Shown here in pieces: positions 1 through 64,000 of a stretch of 64,000 bases of DNA; position 1 is the first letter of the stretch; every line of letters begins with the position of its first letter. The notes beneath the pieces are model-generated. The model was not told where the DNA came from and searched no databases. It saw only the letters and a list, made by a program, of their open reading frames with translations. The stretch comes from Acidobacteriota bacterium (GTDB taxonomy: Bacteria > Acidobacteriota > Terriglobia > Bryobacterales > Bryobacteraceae): positions 1 to 64,000 of the forward strand of contig JAFKEE010000039.1 in the NCBI GenBank assembly GCA_017307505.1, read 5' to 3'. A program made the position numbers and the translations under genes.

Positions 1-1052
1 TCATGCCCGGTTTCGTCGACAGCCACACACACCTGATTCACGGCCCGCCCCGGTTGGACGATTACGAGGCGCGCATCCTCGGCAGCAGCTACACCGAGAT
101 CGCGGCGGCCGGAGGCGGCATCCGGTTCACCATGCGCGCCGTTCGGGCCTCTTCAGCCAAGCGGCTTGCCACCGAAGCTCAGGCACACCTTGCCACCATG
201 GCCCGCTACGGCAGTACCACGGTGGAGGCCAAATCCGGCTATGGACTGGACGAATCGACAGAACTCCGGCTGCTTCGCCTCGCCAAGGCGCTGGATGGAG
301 ACCTGGTCTCCGTCGTGCCAACCTTCCTTGGCGCGCATGCCGTTCCGCCTGAATTCGACGGCGATCCTGACGGCTACATTCAGCACCTGATCGACGTCAT
401 GCTGCCTCGGGTCGCCGCGTCGAGAGTCACGCGCTTCGCCGATGTCTATTGCGATGCCGGAGCATTCAGCCTTGTGCAAGCCCGCCGGTATCTGACCGCG
501 GCCATCGAGCATGGGCTCACGGCTAAGATCCACGCTGGTCAGTTCGCGGAAATCGGGGCAACCGCCCTGGCGATCGAATTGAAGGCTGTCAGTGCGGACC
601 ACCTCGAGGCAATCGGCCGGCCCGAGGTGGAGGCTTTGGCGGGTTGCAACACCATCGCGACACTGCTGCCTGGATCGGTATTCCACCTTGGGCTTTCCCA
701 ATATGCTCCTGCCCGGAGCCTGATTGATGCGGGAGCCGCTGTTGCGCTCGCCACGGACTACAACCCAGGGACGAGCCCCTCCTGCAGCATGCAGATGGCG
801 CTCAGCCTGGCGTGTACCCAGATGAAGATGACACCGGCCGAGGCCATTGCGGCCGCGACAATCAACGGGGCCCACGCACTGGGACTCGCACAGGAGTGCG
901 GCTCGCTGGAGACTGCGAAGTATGGGGATTTCCTGGTGCTGAATGTCCCCGATTACCGTGAGCTGCCCTATTCCTTCGGCATCAACCACGTGGCCATGAC
1001 CGTCAGGCACGGCGAAGTGATCTACTGCGATAAGGACGACCCGATCCAATGA
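1..1052 (+). CDS. hutI: Imidazolonepropionase, 5' end cut by window edge
   Basis: Hydrolyses 4-imidazolone-5-propanoate to N-formimidoyl-L-glutamate, the third step of histidine degradation, in the cytosol. The reading frame is already open at the left edge and the first in-frame ATG falls inside the conserved metal-binding motif PGFVDSHTHL, so about 55-65 N-terminal residues are missing and this ATG is not the real start. Visible amidohydrolase signatures are the HxH of SHTHL, the HAGQ and SADHLE histidine regions, and the metal Asp in ATDYNPGTSPS. The stop overlaps the ftcD start by four bases (ATGA), so the two are translationally coupled and catalyse consecutive steps. Family assignment is very secure; only the start is unknown. 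Confidence 0.95.
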   Translation, partial: MPGFVDSHTHLIHGPPRLDDYEARILGSSYTEIAAAGGGIRFTMRAVRASSAKRLATEAQAHLATMARYGSTTVEAKSGYGLDESTELRLLRLAKALDGDLVSVVPTFLGAHAVPPEFDGDPDGYIQHLIDVMLPRVAASRVTRFADVYCDAGAFSLVQARRYLTAAIEHGLTAKIHAGQFAEIGATALAIELKAVSADHLEAIGRPEVEALAGCNTIATLLPGSVFHLGLSQYAPARSLIDAGAAVALATDYNPGTSPSCSMQMALSLACTQMKMTPAEAIAAATINGAHALGLAQECGSLETAKYGDFLVLNVPDYRELPYSFGINHVAMTVRHGEVIYCDKDDPIQ

Positions 1053-2461
1053 CCCGCAAACTCGTCGAATGTATCCCCAACTTCAGTGAAGGCCGCGAGC
1101 GTGCCAAAGTGGACGCAATCGCCGCTGCCATTTCCGCCCTGCCCGGCGCACTGGTGCTCGACCTCGAACTCGATGCCGACCACAACCGGAGCGTGATTAC
1201 CTTCGTGGCGCCACCGGAAACGGTGATGGAGGCTGCGCTCGCGGGCGCCGCCAAGGCTGTCGAACTGATCGATCTCACGGTCCACAGTGGGGTGCACCCG
1301 CGTATCGGCGCGGTCGATGTGATGCCCTTCGTCCCACTGGAAGGCATGACTCTGGCGGAGTGCGTCCAGATTGCGGAACGTGCAGCGGCCGAGATGTGGA
1401 AACGGCTGCGCGTGCCGACTTATCTCTATGAGGCAGCCGCCCGCCGGCCGGACCGGACTAACCTCGAGAACATCCGGCGCGGCCAGTTCGAAGGGTTGCG
1501 GGACGAAGTGCGGACTAATCCCGATCGGGCGCCGGATTTCGGAGATCCTCAACTGCACCCGACTGCCGGCGCCACGGTAGTGGGCGCTCGCAAATTCCTG
1601 ATCGCCTACAACATCAACCTCGGCACGCCAGACATCGAGATTGCGAAGCGGATTGCCAAGGGCATCCGCCATTCCAGCGGAGGCTTCCGGTATGTCAAAT
1701 CGATGGGCGTTCCGCTTGCCTCGCGGAATGTCGCACAGGTCTCGATGAATCTCACCGATTTCGAGCAGACACCCATCCACCGCGTGTTTGAGTGCGTTCG
1801 CAGCGAAGCCGCGCGGTATGGTGTGCCGGTGCTGGGCAGCGAGATTGTCGGCCTGATCCCAAAGAAGGCCCTCGAAGCGACGGCCGATTTCTACCTCCGT
1901 TTCGAGAACTTCCAGCCAAGCCTGGTGCTGGAGAACCGCGTCGCGGAAGCGCTGGCGGAGCGGACACCGATGGCCGATTTTCTGGATAGCCTGGCTGCCG
2001 CTACGCCCACTCCGGGTGGAGGCAGCGCGGCCGCCGCCTCAGGAGCGATGGCCGCGGCATTGGGTTCCATGGTGGCCCGGCTGTCGAAGCTGGATCCAAC
2101 TCCGTTCGAATCGGATCGCGCCTTCCTCACCGAAGCCATCCAGCGCGATGCCGACGCCTACAGCGCGGTGGTGGCGGCTTACAAAAGGCCAAAGGAGGAG
2201 CGAGGGCCGTTTGTGAACGCCGCGATGGAGGGCGCGACCACGGTGCCGCTGGAAGTGCTGGAACACGCCTCGGCGCTGAGTGCCCGGCTGGCGGAGCTGG
2301 CCACTGCTTCCCCTGCGAAATTCGGCAGTGACGTCATCACGGCGCGGGCACTGGCGCAAGCCGCAATAACCGGCGCGCGGGCGAACGTCGAGATCAACCT
2401 GGCGTATTTGCCCGAGGGACCATTCCGCAGCAGCGTGGAGGCCCGCCTGGCGGGTTTGTAG
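1049..2461 (+). CDS. ftcD: Bifunctional glutamate formimidoyltransferase / formimidoyl-THF cyclodeaminase
   Basis: 470 residues. The N-terminal part (about 1-300) is the formimidoyltransferase, which moves the formimino group of formimidoylglutamate to tetrahydrofolate; it holds the VHSGVHPRIGAVDV motif with the likely catalytic His83 (His82 in the pig enzyme). The C-terminal part (about 305-470) is the cyclodeaminase, starting at PMADFLDSLAA with the glycine loop PTPGGGS, and would release ammonia to give methenyl-THF. The two-domain fusion is the vertebrate-like arrangement and is also known in bacteria. It starts inside the hutI stop, so the pair links histidine breakdown to the one-carbon pool. 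The stop lies three bases from the end of a convergent gene. Confidence 0.95.
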   Translation: MTRKLVECIPNFSEGRERAKVDAIAAAISALPGALVLDLELDADHNRSVITFVAPPETVMEAALAGAAKAVELIDLTVHSGVHPRIGAVDVMPFVPLEGMTLAECVQIAERAAAEMWKRLRVPTYLYEAAARRPDRTNLENIRRGQFEGLRDEVRTNPDRAPDFGDPQLHPTAGATVVGARKFLIAYNINLGTPDIEIAKRIAKGIRHSSGGFRYVKSMGVPLASRNVAQVSMNLTDFEQTPIHRVFECVRSEAARYGVPVLGSEIVGLIPKKALEATADFYLRFENFQPSLVLENRVAEALAERTPMADFLDSLAAATPTPGGGSAAAASGAMAAALGSMVARLSKLDPTPFESDRAFLTEAIQRDADAYSAVVAAYKRPKEERGPFVNAAMEGATTVPLEVLEHASALSARLAELATASPAKFGSDVITARALAQAAITGARANVEINLAYLPEGPFRSSVEARLAGL

Positions 2462-2464
2462 CCG

Positions 2465-3478
2465 TTAACGGTACTTTGCGATGCGGCCCTTGGGTCCGAC
2501 GGCCCAGCCGGTGACACCATTCCGGGTAAAGCTGATGGCATTGTAAGCGCCGTCGTCGAAGTGGGTCCAGGTGCGCCCATCGTCCCTGGACACATCGGAC
2601 CCGGAGGTTCCCGTGGCGATCCAGACGCCGGGTTTCGGCAGGTATTTCACAGCCGAGCGGAAACCGGCAGGAGGCGTCGAAGGTGTCTTCCAGGTCTTTC
2701 CGCCATCCGACGAATACGCCGCGGTCTGGCGGCCTTCCTTGTCCTTGGAATAGTCACCACCAACGATGACTCCATGATCGTCGTCGCGGAAGGCGACCGA
2801 GAAGATTCCTGCGCCTGGGCCGTCATTGCGGATGGGGGTAGTGGCGACCTTCCAACTGCGGCCTGCATCGCGCGAGCGCATAACGCGCGCGGCACCGGGA
2901 CCTCCGGTAACGTACCAGACCTCGCGGCTGCCGCGGACGAAGAGGCACGTATTGCTGGCCGCGAAAGCGCCTTCTCCCGGCAGGGAGGAGGGCGTCTTGA
3001 GACGCGACCAGTGGGCGCCGCCGTCGGTGGTGGCGAGAAGTTCGGCGCTGCCGTCCGGCGGGTCACCCAGGACAAGCCCGGTATGTCCGTCCCAAAAGGA
3101 GATGGTGTCGAAGAAACCCTTGGAGTCGGTCTGGGTGTATTGCAGCCGCCAGTGGGCTCCCGCATCGTCGGATTTGTAGATCCGCGAGAGCTCTCCGGGG
3201 CCGGCGCTCATGAGGTAGACGATGCGCTCATCGACGGGCCAGATTCCGCGAAAGTCGAGCTTCTCGGCGCCAGGCACCTGGGCTGCGGTCCAGTGCGCCC
3301 CGCCATCGACAGTGCGCAGGTACGTGCCGTTGGAACCACTGGCCCAGACAACTCGGTCACTGACGGCGCGTACACCGCGCAGCGAGACCGTAGTCGGACT
3401 GGTCTGCGGCGTCCAGGATTGCGCGCGCACACCCGCGCCGCACAGCAGCGAACCCGCCAGAAGCGTTGCTAATCTCAT
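2465..3478 (-). CDS. Secreted Ycf48/BNR-type beta-propeller protein
   Basis: 337 residues from the start chosen at MRLATLLAGSLLCGAGVRAQ, which gives a normal Sec signal peptide cleaved near AQS; a longer in-frame extension exists but is compositionally unlike a protein. At least five Asp-box-like repeats are visible (DGGAHWT, DAGAHWR, DGGAHWS, DAGRSWK, DGGKTWK, DDGRTWT), spaced as in a seven-bladed propeller of the Ycf48/sialidase fold. Bacterial members are often annotated as oxidoreductases or photosystem-assembly-like proteins, but no catalytic residues can be named here. Probably an extracytoplasmic scaffold or binding protein. It is divergent from the next gene, another Asp-box protein, with about 70 bases between the two starts. 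Confidence 0.8.
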   Translation of the reverse strand: MRLATLLAGSLLCGAGVRAQSWTPQTSPTTVSLRGVRAVSDRVVWASGSNGTYLRTVDGGAHWTAAQVPGAEKLDFRGIWPVDERIVYLMSAGPGELSRIYKSDDAGAHWRLQYTQTDSKGFFDTISFWDGHTGLVLGDPPDGSAELLATTDGGAHWSRLKTPSSLPGEGAFAASNTCLFVRGSREVWYVTGGPGAARVMRSRDAGRSWKVATTPIRNDGPGAGIFSVAFRDDDHGVIVGGDYSKDKEGRQTAAYSSDGGKTWKTPSTPPAGFRSAVKYLPKPGVWIATGTSGSDVSRDDGRTWTHFDDGAYNAISFTRNGVTGWAVGPKGRIAKYR

Positions 3479-3550
3479 TGTTCTTCCTCGTAGTGTAACG
3501 GGCGCCATTCCCTCCGCGCCGTGCATTGAGAGAGAATGGCTGAAATCGCG

Positions 3551-4759
3551 ATGACAACCATGTTGCCCCGACTGCTCCTTCCGGCTTTGCTGTTCGCCGG
3601 CACCGCCCTGGCTGAGAAACCGTTTATTGAAAAGGACGATGTCTTTCCGCTGGATGTGAAACACAATCATGCGTCGAGCATTCTGTACCTTCCCAATGGG
3701 GATCTGTTCGTCTGCTGGTATCGCGGATCGGGCGAACGGCAGGCGGACGATGTGCAGGTGATGGGCGCCCGGAAGAGGAGGGGCGCGAAGAGCTGGTCGG
3801 CTCCGTTTGTCTTAGCCGATGTGGCAGGCTTCCCGGACACAAATCCGACGCTGTTCCTGGACCGCGACAAGCGGCTTTGGCTGTTCTGGCAGACGATCGT
3901 GGCGAACACCTGGGAATCGGCAATTACCAACTACCGCGTCTCGTCAAACTACAACGGCGATGGCGTGCCCAAGTGGGACCGGGCTGACATCATGCTGCTG
4001 AAGCCAAACCATATTGTGGAGCGCGTGCAGGAATTCGGGTCCCGCTACACGGCGGGCCGTGAAGGCGAGTACTGGAAACGCGAACTGGAGAAGGCCAAGG
4101 ACAAGTACTTCTCTCGTATGGGCTGGATGAACCGGCCGCATCCCGTGCAACTGGCCTCGGGCCGCATCGTGGTGGGATTGTATTCCGATGGTTACAGTAT
4201 CAGCCTGGCAGCAATCAGCGATGACAATGGTCTCACCTGGCACGCGTCCGATCCGATTGTGGGCAACGGCAATATCCAACCTTCATTCGCGATCAAAAAG
4301 GACGGCGGACTTGTGGCGTACATGCGGGACAACGGTCCTCCGCCGAAGCGCCTGATGAAGAGTGAATCGAAGGACAATGGCGAGACCTGGACCTTCGCGG
4401 AAGACACGGATATTCCGAATTCGGGGACCGGCGTTGAGGTGTTGACATTAAAGGACGGTCGTTGGTTGATGATCAACAACGACACGGAACGCGGGCGCAA
4501 TTCCCTCTGCCTGTCGATCTCAAACGACGAGGGCAAGACCTGGAAGTGGAATCGCCACATCGAATTGGATAAGCGCGCGGAGAAGCCGGGGTCATTCCAC
4601 TATCCGGCCATCGTGCAGGCGCCCGACGGGACCATCCACGCGAGCTACAGCGTGTTCCTGAACCACTTGCCGCAGACCGAACCGCACAAAACAATCCGGC
4701 ATGCGCACTTCAATCTGGAGTGGGTAATGGAGGGAGATCCGGCGGAAACAGCCCATTGA
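3551..4759 (+). CDS. Secreted sialidase-like (exo-alpha-sialidase superfamily) protein
   Basis: About 402 residues from MTTMLPRLLLPALLFAGTALA, which makes a clean signal peptide; an ATG 15 bases upstream is also in frame but adds acidic residues before it. Three Asp boxes are visible (SDDNGLTWHAS, SKDNGETWTFA, SNDEGKTWKWN), with SSILYLPNGDLFVCWYRG and PTLFLDRDKRLWLFWQT typical of the sialidase/BNR fold. The predicted place is periplasm or cell exterior. The canonical RIP arginine motif was not recognised, so true sialidase (GH33) activity is not shown; homologues in Acidobacteria and Planctomycetes may act on other glycans. The stop codon overlaps the -35 box of the promoter for the following small gene. 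Confidence 0.75.
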   Translation: MTTMLPRLLLPALLFAGTALAEKPFIEKDDVFPLDVKHNHASSILYLPNGDLFVCWYRGSGERQADDVQVMGARKRRGAKSWSAPFVLADVAGFPDTNPTLFLDRDKRLWLFWQTIVANTWESAITNYRVSSNYNGDGVPKWDRADIMLLKPNHIVERVQEFGSRYTAGREGEYWKRELEKAKDKYFSRMGWMNRPHPVQLASGRIVVGLYSDGYSISLAAISDDNGLTWHASDPIVGNGNIQPSFAIKKDGGLVAYMRDNGPPPKRLMKSESKDNGETWTFAEDTDIPNSGTGVEVLTLKDGRWLMINNDTERGRNSLCLSISNDEGKTWKWNRHIELDKRAEKPGSFHYPAIVQAPDGTIHASYSVFLNHLPQTEPHKTIRHAHFNLEWVMEGDPAETAH

Positions 4760-4783
4760 CACCAGGGATCCAGGCGCTATATT
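4756..4783 (+). promoter_or_regulatory. Sigma70-type promoter for the small membrane protein
   Basis: A perfect TTGACA (4756-4761) is followed after 16 bases by TATATT (4778-4783), five of six matches to the -10 consensus. Transcription would begin near 4790 and give a leader of about 65 bases before the GTG start at 4855. The -35 box sits on the stop codon of the preceding gene. It is among the best promoter matches in the window. Confidence 0.6.
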
Positions 4784-4854
4784 GAAGGCGCAGTAAAGCC
4801 GCAGCCGGCAGGGAGCGGGCGGTCCGGTTCCTCCGGTTCGGCTGGGAGGTGACC

Positions 4855-5115
4855 GTGAGCGATACTGTGGTCGTGATTTCCTTCCTGGTTTCGATGGCTT
4901 TTGCTCTCTTCCTGCTCTGGAGATTCAGCCATATCCGTTGGTACTGGCATGCATTGGCTGTGGCTGTCGCCTTGGGCCTGGGCATGATGCCGCCGCTGGC
5001 GCAGGAAGCTGGGCGCAACTATGATGTCGCGTTAGGCAGCGCGTTTCTGTTCCTGCTGGTGTGGGGCGCTGGAGAGCCCCTGTTTAAGATGCTGCACGTG
5101 CCGCGGCACTTCTAG
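4855..5115 (+). CDS. Small two-helix membrane protein, unknown function
   Basis: 86 residues from the GTG at 4855; an in-frame GTG six bases earlier lies inside the strong Shine-Dalgarno GGGAGG (4844-4849), so the later GTG with a five-base spacer is preferred. Two or three hydrophobic segments are visible: VVISFLVSMAFALFLLW near the N-terminus, WHALAVAVALGLGMMPPLA in the middle and VALGSAFLFLLVWGAG near the end. There is no signal peptidase site and no catalytic motif. It has its own promoter and no operon partner, since the next gene is convergent ten bases away. I do not recognise the family. Confidence 0.6.
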   Translation: MSDTVVVISFLVSMAFALFLLWRFSHIRWYWHALAVAVALGLGMMPPLAQEAGRNYDVALGSAFLFLLVWGAGEPLFKMLHVPRHF

Positions 5116-5124
5116 CCACGGATA

Positions 5125-7053
5125 TCAGGCATAACAGCGGATCTCGAAGATCCGGGCCAGTTCACTGCCGTTGGTCGCCGTGATCTGGACGCGTACCCGG
5201 TCAGTGGTGACGGCTGCGAACTGGTGGCGACGCAGCCGCTGGTGATTCCCTGTTACCGTAGCGAGTTCTGTACCGCCGGCCAGGATCCGGTAGTCCCTCA
5301 CCGTTTCCGGTTGCGGCGCACGTACGATGCCCTTACTCACTCCATCAGAGGACGAAAGCGTCAGTTCGCGCTGGAAGCCGGTGTCGAACGTCAACTGGAT
5401 GGTGGAGATCTTCACGGGACGGGGCCATTGCAGTTCGATCCAGGCTCCATCTGACGCGAGCCGTCCCGCCCACTGATGAACTTCCTTCCCGGGAATGTCA
5501 CGGACCCAGCCGTCGAGTATGTTCTGGGCGGGAAAATGTTCTTCGCTCCCAGAGGCCTGAACCTTCGCCTGCTTCGCGAGATCCAGCGAGTCCTCGTTCT
5601 TCACCCCGCGCAGGGACTGGTCCTGCCGGAGCAGCACCTGCTGCAAGGCCTGGACCCTGGCCCGATCCTGCGCCAACTGGCGAGGGAGGATGCCGGCCGA
5701 GACACAGTGGGCGGCGGCGGTACCGGCCGCCTGCCCAACGCAGGCGCAGGTGGCCATGACTCGCGTGGAAGTGAAGGCCGCGTGAGTGGCGCTGATGTTA
5801 CGGCCTGCCATCATGAGGTTCGGCACGTTCCGGCTATAAAGGGAGCGCAGAGGAATGTTGTAGACCTCGGGAGTCCGCAGCACGGTATTAGGCGGTAGTT
5901 CGGAGCGGTCGAAGCCTCCCGGCGGGTGGTCGTCCATGGGCCAGCCTCCGATGGCGACCGCGTCGTCGAATTCGCCCTTGAGCAGGTCGTGCTGCGTGAG
6001 CAGATGATCGCCGACCATGCGGCGGCTGCCGCGCTTGCCGGGCATCATCCCGAGCCAGTCCAAAGCCCAATTGGCGGAGTCGGGGTGGTTGTCGCTGTTC
6101 TTGATGTAATCCCAGACACCCAGGGCGATGGCAAGCAACTCGTAGCGGATCCGCTCATTGTCCCAGATCGTATTCAGGTTGCCGCCCCATTCGATCCACC
6201 AGTAGCCGTACTCCCAGGTCTTCGTGGGACGGAAGCGGAGGTGCTCCTTGGTGACCTTGCGCGCCCAACTGGGCGCGGTGAAGGGCATAGGGCGGCCATA
6301 GTCACGGGACGTGAAGAGGATGCTGGATCCGAGAGTCTCCTCGTCCGGCTTTTCCGGCGCCAGGGATTCGTTGAACTCCGAGCGGGCTTCGCGGCCGGTG
6401 CGCATCTGGGCTCCGGCTTCCAGGCCCAGGCGGCAGTCACCGGTGCAGTCCAGAAAGAGGGGCGCGTGGACGCGGTAGAGGTGCTCGCTCTTGTCGCAGC
6501 GGGCCATCACGTAGTCGATCGCATCGCCTTTCTTCACCACACTGTAGAGGGTGGTTTCGAGCAGCAGCGTGATGTTCTTCTCGCTGAGGACCTTGTCGTA
6601 GAGCAGGAGGTCCCACATCTCCCAACTGCGTTGAGGATTGCCTGCGGCGTCATCGAGCCGGAGCTCCTCAACGAGGCCGCCTTCCCGCCAACCGGGGCGG
6701 CTCCGATGCGAGTTGGCTCCAACCACGTGCATCTTCACTTCACTGGAGGAATTGCCGCCCAGGCGGGAACGGTCCTGGACGAGGACTACCCGGGCTCCGT
6801 TGCGGGCCGCGCTCAAGGCCGCACAGACTCCGGCCAGCCCGCCTCCGGCGATGAAGATGTCAGCCTTCAACTCGACGAGCGTCATGTTCGGCTCGTGTTG
6901 AACGGACTTTGGACGGTTCTTCGGCGGCGCGACGATGTCGAAGTCGGGCTTGGACGGCGGCAGGGCCTGGGCCTGGGCCTGGAGATCCTGCGCGAACACG
7001 GCCAGGGTGTAGCCCGTAAAAGGGAAGGCGGAAAGCAAGTCGCGACGCTTCAT
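5125..7053 (-). CDS. Tat-exported FAD-dependent oxidoreductase with C-terminal discoidin-like domain
   Basis: 642 residues. The N-terminus MKRRDLLSAF resembles a twin-arginine signal ending near QAQAQA, which fits export of a folded flavoprotein. A Rossmann FAD-binding motif follows (ADIFIAGGGLAGVCAAL, GGGLAG at residues 70-75), then the FAD-dependent oxidoreductase fold of the PF12831 type, with FLDCTGDCRLGLEAGA and LMMAGRNISATHAAFTSTRVM, features common to this family in Acidobacteria and Planctomycetes. The last 150 or so residues (from about KQAKVQASG) look like an F5/8-type-C sandwich, including WIELQWPRPVKISTIQLTFD. The substrate is unknown; related proteins are found with glycan-use genes. 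Stands alone between a convergent small gene and hpt. Confidence 0.8.
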   Translation of the reverse strand: MKRRDLLSAFPFTGYTLAVFAQDLQAQAQALPPSKPDFDIVAPPKNRPKSVQHEPNMTLVELKADIFIAGGGLAGVCAALSAARNGARVVLVQDRSRLGGNSSSEVKMHVVGANSHRSRPGWREGGLVEELRLDDAAGNPQRSWEMWDLLLYDKVLSEKNITLLLETTLYSVVKKGDAIDYVMARCDKSEHLYRVHAPLFLDCTGDCRLGLEAGAQMRTGREARSEFNESLAPEKPDEETLGSSILFTSRDYGRPMPFTAPSWARKVTKEHLRFRPTKTWEYGYWWIEWGGNLNTIWDNERIRYELLAIALGVWDYIKNSDNHPDSANWALDWLGMMPGKRGSRRMVGDHLLTQHDLLKGEFDDAVAIGGWPMDDHPPGGFDRSELPPNTVLRTPEVYNIPLRSLYSRNVPNLMMAGRNISATHAAFTSTRVMATCACVGQAAGTAAAHCVSAGILPRQLAQDRARVQALQQVLLRQDQSLRGVKNEDSLDLAKQAKVQASGSEEHFPAQNILDGWVRDIPGKEVHQWAGRLASDGAWIELQWPRPVKISTIQLTFDTGFQRELTLSSSDGVSKGIVRAPQPETVRDYRILAGGTELATVTGNHQRLRRHQFAAVTTDRVRVQITATNGSELARIFEIRCYA

Positions 7054-7098
7054 ACAGTTAACTATATAAAATTTCAGATGTCAGACTGACGCTACCGG

Positions 7099-7620
7099 TT
7101 AGGGCACCAGGATGCAGAGGTCCCTGAGGTTGCGGTAGCGCTGGTTGAAGTCCAGGCCGTAACCAATGACAAACTTATCTTCAATGGTGAAGCCGATGTA
7201 GTCCCCTTCGACAGCGATGCGGCGGCGGGAGGGTTTGTCGAGAAAGGAGGCGATCTTGAGGGAGCGCGGAGCGCGCTGGGACATGACGTGCCGCAGGTAG
7301 TTGAGCGTCAGACCTGTATCGATGATGTCCTCAACGAGCAGGACATCCTCATCCTGAATTGGTTTATCGAGGTCCTTGGTGAGCTGCACCTGACCGGAGG
7401 TTGTGGTGCCCTCGTAGCTCTTGGTGCCGATGAACTCGATGCGGAGAGGAAGATCGATGTGGCGCACCAGGTCGGCCAGGAACATGAATGAGCCCTTCAA
7501 AACCCCCACCAGCACGATGGAGCGGCCCGCATAGTCGGCCGTAATCTGCGCGCCGAGCGCAGCGATGCGGGTCTGGATTTCGTCGTGCGAGATGAGGACC
7601 TCAATTTTTGGAGACGCCAT
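7099..7620 (-). CDS. hpt: Hypoxanthine phosphoribosyltransferase
   Basis: 173 residues from ATG at 7620 (MASPKIEVLIS), matching the usual length of about 175-180; upstream in-frame sequence is the shadow of the neighbour. Converts hypoxanthine (and guanine) plus PRPP to IMP (GMP) in purine salvage. The PRPP-binding loop VLLVEDIIDTGLT is at residues 93-105, preceded by the flexible loop region IGTKSYEGTTTSG. The C-terminal FVIGYGLDFNQRYRNL and DLCIL are diagnostic for bacterial Hpt. The gene lies 64 bases downstream of a periplasmic protein gene on the same strand and may be co-transcribed with it. Confidence 0.95.
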   Translation of the reverse strand: MASPKIEVLISHDEIQTRIAALGAQITADYAGRSIVLVGVLKGSFMFLADLVRHIDLPLRIEFIGTKSYEGTTTSGQVQLTKDLDKPIQDEDVLLVEDIIDTGLTLNYLRHVMSQRAPRSLKIASFLDKPSRRRIAVEGDYIGFTIEDKFVIGYGLDFNQRYRNLRDLCILVP

Positions 7621-7684
7621 GCGATCAGTCTGGCATAACGAAGCCGTCTGAGGAGAGGAGTAATGCGCGAAAAACGCAGGTGGC

Positions 7685-8473
7685 CTAGTCGGCGGCGCGC
7701 AGGCGGTTGCTGGGCGGCCCGATGTGAATGTGGGCGGCCGTCGCACGGCCTGGGATGGCGGTGCGGAAAGCGTAATAGGGAATCTTCTTGGACTCGAGAT
7801 ACTGGCGAAGCCAGATGCCCTCGGGCGTGTCGGGGCTGAGGCCCACGTCGATGCGGCCACGGTGGTCATAGCCCATCGCCTTGTGGATGGCAGTCTCACC
7901 GTTGGCGCTGATGGGCAGTGCCTTGGCGAACTGCTTTTCGTAGGACAGGACGACGTCCCGCATCAGGCTGGGCGTGAAGAGGCCGTTGCCGTCGTAGCGT
8001 TCCTGTAAAGGCTTGGGCCCTGCATCTTCTTCGCGGTTGGCTTCCAGCGCCTGTTCGGCCTTCGCCATTTCGGCGATTTCCCGAAGGAAGCGGGCGCGGG
8101 ATTCGGCAAGTGTCAATGTACGGCGCCGGTAGTCCAGTTCTTCGAGAATGGGCGTGAGTTCGTTGCGGGCGTAGATCCCCTGTTCAATGAGGGGTTTGAC
8201 CTGCTCGACCAGTTCCTTGATCCGGTCAAAGCGACGCTGAGAGGCGGCTACCATCTCATCGGCCTGCTCGATGCTGATCTCGTCCGGACGCAGGGTGCCG
8301 TACAACGTGCGCTTGAGGATCATATCATCCCCGATGTCGGCTGCACTGCTGAGCGCGCGGTCCAGTAGCTGATGACGCGAGTAGATGGTCTGCGCCTGCA
8401 AGCTCCCAATGAGAAGGAACGCCAAACTAACAAAACACTTGCGCACTGTTCTTATTGTAGTACGATACGGCAT
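7685..8473 (-). CDS. Exported coiled-coil protein with His/Asp-rich C-terminal module, unknown
   Basis: 262 residues from ATG at 8473; a GTG five codons upstream is possible. The signal peptide is MPYRTTIRTVRKCFVSLAFLLIGSLQAQ. Residues about 30-140 are charged and helical, likely coiled coil (VAASQRRFDRIKELVEQVKP, LTLAESRARFLREIAEMAKA). The C-terminal part is quite different: AIHKAMGYDHRGRIDVGL, then PEGIWLRQYLESKKIPYYAF, then HIHIGPPSNR. The spacing of H, D and HxH residues recalls the zinc site of M15-type or hedgehog-fold carboxypeptidases, but the canonical SxHxxGxAxD is not present exactly, so this is only a guess. It shares a 24-base divergent gap with rsfS. Confidence 0.65.
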   Translation of the reverse strand: MPYRTTIRTVRKCFVSLAFLLIGSLQAQTIYSRHQLLDRALSSAADIGDDMILKRTLYGTLRPDEISIEQADEMVAASQRRFDRIKELVEQVKPLIEQGIYARNELTPILEELDYRRRTLTLAESRARFLREIAEMAKAEQALEANREEDAGPKPLQERYDGNGLFTPSLMRDVVLSYEKQFAKALPISANGETAIHKAMGYDHRGRIDVGLSPDTPEGIWLRQYLESKKIPYYAFRTAIPGRATAAHIHIGPPSNRLRAAD

Positions 8474-8497
8474 AAGGAGTAGTTCCACTCAGAACGC

Positions 8498-8899
8498 TTG
8501 CGGAAACCTAAAGAAAATGGGGCAGTAGCTACTGCAGTCGTCACGGAAAGCCCCACGTGGCAGCTTGCTTTGCGGGCAGCCGAAGCTAAGAAAGCAGACG
8601 GCATCCGCATTTTGGACCTCCGCGAGGTCACCTCCTTCGCCGACTATTTCCTCATCTGCACGGGTACCAACCAGCGCCAGAACCAGGCGATCTGGGACGA
8701 GATTGCCCTGCGTCTGAAGAAAGAGGCCGGCGAGACGCCGATCAATGTGGAAGGCTTCGAGAATGGCGAATGGATTCTCGGCGACTTCGGCGACCTGATC
8801 GTGCACATCTTCTCGGAAGAGAAGCGGGAGTACTATCAACTCGAGCGTCTGTGGCGTGATGCCAAGGACGTTCCCATCCCTCCGCAAGCCGCAGCCTGA
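8498..8899 (+). CDS. rsfS: Ribosome silencing factor RsfS
   Basis: About 133 residues. Binds ribosomal protein L14 on the large subunit and blocks joining with the small subunit during starvation. The DUF143/Iojap core is complete: ILDLREVTSFADYFLICTG, then INVEGFENGEWILGDFGD and LIVHIFSEEKREYYQLERLW. No in-frame ATG lies before the domain, so the start is the TTG at 8498 or another near-cognate codon; the exact N-terminus is uncertain. Usually found next to nadD or other cell-cycle genes; here it stands alone, with a divergent exported protein gene on one side and convergent pncA on the other. Confidence 0.93.
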   Translation: MRKPKENGAVATAVVTESPTWQLALRAAEAKKADGIRILDLREVTSFADYFLICTGTNQRQNQAIWDEIALRLKKEAGETPINVEGFENGEWILGDFGDLIVHIFSEEKREYYQLERLWRDAKDVPIPPQAAA

Positions 8900-8908
8900 G
8901 CAGGCGGA

Positions 8909-9436
8909 TCAGCGGCAAACGGCGTCGGCGGTTGTCACCACGCCGCCCTGGGCGGCGAGGTCGCGAATCATCTGTGCCGCAACGTCCTCATCCAAGCTCT
9001 TCACCGCATCGGTGACGAGTTCCACGTACCTGCCTGTCTTCAGGAGCCCGAAGACCGCGTGTTTCACGCAGATCTCGGTCACTACGCCGTAAACGACGCA
9101 GCGCTCCGCGCCCAGTTCGTCGAGCAGGGTGGGCAGGCCCGGAATTGTGAAACAATCCACAGACTGCTTGGTTAAAACAGTCTGGCCCACCAGTGTAGTT
9201 TCCGGCTTGCGCTGGCCGAGCGTGCCGGCGACACAGTGGTGCGGCCAGGCAGCAAACTCGGGGTCTGTCTCAGTATGCGCATCGGCGGTGGAAATCAGCG
9301 GGATGCCGTGATCGGCGGCGTAGCGGTTCAACCGGGCCACGGTGGGGACGATGTGTTCCGAACCGGGCACGTAAAGAGCTCCGGCCGGGTTGACGAAATC
9401 GAACTGCGTATCAATATCGAAAAAGACCGTCTTCAT
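8909..9436 (-). CDS. pncA: Nicotinamidase, isochorismatase family
   Basis: 175 residues from ATG at 9436, where the start overlaps the pncB stop by four bases. Hydrolyses nicotinamide to nicotinate and ammonia. The catalytic triad fits the family: Asp9 in DIDTQFDF, Lys90 in LTKQSVD and Cys123 in VTEICVKHA; the metal site has Asp52 and His54 in TADAHTETDPEF, with WPHHCVAGT following. Its product is the substrate of the adjacent pncB enzyme, so the two form a complete Preiss-Handler salvage module. It is the last gene of the operon that begins with the Gld-type ABC transporter. Specificity for nicotinamide is inferred from the partner gene; the isochorismatase superfamily is broad. Confidence 0.88.
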   Translation of the reverse strand: MKTVFFDIDTQFDFVNPAGALYVPGSEHIVPTVARLNRYAADHGIPLISTADAHTETDPEFAAWPHHCVAGTLGQRKPETTLVGQTVLTKQSVDCFTIPGLPTLLDELGAERCVVYGVVTEICVKHAVFGLLKTGRYVELVTDAVKSLDEDVAAQMIRDLAAQGGVVTTADAVCR

Positions 9437-10752
9437 CGCTCGCTCCGGCGGAACTCTTCCGTGAGTTGGATAAGCTCTTTGCTGTATTCGATGCGGTATG
9501 GCGGATCGCACTCGAAAAGACTGCGGTACTTCTTCGGCAGGCGGTCGAGACTTTGGCGGGCGTACTGGCGGGCCTCTGCAGCGGTGGGGCGGTGCCCCAC
9601 GATCTCGCCGCCCAGCATCACGGGCCGCAGCATGGCTTCGCAGCCTTGCAGGAAGCACTCGGAGGCACGCCCAACGATGTCATAACCGGGATAGCGGAAG
9701 ATCTGCTTGGCGCCCGGCACGGTGGATTTGTCGGGGCTGATCTTGGCTGTGAAACGGCGCGTGCCGTTAGTGTCGAGCTCCACCAGTTTGTAGACGGCGC
9801 CGTGGCTGGGGGCATCCGAAGAGGTCGCCAGTTCCGTGCCCACCCCGTAAGCGTCAATGGGCGCACCGGTGGCCACGAGTTCCAGGATCTTGTACTCGTT
9901 CAGATCGCCAGTCGCCATGATCTTCGCATCCGTAAGACCCGCTTCATCAAGAATCCCCCGGACCGCACGCGCGAGTTCGACCAGGTTGCCGCTATCAAGG
10001 CGAACCCCCCACATCGGCCGGCCAAGCGAGACGGCGCGGCGCGCACCCTCCAGCGTGTCGTAGGTGTCGATGAGATACGTGGTGGCGGGCCCCAGCAGAT
10101 CCTGCAGTCGCTGGTAGGCTTCGAGTTCCGTGGGAAAGCTCTGGACCCAGGAGTGCGCAGCGGTGCCGAAGACGGGAATCCCGTAGCGCATACCGGTGAG
10201 AGTATTCGAGGTGCCGGTGCAGCCGCCGATGAAAGCGGCGCGGCCAGCGTAGACCCCGGCGTCGGGCGAGTGGGCGCGGCGGGTGCCGAACTCAACCACC
10301 GAGCGTCCGCCGGCGGCCTCCACGATGCGAGCCGCCTTGGTCGCGATGAGAGTCTGGAAGCCGATGGTGGCCAGCAGGAAAGTTTCCGGGATCTGCGCTT
10401 CCAGCAGCGGCGCGCGCAACGTGAGGATCGGCTCTCCGGGAAAGAGAGGCGTCCCTTCCCGGGCAGCGAAGACGTCGCCTGTGAAGCGGAAGGCCCGCAG
10501 CGCGTCGAAGAAGCCCTCCGGCACGCGCTGGAACTGCGGTAGCGCCTTCAGGTAGCGGATTTCGTCCTCGGTGAAGTGGACGTTGAGCAGGTACTCGAGA
10601 GCCTCGTCGAGACCGGCGGCAAGGATGAAGTTGCGGTTCGGCGGCAGCCGCCGGACAAAGAGTTCGAAGGTGGCCACCTCACCGGTCTTGCCGGCGCACC
10701 AGTAGCCGGCGGCCATGGTGAGCTGGTAGAGGTCGGTGAGTAGCGCGCTCAC
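9433..10752 (-). CDS. pncB: Nicotinate phosphoribosyltransferase
   Basis: 439 residues, normal for the family. Joins nicotinate to PRPP, with ATP, to give nicotinate mononucleotide for NAD synthesis. Recognised from SALLTDLYQLTMAAGYW at the N-terminus, the VVEFGTRRAHSPDAG motif, FIGGCTGTSNT, GIPVFGTAAHSWV, and the RLDSGNL loop of the type II PRTase barrel. Its start overlaps the DUF4340 gene stop by four bases and its stop overlaps the pncA start likewise, so all three are expected to be translated in step. A link between NAD salvage and a Gld-type transporter is not explained by known function. Confidence 0.94.
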   Translation of the reverse strand: MSALLTDLYQLTMAAGYWCAGKTGEVATFELFVRRLPPNRNFILAAGLDEALEYLLNVHFTEDEIRYLKALPQFQRVPEGFFDALRAFRFTGDVFAAREGTPLFPGEPILTLRAPLLEAQIPETFLLATIGFQTLIATKAARIVEAAGGRSVVEFGTRRAHSPDAGVYAGRAAFIGGCTGTSNTLTGMRYGIPVFGTAAHSWVQSFPTELEAYQRLQDLLGPATTYLIDTYDTLEGARRAVSLGRPMWGVRLDSGNLVELARAVRGILDEAGLTDAKIMATGDLNEYKILELVATGAPIDAYGVGTELATSSDAPSHGAVYKLVELDTNGTRRFTAKISPDKSTVPGAKQIFRYPGYDIVGRASECFLQGCEAMLRPVMLGGEIVGHRPTAAEARQYARQSLDRLPKKYRSLFECDPPYRIEYSKELIQLTEEFRRSER

Positions 10753-12086
10753 TTCCCGGCGCCCTTCGCCGGTGGCTGCTCCTTCACGTCGCTGGCTGCT
10801 TTTTGTAAGTCGGTCACAACTTTGGCCTCCAACTCATAGAGTGACGGTTCTCCCTCGCGGCGCGCAATGTAGCGGTCGCCGGCTTTGGAGATGGACACCT
10901 TCTCGGTAACCTTGCCGTCCTGCGAAGTGACGCCGATTTCGATCTCCGGCGTGGTGAAACCGGAGTCGGGGAATTTGGTTGCAGAAAGGTCGCGCAGCCG
11001 GTCGATGAGCGACTGGACCCCGACAGAATCCATGGTCTTGCTGTTGGCCACCCAGCGGTCGCCTGCCTTGCTCACATTGAGTTGCCTGGCGGCATCCCTG
11101 TAGTCGACTCGGGTGGGGTCGTTGAAGCCGAAGGAGAAGAGCTTCTTGTTGCGGAAGTCCTCCGGCGTCTTGTCGAGCGCCTTGCCAATTTCATCGGTGA
11201 GGAGATGGAAGCCATCCACCACGGTGGACTTGGCGTAGAACTTGTTCTCCTTGCTCTTGCGCACTTCCAGCCTCTGGGTATTGGCGGCATCGGTAATAGC
11301 AACCGTGGCCAGCGGCGCGGAGGAGGCGAACTGCCTGGCAAGATCAGCTTGCTGATCGGAGGTGAGCAGTGGGTCGAGCTTCGCATCCGTGAGCTTGCGC
11401 GCCAGTTCCTCCACCTGCCAGCCGTCGGCCCGCATCGGCTTGGGGCTGACGATGGTCCACTCGTTCTGGCCGTTCTTGGAGAATTCGAGGTTGACGCCCT
11501 TCACGCTAAGTTGCAGGCGTGCCAGCTTGGTGACGTCGAACTTGAGCAGCCGCTTGTCGCGGAAATCGACGGCCAGCTTGTCGAGCGTGGCCCGGGTGGC
11601 GGAGGCAATGGTGAAGACGCGGGCATCGCCATCCACCTGGACGAAAGTGGCTCCCCCCACTGGGGCCTCGTCGCCGATGCTGACTGTGCGGGTTTTGCCG
11701 TTCTTCAGAGAAACGACAACCTGGACGGCTGGGGTCTTCAACCCGAAACCGCCGACGTCAGCCGGCTTCTCCTCAATCACCTTCTCGGAACTGAGAGAAG
11801 TGAGCCCGGTGAGCAGGTTGTTGATAGCGTCGCGGTCGGTGTCGTAGGGCTGCGGGGCGGTAACCGTCCACACATTGGAGGCCCCACGCCTGAGCGCAGT
11901 GTTTTCGCCCTCACGTCGTTTGATATCGACACCTGTGATGTCGCCCTCATTGAGGGTCAGGATCTTCGGAGGCGCGTCGGCCGGTGGTTTGGCCGCGTCC
12001 TCCTTCTGCTGCTTGTTCGACCAGTAGACAGCTCCGCCCAGGGCCGCCAGCAGAACGACGGCGACGAGCAATCCTCTCGCTTTCAT
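10749..12086 (-). CDS. DUF4340 membrane-anchored extracytoplasmic protein
   Basis: 445 residues from the ATG at 12086, which has AGGAGGT about nine bases upstream; an upstream in-frame extension (MSSSSGSWCGG) would overlap the previous gene. A single N-terminal anchor (ARGLLVAVVLLAALGGAVYW) is followed by a long soluble beta-rich region with repeated modules: ILTLNEGDITGVDIKRREG, VVVSLKNGKTRTVSIGDEAP and RLLKFDVTKLARLQLSVKG. This is the DUF4340 pattern, a family commonly found beside Gld-type ABC transporters. It has no known biochemical role and is probably an accessory subunit outside the membrane. It lies seven bases after the GldG-like gene and overlaps pncB. Confidence 0.85.
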   Translation of the reverse strand: MKARGLLVAVVLLAALGGAVYWSNKQQKEDAAKPPADAPPKILTLNEGDITGVDIKRREGENTALRRGASNVWTVTAPQPYDTDRDAINNLLTGLTSLSSEKVIEEKPADVGGFGLKTPAVQVVVSLKNGKTRTVSIGDEAPVGGATFVQVDGDARVFTIASATRATLDKLAVDFRDKRLLKFDVTKLARLQLSVKGVNLEFSKNGQNEWTIVSPKPMRADGWQVEELARKLTDAKLDPLLTSDQQADLARQFASSAPLATVAITDAANTQRLEVRKSKENKFYAKSTVVDGFHLLTDEIGKALDKTPEDFRNKKLFSFGFNDPTRVDYRDAARQLNVSKAGDRWVANSKTMDSVGVQSLIDRLRDLSATKFPDSGFTTPEIEIGVTSQDGKVTEKVSISKAGDRYIARREGEPSLYELEAKVVTDLQKAASDVKEQPPAKGAGK

Positions 12087-12093
12087 GTGCCGG

Positions 12094-13482
12094 TTACCTC
12101 CTGCGCCACCACACCATGATCCCGAAGATGATGACAAAGATCGGGATGAGGAACTGGCTGACCATACGCACCATCAGCATTTGCGAGCCGGTGAGCTGGA
12201 TGCGGCGATCTTCCGGATCCTTTGGACGGATGGAAATCAGGTCTTCGTCGTTGGTGAGCCAGTTGAGCATGTTCATGACGAGATCCCGGTTGCCCGCGAA
12301 GCCGAGCGCATAGTTCGAGATCCAGTCGGAAGAGCCGACAACGATGAACCGGCCTTCCACGTTATTGTTGTCCTTTTGCTTGCCGGTGCGGTAAGTGCCC
12401 GCAGCGGCCACTGTATAGGACTGGGTTTCGCCCTTCGGCATGGTGATCGCCCCGCCGGCCGCATTCAGATTCGTCGCGGCGATGGAGTTGTTGGAGGTCG
12501 ACACCAGCTTCTCCGCCGTGGTCTTGTCGGTGGGTTTCACCTCCAGAGAACGGACCAGCGGGAATGCCGTCGCGGTGCGCTTCATCTCACGAACCACCGG
12601 ATGGCTCTCGTAGTGAGTGGCCAGTGCGACCTCCGGCCCCATCCCGTACAAGCTGCCAAGGCCCGAGGTGTCGAGAACCAGGTTGGCTTGAAGCGTCACA
12701 CCCCAACTTCCGAGCAGGTCGAGCAGGGCCTTGTTCTCGGCCACGGTCTCCTTGCCGGTTTTGAGCGGGGGATCGGAAAGGAACAATCCGCGTCCGCCCT
12801 CCTCGATGTACTTCTTGAGAGCGTCGACAACGGGCTGCGGATAGTCGACCTTGGGTCCGCCGACAACCACCAGCGAACACGCCGCCGGCACTTCAGGTTT
12901 CTCCATCAGGTTGATGACCTGGGTCTTGTAGTTGTTCTTCGCTACCAGGTCCTTCACACCGCCATACGAGCTGTTGGTGGTGTCTTCCAGCGAGTGCTCT
13001 CCCGCCCCGGTGGTGAAGCAGGCCGTGCGTTCCCCGGTCTTCAGCAGGCGGATGAGAGCGGAAGTAAGTTCCTCTTCACTGACGGAGCGAGCCTCCTGCC
13101 GCTTGTCGCCGGATTGCAGAACGACGGTGCCCGTCTGCGTTATGCCGAACTGTTTGGCAAGCTGCGGCTTCTTGAAGGGATCGATGTAGGCAACCGAAAG
13201 CTTGGTGGAGAGATTGTCGTAGCGGTCGAGCAGGTCCCTTGCTTTGGCGAAGCCTGTCGTCTCGTCGAAGTAGGAGATGGTGACATCCTGCTTCAGCCCG
13301 GAGACAAGCTTGATGGTCTGGTCAGACAGGGAGTAGCGCTTGTTGGAGGTGGCGTCGAAGGACTTGTTGTAACGGTTGGCCAGAAAGTTGACGGTGGCGA
13401 GGACCGCGATGATCACGGCGATGTACACACCGGCATAGGCGGTGTACTTGGTCTGGCGGCTTTTCATCCAGGTGTTGCTCAT
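12094..13482 (-). CDS. GldG-like ABC transporter auxiliary protein
   Basis: 462 residues with a good Shine-Dalgarno (GAGGAG) before the ATG. There is an N-terminal membrane helix (YAGVYIAVIIAVLATVNFLA), then the GldG/ABC_transp_aux fold outside the membrane, including DATSNKRYSLSDQTIKLV, ISYFDETTGFAKARDLLDRY, FTTGAGEHSLEDT and ALKKYIEEGGRGLFLSDPP, and a C-terminal helix (VSQFLIPIFVIIFGIMVWW) ending in a basic tail. In Bacteroidetes GldG works with GldA and GldF in gliding motility; in other phyla the same trio has an unknown role. The operon position directly behind a permease and ATPase supports a complex with them. Gliding is not implied here, as no other gliding gene is present. Confidence 0.88.
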   Translation of the reverse strand: MSNTWMKSRQTKYTAYAGVYIAVIIAVLATVNFLANRYNKSFDATSNKRYSLSDQTIKLVSGLKQDVTISYFDETTGFAKARDLLDRYDNLSTKLSVAYIDPFKKPQLAKQFGITQTGTVVLQSGDKRQEARSVSEEELTSALIRLLKTGERTACFTTGAGEHSLEDTTNSSYGGVKDLVAKNNYKTQVINLMEKPEVPAACSLVVVGGPKVDYPQPVVDALKKYIEEGGRGLFLSDPPLKTGKETVAENKALLDLLGSWGVTLQANLVLDTSGLGSLYGMGPEVALATHYESHPVVREMKRTATAFPLVRSLEVKPTDKTTAEKLVSTSNNSIAATNLNAAGGAITMPKGETQSYTVAAAGTYRTGKQKDNNNVEGRFIVVGSSDWISNYALGFAGNRDLVMNMLNWLTNDEDLISIRPKDPEDRRIQLTGSQMLMVRMVSQFLIPIFVIIFGIMVWWRRR

Positions 13483-13500
13483 TGTGGTGTCTCCTCGCGT

Positions 13501-14268
13501 CTACGCTCTCCAGCGGAGCGATTCCAGGCTCCGCGCCGTGAGGAACAGTCCCAGGAAGATCATCGACGCGAAATAGACCGCGTCGCGTGTGTCCATTACA
13601 CCCTTGGAGAAGGGCTCAAAGTGGCGGACCACCGACATGTAGCCCATCACGGAAGCCCAGGTGGAAGTCTCGTAACCCGCTACCCACTCAAAGACCCACA
13701 GCAGCAGGCAGATCGAAAAGGTGACTGAGCCGGCAATGATCTGGTTGCGCGTCAGGGTGGAGACAAAGGCTCCGATGGCAAGCAGGGCGCCGGCCTGGAG
13801 CACGAGCCCCAGATAGCCGATGACCAGCGGTTTCCAGTCCGGCTTGCCGTAGGCAAACAGGAAGAAGAAATTCAGACCGCTGATGAGCAGGATGCAGCCG
13901 TAGAGGGCGACCGCGGCCAGCCACTTGCCAATGATGATCTCAGCGTCGTGGAGAGGGGAGGTCAACAGCAACTCAATGGTGCCGGAGCGCTTCTCTTCCG
14001 AGAACAGACGCATGGAGATGAGAGGAATGAGGAACAGGCCGATGACAGAGACGTTCATCAGCAGCGGACGGATGATCATCTCGTTCACGTCCATCGGGAA
14101 GCTGCGGCCCATGGCCTGCGACTGGAAACTGACGTTGACGAAGTAGCCCACGGCATTCCAGAAGAAGAAGCCGAAGACGATGGCGAACATCGCCATGAGC
14201 AGGTAGGCGATGGGCGAGGCGAAGTAGCTCTTCAGTTCCTTCTGGCAGATGGTAATGACGTTGTTCAT
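13501..14268 (-). CDS. ABC-2 type permease, GldF-like
   Basis: 255 residues. Six or so transmembrane helices are visible, starting with SPIAYLLMAMFAIVFGFFFW; the loop MRLFSEEKRSGTIELLLTSPLHDAEIIIGKW is the conserved cytoplasmic coupling motif of ABC-2 permeases. The C-terminal helix (YFASMIFLGLFLTARSLESL) completes the fold. With the upstream ATPase (4-base overlap) and the downstream GldG-like protein it forms a GldAFG-type transporter. The substrate is unknown. Confidence 0.9.
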   Translation of the reverse strand: MNNVITICQKELKSYFASPIAYLLMAMFAIVFGFFFWNAVGYFVNVSFQSQAMGRSFPMDVNEMIIRPLLMNVSVIGLFLIPLISMRLFSEEKRSGTIELLLTSPLHDAEIIIGKWLAAVALYGCILLISGLNFFFLFAYGKPDWKPLVIGYLGLVLQAGALLAIGAFVSTLTRNQIIAGSVTFSICLLLWVFEWVAGYETSTWASVMGYMSVVRHFEPFSKGVMDTRDAVYFASMIFLGLFLTARSLESLRWRA

Positions 14269-15224
14269 TGCTTGGCTCCTTCGCTCGGCTTCTCTGCGGC
14301 GGTGAGTTCCAGGAAGACATCTTCCAGGCTCAGCGCCACGGCGCGCAATTCGCTGAGGTTCCAGCCGGATTCCACCACGGCGCGAGCCACTTCGGCTCTG
14401 ACGTTCTTGCCGGGCAGGGATTCGACCTCGAAGGAGTGCAGCCCGTTGTGGGTGTCTCGGGCAACGACACGGCTGACGCCGGCCACCTGCTCCAGCCGTT
14501 GGCGGATGACAGGTTCGTCGGCGCCGGAGACCTGGACGGCTACGGCTTCCTGGCCGCGCAGGCGCGAAGTGAGATTCTGCACGGAGTCGGTCGCGACGAT
14601 GCTGCCCCTGGTGATGATCACCACGTGGTCGCAGGTCTGCTCAACCTCGGGCAGGATGTGGGTGGACAGGATGATGGTATGTTCGCCGGCGAGAGAGCGA
14701 ATGAGGTCGCGCGTCTCGTGGATCTGCTTGGGATCGAGCCCGGCAGTGGGCTCATCGAGAATCAGCACGTCAGGGTTGTGGATGATGGCCTGGGCCAGGC
14801 CGACGCGCTGCCGGTATCCCTTGGAGAGCTTCGCGATGAGCTTCTTGCGGACATCGGCGACGGAGCAGCGCTCGGCCACCTCGTCTACGCGTTTGGCCAG
14901 CTCAGCACTGGGAATCCCCTTCAACCTGCCGACAAAGGAGAGATACTCCTCCACCTCCATCTCAGGATAAACAGGTGGATTTTCAGGAAGATAGCCGATC
15001 CGCTGCTTCACCTGCATGGGCGCTTCGAGCACGTCGAAGCCGGCAACACGGGCTGTGCCTTGGGTAGGCGGCATGAAGCAGGTCAGGATCCGCATTGTGG
15101 TGGTTTTGCCGGCGCCGTTCGGCCCCAGGAAGCCCACAATCTGGCCCTTTTCCACTTCGAAGCTGATGCCCTGCACGGCGACATTGCGGCCGTAACGCTT
15201 GGTCAGTCCTTCGACCTTGATCAT
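14265..15224 (-). CDS. ABC transporter ATPase, GldA-like
   Basis: 319 residues. All nucleotide-binding motifs are intact: Walker A GPNGAGKTT (34-42), signature LSKGY (133-137), Walker B VLILDEP (153-159) with GLDP following, and the switch His in LSTHILPEVEQTC. The C-terminal 80 or so residues are the extension found in ABC-2 export ATPases. It is the first gene of the operon and powers the GldF-like permease. It has its own promoter and a leader hairpin just upstream. Confidence 0.92.
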   Translation of the reverse strand: MIKVEGLTKRYGRNVAVQGISFEVEKGQIVGFLGPNGAGKTTTMRILTCFMPPTQGTARVAGFDVLEAPMQVKQRIGYLPENPPVYPEMEVEEYLSFVGRLKGIPSAELAKRVDEVAERCSVADVRKKLIAKLSKGYRQRVGLAQAIIHNPDVLILDEPTAGLDPKQIHETRDLIRSLAGEHTIILSTHILPEVEQTCDHVVIITRGSIVATDSVQNLTSRLRGQEAVAVQVSGADEPVIRQRLEQVAGVSRVVARDTHNGLHSFEVESLPGKNVRAEVARAVVESGWNLSELRAVALSLEDVFLELTAAEKPSEGAKQ

Positions 15225-15246
15225 TTATTCATCCTTAACGGGGATG

Positions 15247-15265
15247 TGGGACGAGTTCCGTCCCA
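15247..15265. promoter_or_regulatory. Inverted repeat in the leader of the ABC/NAD operon
   Basis: TGGGACG-AGTTC-CGTCCCA is a perfect 7-base inverted repeat with a 5-base loop. It lies between the predicted transcription start (near 15307) and the ATPase start codon, ending 22 bases from that codon. It could form an RNA hairpin or be an operator. Nothing in the sequence tells these apart. Confidence 0.45.
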
Positions 15266-15313
15266 GGAGAAATAGACGGTCTTCGTCCTCATCTCGTGAG
15301 CTTGACGAATATG

Positions 15314-15343
15314 AGGATAGAAAAGAGCTTAAGGTAGTGTCAA
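15314..15343 (-). promoter_or_regulatory. Sigma70-type promoter for the ABC-pncBA operon
   Basis: On the minus strand a perfect TTGACA (15343-15338) is followed by an 18-base spacer and TATCCT (15319-15314), four of six matches to the -10 box. Transcription would begin near 15307, leaving a leader of about 83 bases. All six operon genes are closely spaced or overlapping, and no other promoter was seen within them. Confidence 0.5.
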
Positions 15344-15385
15344 TGCTGCGGCCAGGGGATTGACACCCCCGAAAAAGAGTGTTTG

Positions 15386-16168
15386 TCAAACCAGTTGGGT
15401 GCGAAGATTGTGCACCAGCGAGCGGGCTGCGTTGTTCAGAAGCACCGCATCGGAACCGGAGGCGATGAATCGGAAGCCCAGGGAACGATAGTGCTCCAGG
15501 TCGTCAGGCCTCGGCAGCAGGATCCCCAGGGCCTTCCCATGACGGCGTGCCGCCTCGACCGTTTTCGCAATGGCGGCAGTGAACTCAGGGTGGTCAAACT
15601 GGCCAAGGACTCCATAGGAGTGGGACAGATCCGACGGCCCGATGAACAGGACGTCGACCCCCTCCACAGCGGCGATGGCATCCACATTCTCCACGGCGGC
15701 GCGGGTCTCAATCTGGACGATCGTCAGCAGGGCGGTAGAGGAGGCTTCCAGGTAAGGCCGGAAGTTCGCCCCGTATTCACAAACACGGTTGGAGAAGGCG
15801 ACCCCGCGTACACCCAGCGGCGGGTAGCGCATCGCGGCCGCCGCTGCGCGGGCGTCCTCTTCCGTATCGATGCGAGGAAACATGACCCCGTGAGCCCCGC
15901 AGTCCAGCACGCGATGAGCACGCTGGCGGGCGTTCGACTCTACACGGACGATGGCGGCCGAAGGAGTAGCCGCGAGGGCCTGCATCTGGGCCAGCGCCTC
16001 CACCTCTCCACCCGCTCCATGCTCCAGGTCGATGAGCGACCAGTCGTAGCCGGCCAGTCCCATCAGTTCGGCGGTCAGCGGCGAGCCGAGACTCAGAAAA
16101 CAACCCAACACGGTCTCACCGGCCTGCAGACGTTCTTTGAGTTGAGCGGCCTTGGTTTGCGTGTTCAT
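15386..16168 (-). CDS. HpcH/HpaI family aldolase
   Basis: 260 residues from ATG at 16168 (MNTQTKAAQLKERL). A class II pyruvate-type aldolase: it would cleave or form 2-keto-acid sugars or hydroxyketo-dioates using a divalent metal. Key features are the catalytic His in LIDLEHG (His50), the substrate Arg in IVRVES, and the metal ligands Glu in VQIETRAAVEN and Asp in FIGPSDLSHS. The length matches HpaI, RhmA (2-keto-3-deoxy-L-rhamnonate aldolase) and GarL. Given the rhamnosidase and fucosidase genes nearby, a role in deoxysugar acid breakdown is possible but not shown. It is not clearly in an operon with its neighbours. Confidence 0.88.
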   Translation of the reverse strand: MNTQTKAAQLKERLQAGETVLGCFLSLGSPLTAELMGLAGYDWSLIDLEHGAGGEVEALAQMQALAATPSAAIVRVESNARQRAHRVLDCGAHGVMFPRIDTEEDARAAAAAMRYPPLGVRGVAFSNRVCEYGANFRPYLEASSTALLTIVQIETRAAVENVDAIAAVEGVDVLFIGPSDLSHSYGVLGQFDHPEFTAAIAKTVEAARRHGKALGILLPRPDDLEHYRSLGFRFIASGSDAVLLNNAARSLVHNLRTQLV

Positions 16169-16250
16169 GCGGATCTTGATTGTATCAAGCGGCTCCGCCC
16201 GGCCTGTCTCGCAGGAGGGGGCGCGCCGCGCAGCGAAGCAGCCACAGCCG

Positions 16251-17483
16251 TCAGCGCGAAGCAGGCAATGCGCGGAACGCCACCAAATGAGTGCGGAGCG
16301 CGGTTTCCCCTTCGGTCTCGGCTTCCACCAGGGCCTCAAAGTCGGGCGGCCGGCCCGCCTGCTGCCACGCCTGGTCCAGTTCGTCCAACTGGCCTTCCGC
16401 TGTGAGGAAACCCACAAGCACTTCGGTGTCCACACCGGCCAGCGCCAGTTGACGCGTGACCGGAGAGGTCGTCCGATGCAGAATCGTACCGTATTGGACG
16501 GAGCGTGCCGGACTGATGCGGCGCGCGCGATATTCGGCTGGCTCGCCGGCTTTTGGCGCCAGATTGACGATCACGTCGCTGTCTTCGACCGAGAGCTGAA
16601 AGTTGGCTCCCTGGGTGGCGGCCCTCACGCCGGAACTACTCCAGGAGGTCCCGGGCAGGACAACGTTCCGGTCCTGCGGTGCGCTGCTGCCCATCGAACC
16701 CGTGCCCTCGAGTTGCACGTGCACGCCGCGCGTCGCCAGGAACTGCACCAGCTTCACGGCGGCGAAGGTATCCGGCCCGACAGCGTAACTCCGGGTAATC
16801 TGCGGCGGGCCCAACCGCTTCGCCAGCGCCGCGATCTCCGTGGACTCCAGCATCTTCTGCGGATCGTTGATCCGCACATCCCGCATCACCGGGCTGTCGG
16901 CCCAGGAAACAAAGACAGGAGTGGGGACATAGACGGAAGTCGGCTTGCCGCCCTTGAAAAATCCGGCCCAGAAAGGAGGTAGGGCGGGCCTTGTTTCGCC
17001 TCGACGTGGAAGAAACTGTCCGATCAGCAGGCCGCAAGCAGCCGCCGCCATGGCGAGCGCCACGGGAATCCAGGGGAACGGGCGGGCTGGCGGTACGGGC
17101 GCAGGTTCCGGCTCCGCCTGTTCCGCAACCGGCTCGGGCAGCCTCAGTTCGACGGCGAGCTGGTGCCCACCCAGCGGAATGCTGAGGCGCAACGGGCAGT
17201 CCGCGCCCTCGGAGGCGTAGTAGTCTTTCAGCCTTTGGCGCAAGCGTGCCACGACGACGCGCACCGTGGCGTCGGCGCGCGGGTCAAAAGAGGAGGGCCG
17301 GCCGAGAGCTTCGGTAGCCAGGGTGTACTCGCTGATCGCGTCGTTGCGGTGATCCCAAAGAAACGTAAGCAACTGGCGCAGCGAGGGGGCCTTGACGAAG
17401 GCTGGGCTTTGCAGGATGCCCGCGAACAGTTCACCAGCGTGGGCTTCGGGCGTGGAAGCACCATTTTGCGACGTGGCCGCCAT
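16251..17483 (-). CDS. Membrane-anchored winged-helix regulator with unknown periplasmic domain
   Basis: 410 residues. Residues about 15-115 match the Acidobacteria-enriched DNA-binding-like domain seen in the N-terminus of many one-component regulators: SLRQLLTFLWDHR, EYTLATEALGRPSSFDPRADATVRVVVARLRQRLKDYY. A proline-rich linker and one membrane helix (WIPVALAMAAAACGLLIGQF, about 138-158) follow. The C-terminal 240 residues face outward and contain no familiar sensor domain; FVSWADSPVMRDVRI and LVQFLATRGVHVQLEGTGS stand out, the latter resembling a receiver or ligand-binding fold. The layout is CadC-like: DNA-binding inside, sensor outside. It is divergent from the fucosidase gene and could control it. 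Confidence 0.7.
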   Translation of the reverse strand: MAATSQNGASTPEAHAGELFAGILQSPAFVKAPSLRQLLTFLWDHRNDAISEYTLATEALGRPSSFDPRADATVRVVVARLRQRLKDYYASEGADCPLRLSIPLGGHQLAVELRLPEPVAEQAEPEPAPVPPARPFPWIPVALAMAAAACGLLIGQFLPRRGETRPALPPFWAGFFKGGKPTSVYVPTPVFVSWADSPVMRDVRINDPQKMLESTEIAALAKRLGPPQITRSYAVGPDTFAAVKLVQFLATRGVHVQLEGTGSMGSSAPQDRNVVLPGTSWSSSGVRAATQGANFQLSVEDSDVIVNLAPKAGEPAEYRARRISPARSVQYGTILHRTTSPVTRQLALAGVDTEVLVGFLTAEGQLDELDQAWQQAGRPPDFEALVEAETEGETALRTHLVAFRALPASR

Positions 17484-17581
17484 CGTGGGGGATTGTATTA
17501 CACGCTTTGAGCAATCAGCAAGAGAGGACGGCGGTTGGTACGTTCTGTAGCGCTATAGTGCTAGGGAGAGACCCACCCGAT

Positions 17582-19066
17582 ATGCCTGACCGCCGTTCTT
17601 TCCTGCTTTCGCTTCCGGCCGCTGCCGGACTCACCCGGACTCTGCGCGCCGCGCCGTCCGCACCTGCCCCGTTCGGAGCCTTGCCGTCCACCCGGCAATT
17701 GCTCTGGCACGAGATGGAGGTCTACAGCTTCCTGCACTTCACGACAAACACTTTCACCGACAAGGAGTGGGGCTACGGCGACGAGAGTCCGTCCATCTTT
17801 AACCCAACCGCTTTCGATGCCGGCGCGATTGTCGCCGCATTGAAGGCCGGCGGCATGAAGGGCGTGATCCTCACCTGCAAACACCATGACGGATTTTGCC
17901 TCTGGCCGACGAAAACGACCGGTCATTCCGTGAAGTCCAGTCCCTGGCGCGGCGGTCAGGGCGATGTCGTGAAGGAGATCTCCCAGGCGGCCGCGAAGCA
18001 CGGTCTCAAGTTCGGAGTCTACCTGTCGCCCTGGGACCGGAACACGCCGAAATACGCCTCGCCGGAGTACATCACAATGTACCGCGAGCAGTTGACGGAA
18101 CTGCTTACGCAGTATGGGCCAGTCTATGAGGTCTGGCACGACGGAGCGAATGGAGGAGACGGCTTCTACGGCGGCGCGCGGGAGAAGCGGCGGATCGACA
18201 AGAAGACCTACTACGACTGGCCGGCAACCTGGGAACTGGTCCGCAAGCTTCAGCCGAATGCGGTGATCTTTAGCGACGTCGGGCCTGATATCCGCTGGGT
18301 CGGGAACGAAAAGGGCTATGCTGCTGAGACGAGCTGGGCGACCTTTGACCCAGTGGGCGAAGACGGCGGGCCGGCCTCGCCCGGCAATGTGAAGACAAAA
18401 GAGTCCATGGGCGGCACTCGCGGTGGCTCCAAGTGGTTGCCGGCCGAGTGCGATGTCTCCATCCGTCCGGGCTGGTTTTGGCATGAGAAGGAAAATGCCA
18501 GGGTGAAGTCGTCTCGCGACCTGATGGATCTCTATTACAAATCGGTGGGCCGCGGCGGCAGTTTCCTGTTGAACATTCCGCCCGATCGCCGGGGCCTGCT
18601 GCACGAAACCGATGTGGCCTCGATCAAGGGCTTCGGCGACATGGTCCGCGGTACTTTTGCCGCGAATCTTGCAGCCAAGGCCAGGCTCACGGCGTCGAAC
18701 GTGCGCGGCGGGAGCAGGACGTTTGGACCCGAGCGGCTTCTGGACGGCGACCGCTACGGCTACTGGAGTACGGACGACGCGGTGACCACCGCCGACGTAG
18801 TTCTGGACTTAGGCCGGGAGATTGCCTTCAATGTGATCCGCGTCCGCGAAAACCTCAAGCTAGGCCAACGTGTGGAGGGGATTGCCGTGGATCAGTGGAA
18901 GGACGGAGGCTGGGTGACCGTTGGCGAGGCGGGCAGTGTCGGCTCGTGCCGCCTCATCAGGACAGCGGATAAGGTGAGCACCACGAAGGTGCGGCTCCGG
19001 GTCACAAAGTCACCCGTCTGTCCGGCTCTGTCGGAATTCGGGCTGTTCCTGGAAGCGGGCTCTTAA
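17582..19066 (+). CDS. Tat-exported GH29 alpha-L-fucosidase
   Basis: 494 residues from ATG at 17582, where MPDRRSFLLSLPAAAG is a convincing twin-arginine signal; an upstream in-frame ATG adds 25 unlike residues. Hydrolyses terminal alpha-L-fucose in the periplasm or outside. The GH29 barrel is shown by LTCKHHDGFCLWPT (99-110), and the catalytic nucleophile is probably Asp187 in YEVWHDGANGG. SVGRGGSFLLNIPPDRRGLL is the conserved end of the catalytic domain. The last 120 residues resemble an F5/8-type-C carbohydrate-binding sandwich (ERLLDGDRYGYWSTDD, VVLDLGREIAFNVIRVREN). Its stop overlaps that of the convergent regulator gene by four bases. Confidence 0.9.
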   Translation: MPDRRSFLLSLPAAAGLTRTLRAAPSAPAPFGALPSTRQLLWHEMEVYSFLHFTTNTFTDKEWGYGDESPSIFNPTAFDAGAIVAALKAGGMKGVILTCKHHDGFCLWPTKTTGHSVKSSPWRGGQGDVVKEISQAAAKHGLKFGVYLSPWDRNTPKYASPEYITMYREQLTELLTQYGPVYEVWHDGANGGDGFYGGAREKRRIDKKTYYDWPATWELVRKLQPNAVIFSDVGPDIRWVGNEKGYAAETSWATFDPVGEDGGPASPGNVKTKESMGGTRGGSKWLPAECDVSIRPGWFWHEKENARVKSSRDLMDLYYKSVGRGGSFLLNIPPDRRGLLHETDVASIKGFGDMVRGTFAANLAAKARLTASNVRGGSRTFGPERLLDGDRYGYWSTDDAVTTADVVLDLGREIAFNVIRVRENLKLGQRVEGIAVDQWKDGGWVTVGEAGSVGSCRLIRTADKVSTTKVRLRVTKSPVCPALSEFGLFLEAGS

Positions 19067-21207
19067 GGAAACACGTCAGCGCGCAGCAGGTCGCTGTTCG
19101 ACGGGTCCAGCCGGACCGTCAACAGCGACTTGCCATCCCGTGAAAGCGAGAACGGACCGATCCCGATCGGCAGAATCGGTTCCGGATAGTCGGCGACCAG
19201 GCGCGTCGAATGAGTCTTGAAGTCCAGGAAATAGATGGATTGAAGGCTCGAATTGTTGGTCCGCACGCCCAGGAAATAGATTCCATTGGATTCCACGGCC
19301 CAGCAACTGGTGCAGTAGGGCACCAGGCCCTCCAGGACGCGGCTCACCTTGCCCGTCTGCAGGTCGCCGGACCAAAGCTGGGTATCCGTAGGTTCCCGTA
19401 CAAAATAGAGCGTCTTCCCGTCGGGCGCGATGTCGAGAGACAGCCCGCGGGTCTGGAGTACGGTCTGCCCTTTGCCCCCATGGGCGGGGAACTTCACGAT
19501 GGAATCATCCAGGCCGGCATAGATCCACGCCCCATCCGGGGAGTAAACAGGATGCACGCCCGCTTCTCCGAAGGGTTTGATCTTCCACGAGCCTTCCACT
19601 TCGCTGGCTATGTACAGCTCTTTCGTCTTGGAATTATTGAAAACCAAGGACTTGCCGTCAGGCGACCAGCGGGCCACCGACGGTCTCAGCTTGCCCTGGG
19701 TCACTTCGACCGGAGCACCGCCATCGGCCTGGGAGACCCAGATCTGTTCATCGCCCGTGCGGTCGGTACGGAATGCGACGCGCTGCCCGTCGGGGGAGTA
19801 CTGCGGCGACGCGTCTTGCCCGGTGGAGGCGATAACCCGGGTCCAGGTATGCGGCACATTGACATTCAGCCGCCAAATATTTGGATCGGACTGGACCACC
19901 GTGTAAATCAGGGATCGCGTCTTCATCGAGAAGGAAAACTGGATGGGGAATTCGGCATAGACCCCTGTGGGCGCTGGGGCATGTCCGGGTTCCAGCCGCC
20001 AGATGCGGAATTCCCCGCCCCGGTTCGAGGCGAAGAAAATAGTACGGTTGTCGGACGACCAGCCCTGCGCCGAGATCTCGCGGACGTCGGAGGTCAGTTT
20101 CCTTGGCTCGCCGCCCGAAGTCGGCACCGAAAAGAGCTCCTGGTAGGTGCGATGGTAGGCGCGCACAAAAGATACGGTGGAACCGTCCGGGGAGAAGCGC
20201 GGATCGATGTCGCCGATAATCAGGTCCTCGGGCTTGGTCAGCCGCGACTTCTGCCCCGTACCCACACTGACCAGAAAGATGCCCAGGGGCTGGCTCTGGT
20301 TGACAGCATCGTCCATCGCAATAGTGTCGCCGCGTGGTGACCAGGCCAGGTGAGGATTCGATAGCCCGTAGCGGGTCGCCAGCACCGGGGCCACCACGCG
20401 CTCCGAGCCTCCATTCAGAGGTAGGATCACCAGTTCACCGGCAGATTCCCGGAAGCGCAGGCAGGCCAGCGAGTGCCCGTCAGGAGCCCAGGTCGGGCTG
20501 GAATACGATCCCGGAGCATTGCTGAGGAGACGCGGAGCCCCACCCGACGGCTGAATCCAGACCTGGGCGGGTTGCCCGACACCCTGTTCCCACAGGAACG
20601 CCACCTTCGTCCCGTCCGGCGAGATGGCAGGTTGATATTCCTTGCCCGCCAGTCTGGTTACCGGAGTGATGTGTGGGGGCGCAGGGGGCGCCTTCGGCCA
20701 AAGCAAGAAGACGGCCAGAGCCAGTGCGGCGGCCAAGGCAGAGCCTAATATCCAATAGAGGATACGCCGATCTTTCGATGCTAGGGCGGCTGGTGATGCG
20801 GCAGTGATCGGTTCTGAGTCGCCATTGCCGGACAGGCGATGTTCCGTCACCCGGCTCGGTTCATCCACGCAGGTAACCGGACCAATGATCCGGTAACCCC
20901 TGCCGGCGAAAGTTTCGATATAGCCGGCCGCCCCCTTTTCGACATTCAGGGTTTTTCTGACAACCGCTATGTTTTGGGCCAGATTGGCCTCGTCCACAAC
21001 ACGATCCGGCCAGATCGCCGCTATTAACTCTTCTTTGGTAACGACCTGAGGTGACTGTTCTACCAAAATCAGTAGCGTTTCGGCGGCTTTTCTTGTGAGA
21101 TGGAGCGGCTCGCCTTCGCGCAGAAGGACCTTCGCCGAGGCGTCCAGCCCAAACGAACCGAACTTATAAATTCGCCGTCGCTCTAACACGTTACCGCTCA
21201 AATTCAA
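19063..21207 (-). CDS. CadC-like winged-helix regulator with PD40 beta-propeller sensor
   Basis: 714 residues from a TTG; a GTG six codons in is an alternative start. Residues about 14-110 are an OmpR/PhoB-type DNA-binding domain (LLREGEPLHLTRKAAETLLILVE, then ELIAAIWPDRVVDEANLAQNI and GYIETFAGRGYRIIGPV). One membrane helix (YWILGSALAAALALAVFLLW) follows, then a TolB/PD40-like propeller with repeats such as YQPAISPDGTKVAFLW, APDGHSLACLRF, RFSPDGSTVSFVRA, YSPDGQRVAFRTDR and WSPDGKSLVFNN. Such proteins are abundant in Acidobacteria and thought to sense an extracytoplasmic signal. The adjacent GH106 gene, divergent by about 170 bases, is the obvious target. An 11-base tandem repeat lies directly before its start. 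Confidence 0.88.
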   Translation of the reverse strand: MNLSGNVLERRRIYKFGSFGLDASAKVLLREGEPLHLTRKAAETLLILVEQSPQVVTKEELIAAIWPDRVVDEANLAQNIAVVRKTLNVEKGAAGYIETFAGRGYRIIGPVTCVDEPSRVTEHRLSGNGDSEPITAASPAALASKDRRILYWILGSALAAALALAVFLLWPKAPPAPPHITPVTRLAGKEYQPAISPDGTKVAFLWEQGVGQPAQVWIQPSGGAPRLLSNAPGSYSSPTWAPDGHSLACLRFRESAGELVILPLNGGSERVVAPVLATRYGLSNPHLAWSPRGDTIAMDDAVNQSQPLGIFLVSVGTGQKSRLTKPEDLIIGDIDPRFSPDGSTVSFVRAYHRTYQELFSVPTSGGEPRKLTSDVREISAQGWSSDNRTIFFASNRGGEFRIWRLEPGHAPAPTGVYAEFPIQFSFSMKTRSLIYTVVQSDPNIWRLNVNVPHTWTRVIASTGQDASPQYSPDGQRVAFRTDRTGDEQIWVSQADGGAPVEVTQGKLRPSVARWSPDGKSLVFNNSKTKELYIASEVEGSWKIKPFGEAGVHPVYSPDGAWIYAGLDDSIVKFPAHGGKGQTVLQTRGLSLDIAPDGKTLYFVREPTDTQLWSGDLQTGKVSRVLEGLVPYCTSCWAVESNGIYFLGVRTNNSSLQSIYFLDFKTHSTRLVADYPEPILPIGIGPFSLSRDGKSLLTVRLDPSNSDLLRADVFP

Positions 21208-21208
21208 G

Positions 21209-21229
21209 ATCTTCTTAGAATCTTCTTAG
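21209..21229. promoter_or_regulatory. Tandem 11-base direct repeat before the CadC-like regulator
   Basis: ATCTTCTTAG occurs twice (21209-21218 and 21220-21229), giving an 11-base period. OmpR-type winged-helix proteins often bind direct repeats about one helical turn apart, so this may be an autoregulatory site. On the message strand the same repeat reads CTAAGAAGAT and could equally act as a ribosome-binding purine tract, as it ends one base before the predicted TTG. Confidence 0.4.
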
Positions 21230-21378
21230 CCTCGGATCGTTGAACCGGCTACCTCAATAGCTGAACCTAATCACGAACAGTAGTGTAGCGCAACCGCTTT
21301 GGGCGTGGAATCGACTGATATATCTGTACGGCCACCCCGCACCCAACCAGCCGCCACCCACTGTTCAGAGGACCTTGA

Positions 21379-23955
21379 ATGCTCAACCTCCGCCTGGGCC
21401 AAGCAGCCCGCCTCTTCGCCTTGGTCGCGTTCCTTACCATTTCCGCCACTGCGTCCTCCCTCGACAGTCTTCGGGCTTCGTTCGCTGCACCGCCTCCCGA
21501 CAGCCGGATCATGATGCGTTGGTGGTGGTTTGGTCCAGCCGTGACACGGCACGAACTTCAGCGCGAACTCGAGGTCATGAAGGCGGGTGGCATCGGCGGC
21601 GTCGAGATTCAACCGGTGTACCCCTTAGCGCTGGACAATCCCGAGCAGAAGATCCGCAATCTGACATTTCTGTCCCCCGAGTTCCTGGATTCGCTAAAGT
21701 TTGCATCGGAGACCGCCCGCGGACTGGGCTTGCGGGTAGACATGACGCTTGGCAGCGGCTGGCCGTACGGCGGCCCGCACATCCCTTTGGAGATGGCGGC
21801 AGGGCGACTGCGCGTGGAACGCACTTCGACCCCGCCCGTGCTCAAGGAAGGCGAATCGGTCGTCGCCTCGTTCCCCGAACAGAACCTTGTATTCATTGCC
21901 GGACACACGGGTATGAAGGTGAAGCGGGCCTCCGCCGGAGCAGAAGGCTATGTCCTGGACCATTACAACCGGGCAGCCCTGGATAAACACCTTCAGGTCG
22001 TGGGCGAACCGCTACTGAAGGCCTTCGGCGGACAACCGCCCTACGCGGTCTTCAATGACAGTCTGGAAGTTTTCGGTTCCGATTGGACCACTGACCTGCT
22101 GCCGGAGTTCCAGAAACGGCGCGGTTACGATCTGAAACCCAAACTGCCGGCCTTGGTCGGTGAACTCACAGAGGAGAAGGGCGCCATTCGAAACGACTGG
22201 GCCCTGACGCTCACCGAACTGGTGGAGGAGCGATTCCTGGCGCCGGCCCGCGACTGGGCACACGCCCATGCAACGCTCTTCCGGTCTCAGACTTACGGCA
22301 CTCCACCCGTAACCCTCGCCAGCCAGCGATTTGTGGATCTGGCCGATGGCGAGCAGCCCCACTGGCGGCAATTCAGCGCCACAAGATGGGCTTCGTCGGC
22401 GAACCACATCCTGGGAAGACCCGTCACCGCCACCGAGACCTGGACCTGGCTCCACTCGCCCACCTTCGCGGCCACGCCGCTCGACATCAAGGCGGAGGCG
22501 GACCGCCACTTCCTGCAAGGCGTCAACCAGTTGATCGGCCATGGCTGGCCATACTCCCCGGAGAGCGCGGGGAAGCCGGGCTGGGGCTTCTACGCCGCGG
22601 CCTCTTTCAATGACAGCAACCCTTGGTGGATCGTCATGCCTGACGTATCCGCCTACCTGCAGCGCCTCAGTTGGCTGATGCGCCAGGGCAAACCAGTGAA
22701 CGACGTGGCGTTGTATGTGCCCGTAAGCGACACACGCGCGCGGTTTACGGCTGATTCGGGGCGGGTCTCCATCGATCGCCAGATGGGCGAGGTGACCGGC
22801 GCCGAGGTGATTCCGCAGATCCTGGACGCCGGCTTCGGCTTCGACGGCGTCGACGACGGCCTGATGGAGCAGGCCCTGGCAAACGGCGGCTACCGGATTG
22901 TGGTGCTGCCGAATGTGGAACGGATCCCTCTGTCAAGCTACCGCCGGTTGGAACGGTTTGCGGCGGGTGGCGGACTGTTAGTGGCAGTGAGGCGGAAGCC
23001 TTCACTGGGCCCGGGGTTGCTGGATGCGGAGAACGAAGCCAGGCAGATTCGGGAGATCTCAGCACGGCTATTCGACGCGCCCGGCGCCCCGGGCCGCTTT
23101 GTTGCCGAGGACAAAGCCCTGGGAGCCACCCTCGCCGCTTCGAAAACGCCGGATGTGGTGTGGGCTCCGGCCAATCCCCAGTTGGGATTTGCCCATCGCA
23201 GTGTGGCCGGCAGTGACATCTATTTCGTGGCGAACACGAGCAATCGAACCTACAAAGGCAAAGTCCGCTTCCGGGTGGAAGGGCTGAAACCGGAGTGGCT
23301 GGATCCACTGTCAGGTAAGGCACTGGCCCTCGGCGAGGAAATAGAGCTCCCTCCCTACGGTTCCCTGGTCGCGGTCCTTTCCAGGGAGGCCAAGCCCGCG
23401 GCGCCGCCAAAGCCGGCCGTGGGCTCGAGCATGGATCTGAGCGCGGACTGGAAGGTGCAATTTGAAGGGCTCGACAAGTCCGTTTCGATGAACCAGTTGA
23501 CCTCCTGGACGGAGGATGCCTCCACACGGCATTTCTCCGGCACCGCGGTCTACGAAAAAGCGGTCACGGTCTCCAAAGACCTGGCTGGCAGTCGCGTGAT
23601 GCTGGACTTCGGCGAAGCCACACCGGCGCCGGAGTCGCGTAGCGCGAACGGCATGCGGGCGTGGTTGCAGGCTCCGGTCCGGGATGCCGCCGTGGTGTAC
23701 GTGAATGGACAACGAGCCGGTGCCGTCTGGGCGCCCCCTTATCGGGTCGAACTCACGGGCCTGCTGAAGGAAGGCCGCAACGAATTAAAGGTGGTTGTAG
23801 CCAATACGGCCCTCAACCGCATGGCCGGCCAGGGTGAGCCGGACTACAAGGCAGTCACGGCCAAGTACGGCGAACGGTTCCAAATGCAGGATATGCGCAA
23901 TATGAAGCCGGAGCTTTCCGGGCTTCTCGGCCATATCCGTCTGGTGGCGGAATGA
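21379..23955 (+). CDS. Secreted GH106-type glycoside hydrolase (alpha-L-rhamnosidase family)
   Basis: 858 residues. The signal peptide is LARLFALVAFLTISATASS-like at the N-terminus. The GH106 start motif is clear: SRIMMRWWWFGPAVTRHELQ, then MKAGGIGGVEIQPVYPL and LGLRVDMTLGSGWPYGGPHIP; further on come VFNDSLEVFGSDWT and FKRRGYDLKPKLPALVG-like sequence (QKRRGYDL). The C-terminal 180 residues form jelly-roll modules (MDLSADWKVQFEG, SGTAVYEKAVTV, VYVNGQRAGAVWAPPYRVEL). Family members remove alpha-L-rhamnose from plant or bacterial polysaccharides. It is shorter than the paralogue at 54772 (1126 residues). Flanked by a CadC-like regulator and a TonB-dependent receptor, so it is likely part of a glycan uptake locus. 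Confidence 0.87.
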   Translation: MLNLRLGQAARLFALVAFLTISATASSLDSLRASFAAPPPDSRIMMRWWWFGPAVTRHELQRELEVMKAGGIGGVEIQPVYPLALDNPEQKIRNLTFLSPEFLDSLKFASETARGLGLRVDMTLGSGWPYGGPHIPLEMAAGRLRVERTSTPPVLKEGESVVASFPEQNLVFIAGHTGMKVKRASAGAEGYVLDHYNRAALDKHLQVVGEPLLKAFGGQPPYAVFNDSLEVFGSDWTTDLLPEFQKRRGYDLKPKLPALVGELTEEKGAIRNDWALTLTELVEERFLAPARDWAHAHATLFRSQTYGTPPVTLASQRFVDLADGEQPHWRQFSATRWASSANHILGRPVTATETWTWLHSPTFAATPLDIKAEADRHFLQGVNQLIGHGWPYSPESAGKPGWGFYAAASFNDSNPWWIVMPDVSAYLQRLSWLMRQGKPVNDVALYVPVSDTRARFTADSGRVSIDRQMGEVTGAEVIPQILDAGFGFDGVDDGLMEQALANGGYRIVVLPNVERIPLSSYRRLERFAAGGGLLVAVRRKPSLGPGLLDAENEARQIREISARLFDAPGAPGRFVAEDKALGATLAASKTPDVVWAPANPQLGFAHRSVAGSDIYFVANTSNRTYKGKVRFRVEGLKPEWLDPLSGKALALGEEIELPPYGSLVAVLSREAKPAAPPKPAVGSSMDLSADWKVQFEGLDKSVSMNQLTSWTEDASTRHFSGTAVYEKAVTVSKDLAGSRVMLDFGEATPAPESRSANGMRAWLQAPVRDAAVVYVNGQRAGAVWAPPYRVELTGLLKEGRNELKVVVANTALNRMAGQGEPDYKAVTAKYGERFQMQDMRNMKPELSGLLGHIRLVAE

Positions 23956-24052
23956 GGTGTCTTCCCTCAGTGAGAGTGACCGCCGCCGCAAGGTTGGGTA
24001 TTCAGGCATCGCGCGCCGTCATGCGCGCGGTGAGTTGGGGTAATTACTCGAA

Positions 24053-24090
24053 GCCCGGATCATACGGCTGGGAACCGTACGCGTCCGGGC
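24053..24090. promoter_or_regulatory. Two-tier inverted repeat upstream of the TonB-dependent receptor
   Basis: The outer arms GCCCGGA (24053-24059) and TCCGGGC (24084-24090) enclose inner arms TACGG (24063-24067) and CCGTA (24075-24079). The structure ends 28 bases before the chosen start. The 163-base gap also holds a short GC hairpin at 24010-24029. It may be a leader RNA structure or a terminator of the preceding gene lacking a T-run. No known riboswitch was recognised. Confidence 0.4.
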
Positions 24091-24118
24091 CAGCGCAGCG
24101 TATCAGAAAGGAATGGAA

Positions 24119-27100
24119 ATGAAGAATCGCATTTTCTCGCTTCTTGCGATATTCATCCTGCTGGCAGGCCTACCGGCCTGGTCGCAGGATGCCAGAGGCA
24201 CCATACTCGGCAAGATCACAGATCCGAGCGGTGCCGTACTGCCTGGAGCCACGGTCGTTGTGGCCAACCCGGCGATGGGCTATAAACTCACATTGACGAC
24301 GAATTCAGACGGTCTCTATACGGCCCCCCTGCTTTCGCCCGGCATCTACCAGGTGGAAGTGACCGCGGCGGGCTTCAAGAAGGCCACGCGGAATGAAGTT
24401 GAGGTTCGCATCGCGGACCGTCTCGACATCAGCTTCGCCCTGGAAATCGGCACGCAGGACCAGTCGGTCACCATCACCTCGGATCTTCCGCTTCTGAACG
24501 CGGAATCCGCATCCACCGGCACGGTCATCGACTCGAAGCGGGTCGCCAACCTGCCGCTGTCTTATGGCAATCCGTTTCTGCTGATCGGCCTGACTGCCGG
24601 TGTGACCTTCAACGGCAGCGTCCGCCTGGACCGGCCGTTTGAACCCACCCACATCGTCAATTACTCGATGGGCGGGACCCGCGGCAATCTGAACGACCTG
24701 ACTATCGACGGCGCGCCCTCCACGGCCACCGCCAACGCCAACGAAGTGACGGCATCCTACGTTCCGCCGACGGACATCGTGCAGGAATTCAAGGTGCAGA
24801 CGGCTACGTTCGACGCGCAGTTCGGCCAGACCCAGGGCGGTGTAACCAACATCAGCATCAAGTCCGGCACCAACGACTTCCACGGCAGCGCCGGCTATTC
24901 GTTCTACCGGCCCAACATGCTGGCCAACGATTTCTTCAACAACAAGTCGGGCCTGCCTACGCCGAACTTCGAGTTCAATCGTTGGGGCGGCTCCATCAGC
25001 GGCCCGGTCGTACTGCCCAAGATCTACAACGGTCACAACAAGACGTTCTTCCTGTGGGGCTATGAAGGCATTACGGACTCGCGGCCCCGCCACGACGACA
25101 GCACGAACACGGTGCCGACCGCAGCCATGCACGACGGCGACTTTTCCGCCCTGTTGGCCAGCGGCTCCGCCTACACCATCTACGATCCGGCCACCCGCGT
25201 GAAGCTCTCCAACGGCCGTTATCAGCAGACTCCATTCGCCGGAAATATCATTCCGAAGGCACGTTTCGACGCCGTCGGGAAATCGATCCTGGACTGGTAT
25301 CCCACCACCCCGAAATCGGCCGGCGATGCCGTTGGCATCGGTAACTTCCGCGACGCCAGCCTGGCGGAGACCGCCGACTACTACAACAACACTGTGCGTG
25401 TCGACCAGAACATCGGCGACCGCCAGCGTCTGTTCGTCCGCCTCAGCCAGTACCGCCGCGATTCCCTGTACAACGATTACTTCGGCAACGCCTTCACCGG
25501 CACGCAGTTCCTGTTTGACTCCAAGGCGGGCATGATCGACCACGTCATCACGCTGTCGCCGACCATGGTGCTGAACTCCCGCTACAGCTACAACCGCTTC
25601 ATCCGCGGCTCCGACGGGCCCGCTTCCGGCGAAGGTTTCGACATCTCCAAACTTGGCTTCTCACCGCAATATGTCAGCCAGGTTCCGAAGGACATCGCCC
25701 GCTTCCCACGCATCAATCTCACCGGCTATATCAGCAACGGCTTCACCGGCGAACTGCGCCCCGTGAACAACCACACGGCCTCTGCCACCCTGACCAAGTC
25801 GGCCGGCAAGCACAATATCCGCACAGGCTTTGAATTCCGCATCTATCAGGAAGCCGACAAGTTTTTCAGCAATGCCCAGACAGGTCAGTTTACCTTCGAC
25901 GCCACATGGACGAGGGGCCCGCTGGACAACTCCGCCACCTCGCCCGGCAGCATCGGCCAGTCGGTGGCCTCCCTGTTGCTCGGCCTGCCTGGCTCGGGCA
26001 GCATCGCCCGGTCAGCGGACTACATCGAGGCTTCCAAGAGCTGGGGCTTCTTCATTCAGGACGACTTCAAAATCAGCCGCAAACTGACGCTGAATATCGG
26101 CCTTCGGTATGAGCTCGAGACGCCGCTGAAGGAGCGGTTTAACCGCAGCGCCCTCGGCTTTGACCCCAACTACACCCAGACCATCTCGGCTGCGGCCCAG
26201 GCCAACTATGCCACGATCTACCCCAATATCGCTGGCGGCTTCGCTCAGCTGCCGCCCAGTGCCTTTGCGCTCAAGGGCGGCATGACCTTCGCCGGAGTCA
26301 ATGGCAACGACGGCAGCTTGTATAACACGCCGAAGAACGTGTTCCTTCCTCGCATCGGCCTGGCCTACCAGCTGGACAGCAAGACCGTGATCCGGTCGGG
26401 CTTCGGCATGTTCGCCGGTTTCCTGGGCGAGCGCCGTGGTGATGTGATTCAAAACGGCTTCAGCCAGAACACGAACATGGTCCTGACCAGGGACAGCGGG
26501 CTCACCTGGGCCACGACTCTGGCCAACCCGTTCCCGGACGGCATCAGCGAACCCAAGGGCAACGCCGATGGGTACGCCACCTACCTGGGTCAAGGCTTCT
26601 CTTTCTTCAATCAGAATCCGAAGCTCCCGATGACTTCACGGTGGGAATTCAGCGTCCAGCGCGAATTGAAAGGCTTCTCCCTCGAGGCCAGCTACATCGG
26701 CAGCAAGACCAACCATGTGGAACTCTCGACCGTCACCAGCGGCTCGTCAACCACGCTGGGGCGGAACATCAATACGTTGCCTTACCAGTATCTGAGCACG
26801 TCTCGGTTGCGCGACGACGTCAACAACAACTACCTGAGCGCCAACATCTCGAATCCCATGCAGGGACTGGTACCCGGCAATACGCAAGGCACCTTTACCA
26901 GCGCCCAGATCTCCCGGCAGACCCTGCTGTCGCCGTATCCGGCCTTCGGGTCGAATGCGATCTACACCAGCGACAATGGGGGCTACTCCTGGTATCACAG
27001 CGTGCAGCTCACAGCCCAAAAGCGCTTCTCCAAGGGCTACACGATCATGGGCAGCTACACCCTGTCCAAGTGGATGCAGGCTACCAATCTGCTCAATCCC

Positions 27101-27697
27101 GCGGATGCCCTTCCGGTCCGCGAGATCTCCGACGCCGACGCTCCGCACCGCATCAATCTCAGCGGCATCTGGGAACTGCCTTTCGGAAAAGGCAAGCCGT
27201 GGCTGTCGAACTCCAACGGGTTCGTCACCCGGCTCGTGGGCGGCTGGCAGGCCTCCGGCATCTGGTCGCTGCAAAGCGGCTTCCCGCTTGCCTGGGGCAA
27301 CTACATCTATTACGGCGATCCGGCCAACATCCTGCGGCCATCCGACCAGCGCACGCCCAACAACTGGTTCAACATCGAAGGGTTTGAAACTGTCAGCTCG
27401 AAGCAACTGCTCGGCAATCAGGTCCGCACCTGGCCGCTCCGCTTTGCCACGCTGCGCCGTCAGCGCCAGAACAATGTGGACCTGGCTCTGATCAAGGACA
27501 CGCGGATTCGGGAAGGAATGAACTTCCAGTTCCGCGCGGAAGCCCTCAATGCCTTCAACCACCCCTACTTCCCCTCGCCGAACATGACGGTGACCACGGC
27601 CCAGAGCGCCGGCGCCACCGGCTTCGGCCAGATCAACGCCTCCACCCAGGACAATTACGCACGGCGCCTGCAGCTCACTGCACGCTTCACGTTCTAG
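24119..27697 (+). CDS. TonB-dependent receptor with carboxypeptidase-regulatory domain (Oar-like)
   Basis: About 1192 residues from the ATG at 24119, which has AAAGGA at a good distance; an ATG six bases earlier is too close to it. The signal peptide (MKNRIFSLLAIFILLAGLPAWSQ) is followed by a CarboxypepD_reg domain (about 27-110: GTILGKITDPSGAVLPGATV, GLYTAPLLSPGIYQVEV), a plug-like region (about 115-240, with VQEFKVQTATFDAQFGQTQGG) and a long outer-membrane barrel ending in aromatic Phe (QLTARFTF). This architecture is highly expanded in Acidobacteria and takes the place of SusC; no SusD gene is present. It probably imports glycans released by the adjacent GH106 enzyme. A strong terminator follows. 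Confidence 0.93.
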   Translation: MKNRIFSLLAIFILLAGLPAWSQDARGTILGKITDPSGAVLPGATVVVANPAMGYKLTLTTNSDGLYTAPLLSPGIYQVEVTAAGFKKATRNEVEVRIADRLDISFALEIGTQDQSVTITSDLPLLNAESASTGTVIDSKRVANLPLSYGNPFLLIGLTAGVTFNGSVRLDRPFEPTHIVNYSMGGTRGNLNDLTIDGAPSTATANANEVTASYVPPTDIVQEFKVQTATFDAQFGQTQGGVTNISIKSGTNDFHGSAGYSFYRPNMLANDFFNNKSGLPTPNFEFNRWGGSISGPVVLPKIYNGHNKTFFLWGYEGITDSRPRHDDSTNTVPTAAMHDGDFSALLASGSAYTIYDPATRVKLSNGRYQQTPFAGNIIPKARFDAVGKSILDWYPTTPKSAGDAVGIGNFRDASLAETADYYNNTVRVDQNIGDRQRLFVRLSQYRRDSLYNDYFGNAFTGTQFLFDSKAGMIDHVITLSPTMVLNSRYSYNRFIRGSDGPASGEGFDISKLGFSPQYVSQVPKDIARFPRINLTGYISNGFTGELRPVNNHTASATLTKSAGKHNIRTGFEFRIYQEADKFFSNAQTGQFTFDATWTRGPLDNSATSPGSIGQSVASLLLGLPGSGSIARSADYIEASKSWGFFIQDDFKISRKLTLNIGLRYELETPLKERFNRSALGFDPNYTQTISAAAQANYATIYPNIAGGFAQLPPSAFALKGGMTFAGVNGNDGSLYNTPKNVFLPRIGLAYQLDSKTVIRSGFGMFAGFLGERRGDVIQNGFSQNTNMVLTRDSGLTWATTLANPFPDGISEPKGNADGYATYLGQGFSFFNQNPKLPMTSRWEFSVQRELKGFSLEASYIGSKTNHVELSTVTSGSSTTLGRNINTLPYQYLSTSRLRDDVNNNYLSANISNPMQGLVPGNTQGTFTSAQISRQTLLSPYPAFGSNAIYTSDNGGYSWYHSVQLTAQKRFSKGYTIMGSYTLSKWMQATNLLNPADALPVREISDADAPHRINLSGIWELPFGKGKPWLSNSNGFVTRLVGGWQASGIWSLQSGFPLAWGNYIYYGDPANILRPSDQRTPNNWFNIEGFETVSSKQLLGNQVRTWPLRFATLRRQRQNNVDLALIKDTRIREGMNFQFRAEALNAFNHPYFPSPNMTVTTAQSAGATGFGQINASTQDNYARRLQLTARFTF

Positions 27698-27716
27698 TTC
27701 CGGGTATCAACCAAGA

Positions 27717-27755
27717 GGGCGGCCCCGCTATCGCAGCGGGGCCGCCCTTTTCTTT
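27717..27755 (+). terminator. Rho-independent terminator of the TonB-dependent receptor gene
   Basis: A perfect 13-base stem, GGGCGGCCCCGCT (27717-27729) pairing with AGCGGGGCCGCCC (27735-27747), has a 5-base loop and is followed by TTTTCTTT. It starts 19 bases after the stop codon. It may also serve the convergent fabI gene, though the other side is less T-rich. Confidence 0.88.
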
Positions 27756-27798
27756 GTGTTGACTGGCTCCAAATCGCCGGGCGCGGCAGAAGCGCCGC

Positions 27799-28569
27799 CT
27801 AGATCCCCATGATCTGATAGCCCGAGTCCACGTACATGATATTGCCCGTCACGCCGCGTCCGAGGTCCGACGCCAGGAACACCGCGGCATCGGCCACTTC
27901 CGCGGGATCCGTTGTGCGGCGCAGCGGAGCGTTCTCCGTCACGTGATCCAGAATCTTGGAAAAATCCTTGATTCCGCGCGCTGAGGCCGTTTTGATAGGG
28001 CCGGCCGAAATGGCGTTCACTCGGATGTTGCGCGGGCCCAGTTCGCTCGCCAGATACCGCACACTGGCCTCCAGGGCCGCCTTCGCCACGCCCATCACGT
28101 TGTAGTTCGTCATGACGCGCTGGCTGCCCAGGTAGGACAGTGTCATGATCGACCCGCCCTCCACCATCACCGGCGCGACGGCTCTCGAAATTGCCACCAG
28201 CGAGTAACAGGAGACTTCCTGCGCCAGCAGGAAGCCATCCCGCGATGTCTCGTAAAACGGCCGGGCCAGGTCTTCCTTGTTGGCAAAGGCGATGGAATGC
28301 ACAACGGCATCGAGTTTGATGCCATCCGATTTCAGCATTTCCGTCAGGTGCTGGATGTCATCCTCGCGGGTAACGTCACAGCACAGCAACTTCTGGGCAT
28401 CCAGGTCACGGGCCAGTTCTTCAACCACATCCTTCTGCCTCTCCCCCTGGTAGGTCAGGATCAGACCCGCGCCTTCCCGCCGGTACGCGCGCGCGATGGC
28501 ATAGGCGATGGACCAGCGGTTGGCCAGACCCAGGACGAGCGTGGTCTTGTCTTTAAGCAGCTGAGACAT
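27799..28569 (-). CDS. fabI: Enoyl-[acyl-carrier-protein] reductase (NADH), FabI type
   Basis: 256 residues. Reduces trans-2-enoyl-ACP in the last step of each fatty-acid elongation cycle. The SDR fold is complete: the nucleotide site LVLGLANRWSIAYAIA, the FabI-type catalytic pair Tyr156-x6-Lys163 in TNYNVMGVAK, plus Tyr146 in TLSYLGS, the same numbers as in E. coli. LRRTTDPAEVADAAVFL and GNIMYVDSGYQIMGI end the protein as usual. A single-gene unit, convergent with the receptor gene. Confidence 0.95.
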   Translation of the reverse strand: MSQLLKDKTTLVLGLANRWSIAYAIARAYRREGAGLILTYQGERQKDVVEELARDLDAQKLLCCDVTREDDIQHLTEMLKSDGIKLDAVVHSIAFANKEDLARPFYETSRDGFLLAQEVSCYSLVAISRAVAPVMVEGGSIMTLSYLGSQRVMTNYNVMGVAKAALEASVRYLASELGPRNIRVNAISAGPIKTASARGIKDFSKILDHVTENAPLRRTTDPAEVADAAVFLASDLGRGVTGNIMYVDSGYQIMGI

Positions 28570-28705
28570 GAATTTCCTATTGTAGCGTGCGGTCTCAATG
28601 CCCCGGGCGGACAGTTAATTTCGCCTGGCGGCGCCTCCTCCCATTTTCTTACCCCTGAAACGGAATCCCCTATGGTTGTAGTCTAGAGGACAAGAGGATA
28701 TTTTT

Positions 28706-30835
28706 ATGCGGCCTCGGTCACTCGGTCTTTTGGTCTTATTGTGTCTACTCATTCTCCCGGTCCAGGCTGCCACGCAGTGCGCACTGACCGCGACGCCCTT
28801 GCTTGTGGCGTCGGAAGGTCTGACTGAACCCATTGGGGACATTCTGCTCAGTTGCTATGGCGGCGCTCCGCTCGGCCTCATCAAGGGCTCCCTTCAGATT
28901 TCAGTCAGCCGCAGAATCTCAAATGCCATCGACGATTCGGGCTACATGCAGGGCGTCACTTTTGCGCTACAGACACCGGTAGGGTATACAAACCTTCCCG
29001 TTACCGTGCGCCCGCTGGATACCTCGATCCTCATTGAGAACTTTCAGTTCAACATGACAGCCCAGGGTACGTTCCTGGTCAAAGTGAGCGGGATCCGGAC
29101 CGAAACCGGCGGAACCACCCAGGCTTACGTTCAATGGCTGACCAACGAGCAACTGCCAATTCCTTCGCCCATCACGACCGTCGGCACGTCCCAAACCTCA
29201 CTCTATGCGACCACTCTCGCCGCCTCCGTGTACGGTACGGGACCGCCGGTGCCGCAATACCTGGATTTTGACAATATGATCGCCAGCGGCGCCGGCATGG
29301 CTACCACGCGCGTGACCGAGGGCTTCGGCTCGGCTTTCGTCCGCCGCGTCACGGCCGACACCACGAACGGCATGCGCGTGATGATCCGTCTGGCTGGCGT
29401 ACCCGCCGGGGCAAATATCATGGCCCCGGATGCGATCGCCGGAAGTTCCGCAGCCATTCCCACCTCCAGCGGCCAGTTCGGCACAAATCCCACCGGTGGA
29501 CTGTACAACCCGCTGGCCGGCAATACGCTGCTCCTGGTGAGAGTCCGTGGCGCCCAGGAGGACGGCAGCGGCGGCTTCGTCGTCTGGACACCCAGCACGG
29601 GCCCGCAGGTCCTCTTCGGGGTGGGCGAAATCGACTACCAGGGCACGTCCCCTTATGTCGTCTATGAAGTCGTGGACGCAAGTTCCACCACTCTGGAATC
29701 GGCCCAGATCCCACTCTGGCTGTTCCTCCCGACCGACCAGTTCATTACCGAAGGCCTCGTCACCCAGACCGTGAGCCTGGGACCCATCTCCACAGCCACA
29801 GGCTCAGTTGCAGGCGCGCCGATCCCGCGCTATCGAGCGGCCACCGTCACAAATGACTGCAAGATTCTGGGCGACTGCAACGCGAACTATTTCCCCAGGA
29901 TGGAGATCACACCCACCAGGACGCCCGAGGAGTTCACGGCACCATCCGGCTCCGCCGCCCAGTCCGGCTACGTGCTGGTCCACAATATCGGCGGGGGTTT
30001 GCTGCAATGGCGCGTATTGTCCCGGTATGGGAACGGTGCGGGTTGGCTGAGTATCGCCAACCCCAGCGGCATGAACAATGCGACGGTGCGCTTCGATGTC
30101 CTGCCCAAGTCCTTGCCCGAAGGCGTGTATGAGGCGGATCTTGTCTTCCAGAACGTCAATCCCTACAACGGCAGCGTGGATGAGCAACTCGTCCACGTCA
30201 AGCTGACGGTGACCGCTCCGTTGCCCGAACCGCCGCCCCCTGCGCCCGCCCCCGCCATCACAAACGTGGTGACTCCGGGCTCCCGCTGGGGCATGCCCTT
30301 CGCTCCCGGAGCGCTGGTCACCCTTCTCGGCACCAACTTTACAGACCAGACAACGGTCACAATGCAGGGCCGTCCCGCCTCCGTCGTCACGCTAACGGCC
30401 ACGGAACTGACCGCGCAGGTCCCTGCCGATTTGACGCCGGGTCAGGCCGCGGTGATCGCCACCAACTCCGGCAGTGCCAGCGCTGCATATGTCATTGATA
30501 TTGCGGCGATCTCGCCCGACCTATTGTTCATCCTCAACGCCGGAGGCGAGACAAATAGCGTCGACCAGCCCGCCGAGACGGGCAAGACGTTGCAGCTGTT
30601 CCTCACCGGCCTGGGGAGCGCAATCAACCCGATCCAGGTGCGGATCCACGACCGCTGGATGGAAGCAACCCGGGAACCCACGCCGCAGCTCGGCGTGGAA
30701 GTGCTGAAGGTCACCATCCCCGAAGATCTGCCCACCATGCAGTCCGACACCATGGTTTGCGCCCAGGTCGCGCAGAACGTGGACGGCGTGTGCAGCTCCG
30801 CGAAGAACATCTGGCTGAAAGGGACCAACCAATAG
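28706..30835 (+). CDS. Secreted protein with C-terminal TIG/IPT (TIGR03437-like) domain
   Basis: 709 residues with signal peptide MRPRSLGLLVLLCLLILPVQA and a good Shine-Dalgarno (AGAGGA). The first 500 residues are beta-rich and do not match a family known to me; early cysteines (CALTATP, LLSCYGG) may form a disulfide. A proline-rich hinge (PLPEPPPPAPAPAI) leads to the C-terminal 190 residues, an IPT/TIG-like module with PGSRWGMPFAPGALVTLLG, TVTMQGRPASVVTLTATELT and LQLFLTGLGSAINPIQVRI. Such C-terminal domains are hallmarks of Solibacter-type genomes. Probably a surface or extracellular protein. Its 3' end overlaps the start of the broken epimerase gene. Confidence 0.78.
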   Translation: MRPRSLGLLVLLCLLILPVQAATQCALTATPLLVASEGLTEPIGDILLSCYGGAPLGLIKGSLQISVSRRISNAIDDSGYMQGVTFALQTPVGYTNLPVTVRPLDTSILIENFQFNMTAQGTFLVKVSGIRTETGGTTQAYVQWLTNEQLPIPSPITTVGTSQTSLYATTLAASVYGTGPPVPQYLDFDNMIASGAGMATTRVTEGFGSAFVRRVTADTTNGMRVMIRLAGVPAGANIMAPDAIAGSSAAIPTSSGQFGTNPTGGLYNPLAGNTLLLVRVRGAQEDGSGGFVVWTPSTGPQVLFGVGEIDYQGTSPYVVYEVVDASSTTLESAQIPLWLFLPTDQFITEGLVTQTVSLGPISTATGSVAGAPIPRYRAATVTNDCKILGDCNANYFPRMEITPTRTPEEFTAPSGSAAQSGYVLVHNIGGGLLQWRVLSRYGNGAGWLSIANPSGMNNATVRFDVLPKSLPEGVYEADLVFQNVNPYNGSVDEQLVHVKLTVTAPLPEPPPPAPAPAITNVVTPGSRWGMPFAPGALVTLLGTNFTDQTTVTMQGRPASVVTLTATELTAQVPADLTPGQAAVIATNSGSASAAYVIDIAAISPDLLFILNAGGETNSVDQPAETGKTLQLFLTGLGSAINPIQVRIHDRWMEATREPTPQLGVEVLKVTIPEDLPTMQSDTMVCAQVAQNVDGVCSSAKNIWLKGTNQ

Positions 30836-31327
30836 TTCTGGTCACCGGCGGTACCGGCTATCTCGGACGCGCCCTCTGCGAATCCCTGATCGCCCGGGGG
30901 ACCTCCGTCCGAGCGCTGGTACGGCCCGGTGCGGAATCCCGCGCGCCGCGAGGCGCCGAAGCATTCACCGGCAATGCCCTGAATGCGGACAGTATCGCTG
31001 CCGCGGCGGAAACCTGCGGCACGCTCGTCCATCTGGTGGGGACGCCGCATCCGCGAGTACGGTCTGACAGCCACCATACTTCGACCCTGGTACGTTCTGG
31101 GTGAGGGCCACCGGTGGCCCATGGCACTCTCCCCCCTTTACTGGCTGGCGGAGCGGTTCGGACCAACCAGGCAAGGGGCCATCCGCCTGGGCCTCGTGGC
31201 GCATAGGCAGATGGTGGCAGCGCTCCGTTGGGCGGTGCAGAACCCTCCACAGCCGGCGGAGACGAATCCCAGGATTCTGGACGTGCCGCGGATCCGGGCT
31301 ATTGCTGAGGAGCGCGCTCGGGCCTAG
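30790..31327 (+). pseudogene. NAD(P)-dependent epimerase (atypical SDR), broken by internal deletion and frameshift
   Basis: The first part (start probably GTG at 30790, overlapping the TIG gene) encodes a Rossmann motif PIVLVTGGTGYLGRALCESL and runs to LVHLVGTPHP. The frame then dies at an early stop, and about 31045 the next reading frame continues with REYGLTATILRPWYVLGEGH and MALSPLYWLAERFGPTRQGA, which are the C-terminal motifs of the same NmrA/epimerase family. Compared with the usual length of 280-300 residues, about 60-70 middle residues, including the catalytic YxxxK stretch, are missing. This points to a deletion of roughly 200 bases that also shifted the frame. It could be a sequencing or assembly artefact. 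It overlaps the convergent Spy-like gene at its end. Confidence 0.75.
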
Positions 31328-31784
31328 GCTGCCGCGCGCCGCCCGGGCGAGGTCCATTCTGGTTCCGCTTCTGCAGTTCCCGCATCAGGTTGCCGGGCTG
31401 CATGTTCGGCCGCCGGCGCATCAGTTCATGGTACTGATCTGGCGTCAGGATCGCGCGCAGCCGCAGGCTCATTTGCGAGAAGCTGCGCGTGATGTCGCCG
31501 CGCGCGGCAATCAGCCGCTCAATGGCTTCGTTCCCGCGCCGCTGGTCGAAGTTGTCCTCGTTGAAAATGTCCTGAAGTTCGACTTCCGCCTTCTCCACTG
31601 AGGCCCGTTGGTCGATCAGCTTCGAACGGTACTCTTTCACGATCTCGCGGATCTGCCGGTTCTGGTCGTCCGTCAGGTTGAGATCTTTCGCCACGGGCGA
31701 ATCCCACCACGGGTAGAAGCCTCGGGGCAACTGCGCCAGCAATGGCAGTCCCAGGCAGAACATCACCAACATCAGCCGCTTCAT
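31299..31784 (-). CDS. Spy/CpxP-like periplasmic protein
   Basis: 161 residues from ATG at 31784; the in-frame extension upstream lacks a signal. The signal peptide is MKRLMLVMFCLGLPLLAQ. The rest is helical with LTP/LTD motifs typical of the Spy/CpxP/heavy-metal-resistance family: LNLTDDQNRQIREIVKEYR and LRAILTPDQYHELMRR, ending in a basic, disordered tail. Members act as periplasmic chaperones or metal-binding sensors. It starts four bases after the anti-sigma gene, making it the third gene of the sigma operon and possibly a modulator of the envelope stress signal. Confidence 0.8.
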   Translation of the reverse strand: MKRLMLVMFCLGLPLLAQLPRGFYPWWDSPVAKDLNLTDDQNRQIREIVKEYRSKLIDQRASVEKAEVELQDIFNEDNFDQRRGNEAIERLIAARGDITRSFSQMSLRLRAILTPDQYHELMRRRPNMQPGNLMRELQKRNQNGPRPGGARQPRPERAPQQ

Positions 31785-31788
31785 AGAC

Positions 31789-32280
31789 TTACTGCGCCTC
31801 AACCGCGGCAGGTGCCACAGTACTGTCAAACAGACCTTGCAGGGGATCTGCCGCGCGCGGCGTCTCCTGATTCACTACACTCGCAATCTCATTGAAAAAC
31901 TGGGCGTCCGAAACTGCGGAGGCCTGCTGAACCGGCGCGGCCGGGGGCTTCGTCTGATGCAAAGCCACGCCCGCGAAGATCATCAGTGCCGTCGCCGCGG
32001 CCGGCAACATCCGCCAGATCAGATTCTGCCGCGGATGCTCAATCCTGGCCCAGACAGCCTGACGTTGCGCGCGCAGCCGCTCTTCCAACCTATCGCTGGT
32101 CCCGGGGGCCATTTCGACCACTGAGCGCCGCCTGAGTTGCAGCGCCTGCCAGCGCTCCGCGCACGCACCGCACTCCGCCAGATGGCCAGCGGACCGGTTC
32201 TCCGCCGGTTCCAGCCCATACAGCCTGCTAATCAGATCGCTTTCCGACCAGTGGGGCGAGTTTTGATTATCCGAGTTCAT
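31789..32280 (-). CDS. Anti-sigma factor with zinc-finger-like motif and membrane anchor
   Basis: 163 residues from ATG at 32280, 18 bases behind the sigma factor gene. The N-terminal part has HLAECGACAERWQALQ, an H-x3-C-x2-C zinc-associated anti-sigma (ZAS) motif. One membrane helix (MLPAAATALMIFAGVAL) separates it from a short outer segment. The predicted function is to hold the co-encoded sigma factor at the membrane until an envelope signal arrives. The pairing and motif together make this assignment likely. Confidence 0.82.
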   Translation of the reverse strand: MNSDNQNSPHWSESDLISRLYGLEPAENRSAGHLAECGACAERWQALQLRRRSVVEMAPGTSDRLEERLRAQRQAVWARIEHPRQNLIWRMLPAAATALMIFAGVALHQTKPPAAPVQQASAVSDAQFFNEIASVVNQETPRAADPLQGLFDSTVAPAAVEAQ

Positions 32281-32298
32281 GTTCCTCACTCCCATTCC

Positions 32299-32883
32299 CT
32301 ACCTTCTACGTTCCGCGTACAGATCCTGAAGTTCGACCCTGAGCTTCGCCAGCGCCCGGGCCATGTGGGCCTTCACAGTTCCTACGTCCAGGTCAAGAAT
32401 CTCCGCAATCTCGTCCAGTGCCCTGTCTTCATAATGGCGTAGGGTAAAGACTGCTCGCTGCCGGTCGGAAAGGTTGGCGAGCGCGGTCTGCAACCGGACG
32501 CCGATCTCACCGGCAAACAACTGGGCCTCCGCATCCGGGGACGAAGACGGAGCCATGTTCAGGATCAACTCTTCGTCTTCCTGGTTCGGGCGTTTCCGCC
32601 AGAACTGCCAGCGTCTCGACCGCAGCTTGTCCAGGCAGGTGTTCACCGCAATCCGAGTCAGCCACTTGGCTGAGTCGTCGATGGGAACTTCCTGTTTTTG
32701 CAAGGCTTTGTAGGCCTTAAAGAAGACGTCCTGGGTAGCCGAATCCGCCTCATCCGCCTCGCCCAGCATACGCTGGCACAGCAGGAACACCCGGCGTTGC
32801 TCAGACAGCATCCATCCGGCAAAGTCGGAGCCTGCCTGCGTGGCACCGGCTGAGGCGACGAGTTGGTCTGCCATCGAGCCCAT
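32299..32883 (-). CDS. ECF-type RNA polymerase sigma factor
   Basis: 194 residues (an ATG three codons in is an alternative). Region 2 is in MLSEQRRVFLLCQRMLGEADEADSATQDVFFKAYKAL and the following WLTRIAVNTCLDKLRSRRW; region 4 is in LSDRQRAVFTLRHYEDRALDEIAEILDLDVGTVKAHMARALAKLR. Region 3 is absent, as expected for ECF factors. It is the first gene of the operon with its anti-sigma factor and a Spy/CpxP-like protein, which suggests a cell-envelope or metal stress regulon. Confidence 0.93.
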   Translation of the reverse strand: MGSMADQLVASAGATQAGSDFAGWMLSEQRRVFLLCQRMLGEADEADSATQDVFFKAYKALQKQEVPIDDSAKWLTRIAVNTCLDKLRSRRWQFWRKRPNQEDEELILNMAPSSSPDAEAQLFAGEIGVRLQTALANLSDRQRAVFTLRHYEDRALDEIAEILDLDVGTVKAHMARALAKLRVELQDLYAERRR

Positions 32884-33017
32884 CCTACCCCGAATGACGA
32901 GGGAATTCTGCGGAAGGTTTACATCTGCAGCGCATTCCGTCAGTTTCTTGCTCTGCGCGTGGGTTCAGGTCGTCCAGCGTGGTCCAGGTCAATCCGGTTC
33001 TGCTAGACTCCTCATCG

Positions 33018-33380
33018 ATGAACTACTTGCTGCTGTTAGCCATCGGGCTGGTAGCCGGGGTCCTGGGCGGGATGTTCGGCATCGGCGGGGGTCTGGTGAT
33101 TATTCCAGGCCTGATCTTCCTGCTGAAAATGGAACAGTTCGACGCCCTGGGCACCTGCCTGGCGGCCCTCATCCCGCCCGTGGGATTCCTCGGCGCTTAC
33201 GAGTACCACCGCCTTGGCCACATGAACGTGAAGTATGCCGCCCTGATCGCGCTGGGCCTGTTTATCGGTTTCTACTTCGGAGCCCGCATCACCCTCGGCC
33301 TGCCGCCCGTCATCGCACGCCGCGGCTACGCCATTTTTCTGTTGCTGGTCGCGGCCCAGATGTTATTGACAGACAGGTAG
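33018..33380 (+). CDS. Half-length TauE/SafE (TSUP) family membrane protein
   Basis: 120 residues from the ATG at 33018 (MNYLLLLAIGLVAGVLGGMFGIGGG). The motif GxxxGxxxGxGGGxVIIP is the hallmark of the TSUP family, and four membrane helices are visible. Typical TauE proteins have about 250 residues with two such halves; this has one only, so it would need to dimerise. The family exports sulfite, sulfonates or other anions. Single-domain members are known in bacteria, so it need not be broken. Confidence 0.82.
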   Translation: MNYLLLLAIGLVAGVLGGMFGIGGGLVIIPGLIFLLKMEQFDALGTCLAALIPPVGFLGAYEYHRLGHMNVKYAALIALGLFIGFYFGARITLGLPPVIARRGYAIFLLLVAAQMLLTDR

Positions 33381-33385
33381 TTCTA

Positions 33386-33874
33386 CTACGCGGTCCGGGC
33401 TTCCTTCGGCTTCAGCAGCCGCGAGTTCTGCGATCGCTCGTCACCCGAGATGGACCGCGTACTGAAGATGGAACACTGCTTGGCCAGGTTCTTCATGTCG
33501 CTGCCCTCTTCCACCACCATCTCGTGCTCCACCCAATTGGAGAGAGGGATATTCCGGAAGAACAGCCGCTCCTGCAGCACCAACGCCTTGCGGTTGACGA
33601 ACATCGACTTGTTCTCCCGCATGTAGTGCCGCTCTTCCACCCGGAAATCGGCCAGGAACTGGTCAAAGGCTTTCCGCATAGTGGATTCTTCCGCCGTCTT
33701 CACCTTTTCTTCAATCAGTTTTTCCTGATTCTTGATCACCGCGTGTGCCTCGGCGAGGCTTTCCCGTTCTTTTGAAACGGCAACCTCGAGCTTGGCCTGC
33801 ATGATGTAGAAGCTCAACAGTGCGCTTCCAGCGGCAATGAAGAGCGGGAGTAGGATCCAGAGCATGGCGGTCAT
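33386..33874 (-). CDS. Membrane-anchored coiled-coil protein, unknown
   Basis: 162 residues. One N-terminal helix (MLWILLPLFIAAGSALLSFYIM) is followed by a charged coiled coil (LEVAVSKERESLAEAHAVIKNQE, KLIEEKVKTAEES) and a soluble domain (FLADFRVEERHYMRENKSMFVNRKALVLQERLFFRNIPLSNW). The N-terminal helix is probably uncleaved, with the rest facing the cytosol or periplasm. I do not recognise a named family. Neighbouring genes give no functional clue; it converges on the TauE-like gene five bases away. Confidence 0.65.
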   Translation of the reverse strand: MTAMLWILLPLFIAAGSALLSFYIMQAKLEVAVSKERESLAEAHAVIKNQEKLIEEKVKTAEESTMRKAFDQFLADFRVEERHYMRENKSMFVNRKALVLQERLFFRNIPLSNWVEHEMVVEEGSDMKNLAKQCSIFSTRSISGDERSQNSRLLKPKEARTA

Positions 33875-33943
33875 AGTGACTCTCTTGCAATGTATCGGAC
33901 GCGCCGCGCCAAGGCTTTAGAGCCCAAATCTAAGTTATTTGCC

Positions 33944-34822
33944 CTACTGCGTCGGGTCCAGCTTTGAGCCGGAGAGAATGGAGAACGCCAAACCCAGCTT
34001 GAAGGACCCCAGCGCCGAGAAAAAGCACTTTAATCTGAATGAGATACCGGCTCCGAAGCCTTGGTGCTTGGCAATGAAAGCAGCCGCCCCGGAGACTCGG
34101 TCGGCCGTGTACAGTTGCTCGTCCACCGCCACCTTCGTGCGCGGATTCAGCACGACAAAGGTCTGTTCCGAGACCCGGATGTGCTTCCCTGCGTTCCGGA
34201 TCTGCCAGCAGACCTCCAGCAGGCTCCAATGCTCAGAGAACCGCTTTTCGTCCAGGTAGTTCATGCCCGCCAGGAACGATTTGCGGACCAGCATCGCATC
34301 TTCATCCACCGCTTCAGCCAGGCCGCTCTGGGGCGCCACCCGCGGCAGTGGCACACCACGCAGGCTCGACTCGGCCAACTCTTCGGGAGAAGGAAGCCGG
34401 AAGGAGTTCGGAACCACGGCGCCGGAGACATCCCGGATCTGAGGAGCCGCGGCGGTCACCGCGTCACTCGCCTCAAGCACAGCAGCCAGAGTCTTGACCG
34501 TATCCGGTTGAACCTCGACGTGCGGATCCAGAAAGAAAATGAGGTCCGATTGTGCGGTCCGCATGCCGATATTGCGCGCCCGGGTCCGCCCGAAATTGCG
34601 AGGCAGGCGTAGCATCTGTATGCCGGGAAAATCCGCATCCATCCGCGGACAGCCATCCCGGCTGCCGGCATCGACCACCAAAACTTCAATGCTTGCACGA
34701 TCTTGCGATGCCTCTAACGCTGTCAGGCAGCGGCGGAGGGCGGCCTCGCATTCATAGGCAACGATGACGACAGAGGCGCGCGGCCGGGCGGGCGATTCTT
34801 GCTGGGAAACTTCCTGGGACAC
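33944..34822 (-). CDS. Family 2 glycosyltransferase
   Basis: 292 residues from a GTG. The GT-A fold is recognised from VVIVAYECEAALRRCLTAL, IEVLVVDAGSRDG, LPRNFGRTRARNIGM and DLIFFLDPHVEVQPDTV, where the usual DxD is DPH. The last 60 residues include a short helix (AAAFIAKHQGFGAG) but no clear membrane anchor. It would transfer a sugar from a nucleotide-sugar donor to a cell-surface acceptor, such as rhamnose or similar in the Rfb/WcaA group. The gene stands alone between short genes of other function. Confidence 0.85.
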   Translation of the reverse strand: MSQEVSQQESPARPRASVVIVAYECEAALRRCLTALEASQDRASIEVLVVDAGSRDGCPRMDADFPGIQMLRLPRNFGRTRARNIGMRTAQSDLIFFLDPHVEVQPDTVKTLAAVLEASDAVTAAAPQIRDVSGAVVPNSFRLPSPEELAESSLRGVPLPRVAPQSGLAEAVDEDAMLVRKSFLAGMNYLDEKRFSEHWSLLEVCWQIRNAGKHIRVSEQTFVVLNPRTKVAVDEQLYTADRVSGAAAFIAKHQGFGAGISFRLKCFFSALGSFKLGLAFSILSGSKLDPTQ

Positions 34823-34876
34823 CAGTGGAGATCATAGCGCACGCAGGGGTCTCAAGGGACCTCCACCGGGGCTTAC

Positions 34877-35518
34877 TTAGTCAATCAGTCCTTTGCGCAC
34901 GGCAAACCGGACCAGTTCGCCCGTTGAATGCAGGTTGAGCTTCTCCATGATGCGGCCCCGGTGGGCGTCCACGGTGTAGACACTGAGTTTGAGGTCCGTG
35001 GCGATCTCTTTATTTGTCTTTCCTTCGGCGATCAATTGCAGAACCTCCCTCTCGCGCGAGGTCAGCAGGTCAATCGGATCCGTAACGTGTTGACGATAAT
35101 CGGTCAGCACCGCATCGGCAATCGCCGGCGACAGGTACCCTTCCCCACGGGCGATCGACCGCACGGCGGCCAGCAGGTCGGCATCGATGGCATCTTTCAG
35201 CAGATACCCGCGCGCCCCGGCCCGCAGGATTTCCCGCACATAGACCGCATCTTTGTGCATGGAGAGAGCCAGCACCCGGGTCCTGGGCGAACTCTCCATC
35301 AGCCGCCGCGTCGCTTCAATCCCGTTCAACTCCGGCATGGCTACATCCATGACGACCACGTCAGGCGACAGCATGGTTGCTCGCTCAATCGCCTCCCGGC
35401 CGTTGGAAGCCTCGCCCACGATCTCCATATCTGACTGGGACTCCAGGATGCGGCGAAAACCCTGCCTGACCACACTATGGTCGTCGGCCAGCAAAATAGT
35501 GATCTTTTTCGAACTCAT
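34877..35518 (-). CDS. NarL/FixJ-type response regulator
   Basis: 213 residues from ATG at 35518. The receiver domain has the acidic pair Asp12-Asp13, the phospho-acceptor Asp58 in VVVMDVAMPELNG, and Lys in GYLLKDA. The C-terminal LuxR-type helix-turn-helix (about 150-200) is shown by LTSREREVLQLIAEGKTNKEIATDLKLSVYTVDAHRGRIMEKL. It lies directly downstream of the sensor kinase gene, 24 bases away, so the two are a cognate pair. Possible targets include the divergent efflux operon. Confidence 0.93.
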   Translation of the reverse strand: MSSKKITILLADDHSVVRQGFRRILESQSDMEIVGEASNGREAIERATMLSPDVVVMDVAMPELNGIEATRRLMESSPRTRVLALSMHKDAVYVREILRAGARGYLLKDAIDADLLAAVRSIARGEGYLSPAIADAVLTDYRQHVTDPIDLLTSREREVLQLIAEGKTNKEIATDLKLSVYTVDAHRGRIMEKLNLHSTGELVRFAVRKGLID

Positions 35519-35542
35519 AGGTGCACGCTGGAACACCGGCCG

Positions 35543-36898
35543 CTATTCCAGCCGTTCCGCAAACGGGAAACTGGCCACGATCGCGACACCCTGGTTGGGC
35601 GCGGTGTCCACCTTCAATTCTCCCCCAGCGCTGCGTGCCCGCGCTCGCATGCCCACCAGCCCCAGTCCGCGGCTTTGCTGTGCGCTTTCCGGAACCACCC
35701 CGCGTCCGTTGTCGGCAATCCGCAGTTTGAGCTGCCCGCCCGGATTCCCGAGAGAAACCTGCACCTTGGTTGCCTGGGAGTGGCGCGCCACATTGGTCAG
35801 CGCCTCCTGGGCGATGCGGAAAATATGCGTCTCCGTCTCGTCCGCCACCCGACCATCAAAAGTGGACGTGTACTCCACATGAATGCCCGTCCGCTGCTGG
35901 AACCGGTCGCACAGCCAGCGCAGGCCCGCGTCCAGTCCGAAATCATCCAGGATCGTCGGACGCAGCAACTGTGACAACTCCCGGACATTGACGATGGCCG
36001 CATCCACGAGATGCAGGCAGTCGTCCACCTGAGCCCGCCCGCCGTTGGCATGGTCCAGGATCGTCACGAGATTCGCTTTCACCGCCGTCAGTGACTGCCC
36101 CAACTCGTCGTGAAGCTCATGCGAAAAGCGCCGCGCCGTCGTCTCCTGTTTCTCCAGTAGGTTCCAGGAGACCCGGCTCAACTCGCCCGTCTGCCACTCC
36201 AGTTGCCGGATGAGGCTCACGGTCAGCTTCACCGTGTAGATCGCGCACCCCAGCGACAGGAGAAGGCCGGCGCCCAGCAGGATCGAGGATTCCCGTAGCA
36301 GCCGTTCGGAGATCCCCTCCAACTGCTGCTTCAGCTCCACGGAACGCCGGGACTGGACCTCCACCAGTTTGTCCACCAGCGCCAACACATTCTGGTGCGC
36401 CGACATCAACTGCCTCAGCGGCCGCGCTTTGCCCGATTCGTCGCTCAGGATGCCGCGCGCCACAGTGGAGTAATGCGTCACAGCCTTGTAAAGGTCCTGC
36501 CACAGGGCCTGTGCCGGCTCGTCCGCCGCATCGGCCGCGATGCTCTCGATGTCACGGTCAGATGCTTCCAACTGACTCAACAGTTGCTGGCGGTCGAGGT
36601 TCTCCGGTTGCTTGGCAAAGCCCGCAAAGATGGCGTTGATCGCCCGCTGTTCCCGCAGCACGGCATCCAGCAGGTCCTGAATCCTGACCTGCTCTTCCAG
36701 CAACTCCGCAGTCGTGGACCGGATATTGCTGATGCTGCGGACTCCCAGCAGACCGGCCGCCAGCAGCAGCAGGATCACCAGGGCAAACCCGGCCAGGACG
36801 ACACGGCTGATCGCCTTCTGCGTGACGGGACGCACCAGCGCAGATGAGATGTTGCCGTGCTCCGATGCTTGCGCCACGGTCCTTGTCGCCCCCCTCAC
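35543..36898 (-). CDS. Membrane histidine kinase, NarX/DesK-like HisKA_3 type
   Basis: 451 residues from a GTG. Two membrane helices (about 32-54 and 205-225) flank a helical periplasmic sensor of the CHASE3 or 4HB type (LLEEQVRIQDLLDAVLREQRA). The phospho-acceptor is His263 in FSHELHDELGQSLTAVK, the HisKA_3 signature. The HATPase domain has LRIADNGRGVVPE (G box) and RGLGLVGMRARARSAGG. It pairs with the NarL-type regulator downstream and is divergent from the RND efflux operon by 180 bases, which suggests it controls that operon. The signal is unknown. Confidence 0.9.
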   Translation of the reverse strand: MRGATRTVAQASEHGNISSALVRPVTQKAISRVVLAGFALVILLLLAAGLLGVRSISNIRSTTAELLEEQVRIQDLLDAVLREQRAINAIFAGFAKQPENLDRQQLLSQLEASDRDIESIAADAADEPAQALWQDLYKAVTHYSTVARGILSDESGKARPLRQLMSAHQNVLALVDKLVEVQSRRSVELKQQLEGISERLLRESSILLGAGLLLSLGCAIYTVKLTVSLIRQLEWQTGELSRVSWNLLEKQETTARRFSHELHDELGQSLTAVKANLVTILDHANGGRAQVDDCLHLVDAAIVNVRELSQLLRPTILDDFGLDAGLRWLCDRFQQRTGIHVEYTSTFDGRVADETETHIFRIAQEALTNVARHSQATKVQVSLGNPGGQLKLRIADNGRGVVPESAQQSRGLGLVGMRARARSAGGELKVDTAPNQGVAIVASFPFAERLE

Positions 36899-37052
36899 AC
36901 TTTAGAATGCGCGATTCCCTTCCGCGGATGTATCCCCCGTACGGGCTATATCTGCCGACGGATCGAAGGGGCCCGCCAAAGCATCCACCAGGGAAGCGGT
37001 TGTACCGGCCGCCCCGTATATCTTCCGATCACGCTTGGATTTGGAGTGAAAA

Positions 37053-37070
37053 ATCCCGAGACTTCGGGAT
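37053..37070. promoter_or_regulatory. Inverted repeat touching the Shine-Dalgarno of the efflux operon
   Basis: ATCCCGA-GACT-TCGGGAT is a perfect 7-base inverted repeat (arms 37053-37059 and 37064-37070) directly before AGGAG (37071-37075) and the ATG at 37081. As RNA it could limit ribosome access; as DNA it could be an operator for the divergently encoded two-component regulator. The 182-base gap between the two divergent units holds no other obvious element. Confidence 0.45.
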
Positions 37071-37080
37071 AGGAGACGGT

Positions 37081-38400
37081 ATGCCTGCCACGGGATACTG
37101 GAGAAAAGTGAAAGTAACCATAGGCATTGTGTGTTGCAGCGCCTTTCTGGGTTTCACCGCGCTGGCACAGGGACAGGCTCCACCTGCGCCCGGTCAGCCG
37201 GCCCCGGCGGCGCTAACAATCGATCAGGCGGTAGACGAGGCCCTCCGCAATAATCTCGACCTGCTCGCCGAGAGGCAAAACGTACCAGTGGCCAAGGCGC
37301 GGGAAATCACTGCGGCGCTGCGCCCCAACCCGACTCTCTCTTTTTCCTGGGACTACCTCGACTGGCTGCGCCGCGGTCTCTCCTCGCAGAACAGCGCCGG
37401 CCCGTCGGAGTTCTCTCCGCAGTTCAACTACATCTGGGAGCGCGGCGGTAAACGCGAGCGCCGCATCGACCTCGCAACGGCCGTGACCTCCGTGGCCGAA
37501 CTCCGCCTGCTCGACACCATGCGTCAACTGGGCCTGGCCGTCCGCCTTGCCTGCGTCGACTTCCTGCTGGCCCACGACAACGTCGACCTGGCCCAGCAGA
37601 ACCTCAAGGTTTTTAATGACATAGTCCGCGTGAACGAAGCCAAGGTCAACGCGGGCGATCTGGCCGGCGTGGAGCTGATCCGCACACGCGTCGCTCAACA
37701 ACAACTGGAGAACGCCGTCGCCCAGGCCAATCTCAAACTGCAGACAGCCCGCAATACCATTCAGCAGCTGCTCGGACGCAACACCAAATCCCCGGCATTC
37801 GAGATTACGGGAACGCTCCGCAGCGACGACATGGTTCTGGCGCTCGACGAAATGAAGAAACTGGCGCTGCAACAGAGGCCCGACCTGCTGGCCACCCGCA
37901 AGGATACTGACCGCGCCAAGGCAGACGCCTCCCTCCAACAGGCAAATGGCAAGACCGACCTCACGACAGGCCTGCTCTACCACAACCAATACGGCTACTC
38001 GAATGGGCGCACCTTCGGTGTGTTCCTCAGCATGCCCCTGCCGGTTTACGACCGGAACCAGGGCGAGATCGCCCGCGCGCAACGCGAGATGACGCAGACA
38101 CAGTTCCGCGCCAAGGCGCTGGAAAACGCGATCGCGACCGAGGTGGAAAACACCTGGCAGCAGTACAACACGGCCAAAGGCCTGCTGGACCGTATTCGCG
38201 GCGAACTGTTGAACCAGGCCAGACAGGTTCGAGACATCACCGAATTCAGCTACCGCCGGGGCGAAGCCTCGCTACTCGAATTCCTTGACGCGGAACGAAC
38301 CTATAACGACACAATGCAGAGCTACAACGACGCCAGGGCGGACTACACTCGCAGTCTGTTCCTCATCGACGCTGTCACAGGGAAGTCGGTAAACCCATGA
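37081..38400 (+). CDS. TolC/CusC-type outer membrane efflux protein
   Basis: 439 residues from ATG at 37081, with AGGAG at a good distance; the in-frame upstream extension is not protein-like. The signal peptide ends near GFTALAQGQ. Two outer-membrane efflux (OEP) repeats form the helical tunnel: LTIDQAVDEALRNNLDLLAER, LRPNPTLSFSWDY and VARQQLENAVAQANL-like coiled coil, then SLLEFLDAERTYNDTM near the end. First gene of the tripartite pump operon; its stop overlaps the adaptor start (ATGA). Confidence 0.9.
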   Translation: MPATGYWRKVKVTIGIVCCSAFLGFTALAQGQAPPAPGQPAPAALTIDQAVDEALRNNLDLLAERQNVPVAKAREITAALRPNPTLSFSWDYLDWLRRGLSSQNSAGPSEFSPQFNYIWERGGKRERRIDLATAVTSVAELRLLDTMRQLGLAVRLACVDFLLAHDNVDLAQQNLKVFNDIVRVNEAKVNAGDLAGVELIRTRVAQQQLENAVAQANLKLQTARNTIQQLLGRNTKSPAFEITGTLRSDDMVLALDEMKKLALQQRPDLLATRKDTDRAKADASLQQANGKTDLTTGLLYHNQYGYSNGRTFGVFLSMPLPVYDRNQGEIARAQREMTQTQFRAKALENAIATEVENTWQQYNTAKGLLDRIRGELLNQARQVRDITEFSYRRGEASLLEFLDAERTYNDTMQSYNDARADYTRSLFLIDAVTGKSVNP

Positions 38401-39542
38401 GATACATCGCAGCACTCCTGTTGGCCGGCATGCTGGCCGCCTGCTCAAAAAAGCAGGAAGAGACCCAGGCCGCCGCTCCAGCACCCCAGCTTAGACCAGG
38501 CGAAGTGGCCCTGCCCGCCGATTCCCCCAAGCTGAAGCAGATCAAAATTGAATCTGTCCAGACAGCCCAGGTCCCCCTGGACGAGGTGGATGCGCCCGGC
38601 AAGCTCGAAGTCAATCCCAACCGCGTGTCGCGGGTGGTCACGCCCGTGGCAGGCCGCATCACCCAGGTCTTCGTGAAGCTGGGCGATGCCGTCAAGGAAG
38701 GTCAGTCCGTGGCGACCATCGAGAGCCCTGACGCCGATGTCGCCATCTCGGCCTATCTGCAGGCAGATTCGAACCTTGGCCAGATGAAGGCGAACCTGCT
38801 CAAAGCGCAGGCCGACTTCGACCGCAATCGCGACCTGCTCGAGCACCAGGCCGTGGCCCGCAAGGAACTCCTGAATGCGGAAAACGCCCTGGCCCAGGCG
38901 AAATCGCAGGTCGAGCAGTCTGTAGCCGCACGCGAACAGGCCCTGCGGCGCCTGGACATCCTCGGCCTGAAGGCCGGCGAGTTCGGCCAGAAGATCACGC
39001 TTCGGGCGCCCGTCTCCGGCAAGGTGCTGGAGATGAATGTCGTCCAGGGTGAGTTCCGCAACGATACCAACCAGCCCCTGCTCACCATTGCGGACCTCAG
39101 CACCATCTGGGTCGCCTCGGACGTGCCCGAAACCGCCATCCGCTTCATCAAGGTGGGAGAGGCGCTGGACATCGAGCTCAGTGCCTATCCCAACGAGCAT
39201 TTCCGGGCCGGCGTCCGCCGCATCGCCGACAGCGTGGACCCGACAACCCGCACCGTCAAGGTTCGTGCCGAATTGCAGAACCCGGCCGGACGGCTGCTGC
39301 CCGAGATGTTCGGCCGCGTCCGGCATGTGGAGACCATGGCAGCCATGGCCGCCATCCCGGCGCCGGCCATACTGCAGGGCCAGAGCGGTACCTATGTATA
39401 CCGGGAGACGGCGCCAGGTAGGTTCCAGCAGACCCCCATCCGCACCGCCAGCCGGTCAGGCGAACTCGTCGGCGTGTTCAGCGGTCTCAAGGCGGGCGAC
39501 CGGATTGTCACCGACGGTGTGATGTTGCTGAAGGGCAACTAG
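38397..39542 (+). CDS. RND periplasmic adaptor (membrane fusion) lipoprotein, CzcB/CusB-like
   Basis: 381 residues. The lipobox is in LLLAGMLAACSKK (Cys16), so it is membrane-bound through lipid. Domains in order: beta-barrel and lipoyl parts around VTPVAGRITQVFVKLGDAVKEGQSVATIESPDADV and its partner ITLRAPVSGKVLEMNVVQGE, with a coiled-coil hairpin between (QMKANLLKAQADFDRNRDLLEHQAVARKEL). It links the outer-membrane channel to the RND pump. Overlap with the gene before and a 13-base gap to the pump gene show one operon. Confidence 0.92.
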   Translation: MRYIAALLLAGMLAACSKKQEETQAAAPAPQLRPGEVALPADSPKLKQIKIESVQTAQVPLDEVDAPGKLEVNPNRVSRVVTPVAGRITQVFVKLGDAVKEGQSVATIESPDADVAISAYLQADSNLGQMKANLLKAQADFDRNRDLLEHQAVARKELLNAENALAQAKSQVEQSVAAREQALRRLDILGLKAGEFGQKITLRAPVSGKVLEMNVVQGEFRNDTNQPLLTIADLSTIWVASDVPETAIRFIKVGEALDIELSAYPNEHFRAGVRRIADSVDPTTRTVKVRAELQNPAGRLLPEMFGRVRHVETMAAMAAIPAPAILQGQSGTYVYRETAPGRFQQTPIRTASRSGELVGVFSGLKAGDRIVTDGVMLLKGN

Positions 39543-39555
39543 AGGAGACGCTGCT

Positions 39556-42500
39556 TTGATCGCAAAACTTCTCCGTTTCGCCCTGAAGCAACGCTTCATT
39601 ACGCTCATCCTGGGCCTCATCCTGGTTGCCGCCGGCATTTGGGCCTACCAGCAGCTCAAAATCGAAGCGTATCCCGACATCTCCGACACCCAGGTCGTCG
39701 TCATCTCTCTCTACCCCGGCCGTGCCGCGGAGGAAGTGGAGCAGCAGGTCACCGTGCCGCTGGAGCGCGCGCTCAACAGCGTGCCCAACGTCATTGCGCG
39801 CCGCTCCCGCACCATTTTCGGCCTCTCCGTGGTCGAACTTACCTTCGCTTACGGCGTGAACGACTACTTCGCCCGTCAGGTGGTGCTGGAAAAGCTGCGC
39901 GACGCCAATCTGCCCCCCAACGTGTCGCCCTCCCTCGGCCCCCTCTCCACGCCCATCGGAGAACTCTACCGCTACTCGTTGGAAGGGCCGGGCTACGATG
40001 CGATGCAGCTGCGCGAGTTGCAGGACTGGGTCATCACCCCGCGCTTCCTGCAGGTTCAGGGCGTCGCCGACGTCACCCCCTTCGGGGGCCTCATCCGCCA
40101 GTACCAGGTGGAGATCGATCCGCTGGCCCTCGCCAAGTATGGGCTGACCGTCGGTCAGGTGGCCCAGGCCATCGACGCCAACAACCAGAATGCCGGCGGT
40201 GCGCTGCTCGACAACCACCAGCAGGCCTTGGTCATTCGCGGCGTGGGCCAGGTCAAAGCCCTTTCCGATGTCGAAAGCATCGTGATCAGCGCCTCCAAGG
40301 GCGTGCCCATCTTCGTCCGTGACGTCGGCCACGTTCAGTTCGGTGCGCCTCTGCCCACAGGCATCTTCGGGGTCAACGACAAGACCAATGGCGTGGAAGG
40401 AATCGTCCTCATGCGCCGTGGCGAAAACCCGAGCGATGTTCTGAAGGGCATCGGCGACGCCGTGGAAGAGCTAAACTCCACCCGCCTGCCGCAAGGCGTC
40501 ACCATCAAGCCGATCTACGACCGCACGGACCTCGTCAACAATACCCTCGGCACCGTTACCCACACGCTGCTGGAAGGCCTGGTCATCGTCGTAACGGTGC
40601 TCTTCCTCTTCCTGGGCAGCGTCCGAGCCGCCCTGCTCACCGCCATCACCATCCCGCTGTCGCTGCTCTTCGCCTTCGTCTGCATGCAGTTCTCCGGCAT
40701 CCCGGCCAACCTGCTTTCGCTCGGCGCGCTCGACTTCGGCATCATCGTCGATGGCACCCTCGTCATGGTGGAGCATGTCGTTCACATGTTGGGAGAGCGC
40801 AAACGCGCCGGCCTGCTGGGCGAGCGCGACGGTGTCGTCGGCGCGATTCGCGACGCGGCCCTCGAGATGGAACGCCCCATCTTCTTCTCCCTCCTCATCA
40901 TCATCTCCGCCTATATCCCCCTGTTCACTCTGGAACGTGTCGAACGGCGCCTGTTCACGCCGATGGCTTTCACCATCTGCTACGCCCTGTTCGGCTCCAT
41001 GCTCATCGCGCTCACACTCATCCCCGTCCTCGCCACCTACCTGTTCAAGAACGGCGCGAAGGACTGGGAAAACCCCGTACTCACCTGGCTGGGCAAAATC
41101 TATCGCCGCGCCCTGGAGACCACCATGGCCCGGCCGAAAGCCACCGTCGGCCTCTCGGTCCTGGTCGTGATCGCCGCGTTCGTTCTATCGCTGGCCCTGG
41201 GTTCGGAGTTCCTGCCGCAACTGGACGAGGGCGTCATCTGGGTCCGCGCGACTCTCGCGCCTGGCATCTCCATCGATAAATCGGCCCAGGTCGCCAGCCA
41301 GTTGCGCGGCATCCTTCGCAGCTTCCCCGAAGTCAAAATGGTCAGCTCCCAGAGCGGACGCAACGACTCAGGCACAGACCCTTACGGCGCAAACCGCAAC
41401 GAGATCTTCGTCGCCCTGCAGCCCTACGACTCCTGGACCACCGGCCGCAACAAGGCCTCCCTCATCGACGCCATGTCGCTCCGCCTGCGGAACGAAGTCC
41501 CGGGGGCATCCTTCAGCTTCACGCAGCCCATCATCGACAACGTGACCGAGGCCGTCACCGGCTCCGCCGCCGACCTCGCCGTCATCTTCACCGGCAACGA
41601 TCTGACGGAACTCAGAACGCTCGCGGCCGAGACCCTGTCCGTCATCCGGCAGGTGCCAGGCTCGGCCGACTCCGCCATCGAGCAGGAACAGGACCAGCCT
41701 CAACTCCGGATCCAGATCGATCGACAGGCCGTGGCCCGCTACGGCATCAACGTCCGCGACATCCAGGACATGATCGAAATGGCCATCGGCGGCCGCGCCG
41801 TCAGCACGGTCTTCGAAGGGGAACGGGTCTTTGACGTGACCGTCCGCTTCATTCCGGAAGCCCGCAAGGATGCGCACGTCATCGGAGAGATCCTCATCCC
41901 CACCCGCGATGGCGGTCGCGTGCCTTTGTCCCAATTGGCGCGCATCGATGTCGTCAACGGCGCCAGCATCATCGCCCGCCGCGAAAACCGGCGCCAGATC
42001 ACGGTCCGCACCAACATCCGCGGACGCGATCAGGGCAGCTTCGTGGCCGATGCCCAGGCGCGTTTCAACAAGGCAATCCACCTGCCGGCCGGCTACGACG
42101 TCGACTGGGGCGGCCAGTTCGAGAACCTCACCCGCGCCAAGCGCCGGCTGACGTTCATCATGCCCGTCACCGTGGCGGTGATCTTTGCGCTCCTGTTCTG
42201 GACGTTCGGATCGCCGGTGTATGCCGGGCTGGTCCTCATGAATGTGCCCTTCTCCCTCGTGGGCGGCATCATCTTCCTCTACATGCGAGGCATCAACCTC
42301 AGCGTGTCGAGCGCCGTGGGCTTCATCAGTCTGTTCGGCGTAGCCGTCATGAGCGGTGTGCTGGTGGTGGCGGAGATCAACCGCCGGCGCCGGTCCGACC
42401 CGGAACTCGGGGTCCGCGATGCGGTCGTCCAGGGCGCCCTGGCCCAGATGCGGCCGGTTCTCATGATGATCGTGGTAGCCTTGCTGGGCATGGTCCCGGC

Positions 42501-42663
42501 CGCCCGCGCGACGGGCATCGGCAGTGATGTGCAGCGGCCGCTGGCCACGGTGGTTGTGGGCGGTCTTCTGTCCACGCTCCTGCTCACCCTGCTGGCCCTG
42601 CCCAGCCTGTACCTGCTCGTCTCTGGATCCGAGAAACCCAAGGAAGTTGTGGAGGCGGAATGA
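39556..42663 (+). CDS. Heavy-metal-type RND efflux pump (CzcA/CusA family)
   Basis: 1035 residues, starting at TTG with AGAGGAG upstream. Twelve membrane helices in two halves are evident (for example LLEGLVIVVTVLFLFLGSVRAALL and LTFIMPVTVAVIFALLFWTF). Residues 393-406, DFGIIVDGTLVMVE, carry the HME-RND signature DFGxxxDGxxxxxE that separates metal pumps from drug pumps. Proton-driven export of a metal cation such as Co/Zn/Cd/Ni or Cu/Ag through the partner channel is expected, but the metal cannot be told from sequence alone. The 3' end overlaps the DUF190 gene by four bases. Confidence 0.93.
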   Translation: MIAKLLRFALKQRFITLILGLILVAAGIWAYQQLKIEAYPDISDTQVVVISLYPGRAAEEVEQQVTVPLERALNSVPNVIARRSRTIFGLSVVELTFAYGVNDYFARQVVLEKLRDANLPPNVSPSLGPLSTPIGELYRYSLEGPGYDAMQLRELQDWVITPRFLQVQGVADVTPFGGLIRQYQVEIDPLALAKYGLTVGQVAQAIDANNQNAGGALLDNHQQALVIRGVGQVKALSDVESIVISASKGVPIFVRDVGHVQFGAPLPTGIFGVNDKTNGVEGIVLMRRGENPSDVLKGIGDAVEELNSTRLPQGVTIKPIYDRTDLVNNTLGTVTHTLLEGLVIVVTVLFLFLGSVRAALLTAITIPLSLLFAFVCMQFSGIPANLLSLGALDFGIIVDGTLVMVEHVVHMLGERKRAGLLGERDGVVGAIRDAALEMERPIFFSLLIIISAYIPLFTLERVERRLFTPMAFTICYALFGSMLIALTLIPVLATYLFKNGAKDWENPVLTWLGKIYRRALETTMARPKATVGLSVLVVIAAFVLSLALGSEFLPQLDEGVIWVRATLAPGISIDKSAQVASQLRGILRSFPEVKMVSSQSGRNDSGTDPYGANRNEIFVALQPYDSWTTGRNKASLIDAMSLRLRNEVPGASFSFTQPIIDNVTEAVTGSAADLAVIFTGNDLTELRTLAAETLSVIRQVPGSADSAIEQEQDQPQLRIQIDRQAVARYGINVRDIQDMIEMAIGGRAVSTVFEGERVFDVTVRFIPEARKDAHVIGEILIPTRDGGRVPLSQLARIDVVNGASIIARRENRRQITVRTNIRGRDQGSFVADAQARFNKAIHLPAGYDVDWGGQFENLTRAKRRLTFIMPVTVAVIFALLFWTFGSPVYAGLVLMNVPFSLVGGIIFLYMRGINLSVSSAVGFISLFGVAVMSGVLVVAEINRRRRSDPELGVRDAVVQGALAQMRPVLMMIVVALLGMVPAARATGIGSDVQRPLATVVVGGLLSTLLLTLLALPSLYLLVSGSEKPKEVVEAE

Positions 42664-42959
42664 AGCTCTTGGTGATCTTCCTCGCGGAAACCGAAACGCA
42701 CGGTGACATCCCGCTCTATGAGGCACTGGTGCGTAAACTCAACCAGAAGGGGATCCAGGGAGCGAGCGTGTTGCGTGGCGTGATGGGCTTCGGCAAAGAC
42801 CATCACGTCCACCGCAACAGGCTCTTCGGGATCTCTGACGACCGGCCGGTCATGATTGTAGCCGCGGACTCTGAAGAGAATCTCCGCAACGTCGTGGCCA
42901 GTCTGCGCAAACTTGCGCCCTCGGCGCCCATGCTCCTGTTGGACGCCGAACAGCTTTAG
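42660..42959 (+). CDS. DUF190 (PII-like fold) protein
   Basis: 99 residues. MKLLVIFLAETETHGDIPLYEALVRKLNQKGIQGASVLRGVMGFGKDH is the characteristic DUF190 sequence; the family has a PII-like trimeric fold and may bind a nucleotide or metal. It starts in the stop of the RND pump gene, so it is translationally coupled to it. DUF190 genes are often found beside crcB fluoride channels; coupling to an HME-RND pump suggests it regulates or assists the pump. Confidence 0.9.
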   Translation: MKLLVIFLAETETHGDIPLYEALVRKLNQKGIQGASVLRGVMGFGKDHHVHRNRLFGISDDRPVMIVAADSEENLRNVVASLRKLAPSAPMLLLDAEQL

Positions 42960-42969
42960 CGGACGGCTC

Positions 42970-43695
42970 CTACTCGGCCAGGATGTTGATCTCGCCGATC
43001 CCGCCCTTAACACTCAGGCGGATCGTCGCCTTCGCCTTGCCATTGGATTCGCTCACCCACTGGTCGCCGTCTTTCCTGAGGCCGCGCACATTGATCGAGC
43101 CAATGCCGCCGTGCGCCTCGGCCACGACACCCACGTCCGGCGGCAGGTGCACTGTCGCTTCGCCAACGCCGCCCTCAATACGGACCTCGTAGTCCCGCTG
43201 CGGCTTGCCGCGCAGGTCCATGTCCACGGAACCCGCGCCCATCTGTACCTCTACGCTGCGCAGCGTGAGTTCGTGCAGGTCCAGCTTGTTCTCGCCCGCC
43301 CCGCAGTGGATGCGCAGGTCCAACGGAACATCGTTGGCCAGCTTGAGATCCCAGATGTTCTTGATATTGCCAAAATTTCCTTTGCCGCCGTTCTGACGCA
43401 CCGTCAGGCGCCCGCGGAAGCCAGAATCGTCGTAGCGCACATCCGGCTTCCAATCCGGCACATTGTAGGTGAACTCCCCGTCAAACAGTTCCTTCGCGCC
43501 GCCGCTCACGTTCAGTTCTCCAGCGCCGATGTTGAGATCGGCCACCACGATCTCGGCTTTCGCCGCGCGGGTCCGCTCGATGATCTTCGTCTCCCGGACC
43601 GTCTCGCCCGTGGGCTTACTGTGAATGTCGATGGAACAGCCGGCCGACGCCAGGACGGCGGCGAACAGTCCTACCCGGTATGCGGGTAATGTCAT
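42970..43695 (-). CDS. LiaF-like toast-rack lipoprotein (DUF2154/DUF4097-like)
   Basis: 241 residues from ATG at 43695 (MTLPAYRVGLFAAVLASAGCS), giving a lipobox at Cys20. The rest is a repetitive beta solenoid: ADLNIGAGELNVSGGAKELF, FTYNVPDWKPDVRYDDSGFRGRLTV, DLRIHCGAGENKLDLHEL, QMGAGSVDMDLRG and AHGGIGSINVRG. This is the toast-rack fold shared by LiaF-like cell-wall stress proteins. A structural or sensing role at the envelope is possible. Convergent with the DUF190 gene, and no regulator is beside it. Confidence 0.8.
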   Translation of the reverse strand: MTLPAYRVGLFAAVLASAGCSIDIHSKPTGETVRETKIIERTRAAKAEIVVADLNIGAGELNVSGGAKELFDGEFTYNVPDWKPDVRYDDSGFRGRLTVRQNGGKGNFGNIKNIWDLKLANDVPLDLRIHCGAGENKLDLHELTLRSVEVQMGAGSVDMDLRGKPQRDYEVRIEGGVGEATVHLPPDVGVVAEAHGGIGSINVRGLRKDGDQWVSESNGKAKATIRLSVKGGIGEINILAE

Positions 43696-43750
43696 GGATA
43701 CCCTCCACTGCCAATCGGATACGAAAATCAACTTCCGCGAGTTCCGTCTT

Positions 43751-45487
43751 TCACTGCACCGGATGCAGCACCAGCCGTTCCAGGTTGATGGTGCCGCCTG
43801 CTTTGGTATCCAGTTTCACGCGCACTTCCGTCGCGCCCTGTTTCAGGTCCATCTCGCCCAGTGTCTGTGATTTGAACACCCAGTCCCCACCGGAATTTAG
43901 GGACGCTCCGGCGAGCTTGGCCGTGCCGGCCTCCACCGTGAACGGTGTTCCGGCTTTCCGCGAGGAGTAGAACGCCTCCACGCGGTAACGGCCCGCCTTG
44001 GGCGCCTCCACCTTCCAATAGGGCACGTCCTTGTCGCGTGTCCAGCGCGTCAGGTACACATGGCCAAGCGCGTTCTCTTTTTTGGCTCTCTGCTCAAACT
44101 CGGTCTCGATCTCGCACGATTCCACGCCCAGGCTGATCAACCCCTTCGCATCGGGCCGGTTGGCAAACGGCACGGAAACCGGCGCACCATCCAGAGTCAG
44201 CTCCACCACGCTGGCAATCTCATCCGGAGCCTGGCCCGGCAGCGCCAGCAGGATATCGTCCCCTTCCCTCCTGGCCACAATCTTGCGGGACGGATCGGCC
44301 AGCAGCCGCGACGAATGGACGATGTTGCGCAGGCCGGCCACCCGCAGCGTGCCGTCTTTCGGCCAGTCGAAGATGTGCAGGTAGAGCTTGTTGCCCTTGG
44401 CCGTCGCGCGGCCGAAAAACGACATCCGCTCAAACGGGCTCGCGGTCGTGCCGTAGATCGATTCCTGGTTTACCTTCATCCAGCGGCCCATGGCATTCAA
44501 CCGCGTGACGAATTCATCCTGAATCGTGCCGTCGGGCTTCGGCCCCACGTTCAGCAGCAGGTTGCCGCCTTTGCTCACCACCTCCACCAGCATGCGGATC
44601 AGGTCGCGGTCGGTCTTGAAGTCGGTCTCGTATTTGTTGTAGCCCCACGAGTCGTTGTTGATCGTGACGCACGCTTCCCACAGAATCGGCTTGCCGCTGG
44701 GATCCTTAAAGCCCGTGGCCGGAACATACTGCTCCGGCGTGCCGAAATCGGCTTTGTTGCCGGGTTTGCGCTCATACAATCGGTCGTTGATCAGCGTATT
44801 CGGCTGCAGTCCGCGGATGAAGTCGTAGACCTCGTCGTCTCGCTTTGCCTCGGCCAGCGTGTGCTCCCACTCGCCGTCAAACCAGATCATCGCCACATCG
44901 CCGTAGCCCGTGAGCAGTTCCTTCAACTGGGCCTTCATAAAGTCGATGTACCGGTTGTTGTTGCCGCCTTCCTTGTAGTTTTTCGGGTACTCCCAGGAGC
45001 GGCGCGGCCGGTAGTCGGGATGGTGCCAGTCCATGATCGAGTGGTAGAAGCCCAGCCGCATGTCCTTCTTCTTCGCCGCTGCGGCCAACTGCTTCAACGG
45101 ATCCCCCGCATAGGGTGTCATCTCGATGTCGTAGTCGCTCGCCGGGCTGCGGAAGATGCTGAAGCCGTCGTGGTGCTTCGAGGTAATCACCATGTACTTG
45201 GCCCCGGCGTTCTTGGCCAGATCCACCCATGTGTCGGCATTGAAGTTCACGGGATTGAACTGCTTCGCATAGACGTCATACTCCGCTTGCGGGATCTGCG
45301 CCATGGTGCGGATCCATTCGTGACGCCCGATCACTGAGTACGCGCCCCAGTGAATGAACATTCCGAACTTGGCTTCGCGGAACCAGCGCGTGCGTTCTTC
45401 CGCCGAAAGCGGCGGCTGGGAAGGTTGGGCGAAGGACACCAGGGTGGCGGCCAGCAGGGTTAGGGCGGCGGATGAGGCGGGCTTCAT
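43751..45487 (-). CDS. Secreted GH29 alpha-L-fucosidase
   Basis: 578 residues from ATG at 45487 (MKPASSAALTLLAATLVSFAQPSQ), a Sec signal, unlike the Tat signal of the other GH29. The catalytic domain has WFREAKFGMFIHWGAYSV, ITSKHHDGFSIF, the nucleophile Asp204 in MIWFDGEWEHT, and VVSKGGNLLLNVGPKPDGTI. The C-terminal 110 residues form a carbohydrate-binding-like sandwich (YWKVEAPKAGRYRVEAFYSS, EVRVKLDTKAGGTINLERLVL). It is closer to classic bacterial fucosidases than the paralogue at 17582. Convergent with the lipoprotein gene and divergent from trxB by 55 bases. Confidence 0.93.
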   Translation of the reverse strand: MKPASSAALTLLAATLVSFAQPSQPPLSAEERTRWFREAKFGMFIHWGAYSVIGRHEWIRTMAQIPQAEYDVYAKQFNPVNFNADTWVDLAKNAGAKYMVITSKHHDGFSIFRSPASDYDIEMTPYAGDPLKQLAAAAKKKDMRLGFYHSIMDWHHPDYRPRRSWEYPKNYKEGGNNNRYIDFMKAQLKELLTGYGDVAMIWFDGEWEHTLAEAKRDDEVYDFIRGLQPNTLINDRLYERKPGNKADFGTPEQYVPATGFKDPSGKPILWEACVTINNDSWGYNKYETDFKTDRDLIRMLVEVVSKGGNLLLNVGPKPDGTIQDEFVTRLNAMGRWMKVNQESIYGTTASPFERMSFFGRATAKGNKLYLHIFDWPKDGTLRVAGLRNIVHSSRLLADPSRKIVARREGDDILLALPGQAPDEIASVVELTLDGAPVSVPFANRPDAKGLISLGVESCEIETEFEQRAKKENALGHVYLTRWTRDKDVPYWKVEAPKAGRYRVEAFYSSRKAGTPFTVEAGTAKLAGASLNSGGDWVFKSQTLGEMDLKQGATEVRVKLDTKAGGTINLERLVLHPVQ

Positions 45488-45542
45488 GCTGCAAGGTATT
45501 CTACCGCCCACTGCGATAGCATGGAATTTCCAGGTACTTTGC

Positions 45543-46466
45543 ATGCGGAACGTCATCATCATCGGCTCAGGCTGCGCGGGAAATACCGCGGCTATCTACA
45601 CCGCCCGGGCGGGTCTGGCCCCTCTGGTGATCGCCGGCCACGAGCCCGGCGGCCAGCTCTCCATCACCACCGAAGTCGAGAACTTCCCAGGCTTTCCCGA
45701 AGGCATCATGGGGCCGCAACTGGTTGAAAATATGAAGCAGCAGGCCATCCGCTTCGGCGCCGAGTACATCTCCGGCAAAGTCGAAGAGGCCGACCTCTCC
45801 AAACGCCCCTTCCGCCTCAAGATCGATGACGAGTGGCACGAGTGCCGCACGCTCATCGTCGCCTCCGGCGCCTCCGCCCGCTGGCTGGGCCTGCCCAACG
45901 AGCAGAAACTCATCGGCCATGGCGTCAGCTCCTGCGCCACCTGCGACGGCTTCTTCTATAAGGGCAAGAAAATCATAGTGATCGGCGGCGGCGATTCCGC
46001 CATGGAGGAGGCCAACTTCCTCACCCGCTTCGGCGATGAGGTCACCCTCATCCACCGCCGCGAGGAGTTCCGCGCCTCCAAGATCATGCTCGACCGCTGC
46101 AAGGCGAACCCCAAGATCAAGTGGCTCACGAATACAGTAGTCGAGGACGTGCTCGACATCGAGAAGGGCTACGTCGACGCCGTTAAGCTCAGGAACGTCA
46201 AGACGGGCGAAACCTGGACCCAGGCCGTCGACGGCTTCTTCCTCGCCATCGGCCACATTCCGAATACCCAGCCCTTCGTCGGCCAGCTCGATCTGGACGA
46301 AGACGGCTACATCATCAGCCACGGCGGCGCCCGTACCAATATCACCGGCGTCTTCCACGCCGGAGACGTTGAGGACCGCATCTACCGCCAGGCCATCACT
46401 GCCTCCGGAGCCGGCTGCAAGGCCGCCATCGAAGCAGAGAGATTCCTGGAAGCCGAAGGGCACTAA
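45543..46466 (+). CDS. trxB: Thioredoxin-disulfide reductase
   Basis: 307 residues from ATG at 45543; the open frame upstream is antisense to the fucosidase gene. Reduces thioredoxin with NADPH. The FAD-binding motif IIIGSGCAGNTAAIYTA is at the N-terminus, the redox-active Cys131-Ala-Thr-Cys134 in SSCATCDGFFY, and the NADPH motif VIGGGDSAMEEANFL follows; the C-terminal FHAGDVEDRIYRQAITASGAGCKAA is diagnostic. HRREEFRASK marks NADPH preference. A single-gene unit followed by a hairpin. Confidence 0.96.
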   Translation: MRNVIIIGSGCAGNTAAIYTARAGLAPLVIAGHEPGGQLSITTEVENFPGFPEGIMGPQLVENMKQQAIRFGAEYISGKVEEADLSKRPFRLKIDDEWHECRTLIVASGASARWLGLPNEQKLIGHGVSSCATCDGFFYKGKKIIVIGGGDSAMEEANFLTRFGDEVTLIHRREEFRASKIMLDRCKANPKIKWLTNTVVEDVLDIEKGYVDAVKLRNVKTGETWTQAVDGFFLAIGHIPNTQPFVGQLDLDEDGYIISHGGARTNITGVFHAGDVEDRIYRQAITASGAGCKAAIEAERFLEAEGH

Positions 46467-46539
46467 GCCAGAGCGCCCCAGACGTGTTCGCTGCGGCCGC
46501 GGAGGTTCGCGGCCAATCACAAAGAGACAGGGATGACAC

Positions 46540-46569
46540 GGCCGCTGCAACCCAGCGGCCCTTCCTATT
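46540..46569 (+). terminator. Possible terminator after trxB
   Basis: A perfect 8-base stem, GGCCGCTG (46540-46547) with CAGCGGCC (46553-46560), has a 5-base loop and is followed by CTTCCTATT. The T-tract is weak, so termination is only likely. It lies in a convergent gap between trxB and the last gene of the phosphatase-superfamily operon. Confidence 0.5.
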
Positions 46570-48667
46570 GCACGTAGCCGAGTGACTTCAGCCGGTCCAC
46601 GGCTTCCTGGCCCATCCCCAGCTCCTGGTCGCCCGGCTTAATGTAGTTCTGCTGCCAGGTCTTCAGGAGCCTCTCCAGTTGCGCCGCCTGCTCCGGCTTG
46701 CTGGCGGCCACGTCTCGCGTCTCGTTGGGATCCGCCGCCAGGTCGTACAATTCCCGCCTGCCCTTGGTCGTCAGCACCATTTTGAGACCGCCCAGGTAGA
46801 CGGCCCGCTCCACGTCGATGAACCGCTCCTCGACGCCCCACTTCTGCCAGAGCGCATAGGACTCCGCGTAGACAGGCCGGGTCGCCAGGTGCTCCGCCTT
46901 CCGCAGGGTAATCCCCGCCAGGCGCCGCGGTACGGGTGCGCCAATCACGTCCAGTACAGTCGGAAACAGATCCACCAGGCTCACCGTGATGTCCACATCC
47001 TTCCGTTGCTGCTGCCCCGGATACTTCACAATCAGCGGTACGTGGACCTGGTCCTGATACACCGACACCCCGTGCTCCATCAGCGAGCGCTCCCCAAACA
47101 CCTCCCCGTGATCCGCGGTGACGATGATCAGGGAGTTGTCGTATACACCGTTCTCCCGCAGCATCTGGAACAGCCGCCCCAACTGGTGATCGGCATAGGC
47201 GATGCCCGAATCATAGGCGGCCGCCAGATCTTCCCGTTCCTGCGGCGTCACCACGCGTTTCTCCTCGTCTACCAGCTTCACCAGTTCATAGAACTCTGTA
47301 CTGGTCCAATGCCTGTCCGGCGTCCGGAATCTGTTTCGAAAAGGCGCTGGAGGGTTGTACGGCCAGTGCGCGTCCATGAGATTCAGGAACAGAAACGATG
47401 GCTGCGCCTGCTTCCATTTCCCCAGTACGATGCCGGCCTCATCCACCATCTTGGAGCCGGGCACGTACGGCTCGTCAGCGCCCGTGATCCCCATCAGGTG
47501 GAGCCGCGTCGAACGCAGCACGGAAGGCATCCGGCTTGTCTCCAGCGACACCGCCGTTGTCGGCACACGGTACAGATCGAAGCCGCGCCCAAAACCAATC
47601 TCCGGCGCCAGGTAGGCCCGGTTCGCCACCAGCGCCGCCGTCCGGTATCCATAGTGCTGCAGCGTCTCGGCCAGAGTCGGTGCCGATCGCGGAATATGAC
47701 CCAGCCGCACGTCCGGATAGTCATACCGGACTCCGTGCCGCAGCGCGTAAAGCCCCGTCATCATCGTCGCGTGGCTGGGCGCCGTCCAATCGGCCGCCGA
47801 AACAGCATCCCGGTAGACCGTCGCCTGCTTCGCAAACTCCTCCAGTTGCGGAGTCGTCTGCCGTCCGTACCCATACAAATGCAGGTGATCCGCCCGCACC
47901 GTATCCAAGGTAATGAGAATGACATTCGGCCGCCCGGCCTTCGCGCCGTCCGCCGGCGAACCCGGCAGCGGCACACGGGCCCGGAATCCGAAGCCAAGCG
48001 CGAGCGCAGCAGCCAGGATCCAGGCCGAAGCACGGATCGGGAAGCGTGCGCCCCAACCCTCAGGCTTGTTTCGAAAGACCAGCCAGGACAAGCCCAGGAC
48101 GGCCGCGAACGCCAGGGACGAGAACGACATCTGCACCAGCGGATCGCCCTTCGGCAGCACGTAGAAATACATCCAGGGCCGCAGCAGCACGGCGACCGTC
48201 AGCGTCACGGGATTCATCAGGAACCAGGTCCAACGCGACCACCGCGCACTCCAGCCGGCTGCCAGACCGACGAAAATCATCGCCACAGGCACCGCCAGTG
48301 CCAGCACAGTCGGCACCAGTCCCTGCGACCGCCGCGCCAGCACATACCCGAACACCACCAGCACAGTGATCCCGGCGCCGCGCGTCATCCGTGCCTGCGC
48401 CTCTTCCGGATCCTTCGGCGGCACGATCAGAAACCATACCCGGGCACAGACGGCCGCCAACAGCGGGCCGGCAGCCACCCAGACCGCCAGAGCCGCCACG
48501 CCCACCAGCCAGTACTCGGAATACGGCACCGTTCCTTCCGGCCGCAGCCACTCCGACACCGCATCCGCCAGCGCATACTCCACCGCGCCATAGAAAGCCC
48601 AGTACACCAGGCCCCACCACAACGCCTTGCGCCAATCGAAGACCGCAGGATTCATCGCCCGTTCCAT
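46565..48667 (-). CDS. Polytopic membrane protein with C-terminal sulfatase-fold domain (LtaS-like layout)
   Basis: 700 residues. The N-terminal 230 residues form about seven membrane helices (for example WWGLVYWAFYGAVEYAL, LVPTVLALAVPVAMIFVGLAAG, SAWILAAALALGFGF). The rest is a sulfatase-fold domain outside the membrane with metal residues Asp255 and Asp260 (ITLDTVRADHL), His434 (NLMDAHWPYN), Asp519-His520 (TADHGEVFGE) and His532 (MEHGVS). The nucleophile position holds Thr295 in DWTAPSHATMMTG, where sulfatases have Cys or Ser. Helices plus a Thr-nucleophile domain resemble phosphoglycerol or phosphoethanolamine transferases (LtaS, EptA). It ends in RLKSLGYVQ. It is the last gene of the six-gene operon and lies one base from the previous gene. 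Confidence 0.88.
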   Translation of the reverse strand: MERAMNPAVFDWRKALWWGLVYWAFYGAVEYALADAVSEWLRPEGTVPYSEYWLVGVAALAVWVAAGPLLAAVCARVWFLIVPPKDPEEAQARMTRGAGITVLVVFGYVLARRSQGLVPTVLALAVPVAMIFVGLAAGWSARWSRWTWFLMNPVTLTVAVLLRPWMYFYVLPKGDPLVQMSFSSLAFAAVLGLSWLVFRNKPEGWGARFPIRASAWILAAALALGFGFRARVPLPGSPADGAKAGRPNVILITLDTVRADHLHLYGYGRQTTPQLEEFAKQATVYRDAVSAADWTAPSHATMMTGLYALRHGVRYDYPDVRLGHIPRSAPTLAETLQHYGYRTAALVANRAYLAPEIGFGRGFDLYRVPTTAVSLETSRMPSVLRSTRLHLMGITGADEPYVPGSKMVDEAGIVLGKWKQAQPSFLFLNLMDAHWPYNPPAPFRNRFRTPDRHWTSTEFYELVKLVDEEKRVVTPQEREDLAAAYDSGIAYADHQLGRLFQMLRENGVYDNSLIIVTADHGEVFGERSLMEHGVSVYQDQVHVPLIVKYPGQQQRKDVDITVSLVDLFPTVLDVIGAPVPRRLAGITLRKAEHLATRPVYAESYALWQKWGVEERFIDVERAVYLGGLKMVLTTKGRRELYDLAADPNETRDVAASKPEQAAQLERLLKTWQQNYIKPGDQELGMGQEAVDRLKSLGYVQ

Positions 48668-48668
48668 C

Positions 48669-49493
48669 TCAGAACACCACTCCGAAGCGCCGCTTCAGCA
48701 GCAGCGCGGCCGGCATCGAGATCAGCATGAGCGCCCAGAGCCAGTGCATCGGAAAACCGAACAGCCGCACCTCGGTGGCCGGATACTCGATCTCCGCCCA
48801 GGCCGCCTTCGCGCCCGTCAACCGGCTCTCTCCCGGGTGCAGCCAAAGACTCATCATTCCAGCCACCCGCCGCGCATCCACCGGCCGCGGCCGCCCACCG
48901 GCCTCAATCCGCTTCTCCACCGGACCCCAGGGAAACTCGGCCCGCAGCATTCCAGCGCTCTCGCTCGTGGCCCGGATCCGCCACACCACGCTCTGCTCCG
49001 CTTCCACACGGACCGCTGGTGTCTCCACCACGATCCCCGCGGGCGCAACCAATCGGGGAGTGCCGCCGCCCACATCCACCGGTCCTTCCAGATGAACGGT
49101 AAACAGCGCCGCCTCCCCAATCGGCAGCGGACCCTGCCCGTAATACCGCTCCATCTGGGCCAGCAGCGGCCACAACGCCACACTCGCGCAGGCGATCGGT
49201 ACCGCCATCCAGAACAGATACGCCGCATTCGCCAGCAGCAGCCGGCCCTGCGCTCCGAATACCAGCGCGGGCTCGTCCGAAAACAGCCTCATCTCCATCA
49301 GGTAAGCGCGCAGCAGATTCTTCGAACGCTCAATCCGCTTCGGACTCGATGTATGCCGGAAGACGAACAACATCACCAGCGCGGCCAGCAGGGCCAGCGG
49401 AGTCATGCTCGCCCAGGGCGGCAGCCCGCCTGTCCCTGCCGCATAGGCATCGAACAGCCGGCTCAAGCCAAGATTGATCCACTCCACCAGCAT
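48669..49493 (-). CDS. Three-helix membrane protein with periplasmic beta domain, unknown
   Basis: 274 residues. Predicted layout: helix 1 (ASMTPLALLAALVMLFVF, about 28-45), a basic cytosolic helical stretch (TSSPKRIERSKNLLRAYLMEMRLFSDEPALVF), helix 2 (LFWMAVPIACASVALWPLLA, about 93-112), a periplasmic domain of about 130 residues, and helix 3 (LWALMLISMPAALLL) ending in a basic tail. A cytosolic basic helix between helix 1 and helix 2 is the pattern of the Oxa1/EMC3/TMCO1 superfamily, but sequence similarity to it was not tested. Between an RHH gene (nine bases) and the polytopic sulfatase-fold gene (one base), so it is likely a partner of the latter. Confidence 0.65.
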   Translation of the reverse strand: MLVEWINLGLSRLFDAYAAGTGGLPPWASMTPLALLAALVMLFVFRHTSSPKRIERSKNLLRAYLMEMRLFSDEPALVFGAQGRLLLANAAYLFWMAVPIACASVALWPLLAQMERYYGQGPLPIGEAALFTVHLEGPVDVGGGTPRLVAPAGIVVETPAVRVEAEQSVVWRIRATSESAGMLRAEFPWGPVEKRIEAGGRPRPVDARRVAGMMSLWLHPGESRLTGAKAAWAEIEYPATEVRLFGFPMHWLWALMLISMPAALLLKRRFGVVF

Positions 49494-49502
49494 GCGTCCG
49501 CG

Positions 49503-49694
49503 CTAATCCAGATAACCCAGGCCCTTCAGCTTCTTGGCGATCTCCTCGTCGGAGTCGGAGGTCTCAATGCGCGCCAGTTCGCGCTCCAGAACATGCTCCA
49601 CAAACTCCTGCACCGACGAATACCCGCCCGCTTCCGCGCAGCGCTTCACCCGCTCCGCCAGCTCTTTCTTCAGCTTGATCGAGGTTGAAAACAT
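49503..49694 (-). CDS. Small ribbon-helix-helix-like protein
   Basis: 63 residues. FSTSIKLKKELAERVKRCAEAGGYSSVQEFVEHVLEREL fits the CopG/Arc beta-helix-helix fold, with a likely DNA-contacting strand TSIKL. The remaining tail ends EEIAKKLKGLGYLD, close to the RLKSLGYVQ end of the operon's last protein. It could be a DNA-binding regulator of the operon or, given the tail, a protein that joins a complex. There is no toxin beside it, so an antitoxin role is unlikely. Confidence 0.7.
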   Translation of the reverse strand: MFSTSIKLKKELAERVKRCAEAGGYSSVQEFVEHVLERELARIETSDSDEEIAKKLKGLGYLD

Positions 49695-49712
49695 AAGAAT
49701 TTCCCCAGTCTC

Positions 49713-51611
49713 TCAGAACATCGGATGGCCCGTCATCGCCGCTGGCACCGCCACTCCGAACTGCTTCAGGATGCTTACCGGCACGTCGCGCAAATGTGGC
49801 TTCTCCAGCACCGGCTTCCGGTTCGTAAAGAGCACGCCGGGCACAAACTCCGGATCAATGCAGTGATCCGCCAGCCATGCCTCTTCATTCGACACCAGGA
49901 TCTGTTCCGGCACCGCGCCCAGCGCAGTCTGCCAGCTGGCGCGATACCCCGGCTCGTAGCCCACCACCAGGTCTGGCGCATAGCCTGGCAGCTTGCCGGT
50001 CGCCACCTGCGCCGCCGTATAAACGGACTTCACAACAGCCTTTCCCGTCAGCGGATCCCGCAGCGCCAGCAGCCGCTCGCTGATCTTGCGGAGCAGCGCC
50101 TGGCTGTCCTCACCGGGTGCCACTGCTCCGTTCGGTTCCCGGCCCGCCAGGTTCAGGTAGATCTCGTTCAGCCCCAGGGCGTAAGCCCGCGTCTGCGACC
50201 AGTCGACATTCGCAAACAACTCCTCGTCCCCGCGTTGACTGCCGTCGATCAGCTTCAGCAGTCCCTCCTGCGCCAGCCACGTATTCAGGTGCACCGCCCG
50301 GTCGAACGTCGAGAAGCCATGATCCGACATCACCACCAGCGTCCCGTCTTCCCCCAGTTTCGCCATCGCCAGGCCCACGGCCTCATCGATTCGCCGGTAG
50401 ATCCGAGCCAGTTCCTCGTCATACCGGCCCCACAACACATGCGCATGCTGGTCAACGCTCGAGAAGTAATAGAACATCAGCCCGTCTTCATACCGGTCCA
50501 GCTCGTGCCGGAACAGCGTCATGCTGTCATCCAGAACCTGCCCGGCCTGCTGCAGGAACTCCGCATGATTCAGGGAGCGCGCGCGCAGCGCCGAAGTATC
50601 CTCCGCAATCCCCTGCGTGTAGAACGGACCCACGGCGTTGGCCAGGGTCGCGCTGAACTCCTTCGGCGTCGAAATGGGCAGCGCCGGCTCCCGTGGATCC
50701 ATATTCACAGGGCTCAGGTACACTTCCAGCGAAGGTTTTACCCTGCGCAGCAATACCCTTGCGATGCCGCGCGCCTTCGCCGCAGGACCCAACAGCGGAA
50801 ACTCCAGGGGGAACCACGGCGACCACTCCCCGGCGCGCAGCGCGAACCGCTTGCCGCCCGCTGCGATGAGCGCCGTCTCTGTTCCTTCGTCCACATCCAC
50901 CGTCAGCGCCGCCGCCGACACGGGATGCCCACGGCGGAACCCGTTCACCGGCCCGTCCACCGCCAAAACTGCGTGCCGCCCCTGCATCTTCACGGGAACA
51001 ATCCGCCCGCCCGGCACCGTGCGCTCCGTCGCTCCCGGGTCCGCGGTAAACGTCGTGAACGTTCCATAGCCGCCCTGCAGATCAGGCGTGCCCATGCCCG
51101 CCAGGCTCTCGCCGGGAAACTCCACCGGCGGGAAATTCACCGGCATGCGCAGGATTCGCGCCGGCACGCCTTGCGCGCTCAGCAGCGTCCAGAACGAGGC
51201 GCCTCTCCGCAGGCTCCGCACCTGGCCCGATTCCAGCGGCAGGAGCCAAGGTCCAAATGCGAACGTGCGCCGGGCCTCCAGCACCTCGGCCATCGATGAA
51301 TAGGGAGTAATCGTGGCCGCATCCCGATGCACAAAGTCGAAGATGCCGTGCCCGCCCGGATCCAGGCCCGTAATCACAGCCGACCACGCCACCGGGCTCT
51401 GCGGAGGATTCGTTGTCGCCAGGCGTTGAAACCCGCCCTGCCGCCGCAGCCGGTCCAGGTTCGGCAGCATCGCCCAATGCTTCTCGACAAAGACGGGATC
51501 CATCCCGTCGACGCCCAGCACGATCATCCGCGGATGCTGCCCGCGCTCCCTGGCCGCGCCGCAACCCCAACAGCCCAGGACAACCGCCAACCACAGCCAG
51601 CCCAGTCTCAT
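49713..51611 (-). CDS. Lipoprotein of the alkaline phosphatase superfamily (nucleotide pyrophosphatase/phosphodiesterase type)
   Basis: 632 residues from ATG at 51611, which overlaps the upstream gene stop. The N-terminus MRLGWLWLAVVLGCWGCG has a probable lipobox. Catalytic-core motifs: the metal Asp35 in MIVLGVDGMDP, Ser72 in PPQSPVAWSAVITGL as the likely nucleophile, Asp-His in SSVDQHAHVLWG, Asp-His in VVMSDHGFSTF, and His in LADHCIDPEFVPGVLF. The protein is a tandem paralogue of the next gene upstream. It probably cleaves a phosphodiester or phosphomonoester in the periplasm. The substrate is unknown. Confidence 0.85.
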   Translation of the reverse strand: MRLGWLWLAVVLGCWGCGAARERGQHPRMIVLGVDGMDPVFVEKHWAMLPNLDRLRRQGGFQRLATTNPPQSPVAWSAVITGLDPGGHGIFDFVHRDAATITPYSSMAEVLEARRTFAFGPWLLPLESGQVRSLRRGASFWTLLSAQGVPARILRMPVNFPPVEFPGESLAGMGTPDLQGGYGTFTTFTADPGATERTVPGGRIVPVKMQGRHAVLAVDGPVNGFRRGHPVSAAALTVDVDEGTETALIAAGGKRFALRAGEWSPWFPLEFPLLGPAAKARGIARVLLRRVKPSLEVYLSPVNMDPREPALPISTPKEFSATLANAVGPFYTQGIAEDTSALRARSLNHAEFLQQAGQVLDDSMTLFRHELDRYEDGLMFYYFSSVDQHAHVLWGRYDEELARIYRRIDEAVGLAMAKLGEDGTLVVMSDHGFSTFDRAVHLNTWLAQEGLLKLIDGSQRGDEELFANVDWSQTRAYALGLNEIYLNLAGREPNGAVAPGEDSQALLRKISERLLALRDPLTGKAVVKSVYTAAQVATGKLPGYAPDLVVGYEPGYRASWQTALGAVPEQILVSNEEAWLADHCIDPEFVPGVLFTNRKPVLEKPHLRDVPVSILKQFGVAVPAAMTGHPMF

Positions 51612-53755
51612 CCCTGCGCCTCGGGCACTGCGCGGAATATAGCCGCCCCTTCCATCCACGCCGGCTTCGCCACGCCAAACAGATGCAGCGCCGTCGGCGC
51701 CATGTCCTCAATGCCGGGATCGTCCGCATCCACCGGGCGGTTCGAGAAAAGAACACCCGGCACCAGCACCGGATCGATGCAGTGGTCGCCGCTCCACGCC
51801 TTCGTGTTGTCCGAAAAAATCTCTTCGCTGGTCTTCCCCAGCGCCGCATCCCACGAACTGCGATAGCCGTCGCTGAAACCCACGATCAGGTCAGGCGCCG
51901 CATTCAGGTAGGGCCCCTTGTAGATCTTCCCCGCCGTGTACACCTGCTGGATCGCCACCGTCCCGTCGGCTGGATCACACAGCCCCCGCAGGTTCTCCGT
52001 CAGCTCCCGGCACAACTCTGCTGTCTCCGCGCCACGCTCCACGATGCCGTTCGATTCCCGGCCCTTCTGGTTCACATACACGCCGGCCAGTCCGAACGTG
52101 TAGGCTCGCGTCCGGCTCCAGTCGATCCCGCGCAGATAAGCCCCATCGCCTTCATAACCGGGCTGCATCACCAGGTAGCCGTGGTCGCGCAGCCAGGCAT
52201 TCAGATTCACCCCGCGCCGGAAGGCGCGAAACCCGTGATCCGACAGAACGAAGATCGCGGTCCTGTCATCCACATAGCGCATGGCCCGGCCCACCAGCGC
52301 GTCCATCCGCTGGTACAACTGCTCGATCACCGCCGTGTGGCGGCCCACCGGCAGCCGACCGTCCAGATGCCGGAAGAACATGTGCTGCACCCGGTCGCTG
52401 GTGTCGAAGACACATGCCACCACGCCGCGCTTCGTCCGCTCCAGCGCATTGAAGAACATCGCCTCACGCTCTTCCTGGATCGAGTACGCCTGCGACAGAA
52501 ACGCGTCTTCGTCGATCACGCCCTCGTTAAGCGCCCAGGTATCCTCCGCCATCCCCACCGTGGCATAGCTCCCCAGCAGCTTCGCCAGGTATGTCGCGTA
52601 GTACGACGGGTGCGAAATCGGCAGCGCCGGATTCTCCGGATCGATGTTGATCGGCGTCACGTACAGGCTGAACTCGGGCGACGTCTCCGTGATCATTACT
52701 CGGGCAATTCCGCGCACCTTCATCCCCAGCGCCGCCGGGAATGACAGTTGCAGCCACGGCGAATGCTCGTCCGGTTTCAGCGGGTGCTTCTGCCCGTCGA
52801 TCTCCAGTTCATACGCACCACCCCGCGGCCGCAGTTCAAAGGGCAATTCCATCGCCGCTCCGCCCTCCACCAGCGAATTGGCCGGCCCCCGCAGCACGCC
52901 ACGCAACACCTCACCCACTCGCTCCAGCGGATACCGGCTGCCGCTTTCGTACGTAGCCTCGGCCACGCGTGTTGTGAACTGCGTAAAACTCCCCTGCGTG
53001 CCCAGCAGGTCCGGCGTGCACATCGCGGAAAGGAGTCTCCCGTTAAACTGCTCGGGAGGAAACGTGATGGGTACCCGCAGGATCGTCGACCCGATGCCGT
53101 GCTCGCCCAGGATCTTCCAGAACGTCTGGCTCTTGCGCCGCATCTCCACCATCGGGTTCGAGAGCGGAATGCGGAATCGCCCGAGCTTCAGGACCTTGGC
53201 CGGGCCGGACACCCTCGAACTGGACAGCTCCGGCAGGTACGACTTCAGATTGCGGTTCAGGAAGTCGAAGATATTGTGTCGCGCCGGATTCACACCCGTC
53301 GCAAACGTCGACCACGCCACCGGCGACAGCGAGGGGAACGTCGTCCGCAGGCGGCGGTAGCTGCCTTTGTCCCGCAGCGCCGCCAGGTTCGGCAGCTTGC
53401 CTTCGGCCATGAATCGCTCGGTCAACACCGGATCCAGCCCGTCCAGCCCCAGGAAGATCAACTTCTGGACCCGCGCCTTGCGATATCCCTGCCGCCGCCG
53501 GACCAGGCTCCACACCAGCCGCACCGGCCATGCCACCAATGACAACACCGTCAGGAAAAACGCCGAGATCATCGCCAGCAGCGAGCCCACGAACGCGAAG
53601 CCCGCGCCCGGCCCGACATAGGCGAATTGCGGACCAGAGCCCGGCACAGGCGGCGCCCACACCGCGGCCATAGCCAGAGCCAACAGGATCCAGGTTGCGG
53701 TCGAACTGCTCAGCCTGCCAGCCGGCGACGGGATCCACCCGCGCCGCCTCGTCAT
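51608..53755 (-). CDS. Membrane-anchored alkaline phosphatase superfamily enzyme (paralogue of the downstream gene)
   Basis: 715 residues. Two membrane helices (TWILLALAMAAVWAPP; AFVGSLLAMISAFFLTVLSLVAW) and a basic linker precede the enzyme domain, whose core has Asp105 in LIFLGLDGLDP, Ser144 in PSLSPVAWSTFATG, Asp-His in SDRVQHMFFRH, Asp-His in VLSDHGFRAF and His in SGDHCIDPVLVPGVLF. It shares these motifs and about the same spacing with the downstream paralogue, so a tandem duplication is likely. Starts and stops overlap both neighbours by four bases. The N-terminal topology differs from the lipoprotein paralogue, which suggests different sites at the same membrane. Confidence 0.85.
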   Translation of the reverse strand: MTRRRGWIPSPAGRLSSSTATWILLALAMAAVWAPPVPGSGPQFAYVGPGAGFAFVGSLLAMISAFFLTVLSLVAWPVRLVWSLVRRRQGYRKARVQKLIFLGLDGLDPVLTERFMAEGKLPNLAALRDKGSYRRLRTTFPSLSPVAWSTFATGVNPARHNIFDFLNRNLKSYLPELSSSRVSGPAKVLKLGRFRIPLSNPMVEMRRKSQTFWKILGEHGIGSTILRVPITFPPEQFNGRLLSAMCTPDLLGTQGSFTQFTTRVAEATYESGSRYPLERVGEVLRGVLRGPANSLVEGGAAMELPFELRPRGGAYELEIDGQKHPLKPDEHSPWLQLSFPAALGMKVRGIARVMITETSPEFSLYVTPINIDPENPALPISHPSYYATYLAKLLGSYATVGMAEDTWALNEGVIDEDAFLSQAYSIQEEREAMFFNALERTKRGVVACVFDTSDRVQHMFFRHLDGRLPVGRHTAVIEQLYQRMDALVGRAMRYVDDRTAIFVLSDHGFRAFRRGVNLNAWLRDHGYLVMQPGYEGDGAYLRGIDWSRTRAYTFGLAGVYVNQKGRESNGIVERGAETAELCRELTENLRGLCDPADGTVAIQQVYTAGKIYKGPYLNAAPDLIVGFSDGYRSSWDAALGKTSEEIFSDNTKAWSGDHCIDPVLVPGVLFSNRPVDADDPGIEDMAPTALHLFGVAKPAWMEGAAIFRAVPEAQG

Positions 53756-54636
53756 CTCAGCTTGCCCTCGACAAACGGAACTTCGAACACCTTCTCGTGG
53801 AAAATCGGGCCGTGGCCGAAATACCCGTCTTCCCCGAACAGTTCGCCATGATCCGCTGTGATCGTGACGTATGTGTTCTTCGGCAGCAGGTCGAACATCT
53901 CTTCCACGACGTTGTCGATATATTTCACGGCCTTGATCTGCCGCGCCCGCAGCTCCGCCAGCTTTTTGTCGTTGAAGAACTTGTCCTTCTTCTTCAGCAG
54001 CTTCCCACCCACAACTTCGTCATCCAGGTGTTTGAACACGCCATGCACGCCCGAGATCCGCGGCCACTCGTCCGGCGGTTCCTGCGGCAGCGCATAAGGA
54101 TAGTGAGTTTCCCCCACGTTCAGGATGTAGAAAGTGGGCTGTTCTTCACTGAATCGCAGCTCATGCACCATCGCCCGCATGTCGTTGTGCTTCTCCATCA
54201 ACCGGTAACTGTCGAAGCCCGTATTCAGCGGAGTCTTCGGGTTCAACACCGGCAGCGACACCATCGCATGCGTCCTGTAGCCCAGCGAGTCCTTCAGAAA
54301 TGTTGGCAGGTTCAGCCGCGGCACCAGCGACCGGAAGGAGATATCCTCCGCGCCCAGCCGCTCGTTGTAGCGGAGAATGTCGTGCTTGTAATACTCAGAC
54401 GCATACACGTGCCTGGGACTCGTATGCGGCAGCAGCCCCATCAGCAGGTTGTAGTGCGACGGCGAAGTCCAGGAAGCGTACGACCACCGCTTCTCCACCT
54501 TGCCCAGACTCCGCATCACCTTGGGCCGCGCCCGGACGAACGAGTCGTACCGGCAGCTGTCCAGGATGATTAACAGATAGTTGTTATGGGCCTTCCGGGC
54601 CCTGGGGGACTGCTCCATCTCAGGCAATGATAACAT
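53752..54636 (-). CDS. Soluble sulfatase-fold hydrolase with Thr in the nucleophile position
   Basis: 294 residues (an ATG six codons in is an alternative). There is no signal peptide or membrane helix, so it may act in the cytosol. Fold residues: Asp26 in LLIILDSCRYD, Thr57 in YASWTSPSHYNLLMG, His178 in NVGETHYPY, Asp262-His263 in TADHGELFGE and His275 in FGHGPIF. As in the last gene of the operon, Cys/Ser is replaced by Thr, so formylglycine-dependent sulfatase chemistry is not expected. First gene of the operon; overlaps the next by four bases. A regulatory palindrome lies about 80 bases upstream. Confidence 0.85.
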   Translation of the reverse strand: MLSLPEMEQSPRARKAHNNYLLIILDSCRYDSFVRARPKVMRSLGKVEKRWSYASWTSPSHYNLLMGLLPHTSPRHVYASEYYKHDILRYNERLGAEDISFRSLVPRLNLPTFLKDSLGYRTHAMVSLPVLNPKTPLNTGFDSYRLMEKHNDMRAMVHELRFSEEQPTFYILNVGETHYPYALPQEPPDEWPRISGVHGVFKHLDDEVVGGKLLKKKDKFFNDKKLAELRARQIKAVKYIDNVVEEMFDLLPKNTYVTITADHGELFGEDGYFGHGPIFHEKVFEVPFVEGKLR

Positions 54637-54711
54637 CCGCCCCCGGAGCCTCAGCCCGCCAACACCTCCGGCCCCGGCCCGGATTTTGCTCCGAATCAGA
54701 CTCTAGTCCCT

Positions 54712-54730
54712 GATTGTGGTATACCCAATC
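54712..54730. promoter_or_regulatory. Palindrome GATTG-T-GGTATACC-CAATC between divergent GH106 gene and phosphatase operon
   Basis: GATTGTGGTATACCCAATC has a perfect core palindrome GGTATACC flanked by complementary GATTG and CAATC, with one extra T on the left. Several GntR/FadR-family operators, such as the E. coli UxuR box, share the TGGTATACCA core. TGGTATACC could also be read as an extended -10 box for the GH106 gene, whose start at 54772 lies 42 bases on. It sits between two divergent units. Confidence 0.5.
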
Positions 54731-54771
54731 CAGTCACTTTCGAGTGTCATGTCGTCCGGAGGTACATCGAC

Positions 54772-57700
54772 ATGTCCAAAGCGATCCAGGCGATCGTGCC
54801 CGCCCTCCTCTGCCTCGTCACTGGAAGCTCCGCCCAGGGCCCAGCACCCGTTGCTATCGACCCCCTCGTCCAGGGTTTTCAAACTCCGCCCGACTCGGCT
54901 AAACCGCGCGTCTGGTGGCACTGGATGAATGGCAACATCACCAAACCAGGCATTCAGGCCGACCTCGAGTGGATGAAGCGCGTCGGCATCGGCGGCTTCC
55001 AGAACTTCGATGCCGCCCTCGCCACTCCGCAGATCGTCGATAAACGCCTGGTCTATATGACCCCGGAATGGAAGGATGCCTTTCGCTTCACCGTTACCCA
55101 GGCAGACCGTCTCGGCCTCGAAATGGCCATCGCCGGCTCACCCGGCTGGAGCGAAAGCGGAGGCCCCTGGGTCCCGCCCGCCCAGGCCATGAAGAAGTTC
55201 GTCTGGAGCGAAACGACCCTCGAAGGCGGCCGGTCCTTTGTCGGCAAACTGCCGGCACCTCCCTCCGTTGCCGGACCCTACCAGAACATCCCGCGCGCCC
55301 TGGGCGGCGGCATGCTCGGCACCGCCCCGCCGCAACGCCCTCCGGACTTCTATGCCGACAGCAGCGTCGTAGCCTTCCGCCTGCCGGCATCGGATATCAC
55401 CCTCGGCGAACTTCAGCCCGCGGTGACCTCCAGCGGCGGCAATTTCACCCTGCTGGGCCTCACCGATGGAGACCTTGCTACAGCCACTGAACTGCCCCTG
55501 GCCCCTGTCGGTGAGCGCGCCTGGATCCAGTTCGAATTCACCCAGCCTCAGACCATTCGTGCCCTGACCCTGGTCCTGCTTTCCGCCGCCCGCAACCCGT
55601 TCGGCGAGATGGCTTCCGATACCGGCCTCAACCTCGAATCCAGTAACGACGGTAGACAGTTCACCCGCTCCGCCTCCATCCCCCTCAGCCGCTCCGTCGC
55701 CAACACCATCGCGTTCCCGCCCGTCACTGCAAAGTTCTTCCGCGTCACCTTCCGCACCCCGCAACCTTCGGCGCGAGCCGGCGCCGGCATGAACTTTGGC
55801 GGAGGACGGCCCCCGGCCGCGCCAACGGCCCACCGCATCGCCGAACTCGTGCTCCATCCCGGCGCGCGCGTCAACCTCTTCCAGGAAAAGGCCGCCTTCT
55901 CCACCGTACCCACCCTCTACGGGCTCGCTACCTCTGCCGTGGCCGCGGAAGACGTCGTAGCCAAGTCAAACGTGGTCGACCTAACCTCGAAAATGCGCGC
56001 CGACGGCACTCTCGAATGGACCCCGCCCCCGGGCCGCTGGATGGTCCTCCGCCTTGGCTACTCCCTGCTGGGCATCACGAACCACCCGGCCTCCCCTGAA
56101 GCTACAGGCCTGGAAGTCGACAAACTGAATCGCAACTTCGTCAAAGCCTACGCCGACAACTACCTCGACCAGTACAAGGACGCTACCGGAGGGCTCATGG
56201 GCAGGCGCGGCCTCCAGTACGTCGTCATCGACAGCTACGAAGCCGGAGCCCAGAACTGGACCGACGAGATTCTCGTCGAGTTCGCCAAACGCCGCGGCTA
56301 CGACCCCCACCCCTGGCTCCCGGTCCTCACCGGCCGAGTCGTGGAGAGCGCCGCCGCTTCCGACAACTTCCTCTGGGATTTCCGCAAAACCATCGGCGAC
56401 CTCATGGCCGACTACCACTACGACCAGTTCGGCGCTTCCCTCAAAGCCCGCGGCATGGGCCGCTACACCGAAGCCCACGAGAGCGGCCGCGCGTTCATCG
56501 GCGACGGTATGGACATGAAACGCCACGCTGACGTGCCCATGAGCGCCATGTGGACCCCGCGCCCCGGCCAGACCGGCGAGTCGTTCGGCTACAACGCCGA
56601 CATCCGTGAATCCGCTTCCGTCGCCCACATCTACGGCCAGAACCTCGCCGCGGCCGAATCCCTCACCGCCATCGGCTCCGCCTGGGCCTGGTCCCCCGAG
56701 AAACTCAAACCCACCGCGGACAAGGAACTCGCCAACGGCCTCAACCGCTTCGTCATCCATACTTCCGTCCACCAGCCGGTCGACGACAAGATCCCCGGCC
56801 TCGGCCTCGGGCCCTTCGGCCAGTGGTTCACCCGCCACGAAACCTGGGCCGAGATGGCCAAGCCCTGGACCACCTATCTCGCCCGTAGCTCCTTCATGCT
56901 GCAGCAAGGCAAATTCGTCGCCGACGTCGCGTATTTCTACGGCGAGGACTCCAACATCACCGCCCTGTTCTCCAATCGCGCCCCAGCCATCCCGCCCGGC
57001 TACAACTTCGACTACGTCAGCGCCGACGCCCTGCTCACTCGCCTCTCCTGCTCCTCCGGCCGCCTGGTCACTCCCAGCGGCATGAGCTACGCCATCCTCG
57101 CGCTCGACCCCAACGCCGCTCACATGTCGCTGCCAGTCCTCCGCCGGATCCGCGACCTCGTTCAGGCCGGCGCGGCCGTCGTCGGACCCAAGCCCGTCTC
57201 CTCGCCCAGCCTCAGCGACAATGCCGCCGAGTTTCAGAACATCGCCGACCAGCTGTGGGGCAGCGACTCCTCCCCCAGAGCCGTCGGCAAGGGCAAGGTC
57301 TACCCCGCCTTCCCCATCGGCGCCGCTCTCGGCGACCTCCGTGCCGACGCCGACTTCACCTACACCAAACCAGAGGCCGACGCCGAACTCCTCTTCGTCC
57401 ACCGCAAGCTCCCCAACGCCGATCTCTACTGGGTGAACAACCGCCGCCATCGCGTGGAGAATCTCGACGCCACCTTCCGCATCACCGGCAGGGCCGCCGA
57501 GATCTGGCACCCCGAGACAGGCCGCATCGAGCCCGCGAGCTACAAGATCGACAACGGCCGCACCACAGTCCCGCTCCGCCTGGAGTCCGACGACGCTGTC
57601 TTCGTCGTCTTCCGCAAAGCCGCCGCCGGCCCATCCTCGCAGGTCCCCAAGACCGTCGAATCCACACTGACGACCATGGAAGGCCCCTGGACCGTCGCCT

Positions 57701-58152
57701 TTCAGCCCAACCGCGGCGCGCCCGCCCAGGTCACCATGCAGAGCCTCACCTCCTGGACGGAGAATTCAGACCCGGGGGTGAAGTACTTCTCTGGCACGGC
57801 CACCTATACCCGGACCTTCGAAGCCGCCGCGGACTGGCAACAGAAAGGCGCCACCCTATGGCTCGACCTCGGCAACGTCCAGAACCTCGCCGAAGTCACG
57901 GTGAACGGCAAGGCCCTCGGCATCGTCTGGAAGAGCCCCTTCCGTATCGAGATCACCAGCGCCGTCAAGCCGGGTGAGAACAAGGTCGAGATCAAGGTGG
58001 CGAACCTGTGGGTCAATCGCCTGATCGGCGACCAGCAGGCCGGCGCAAAGAAGATCACCTACACGACACAGGTCTTCTATCCAGCCGATTCGCCCCTATT
58101 GCCCTCAGGCCTGCTGGGTCCCGTGAAGATCCTGCGTGAGAGCAAGGAATAA
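54772..58152 (+). CDS. Secreted GH106-type glycoside hydrolase (alpha-L-rhamnosidase family), long form
   Basis: 1126 residues, with a Sec signal at MSKAIQAIVPALLCLVTGSSAQ and GGAGG 10 bases before the ATG. Motifs: PRVWWHWMNGNITKPGIQADL, MKRVGIGGFQNFDAAL, LGLEMAIAGSPGWSESGGPWV, VIDSYEAGAQNWTDEIL, FAKRRGYDPHPWLPVLTG and YTEAHESGRAFIGDGMDMKRH. The middle region (about 210-370) looks like a discoidin insert. The C-terminal jelly rolls include YFSGTATYTRTFEA and VNGKALGIVWKSPFRIE. Related to the 858-residue protein at 21379 but longer, mainly by that insert. It is divergent from the phosphatase operon and has a GntR-type palindrome upstream. Confidence 0.88.
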   Translation: MSKAIQAIVPALLCLVTGSSAQGPAPVAIDPLVQGFQTPPDSAKPRVWWHWMNGNITKPGIQADLEWMKRVGIGGFQNFDAALATPQIVDKRLVYMTPEWKDAFRFTVTQADRLGLEMAIAGSPGWSESGGPWVPPAQAMKKFVWSETTLEGGRSFVGKLPAPPSVAGPYQNIPRALGGGMLGTAPPQRPPDFYADSSVVAFRLPASDITLGELQPAVTSSGGNFTLLGLTDGDLATATELPLAPVGERAWIQFEFTQPQTIRALTLVLLSAARNPFGEMASDTGLNLESSNDGRQFTRSASIPLSRSVANTIAFPPVTAKFFRVTFRTPQPSARAGAGMNFGGGRPPAAPTAHRIAELVLHPGARVNLFQEKAAFSTVPTLYGLATSAVAAEDVVAKSNVVDLTSKMRADGTLEWTPPPGRWMVLRLGYSLLGITNHPASPEATGLEVDKLNRNFVKAYADNYLDQYKDATGGLMGRRGLQYVVIDSYEAGAQNWTDEILVEFAKRRGYDPHPWLPVLTGRVVESAAASDNFLWDFRKTIGDLMADYHYDQFGASLKARGMGRYTEAHESGRAFIGDGMDMKRHADVPMSAMWTPRPGQTGESFGYNADIRESASVAHIYGQNLAAAESLTAIGSAWAWSPEKLKPTADKELANGLNRFVIHTSVHQPVDDKIPGLGLGPFGQWFTRHETWAEMAKPWTTYLARSSFMLQQGKFVADVAYFYGEDSNITALFSNRAPAIPPGYNFDYVSADALLTRLSCSSGRLVTPSGMSYAILALDPNAAHMSLPVLRRIRDLVQAGAAVVGPKPVSSPSLSDNAAEFQNIADQLWGSDSSPRAVGKGKVYPAFPIGAALGDLRADADFTYTKPEADAELLFVHRKLPNADLYWVNNRRHRVENLDATFRITGRAAEIWHPETGRIEPASYKIDNGRTTVPLRLESDDAVFVVFRKAAAGPSSQVPKTVESTLTTMEGPWTVAFQPNRGAPAQVTMQSLTSWTENSDPGVKYFSGTATYTRTFEAAADWQQKGATLWLDLGNVQNLAEVTVNGKALGIVWKSPFRIEITSAVKPGENKVEIKVANLWVNRLIGDQQAGAKKITYTTQVFYPADSPLLPSGLLGPVKILRESKE

Positions 58153-58279
58153 CGCGCTGGAGAAATTTCGACTTAAGTACTGACCGGCAGCGAAGCAGCT
58201 GGCGCCCATGATCGGGGAAACGGCGGCAGACAAAGCGGTGTCGCCCCATTCCCCACAATCGTCACGACACTCCACCTCT

Positions 58280-60724
58280 CTAGTTGGCCGGGACAGCGGG
58301 GATGGAATAGAAGTCGCCTTCTGGGTTGAAGCGGAAGGCGAGAACGGAGAAAGAACCGGTTAGGGACGGCGGAGCAGTGTCCTGGAAAGAGATGCTGCCG
58401 AGGAAGGCAGAGAGCGAGGGGAATTCGGCCTCGAAAGCGAAACTGCGCTGGGCCAGGGCGCGCAGGAGCATGGTGCCGCGGGCAACTTCCAGACCAGCGG
58501 CGTCGCGGACGATGTACTGGATATCGCGGTTCTGGGCGGTGGCGTTGGCCAGGGCGATGCCGTGGCGGTAACCGTTTCTGCTGTCGACGGTGAGAGTGAA
58601 AGCGGAGGCAGGAGAGATGGGCGGAGTGGAGGCTTCGGAAAACCCGTTGGAGAACGTCGCCACGGCGTTCAGGGCGGAGGCGAGATCGGGGCGGTTGGGA
58701 AGTGAGAGGCGGATGCGGCCGGTGACGAGGGAACCGGACGATTCGTAGCGGCCGGAGAAGAGTCCTCGAGCTGGAATCGTTTGGTATTCCTCGCGCCATG
58801 TGACGTTATTGGTGTCGGTGAACTGGACGAGGACGGTGGCGGGCTCGGAGTTGTTGTTGGCGAGCAGGAGGGTGGTGGTCCAGCCGTCGCCCGCGGCGAA
58901 GTGAGGGATGCCGGCGAGTGCGGATCCCGAGGTAAGAGTGGGGATGAGATGGAAGCCGCCCGAGGGGCTGAAGCGGAAGGCGAGGAGGGCTGTGCCGGAG
59001 GAGGGTGTGGGGGTCGTGGGTTCGCGGACGGTGAAGGTGCCCGCGAAGTCCGTAAGAGGGAAGGCGTCTTCGAAGGTGAAGCTCCGCTGGCTGGCTGCAG
59101 GCAGGGCGAGGACGCCGGAAGTGACTTCGAGGCCGGCGGCATTGCGGACCGAATACTGAAGGGATTTGGTGAACGAGTCGGCGTTCGCCAGGGCGATGCC
59201 GTGCCGGTAGCCGGAACGGCCGTCGATCATGACAGAGTTGACGGGCTGGAAGACGGCGGGTGCAGCCGAGGCTTCACGGCCGTTATTGCGGAAGATGGTG
59301 GCAAAACCGAGGGAGGCGGCGGTGATGCCGCCTTCGGGCTGGAGGGTGAGGCGGGTGCGCCCGGTGACGAGGGCAGGTGCTTCGTCGAAGGTGACGCCGA
59401 GGGATCCGCGGGCGGCGAGGTCCCAGGTGCGGGCGAGGAAGGGCAGGCCGGAGTCGCGGGTGAGGCTGGCGGAGAGGCGGGCGGGCCGGGTGGCGGGATT
59501 GGTGAAGAGGATGGTAGTGGACCAACCGTCGCCGACGGCGAGGTGCGGAACTTCGGCGGTGGCCTCGGTGCGGGCGACGGCGTTGGGGTAGTGGAGGATT
59601 CGTTGACGGACGCCGTCGATGAGGAAGAGGCTACCGGTGCTGTCGATAGCGAGGGAAAAGGGAATCTGGGGGCAGGAATAGGCCATGGGGGTGCCCTCCA
59701 GGTAGTTGCAGCCGGGGTAGATGCCGGAGATGGTGGAGATGAGGCCTGTAATGGCATCGACTTTTCGGACGCGGGAAGGCAGGTACTGGGTGATGTACAG
59801 GTTGCCGGCGTCGTCGAAGGCGATATCGAGGGGATCGACGATGCGGGCGGAGGTGGCGGGGCCGCCGTCACCGGAAACGGGGTCGAGTTTGCCGTTCTCG
59901 TCGCAGCCCGTCACGCCGCTGCCTGCGAAGGTGGAGATGATGCCGGTGGCTGCGTCGACTTTGCGGATGCGGTGGTTGCACCCATCGGCAAAATAAAGGT
60001 TGCCGCGCTTGTCGAAGGCCATCCCACGAGCGCTGTCAATGCGGGCGGAGGTGGCCGGGCCGCCGTCGCCGGTAAAGCCGGGCTGGCCGCTGCCGGCAAC
60101 GGAGTTGATCAATCCCGAACTGCGTGAGATGACGCGTACGCGGCTGTCGACGGCGTCGCCGACATAGATGTTCCCCTGCGAATCTATGGCGAGGCTCTGG
60201 GGCAGATTGAACTGGGCCGAGGTAGCGGGACCGCCGTTTCCGGAGGTGCCGGATGCGCCGGTGCCTGCGATGGTCGAGACAAGGCCGCTGGTGGCGGAGA
60301 CCTTGCGGATTCGGCGGAAGAAACTATCTGAGATGAACAGATTGCCGTCGGCGTCGAAGGCGAGGGCGTTGGGGTTGTTTAACTGGGCGGATGTGGCAGG
60401 GCCTCCATCGCCGGAGAAGACGGTGCGGCCGTTGCCGGAGTCGTCGTTACCGGTGGGACCGGAGCCGGCAAAGGTGGTTATGATGCGGGTTTTGCGGTCG
60501 ACGCGGCGGATGCGCTGGTTGGCGATGTCGGCGATGTAGATGTTGCCGTCGCGGTCGAGGCGGATGGCGGAGACGCCACGGAAACTGGCATCGCGGGCAG
60601 GACCGCCGTCGCCGCTGAAGCCGTATTGGCCGGAGCCCGCGAAGAACTCGGCGGGGGATTGAGCGGCAAGGGGCAGAGTGGAAGCAGCGAGGAGGAGGAA
60701 AGAGAACGGGATAATTCGAGGCAC
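58280..60724 (-). CDS. Secreted NHL-repeat protein with duplicated C-terminal module
   Basis: 814 residues from a GTG; signal peptide MPRIIPFSFLLLAASTLPLAAQ. Residues about 45-380 contain six NHL-type repeats (for example IRLDRDGNIYIADIANQRIRRV, LAFDADGNLFISDSFFRRIRKV) alternating with FAGSG and GDGGPATSA linkers. Residues 392-597 and 606-814 are two copies of one module (HLAVGDGWSTTILFTN versus HFAAGDGWTTTLLLAN; SGYRHGIALANADS versus NGYRHGIALANATA). Probably an extracellular or surface adhesive or binding protein; no catalytic site is seen. Confidence 0.82.
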   Translation of the reverse strand: MPRIIPFSFLLLAASTLPLAAQSPAEFFAGSGQYGFSGDGGPARDASFRGVSAIRLDRDGNIYIADIANQRIRRVDRKTRIITTFAGSGPTGNDDSGNGRTVFSGDGGPATSAQLNNPNALAFDADGNLFISDSFFRRIRKVSATSGLVSTIAGTGASGTSGNGGPATSAQFNLPQSLAIDSQGNIYVGDAVDSRVRVISRSSGLINSVAGSGQPGFTGDGGPATSARIDSARGMAFDKRGNLYFADGCNHRIRKVDAATGIISTFAGSGVTGCDENGKLDPVSGDGGPATSARIVDPLDIAFDDAGNLYITQYLPSRVRKVDAITGLISTISGIYPGCNYLEGTPMAYSCPQIPFSLAIDSTGSLFLIDGVRQRILHYPNAVARTEATAEVPHLAVGDGWSTTILFTNPATRPARLSASLTRDSGLPFLARTWDLAARGSLGVTFDEAPALVTGRTRLTLQPEGGITAASLGFATIFRNNGREASAAPAVFQPVNSVMIDGRSGYRHGIALANADSFTKSLQYSVRNAAGLEVTSGVLALPAASQRSFTFEDAFPLTDFAGTFTVREPTTPTPSSGTALLAFRFSPSGGFHLIPTLTSGSALAGIPHFAAGDGWTTTLLLANNNSEPATVLVQFTDTNNVTWREEYQTIPARGLFSGRYESSGSLVTGRIRLSLPNRPDLASALNAVATFSNGFSEASTPPISPASAFTLTVDSRNGYRHGIALANATAQNRDIQYIVRDAAGLEVARGTMLLRALAQRSFAFEAEFPSLSAFLGSISFQDTAPPSLTGSFSVLAFRFNPEGDFYSIPAVPAN

Positions 60725-60890
60725 GATTCTGCGGGAATAATATCAATTTTTGGATAAACAGGCGCGATGGTCCTCATTGACCCTCAGCGAAGCTGCTCGC
60801 TCCACCGGCCGGCGGACCCATTCTTGCGAAATGCGGGGGTGGAATAGATGTTGCCTTAGTCCCCGGCTTCGAGCCCGTCAACATCGTGCG

Positions 60891-61328
60891 TCAGTCGCCC
60901 GAGTAGCCCACCCCAGGCCGGCCGAGTCCCATCTCTTCGCCGGCCTGCTCCCCTTTCGGGTACACAAACCGCCGGCTCGCCGGACGTGTCCGGTAGGAAA
61001 TCACCAGCGCGCCCAAGGTCACCAGTGGCTCCAGCGCCATCCACCCGTCACCCGACTGGAGGTGCGACCAGCACGCGCTCAGCACCACAATCGAGAACGC
61101 CACATACGCCCACTCCTTCCACTTCACCAATCCCGGAGCCAGCAGCACGCAAACCCCAACCAGCTTCCCCAGGCCCAGCAGGTCGGAAAAATAGGGCGGG
61201 TAGCCGAGGTGCGCCAGCGCCTTCATCATGGGGGCGGCTCTCGTAATCGCCATCCCGCCTGAAATCGTCATGATGAATGCCACAAAGCCGGTCGCGATCC
61301 AATACGTCCTCCGCTGGTTCTTCCGCAT
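60891..61328 (-). CDS. DoxX family membrane protein
   Basis: 145 residues from ATG at 61328. Four membrane helices are visible (YWIATGFVAFIMTISGGMA, YFSDLLGLGKLVGVCVLLAPG, EWAYVAFSIVVLSACWSHL, MALEPLVTLGALVISY), and the GKLVGVCVLLAPGLVKWKEWAY stretch is typical of the DoxX/SURF4-like family. The role in bacteria is not well defined; some act in redox or quinone-linked processes. It is divergent from the GNAT gene by 95 bases. The 166 bases before its 3' neighbour show nothing clear. Confidence 0.82.
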   Translation of the reverse strand: MRKNQRRTYWIATGFVAFIMTISGGMAITRAAPMMKALAHLGYPPYFSDLLGLGKLVGVCVLLAPGLVKWKEWAYVAFSIVVLSACWSHLQSGDGWMALEPLVTLGALVISYRTRPASRRFVYPKGEQAGEEMGLGRPGVGYSGD

Positions 61329-61423
61329 ATTCCGTCCTTCCTTGCGTCGATCTCTACAAGACAGGACCATGCAAGCCTGGCGGCTGTGACATACCCCGCC
61401 GTTCATGCCCGATAATACGTAGG

Positions 61424-61822
61424 ATGGAGTACCGCACCGATAGGCGCCTCACCCCCGACGAGTACATCGAACTGCTCAACGCCTCCACTCTCGGAGAACG
61501 GCGGCCCGTCGCCAATCGGGACACAATCCAGCAGATGCTCGACCACGCCAATCTCCTCGTTACCGCGTGGGACGGCGACACCCTCGCCGGGGCCGCCCGC
61601 TGCTTCACTGACTTCGCTTACGTCACTTACTGCAGCGACCTCTGTGTCCGCAAATCCATCCAGCGCCAGGGCATCGGCAAGGAACTCCTTCGCAAGGTTC
61701 AGGAAGCTGCTCCCTGTCGCATCGTCCTCCTCGCCGCCCCGAAGGCGGTCGACTACTACCCCCGCATCGGCTTCACGCAGCATAACTCCGCCTGGCTGCT
61801 CGATCCGGGAGGCCTTCGCTAG
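61424..61822 (+). CDS. GNAT family N-acetyltransferase
   Basis: 132 residues from ATG at 61424. The acetyl-CoA loop is in CVRKSIQRQGIGKELLRKV (Q/RxxGxG), preceded by the strand YVTYCSDLCV and followed by IVLLAAPKAVDYYPRIGF, the usual order of the GNAT fold. The substrate is not predictable. The next gene begins one base after its stop and is likely co-transcribed. Confidence 0.88.
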   Translation: MEYRTDRRLTPDEYIELLNASTLGERRPVANRDTIQQMLDHANLLVTAWDGDTLAGAARCFTDFAYVTYCSDLCVRKSIQRQGIGKELLRKVQEAAPCRIVLLAAPKAVDYYPRIGFTQHNSAWLLDPGGLR

Positions 61823-61823
61823 C

Positions 61824-62111
61824 ATGGGTTTCGCCCTTTGGATTGAGGAGAATCAGGCAGTAGCTCAGGGCACGCACGAATACCGCCCCATGGGTGCTGC
61901 GGTCATTGCGGCCGGCTGCGTCTTCACCGCCCGCGACTTCAACCGCCGCCGTCGCGCCCCCAATCGCTACGACCCGCGCTTCGTCGGCCTCTTCGCCTCT
62001 CTCGGCGAGATGAACGACTGGTTGAAGAAACGAGCCCGTCGCCAGGGCCGGTCCCAGCACTTCAGAGTCGAGGTAAAGAGGACAACGCCTCTTTCCATCC
62101 CTCCGTTTTAA
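61824..62111 (+). CDS. Small basic protein, unknown
   Basis: 95 residues from the ATG at 61824, directly after the GNAT stop. The sequence is rich in Arg (FNRRRRAPNRYDPR, KKRARRQGR) with a possible hydrophobic stretch GAAVIAAGCVFTA; no known motif was recognised. A membrane or nucleic-acid-associated role cannot be excluded. Coding is likely from its position, but the reading frame is not confirmed. Confidence 0.45.
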   Translation: MGFALWIEENQAVAQGTHEYRPMGAAVIAAGCVFTARDFNRRRRAPNRYDPRFVGLFASLGEMNDWLKKRARRQGRSQHFRVEVKRTTPLSIPPF

Positions 62112-62301
62112 GGACCCCTCGCGAACTGGCCAGTTCAGAAGATTTCTGCCTTGTTGTCAACACATGGAGAAGATGTCTGCGCGCGCGGGGCTAAACTTGT
62201 CCTCGAGAGCAGGCTGAAATGCCTGCTCTGGTTCTTTGAAAACTTAATTCTGTTGCTGAATCCCGCGGCTCGGCCGCATCCGGCGGGTGAATGGCGATGT
62301 C

Positions 62302-62479
62302 GAGATTTTGAGGGATCAAACCCATTCGGGGTGCGCCTCGCGGGCGGTCAAGGGGACCCCATCACGATTTTTGAGGGAACAAACCCACTTGCCCGGCGGT
62401 CGTCCGGCACATTGCGCCGGCTTCATCCGGAGCTTTGCGTGGTGAACTTCCTCCAATTCTGAGCGATCAAACCCATTTA
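62302..62479. repeat. Three imperfect copies of TTTTGAGGGATCAAACCCA-type repeat
   Basis: The 392-base gap between 62112 and 62503 holds no convincing gene. It contains three related units: 62302-62326 (GATTTTGAGGGATCAAACCC core), 62364-62390 (GATTTTTGAGGGAACAAACC core) and 62455-62479 (ATTCTGAGCGATCAAACCCA core). Each core has GGG-ATCAAA-CCC or a variant, so a short hairpin is possible. Unit spacing is about 63 and 88 bases. The last unit lies just upstream of the YoaK-like gene. No terminal repeats or transposase are seen. Confidence 0.65.
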
Positions 62480-62503
62480 AGCCGGGAGAGCTATCCTGAA
62501 AAC

Positions 62504-63262
62504 ATGGGGCAAGGCGCTACGGCGCAGGGGATCCAGCCGGATCAGCCCACCGGCAGCCAACTGGGCAGTGGTAGCGGAGTCTGGGGCAATGCTGCTCACA
62601 ACTCCCTGTTCGTCGCGCTCCTGCTGGCGGCTTCGGGCGGATTTCTCGACGCATTCACCTATTTTGGTCATGGCCATGTCTTTGCCAATGCCATGACCGG
62701 CAATGTCGTCCTCCTCGGCATCAATGCCGCGGCGGGCGAGACACGGCAGGCTCTCAGTCACCTGTGGCCAATTCTGGCCTTTCTCCTCGGGGTCGCCGTT
62801 GCCAGGGCCTTGCGTTTGCCGAGACTCAGCCGTTTCGTGCAGGATCCCTCCCTGCCCGCTCTGAGCCTGGAGATCCTGTTCCTCTGCGGAGCCGGCTGGC
62901 TTCCGAGCAGTTTTCCCAGCCAACCCCTGGTGCTGGCTATCTCTTTCGTCGCCGCGCTACAAAGCTCCACCTTCCCGCGGGTGGAAAAGTGGGCTTACAA
63001 CTCGACAATGACCACCGGCAATCTGCGCCAGTTCGGCGAGGCGGCGTTCGCGGCCCTGGTCAACCGGCCCGATCCGGAAAGCAGCCGCAAGGCGAAGCTT
63101 CTGGCTGCGGTTTGCCTCGCGTTCACCGTCGGCGCCGTAGCCGGCGCGGGCGTGACCTCGGCGCTGCACAACCGGGCGTTGGCCGTTTGTGCCCTGCTGT
63201 TGTTCTGTGCGTGGGTCCCGCTGGTCAGGTCAGACCGCCGTCTGCGGAACTCCGGCGGCTAG
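62504..63262 (+). CDS. YoaK family (DUF1275) membrane protein
   Basis: 252 residues from the ATG at 62504; a more upstream start would run through the repeat. The DUF1275 pattern is clear: ALLLAASGGFLDAFTYFGHGHVFANAMTGNVVLLG at the N-terminus and AALQSSTFPRVEKWAYNSTMTTGNLRQ later. About six membrane helices are present. The family has no firm function, but transport or small-solute export is often suggested. Its stop overlaps the next gene's stop by four bases in convergent orientation. Confidence 0.85.
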   Translation: MGQGATAQGIQPDQPTGSQLGSGSGVWGNAAHNSLFVALLLAASGGFLDAFTYFGHGHVFANAMTGNVVLLGINAAAGETRQALSHLWPILAFLLGVAVARALRLPRLSRFVQDPSLPALSLEILFLCGAGWLPSSFPSQPLVLAISFVAALQSSTFPRVEKWAYNSTMTTGNLRQFGEAAFAALVNRPDPESSRKAKLLAAVCLAFTVGAVAGAGVTSALHNRALAVCALLLFCAWVPLVRSDRRLRNSGG

Positions 63263-64000
63263 TTCGTATCCTTGCGCTGATAAGGGGTCTGGCGGTACTT
63301 GGCAGCCTCTTCCTGTGCACCCTGTGTATTGTCCTTGGTGCGAATGGCGAGCGTGTACTCATTCACCGCCCGTTCCCGCTGCTGCGTCACATCGAAGATC
63401 TTACCCATGTTGATGTGGCTCCAGACCTCGGTCCACTTGGGTTCATTGTCGCCATTCAGCGCTTCGCGGAACTCGTTCACAGCCGACTGGTAGTTGCCCT
63501 GGAGGAAGAACACTTCCCCTACGCGGTAATGCGCCAGGGAACTCGTCTTCATCACTTCCAGAGCCTTCTGGTACTCGCGCAGCGCCTCGTTGTATTCCGA
63601 GATCTCCACGAACTGTTCGCCCCGCCGGATCGCCACCGCCACCCGCATCGCCGGGCTGAGCCGCAGCATGCGCCCATTCGGGTCGATGATCACCTTACGC
63701 GGCTTGCCGAAGGTGTCCACGGAAAAATCCGTCGTCGGCCCCACCACATCCACGCGTTTGTCTTCCGGATTCCCTTCCGTCTCAATCCGCAGTTCCACCG
63801 GCATCCGGAACGTATCCAGGTCCTGCGTGATCTTGCCCATTACCCGGAACCCCTTCTGGGTCCGGTAGATGGTGTAGTCCATCTTGAACTCGGGCGCGCC
63901 GGTCGACTCCAGCCATTGAATAAAGAATCCCTGCAGGTTCTGCCCGCCGGCCGCCTCGGCCACCTTCCGGAAATCGTCGGTCGAGATCGGCTTGTTGGTG
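63259..64000 (-). CDS. C-terminal part of M1-family aminopeptidase with TPR extension, 5' end beyond the window
   Basis: The frame is open to the right edge. At the edge it reads TNKPISTDDFRKVAEAAGGQNLQGFFIQWLESTGAPEF, the C-terminal helical end of an M1 (gluzincin) peptidase; the zinc site HExxH lies outside. After a beta region (MDYTIYRTQKGFRVMGKI, VDVVGPTTDFSVDTFG) come TPR-like repeats (YNEALREYQKALEVMKTSSLAHYRVGEVFFLQGNYQSAVNEFREAL). The GTG near 63963 should not be taken as the true start. Such peptidase-TPR fusions occur in Acidobacteria. Probably a periplasmic or secreted peptidase. Confidence 0.8.
   Translation of the reverse strand, partial: TNKPISTDDFRKVAEAAGGQNLQGFFIQWLESTGAPEFKMDYTIYRTQKGFRVMGKITQDLDTFRMPVELRIETEGNPEDKRVDVVGPTTDFSVDTFGKPRKVIIDPNGRMLRLSPAMRVAVAIRRGEQFVEISEYNEALREYQKALEVMKTSSLAHYRVGEVFFLQGNYQSAVNEFREALNGDNEPKWTEVWSHINMGKIFDVTQQRERAVNEYTLAIRTKDNTQGAQEEAAKYRQTPYQRKDTN

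Follow-up and report, generated by a model that had tools for sequence, protein, structure and literature searches.

A conserved gene unit of two NPP-type enzymes, an RHH protein and a membrane protein in Acidobacteriota, and its possible link to sulfate activation

What might a bacterium do with four alkaline-phosphatase (AP) superfamily enzymes encoded in a single run with a membrane protein and a small RHH protein? The question is raised by a locus in the 64,000-nucleotide stretch of Acidobacteriota DNA analysed here (the window), for which the original prediction had described a six-gene operon with two four-base overlaps and gaps of 1-18 bases. The operon is real: the ORF listing of the window holds six minus-strand ORFs at the coordinates of Table 1, with four-base overlaps between g6 and g5 (53752-53755) and between g5 and g4 (51608-51611), and gaps of 18, 9 and 1 bases from g4 to the RHH gene, from there to g2, and from g2 to g1. 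We took g4 from its ATG start at 51611; the listing opens at a GTG further upstream. The proposed tandem paralogy of g4 and g5 was borne out at 39% identity over about 615 residues of g5, and the W-T-x-P-S-H motif ascribed to two members is present in the translations of g1 and g6.

Table 1. Features of the operon in window coordinates
Feature	Coordinates	Strand	Description
g6	53752..54636	-	Short sulfatase-fold protein, predicted cytosolic, WTSPSH; accessory
g5	51608..53755	-	NPP-type AP enzyme; core gene 1
g4	49713..51611	-	Lipoprotein-type signal, then NPP-type AP domain; core gene 2
RHH protein	49503..49694	-	PF01402; C-terminal LKGLGYLD; core gene 3
g2 membrane protein	48669..49493	-	Core gene 4
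g1	46565..48667	-	Membrane-anchored sulfatase-fold protein, WTAPSH, tail LKSLGYVQ; accessory
Codons of RHH tail LKGLGYLD + stop	49503..49529	-	Own-genome pattern search
Codons of g1 tail LKSLGYVQ + stop	46565..46591	-	Own-genome pattern search

Conservation of a four-gene unit

The genes are indeed kept together in other genomes, but the conserved part is g5-g4-RHH-g2 rather than the whole operon, with g1 and g6 found in only part of the relatives. Of 33 Acidobacteriota neighbourhoods with a strong g5, 28 have all four core genes within 6 kb, a result not explicable by chance. Among 199 Acidobacteriota genomes, using presence lists compiled by hand, a strong g5 was found in 51, a strong RHH in 52 and both in 49, where strong denotes more than 600 bits for g5 and E <=1.6e-15 for RHH, weaker rows being dropped. 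A search of genome contigs with g2 as query returned no relatives; an alignment-based RHH scan then found them, with 400 RHH relatives in GTDB genomes. From these, 80 loci were fetched and contained g2 in 78, g4 in 71 and g5 in 68 cases, and in 11 of the 12 loci without g5 its expected position falls beyond the DNA covered, L102 being the exception. A g1-like protein at >=75 bits occurs in 21 of the 80 and g6 in nine; g6 lies just upstream of g5 on the same strand in six Bryobacterales/Solibacter loci, and in three loci of Planctomycetota it adjoins CysC, with Sat on its other side in two.

These 80 loci were chosen with the C-terminal tail pattern discussed below, so tail conservation within them is circular. 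The set not chosen by tail consists of 40 hand-picked neighbourhoods (L039-L078), 30 with the cassette, of which L048 and L069 have g5 and g4 only, and 10 'without the cassette', a group that includes some short contigs and three cases of g5 on its own; in L062 the RHH gene is within 6 kb, though outside its usual place. The two sets are not independent, since they have contigs in common (L046/L101, L061/L107, L058/L126, L049/L162 and L051/L144, judged by matching lengths). By record titles, nearly all of metagenome-assembled genomes, the four-gene unit spans roughly a dozen phylum-level labels, and searches of an open-access literature subset found no published name for it. Conserved synteny across distant taxa had been proposed as the observation that would speak for a system, and the core genes do stay together over such distances; that they form a recurring system is supported by these gene neighbourhoods.

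The enzymes and their partners

To judge from their sequences, g5 and g4 are intact NPP-type AP-superfamily enzymes. Both match Pfam Phosphodiest (PF01663; 114.6 bits for g5, 110.6 for g4) and carry the superfamily signature of metal ligands (D, DxxxH, DH, H) with a Ser/Thr nucleophile: in g5, D105, S144, D454, H458, D506, H507 and H658 are invariant over 57 sequences, and in g4, D387, H391, D430, H431 and H583 are invariant over 43, with D35 and S72 kept in >=90%. The predicted activity of this class is phosphodiester or nucleotide pyrophosphate hydrolysis. A PDB sequence search with g5 found nothing at E<=0.01; its AlphaFold model (pLDDT 90.0) has the AP/NPP fold, with matches to ENPP1, Xac NPP, PhnA, SPAP and PafA at E about 1e-10 to 1e-8, although global TM-scores are modest (TMq 0.33-0.39 among the matches listed). 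A comparison with LtaS, EptA and NPP, made here for g5, favours the last, as its leading fold matches comprise NPP enzymes, phosphonoacetate hydrolase and PafA/SPAP phosphatases, whereas LtaS and EptA are absent from the best 50 of 180 matches (E<=0.001). The fold of g5, and the metal ligands and position of the covalent nucleophile in both enzymes, are those of the NPP family, but the cassette enzymes have Ser where known NPPs have Thr, model residues 165-370, approximately, form a beta-rich region in g5, and the cassette combines one predicted cytosolic enzyme with one exported partner and the fixed partners g2 and RHH.

Membrane topology was derived from hydropathy and charge. In g5 an N-terminal helix is followed by an AY(I/V)GPGAG-type motif, a second helix, an Arg-rich segment and then the AP domain into which the beta-rich region is inserted; net charge after the second helix averages +6, with a minimum of +3, in the 58 motif-bearing sequences among 61 relatives, and the AP domain appears to face the cytosol. 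No mention of the motif, as YIGPGAGF, was found in the open-access literature subset. In contrast, g4 appears to be a periplasmic enzyme, the N-termini of 54 relatives sorting by regular expression into 23 with a lipobox, 12 with a twin-Arg motif and no lipobox, 18 otherwise hydrophobic and one with none of these.

The accessory proteins g1 and g6 match Pfam Sulfatase (175.1 and 42.5 bits), and the nearest solved relatives of g1 in a PDB sequence search are sulfatases and phosphonate monoester hydrolases, as might be expected of an operon for desulfation of sulfated glycans. However, the sulfatase formylglycine motif, C/S-x-P-x-R, requires its Cys/Ser and Arg, which Thr and His replace in both g1 and g6, while the core enzymes are NPP-type with Ser; we consider a desulfation operon very improbable indeed. 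Scores against curated models are likewise low, with arylsulfatase the best NCBIfam model for g1 (158 bits, cut-off 481) and the STM4013 family reached by g6 at 70 bits against 250. The original prediction would have failed had the enzymes proved ordinary sulfatases or unrelated scavenging phosphatases, an outcome disfavoured by the Thr and His of g1 and g6 and by the synteny of the core enzymes. With EptA/LtaS-type transferases g1 shares a membrane anchor, the sulfatase fold and the Thr that these have at the nucleophile position, but it falls far below their NCBIfam cut-offs, scoring 56.5 against 500 with the lipid A phosphoethanolamine transferase domain model and 36.8 against 970 with that of LtaS.

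The g2 protein comprises an amphipathic helix, TM1, a long helix with TM2, a beta domain with partial Ig-like matches and a C-terminal helix (TM3), and neither Pfam nor NCBIfam gave a match to it at E<=1. Its AlphaFold model (pLDDT 95.4, pTM 0.86) gave only partial Ig/filamin-type matches in the PDB, with none at E<=0.001, and BFVD was also empty at that threshold. The helix order had suggested an Oxa1/EMC3-like protein; no such match is among the Foldseek matches listed.

The RHH protein matches RHH_1 (PF01402) at 22.4 bits against a cut-off of 20.5 and ends in LKGLGY plus two residues; a PDB sequence search gave only weak CopG/NikR-type and unrelated matches. The domain is that of RHH antitoxins and regulators such as CopG, ParD and NikR, and together with the common scavenging role of exported NPP enzymes it would suit an ordinary autoregulatory DNA-binding repressor governing a set that scavenges nutrient phosphodiesters. 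We think this unlikely. The neighbours of the cassette RHH are AP enzymes and g2 rather than a toxin gene, one enzyme is predicted to be cytosolic, and the stretch upstream of the operon (54600-54800, in the window alone) shows short repeats only. Unlike the known regulators, the cassette protein has a conserved tail: when cassette RHHs were collected by similarity over the whole protein, with no regard to the tail, 28 of 28 proved to end in L-x-G-L-G-Y-(I/L)-x; L047 has a second, truncated copy that does not. The tail recurs, moreover, on g1 and on APS kinases in relatives, some of which are fused to RHH-like domains.

Sulfate-activation neighbours and the LGY tail

Among the neighbours that were typed, the recurring ones encode enzymes of sulfate activation and a small sulfotransferase (PF13469/PF00685). 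At >=75 bits the 80 loci contain ST in 23, CysC in 9, Sat in 7 and CysD in 3, and any of the four in 31 (CysQ was excluded as too general a family), while 49 have none of them in the DNA covered. In the L039-L078 set, any of the four is present in 15 of 30 cassette neighbourhoods versus 0 of the 10 lacking the cassette. The first reading of this DNA had missed the proximity of sulfate genes. At genome level an APS kinase occurs in 47 of 51 strong-g5 genomes as against 107 of the 199 Acidobacteriota overall; seven of 35 genomes with the small sulfotransferase are without strong g5 and RHH, and 14 of 24 weak RHH matches near an APS kinase are within about 4 kb. One neighbourhood (L060) has a same-strand run of Sat-CysC-AP430-g5-g4-RHH-g2, upstream of which lie CysQ and another RHH, and in Planctomycete Pla86 (L136) all six gene kinds sit with ATP sulfurylase and APS kinase in the order Sat, g6, CysC, g1-like (other strand), g5, g4, RHH, g2. 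The AP430/460 enzymes, of 430-460 residues and located beside APS kinase, also belong to PF01663, matching nearly the full length of the model, and in 11 of 11 sequences all six metal ligands are kept (counts compiled by hand).

Bacterial PAPS-dependent sulfation modules, of the Nod-factor type, comprise Sat/CysD, CysC, CysQ and a sulfotransferase. Activation enzymes and a sulfotransferase of these kinds are recurrent neighbours of the cassette, which differs in adding LGY tails, RHH, g2 and AP enzymes predicted for either face of the membrane. The operon of the window itself contains no sulfate-activation gene; the APS kinase of its own genome is on a different contig, without a tail, in a cluster resembling CysD/CysN by eye, and the small sulfotransferase has no match in that genome at E<=1e-10. 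These neighbours also bear on the idea put forward originally, in which the operon would make or modify a phosphorylated polymer of the cell surface, with a phospho-group transferred by one of the enzymes and the donor or by-product cleaved by others. It would fit with the faint likeness of g1 to EptA and LtaS and with AP-superfamily enzymes that seem to lie on either side of the membrane, but the neighbours typed, a minority of all, include sulfate genes and no polymer or teichoic-acid partner, and g5 folds like NPP, PhnA and PafA/SPAP. The idea found no support here and we regard it as unlikely.

We use LGY tail for a C-terminal L-x-x-L-G-Y-hydrophobic common to unrelated proteins of the neighbourhood. 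In the window's own genome (9.39 Mb), scanned for tails with at most one residue beyond the hydrophobic position, only RHH and g1 end in this way. Their common tail had gone unremarked in the first reading. Of the 34 APS kinases that adjoin AP-type genes, 21 have a tail extension and 13 have none; among kinases with no such neighbour it is present in 4 of 85. Unfused tailed kinases number 18 beside AP genes and 0 elsewhere, the remaining seven being fusions to an RHH-like domain (three with and four without an AP neighbour), backed by a profile match in five (L213, L222, L258, L260, L266) and by eye in L211 and L254. These counts rest on 121 closed kinase entries, the open ORF L206 being excluded, reduced to 119 by merging the duplicate pairs L183/L263 and L184/L278; L199 and L256 were not scored as tails because the motif there is the natural end of the kinase. 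Before removal of duplicates and natural ends the counts were 22/34 versus 5/87, and with AP scores >=300 only, 20/28 versus 5/91. The Fisher tests ignore relatedness, and collapsed to families the association weakens to 7/16 versus 2/36 (P = 0.002).

It could be argued that the tail is a mere common helix end and that the sulfate link reflects general islands of surface and sulfur genes. Canonical APS kinase, CysD and sulfatase-like proteins do finish in similar helices, and since many ordinary APS kinases end in sequences such as HLEKEGYIG or KLREQGYL the tail and the kinase end could be convergent; the genomes, too, are not independent samples. Against this, both matching gene ends of the own genome, at the tail lengths scanned, fall in this one operon, reversed ORFs gave no match among 5,529, 9,973 and 5,623 ORFs, and all 18 unfused tailed kinases adjoin AP genes. 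We consider this reading unlikely.

A possible arrangement and its meaning

Our preferred reading, held tentatively and at somewhat less than an even chance, is of a membrane-associated NPP-type pair acting on both faces with g2 and RHH, working with PAPS-type sulfate activation in sulfate-linked chemistry, with LGY tails docking partners onto the AP enzymes. Docking, substrate and chemistry are here what we infer. Cytosolic g5 and periplasmic g4 would be joined by g2 and served by the small RHH protein; RHH proteins are dimers, and a dimer could present two tails to g5 in the cytosol as docking peptides for AP-type enzymes. In relatives the APS kinase bears the tail itself or through a fused RHH-like domain, and in the window the bearer is g1, which probably lies outside together with g4. 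More weakly, g5 and AP430/460 may hydrolyse, or transfer from, adenylyl-sulfate or a sulfated phosphodiester via a covalent Ser intermediate, with g4 perhaps acting on a matching species outside. A bolder version, which we offer as speculation and think quite improbable, is a transmembrane relay that passes on an activated sulfate-bearing group by means of AP-fold enzymes instead of classical sulfotransferases: the APS kinase would be tethered by its LGY tail, the cytosolic AP enzyme would take the group from the nucleotide onto Ser, a carrier would cross via g2 and g4 would pass the group on outside, LGY being a general plug for assembling AP complexes on either side of the membrane.

Deletion tests may be possible in Pla86, where a chromosome from a complete genome carries the enlarged locus. 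Should the tail prove to be a docking peptide, it would provide a simple code for the enzymes, regulators and kinases of one complex, and a direct handle on the many unassigned AP-superfamily and sulfatase-like genes. The retention of the unit across about a dozen phylum-level labels points to a basic envelope function, one that is nameless in the searches run.

The cassette and its distribution

Six open reading frames lie on the minus strand of the window at the positions originally predicted, overlapping by 4 bases at two junctions and separated by 18, 9 and 1 bases at the other three. Four of the six encode alkaline-phosphatase (AP) superfamily proteins; the products of the other two are an RHH protein and a membrane protein, g2, which has no Pfam or NCBIfam match.

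Features of the operon, its flanks and related loci
Feature	Location	Strand	Description
g1	46565-48667	minus	sulfatase-fold
g2	48669-49493	minus	membrane protein
RHH	49503-49694	minus	RHH protein
g4	49713-51611	minus	NPP-type, paralogue of g5
g5	51608-53755	minus	NPP-type, paralogue of g4
g6	53752-54636	minus	sulfatase-fold
Flanking genes	45354-46466; 54772-58152	plus	one thioredoxin-reductase-like, one large-glycoside-hydrolase-like (by eye)
Tandem RHH pair	L047:7184-7534		one a 49-residue truncated copy without the tail
Small DUF2061-type membrane proteins near cassette	L109:11269-11565; L091:11070-11369		end RLEELGYL (L091 by similarity)
g4 lipoproteins	L118:7788-9980; L122:7714-9867		LxSLGY element soon after the lipobox
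Own-genome APS kinase	L201:6319-9591		tail absent; preceding genes CysD- and CysN-like by eye

With the g5 protein as query, 115 of 199 Acidobacteriota genomes had hits at E<=1e-20, many of these hits being distant paralogues, and the 40 neighbourhoods retrieved from this search included 33 strong g5 genes. g4, RHH and g2 were all found within 6 kb of g5 in 28 of these 33, a grouping referred to here as the cassette. Two of the remaining five had a g4-like gene as sole partner, extending past the contig end in L048 and forming a 436-residue ORF in L069; the other three, from a single family, had a solitary g5, with a g4-like gene and RHH on a different contig.

An RHH-alignment scan of GTDB genomes returned 400 relatives, and the best 80 of these, whose selection included the tail pattern described below, were examined as loci. 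Their contig labels span Acidobacteria (including Aminicenantes and Bryobacterales), Gemmatimonadetes, Planctomycetes, Verrucomicrobia, Schekmanbacteria, Eisenbacteria, Sumerlaeota, Armatimonadetes, Omnitrophota, Nitrospirae, Caldithrix, Hebobacteria and (Delta)proteobacteria. Among these best 80 of 400, g2 was present in 78, g4 in 71 and g5 in 68, in variable order (g2 ahead of RHH in L086-L090, g5 on the opposite strand in L083-L085). Genes of the g1 and g6 kinds, present at 21 and 9 of the 80 loci respectively, are accessory. The suggestion that these genes form a system is thus borne out: it is real and widespread. L150 (labelled Alphaproteobacteria) and L155 (Acidimicrobiia) have nearly identical layouts resembling Acidobacteria loci such as L146, and these two contigs may be misbinned.

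A shared C-terminal tail

The cassette RHH ends in L-K-G-L-G-Y plus two residues, an instance of what we call the LGY tail (L-x-x-L-G-Y-hydrophobic), and all 28 cassette RHHs among relatives found without using the tail carry it. When the window's own genome was scanned for (L/F)-x-x-(L/F)-G-Y-hydrophobic followed by a stop either directly or after one further residue, g1 and RHH were the sole gene ends with the tail; the other four pattern matches, at three places, end in TGG instead of a stop. Reversed-ORF controls gave zero tail matches in 5,529, 9,973 and 5,623 ORFs. In relatives the tail is also found on second RHH-like proteins, APS kinases, a CysD, and DUF2061 and sulfatase-like proteins. 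The element in the L118 and L122 lipoproteins looks as if a tail had been placed in cis.

We compared presence of the tail on APS kinases with that of an AP-type neighbour no more than about 1.5 kb away. A first count gave tails on 22 of 34 kinases with an AP neighbour versus 5 of 87 without; after dropping two duplicate entries and no longer scoring two natural kinase ends as tails, the figures were 21/34 versus 4/85 (P = 6e-11, relatedness ignored), and by family 7/16 versus 2/36 (P = 0.002). All four tailed kinases without an AP neighbour are fusions to a tail-bearing RHH-like domain, as are 3 of the 21 with one, and all 18 unfused tailed kinases adjoin AP genes. This association is the best evidence, at the level of sequence, that the tail and the AP enzymes may belong together. 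Fusions ending in the tail were seen in L211, L213, L222, L254, L258, L260 and L266, across three families of the phylum.

Sulfate-activation neighbours

Among the neighbouring genes, Pfam identified ATP sulfurylase (Sat), APS kinase, PAPS-reductase-fold (CysD type), inositol-monophosphatase family (CysQ type), sulfotransferase and DUF2061 proteins. Sulfur genes accompany 15 of 30 cassette neighbourhoods in the first, g5-selected set and none of 10 without a cassette; in the 80 loci, a set overlapping the first, a small sulfotransferase occurs 23 times, APS kinase 9, Sat 7 and CysD 3, with at least one of the four in 31. L060 has Sat, APS kinase, a 428-residue PF01663 enzyme, g5, g4, RHH and g2 on one strand, and the planctomycete Pla86 (L136) brings together Sat, g6, APS kinase, g1-like (opposite strand), g5, g4, RHH and g2, that is, the window's six gene kinds plus two activation genes. 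With relatedness ignored, APS kinase is present in 47 of 51 strong-g5 genomes (107/199 overall) and sulfotransferase in 26 of 51 (35/199 overall). Against a sulfate link, however, 49 of the 80 loci have none of the four genes within the DNA examined, strong g5 and RHH are absent from 7 of the 35 sulfotransferase genomes, and the window's own genome gave no small-sulfotransferase match at E<=1e-10 and has its APS kinase on another contig.

Enzymes, topology and a proposed role

All 57 g5 sequences keep the Ser nucleophile and every metal ligand; the 43 g4 sequences keep five ligands without exception, with D35 and S72 conserved in at least 90%. Structural matches to the g5 model (pLDDT 90.0) are ENPP1, Xac NPP, phosphonoacetate hydrolase and PafA/SPAP. 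In g5 a helix at the N-terminus is followed by the AY(I/V)GPGAG-type motif (58/61), a second helix and then a strongly positive segment; the positive-inside rule being a guide to membrane topology, this segment leads us to predict that the g5 AP domain faces the cytosol. g4 is probably exported, because its N-termini, classified by regular expressions (n=54), carry a lipobox (23), a twin-Arg motif (12) or another hydrophobic segment (18). g1 has three segments by strict hydropathy and more by eye, and its AP domain is probably outside, the topology being uncertain. g2 is modelled with confidence (pLDDT 95.4) as a set of helices surrounding a beta domain; this domain has partial matches of Ig-like type, and the fold as a whole matched nothing in the PDB.

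Tails are carried by the cytosolic RHH and APS kinase, where g5 and AP430/460 (430-460-residue AP-type enzymes beside APS kinase) are predicted, and also by g1, probably outside with g4. Carriers on both sides fit a putative docking in which LGY tails would bind AP domains on either membrane face. The original chemistry, in which a phosphorylated cell-surface polymer is built or remodelled by one transferring enzyme and others that cleave, found no support; from gene context, adenylyl-sulfate or a sulfated phosphodiester would be our guess at the substrate. While the mechanism remains a proposal, the novelty of the system rests on its composition: paired AP enzymes predicted to lie across the membrane, g2 and a tailed RHH.
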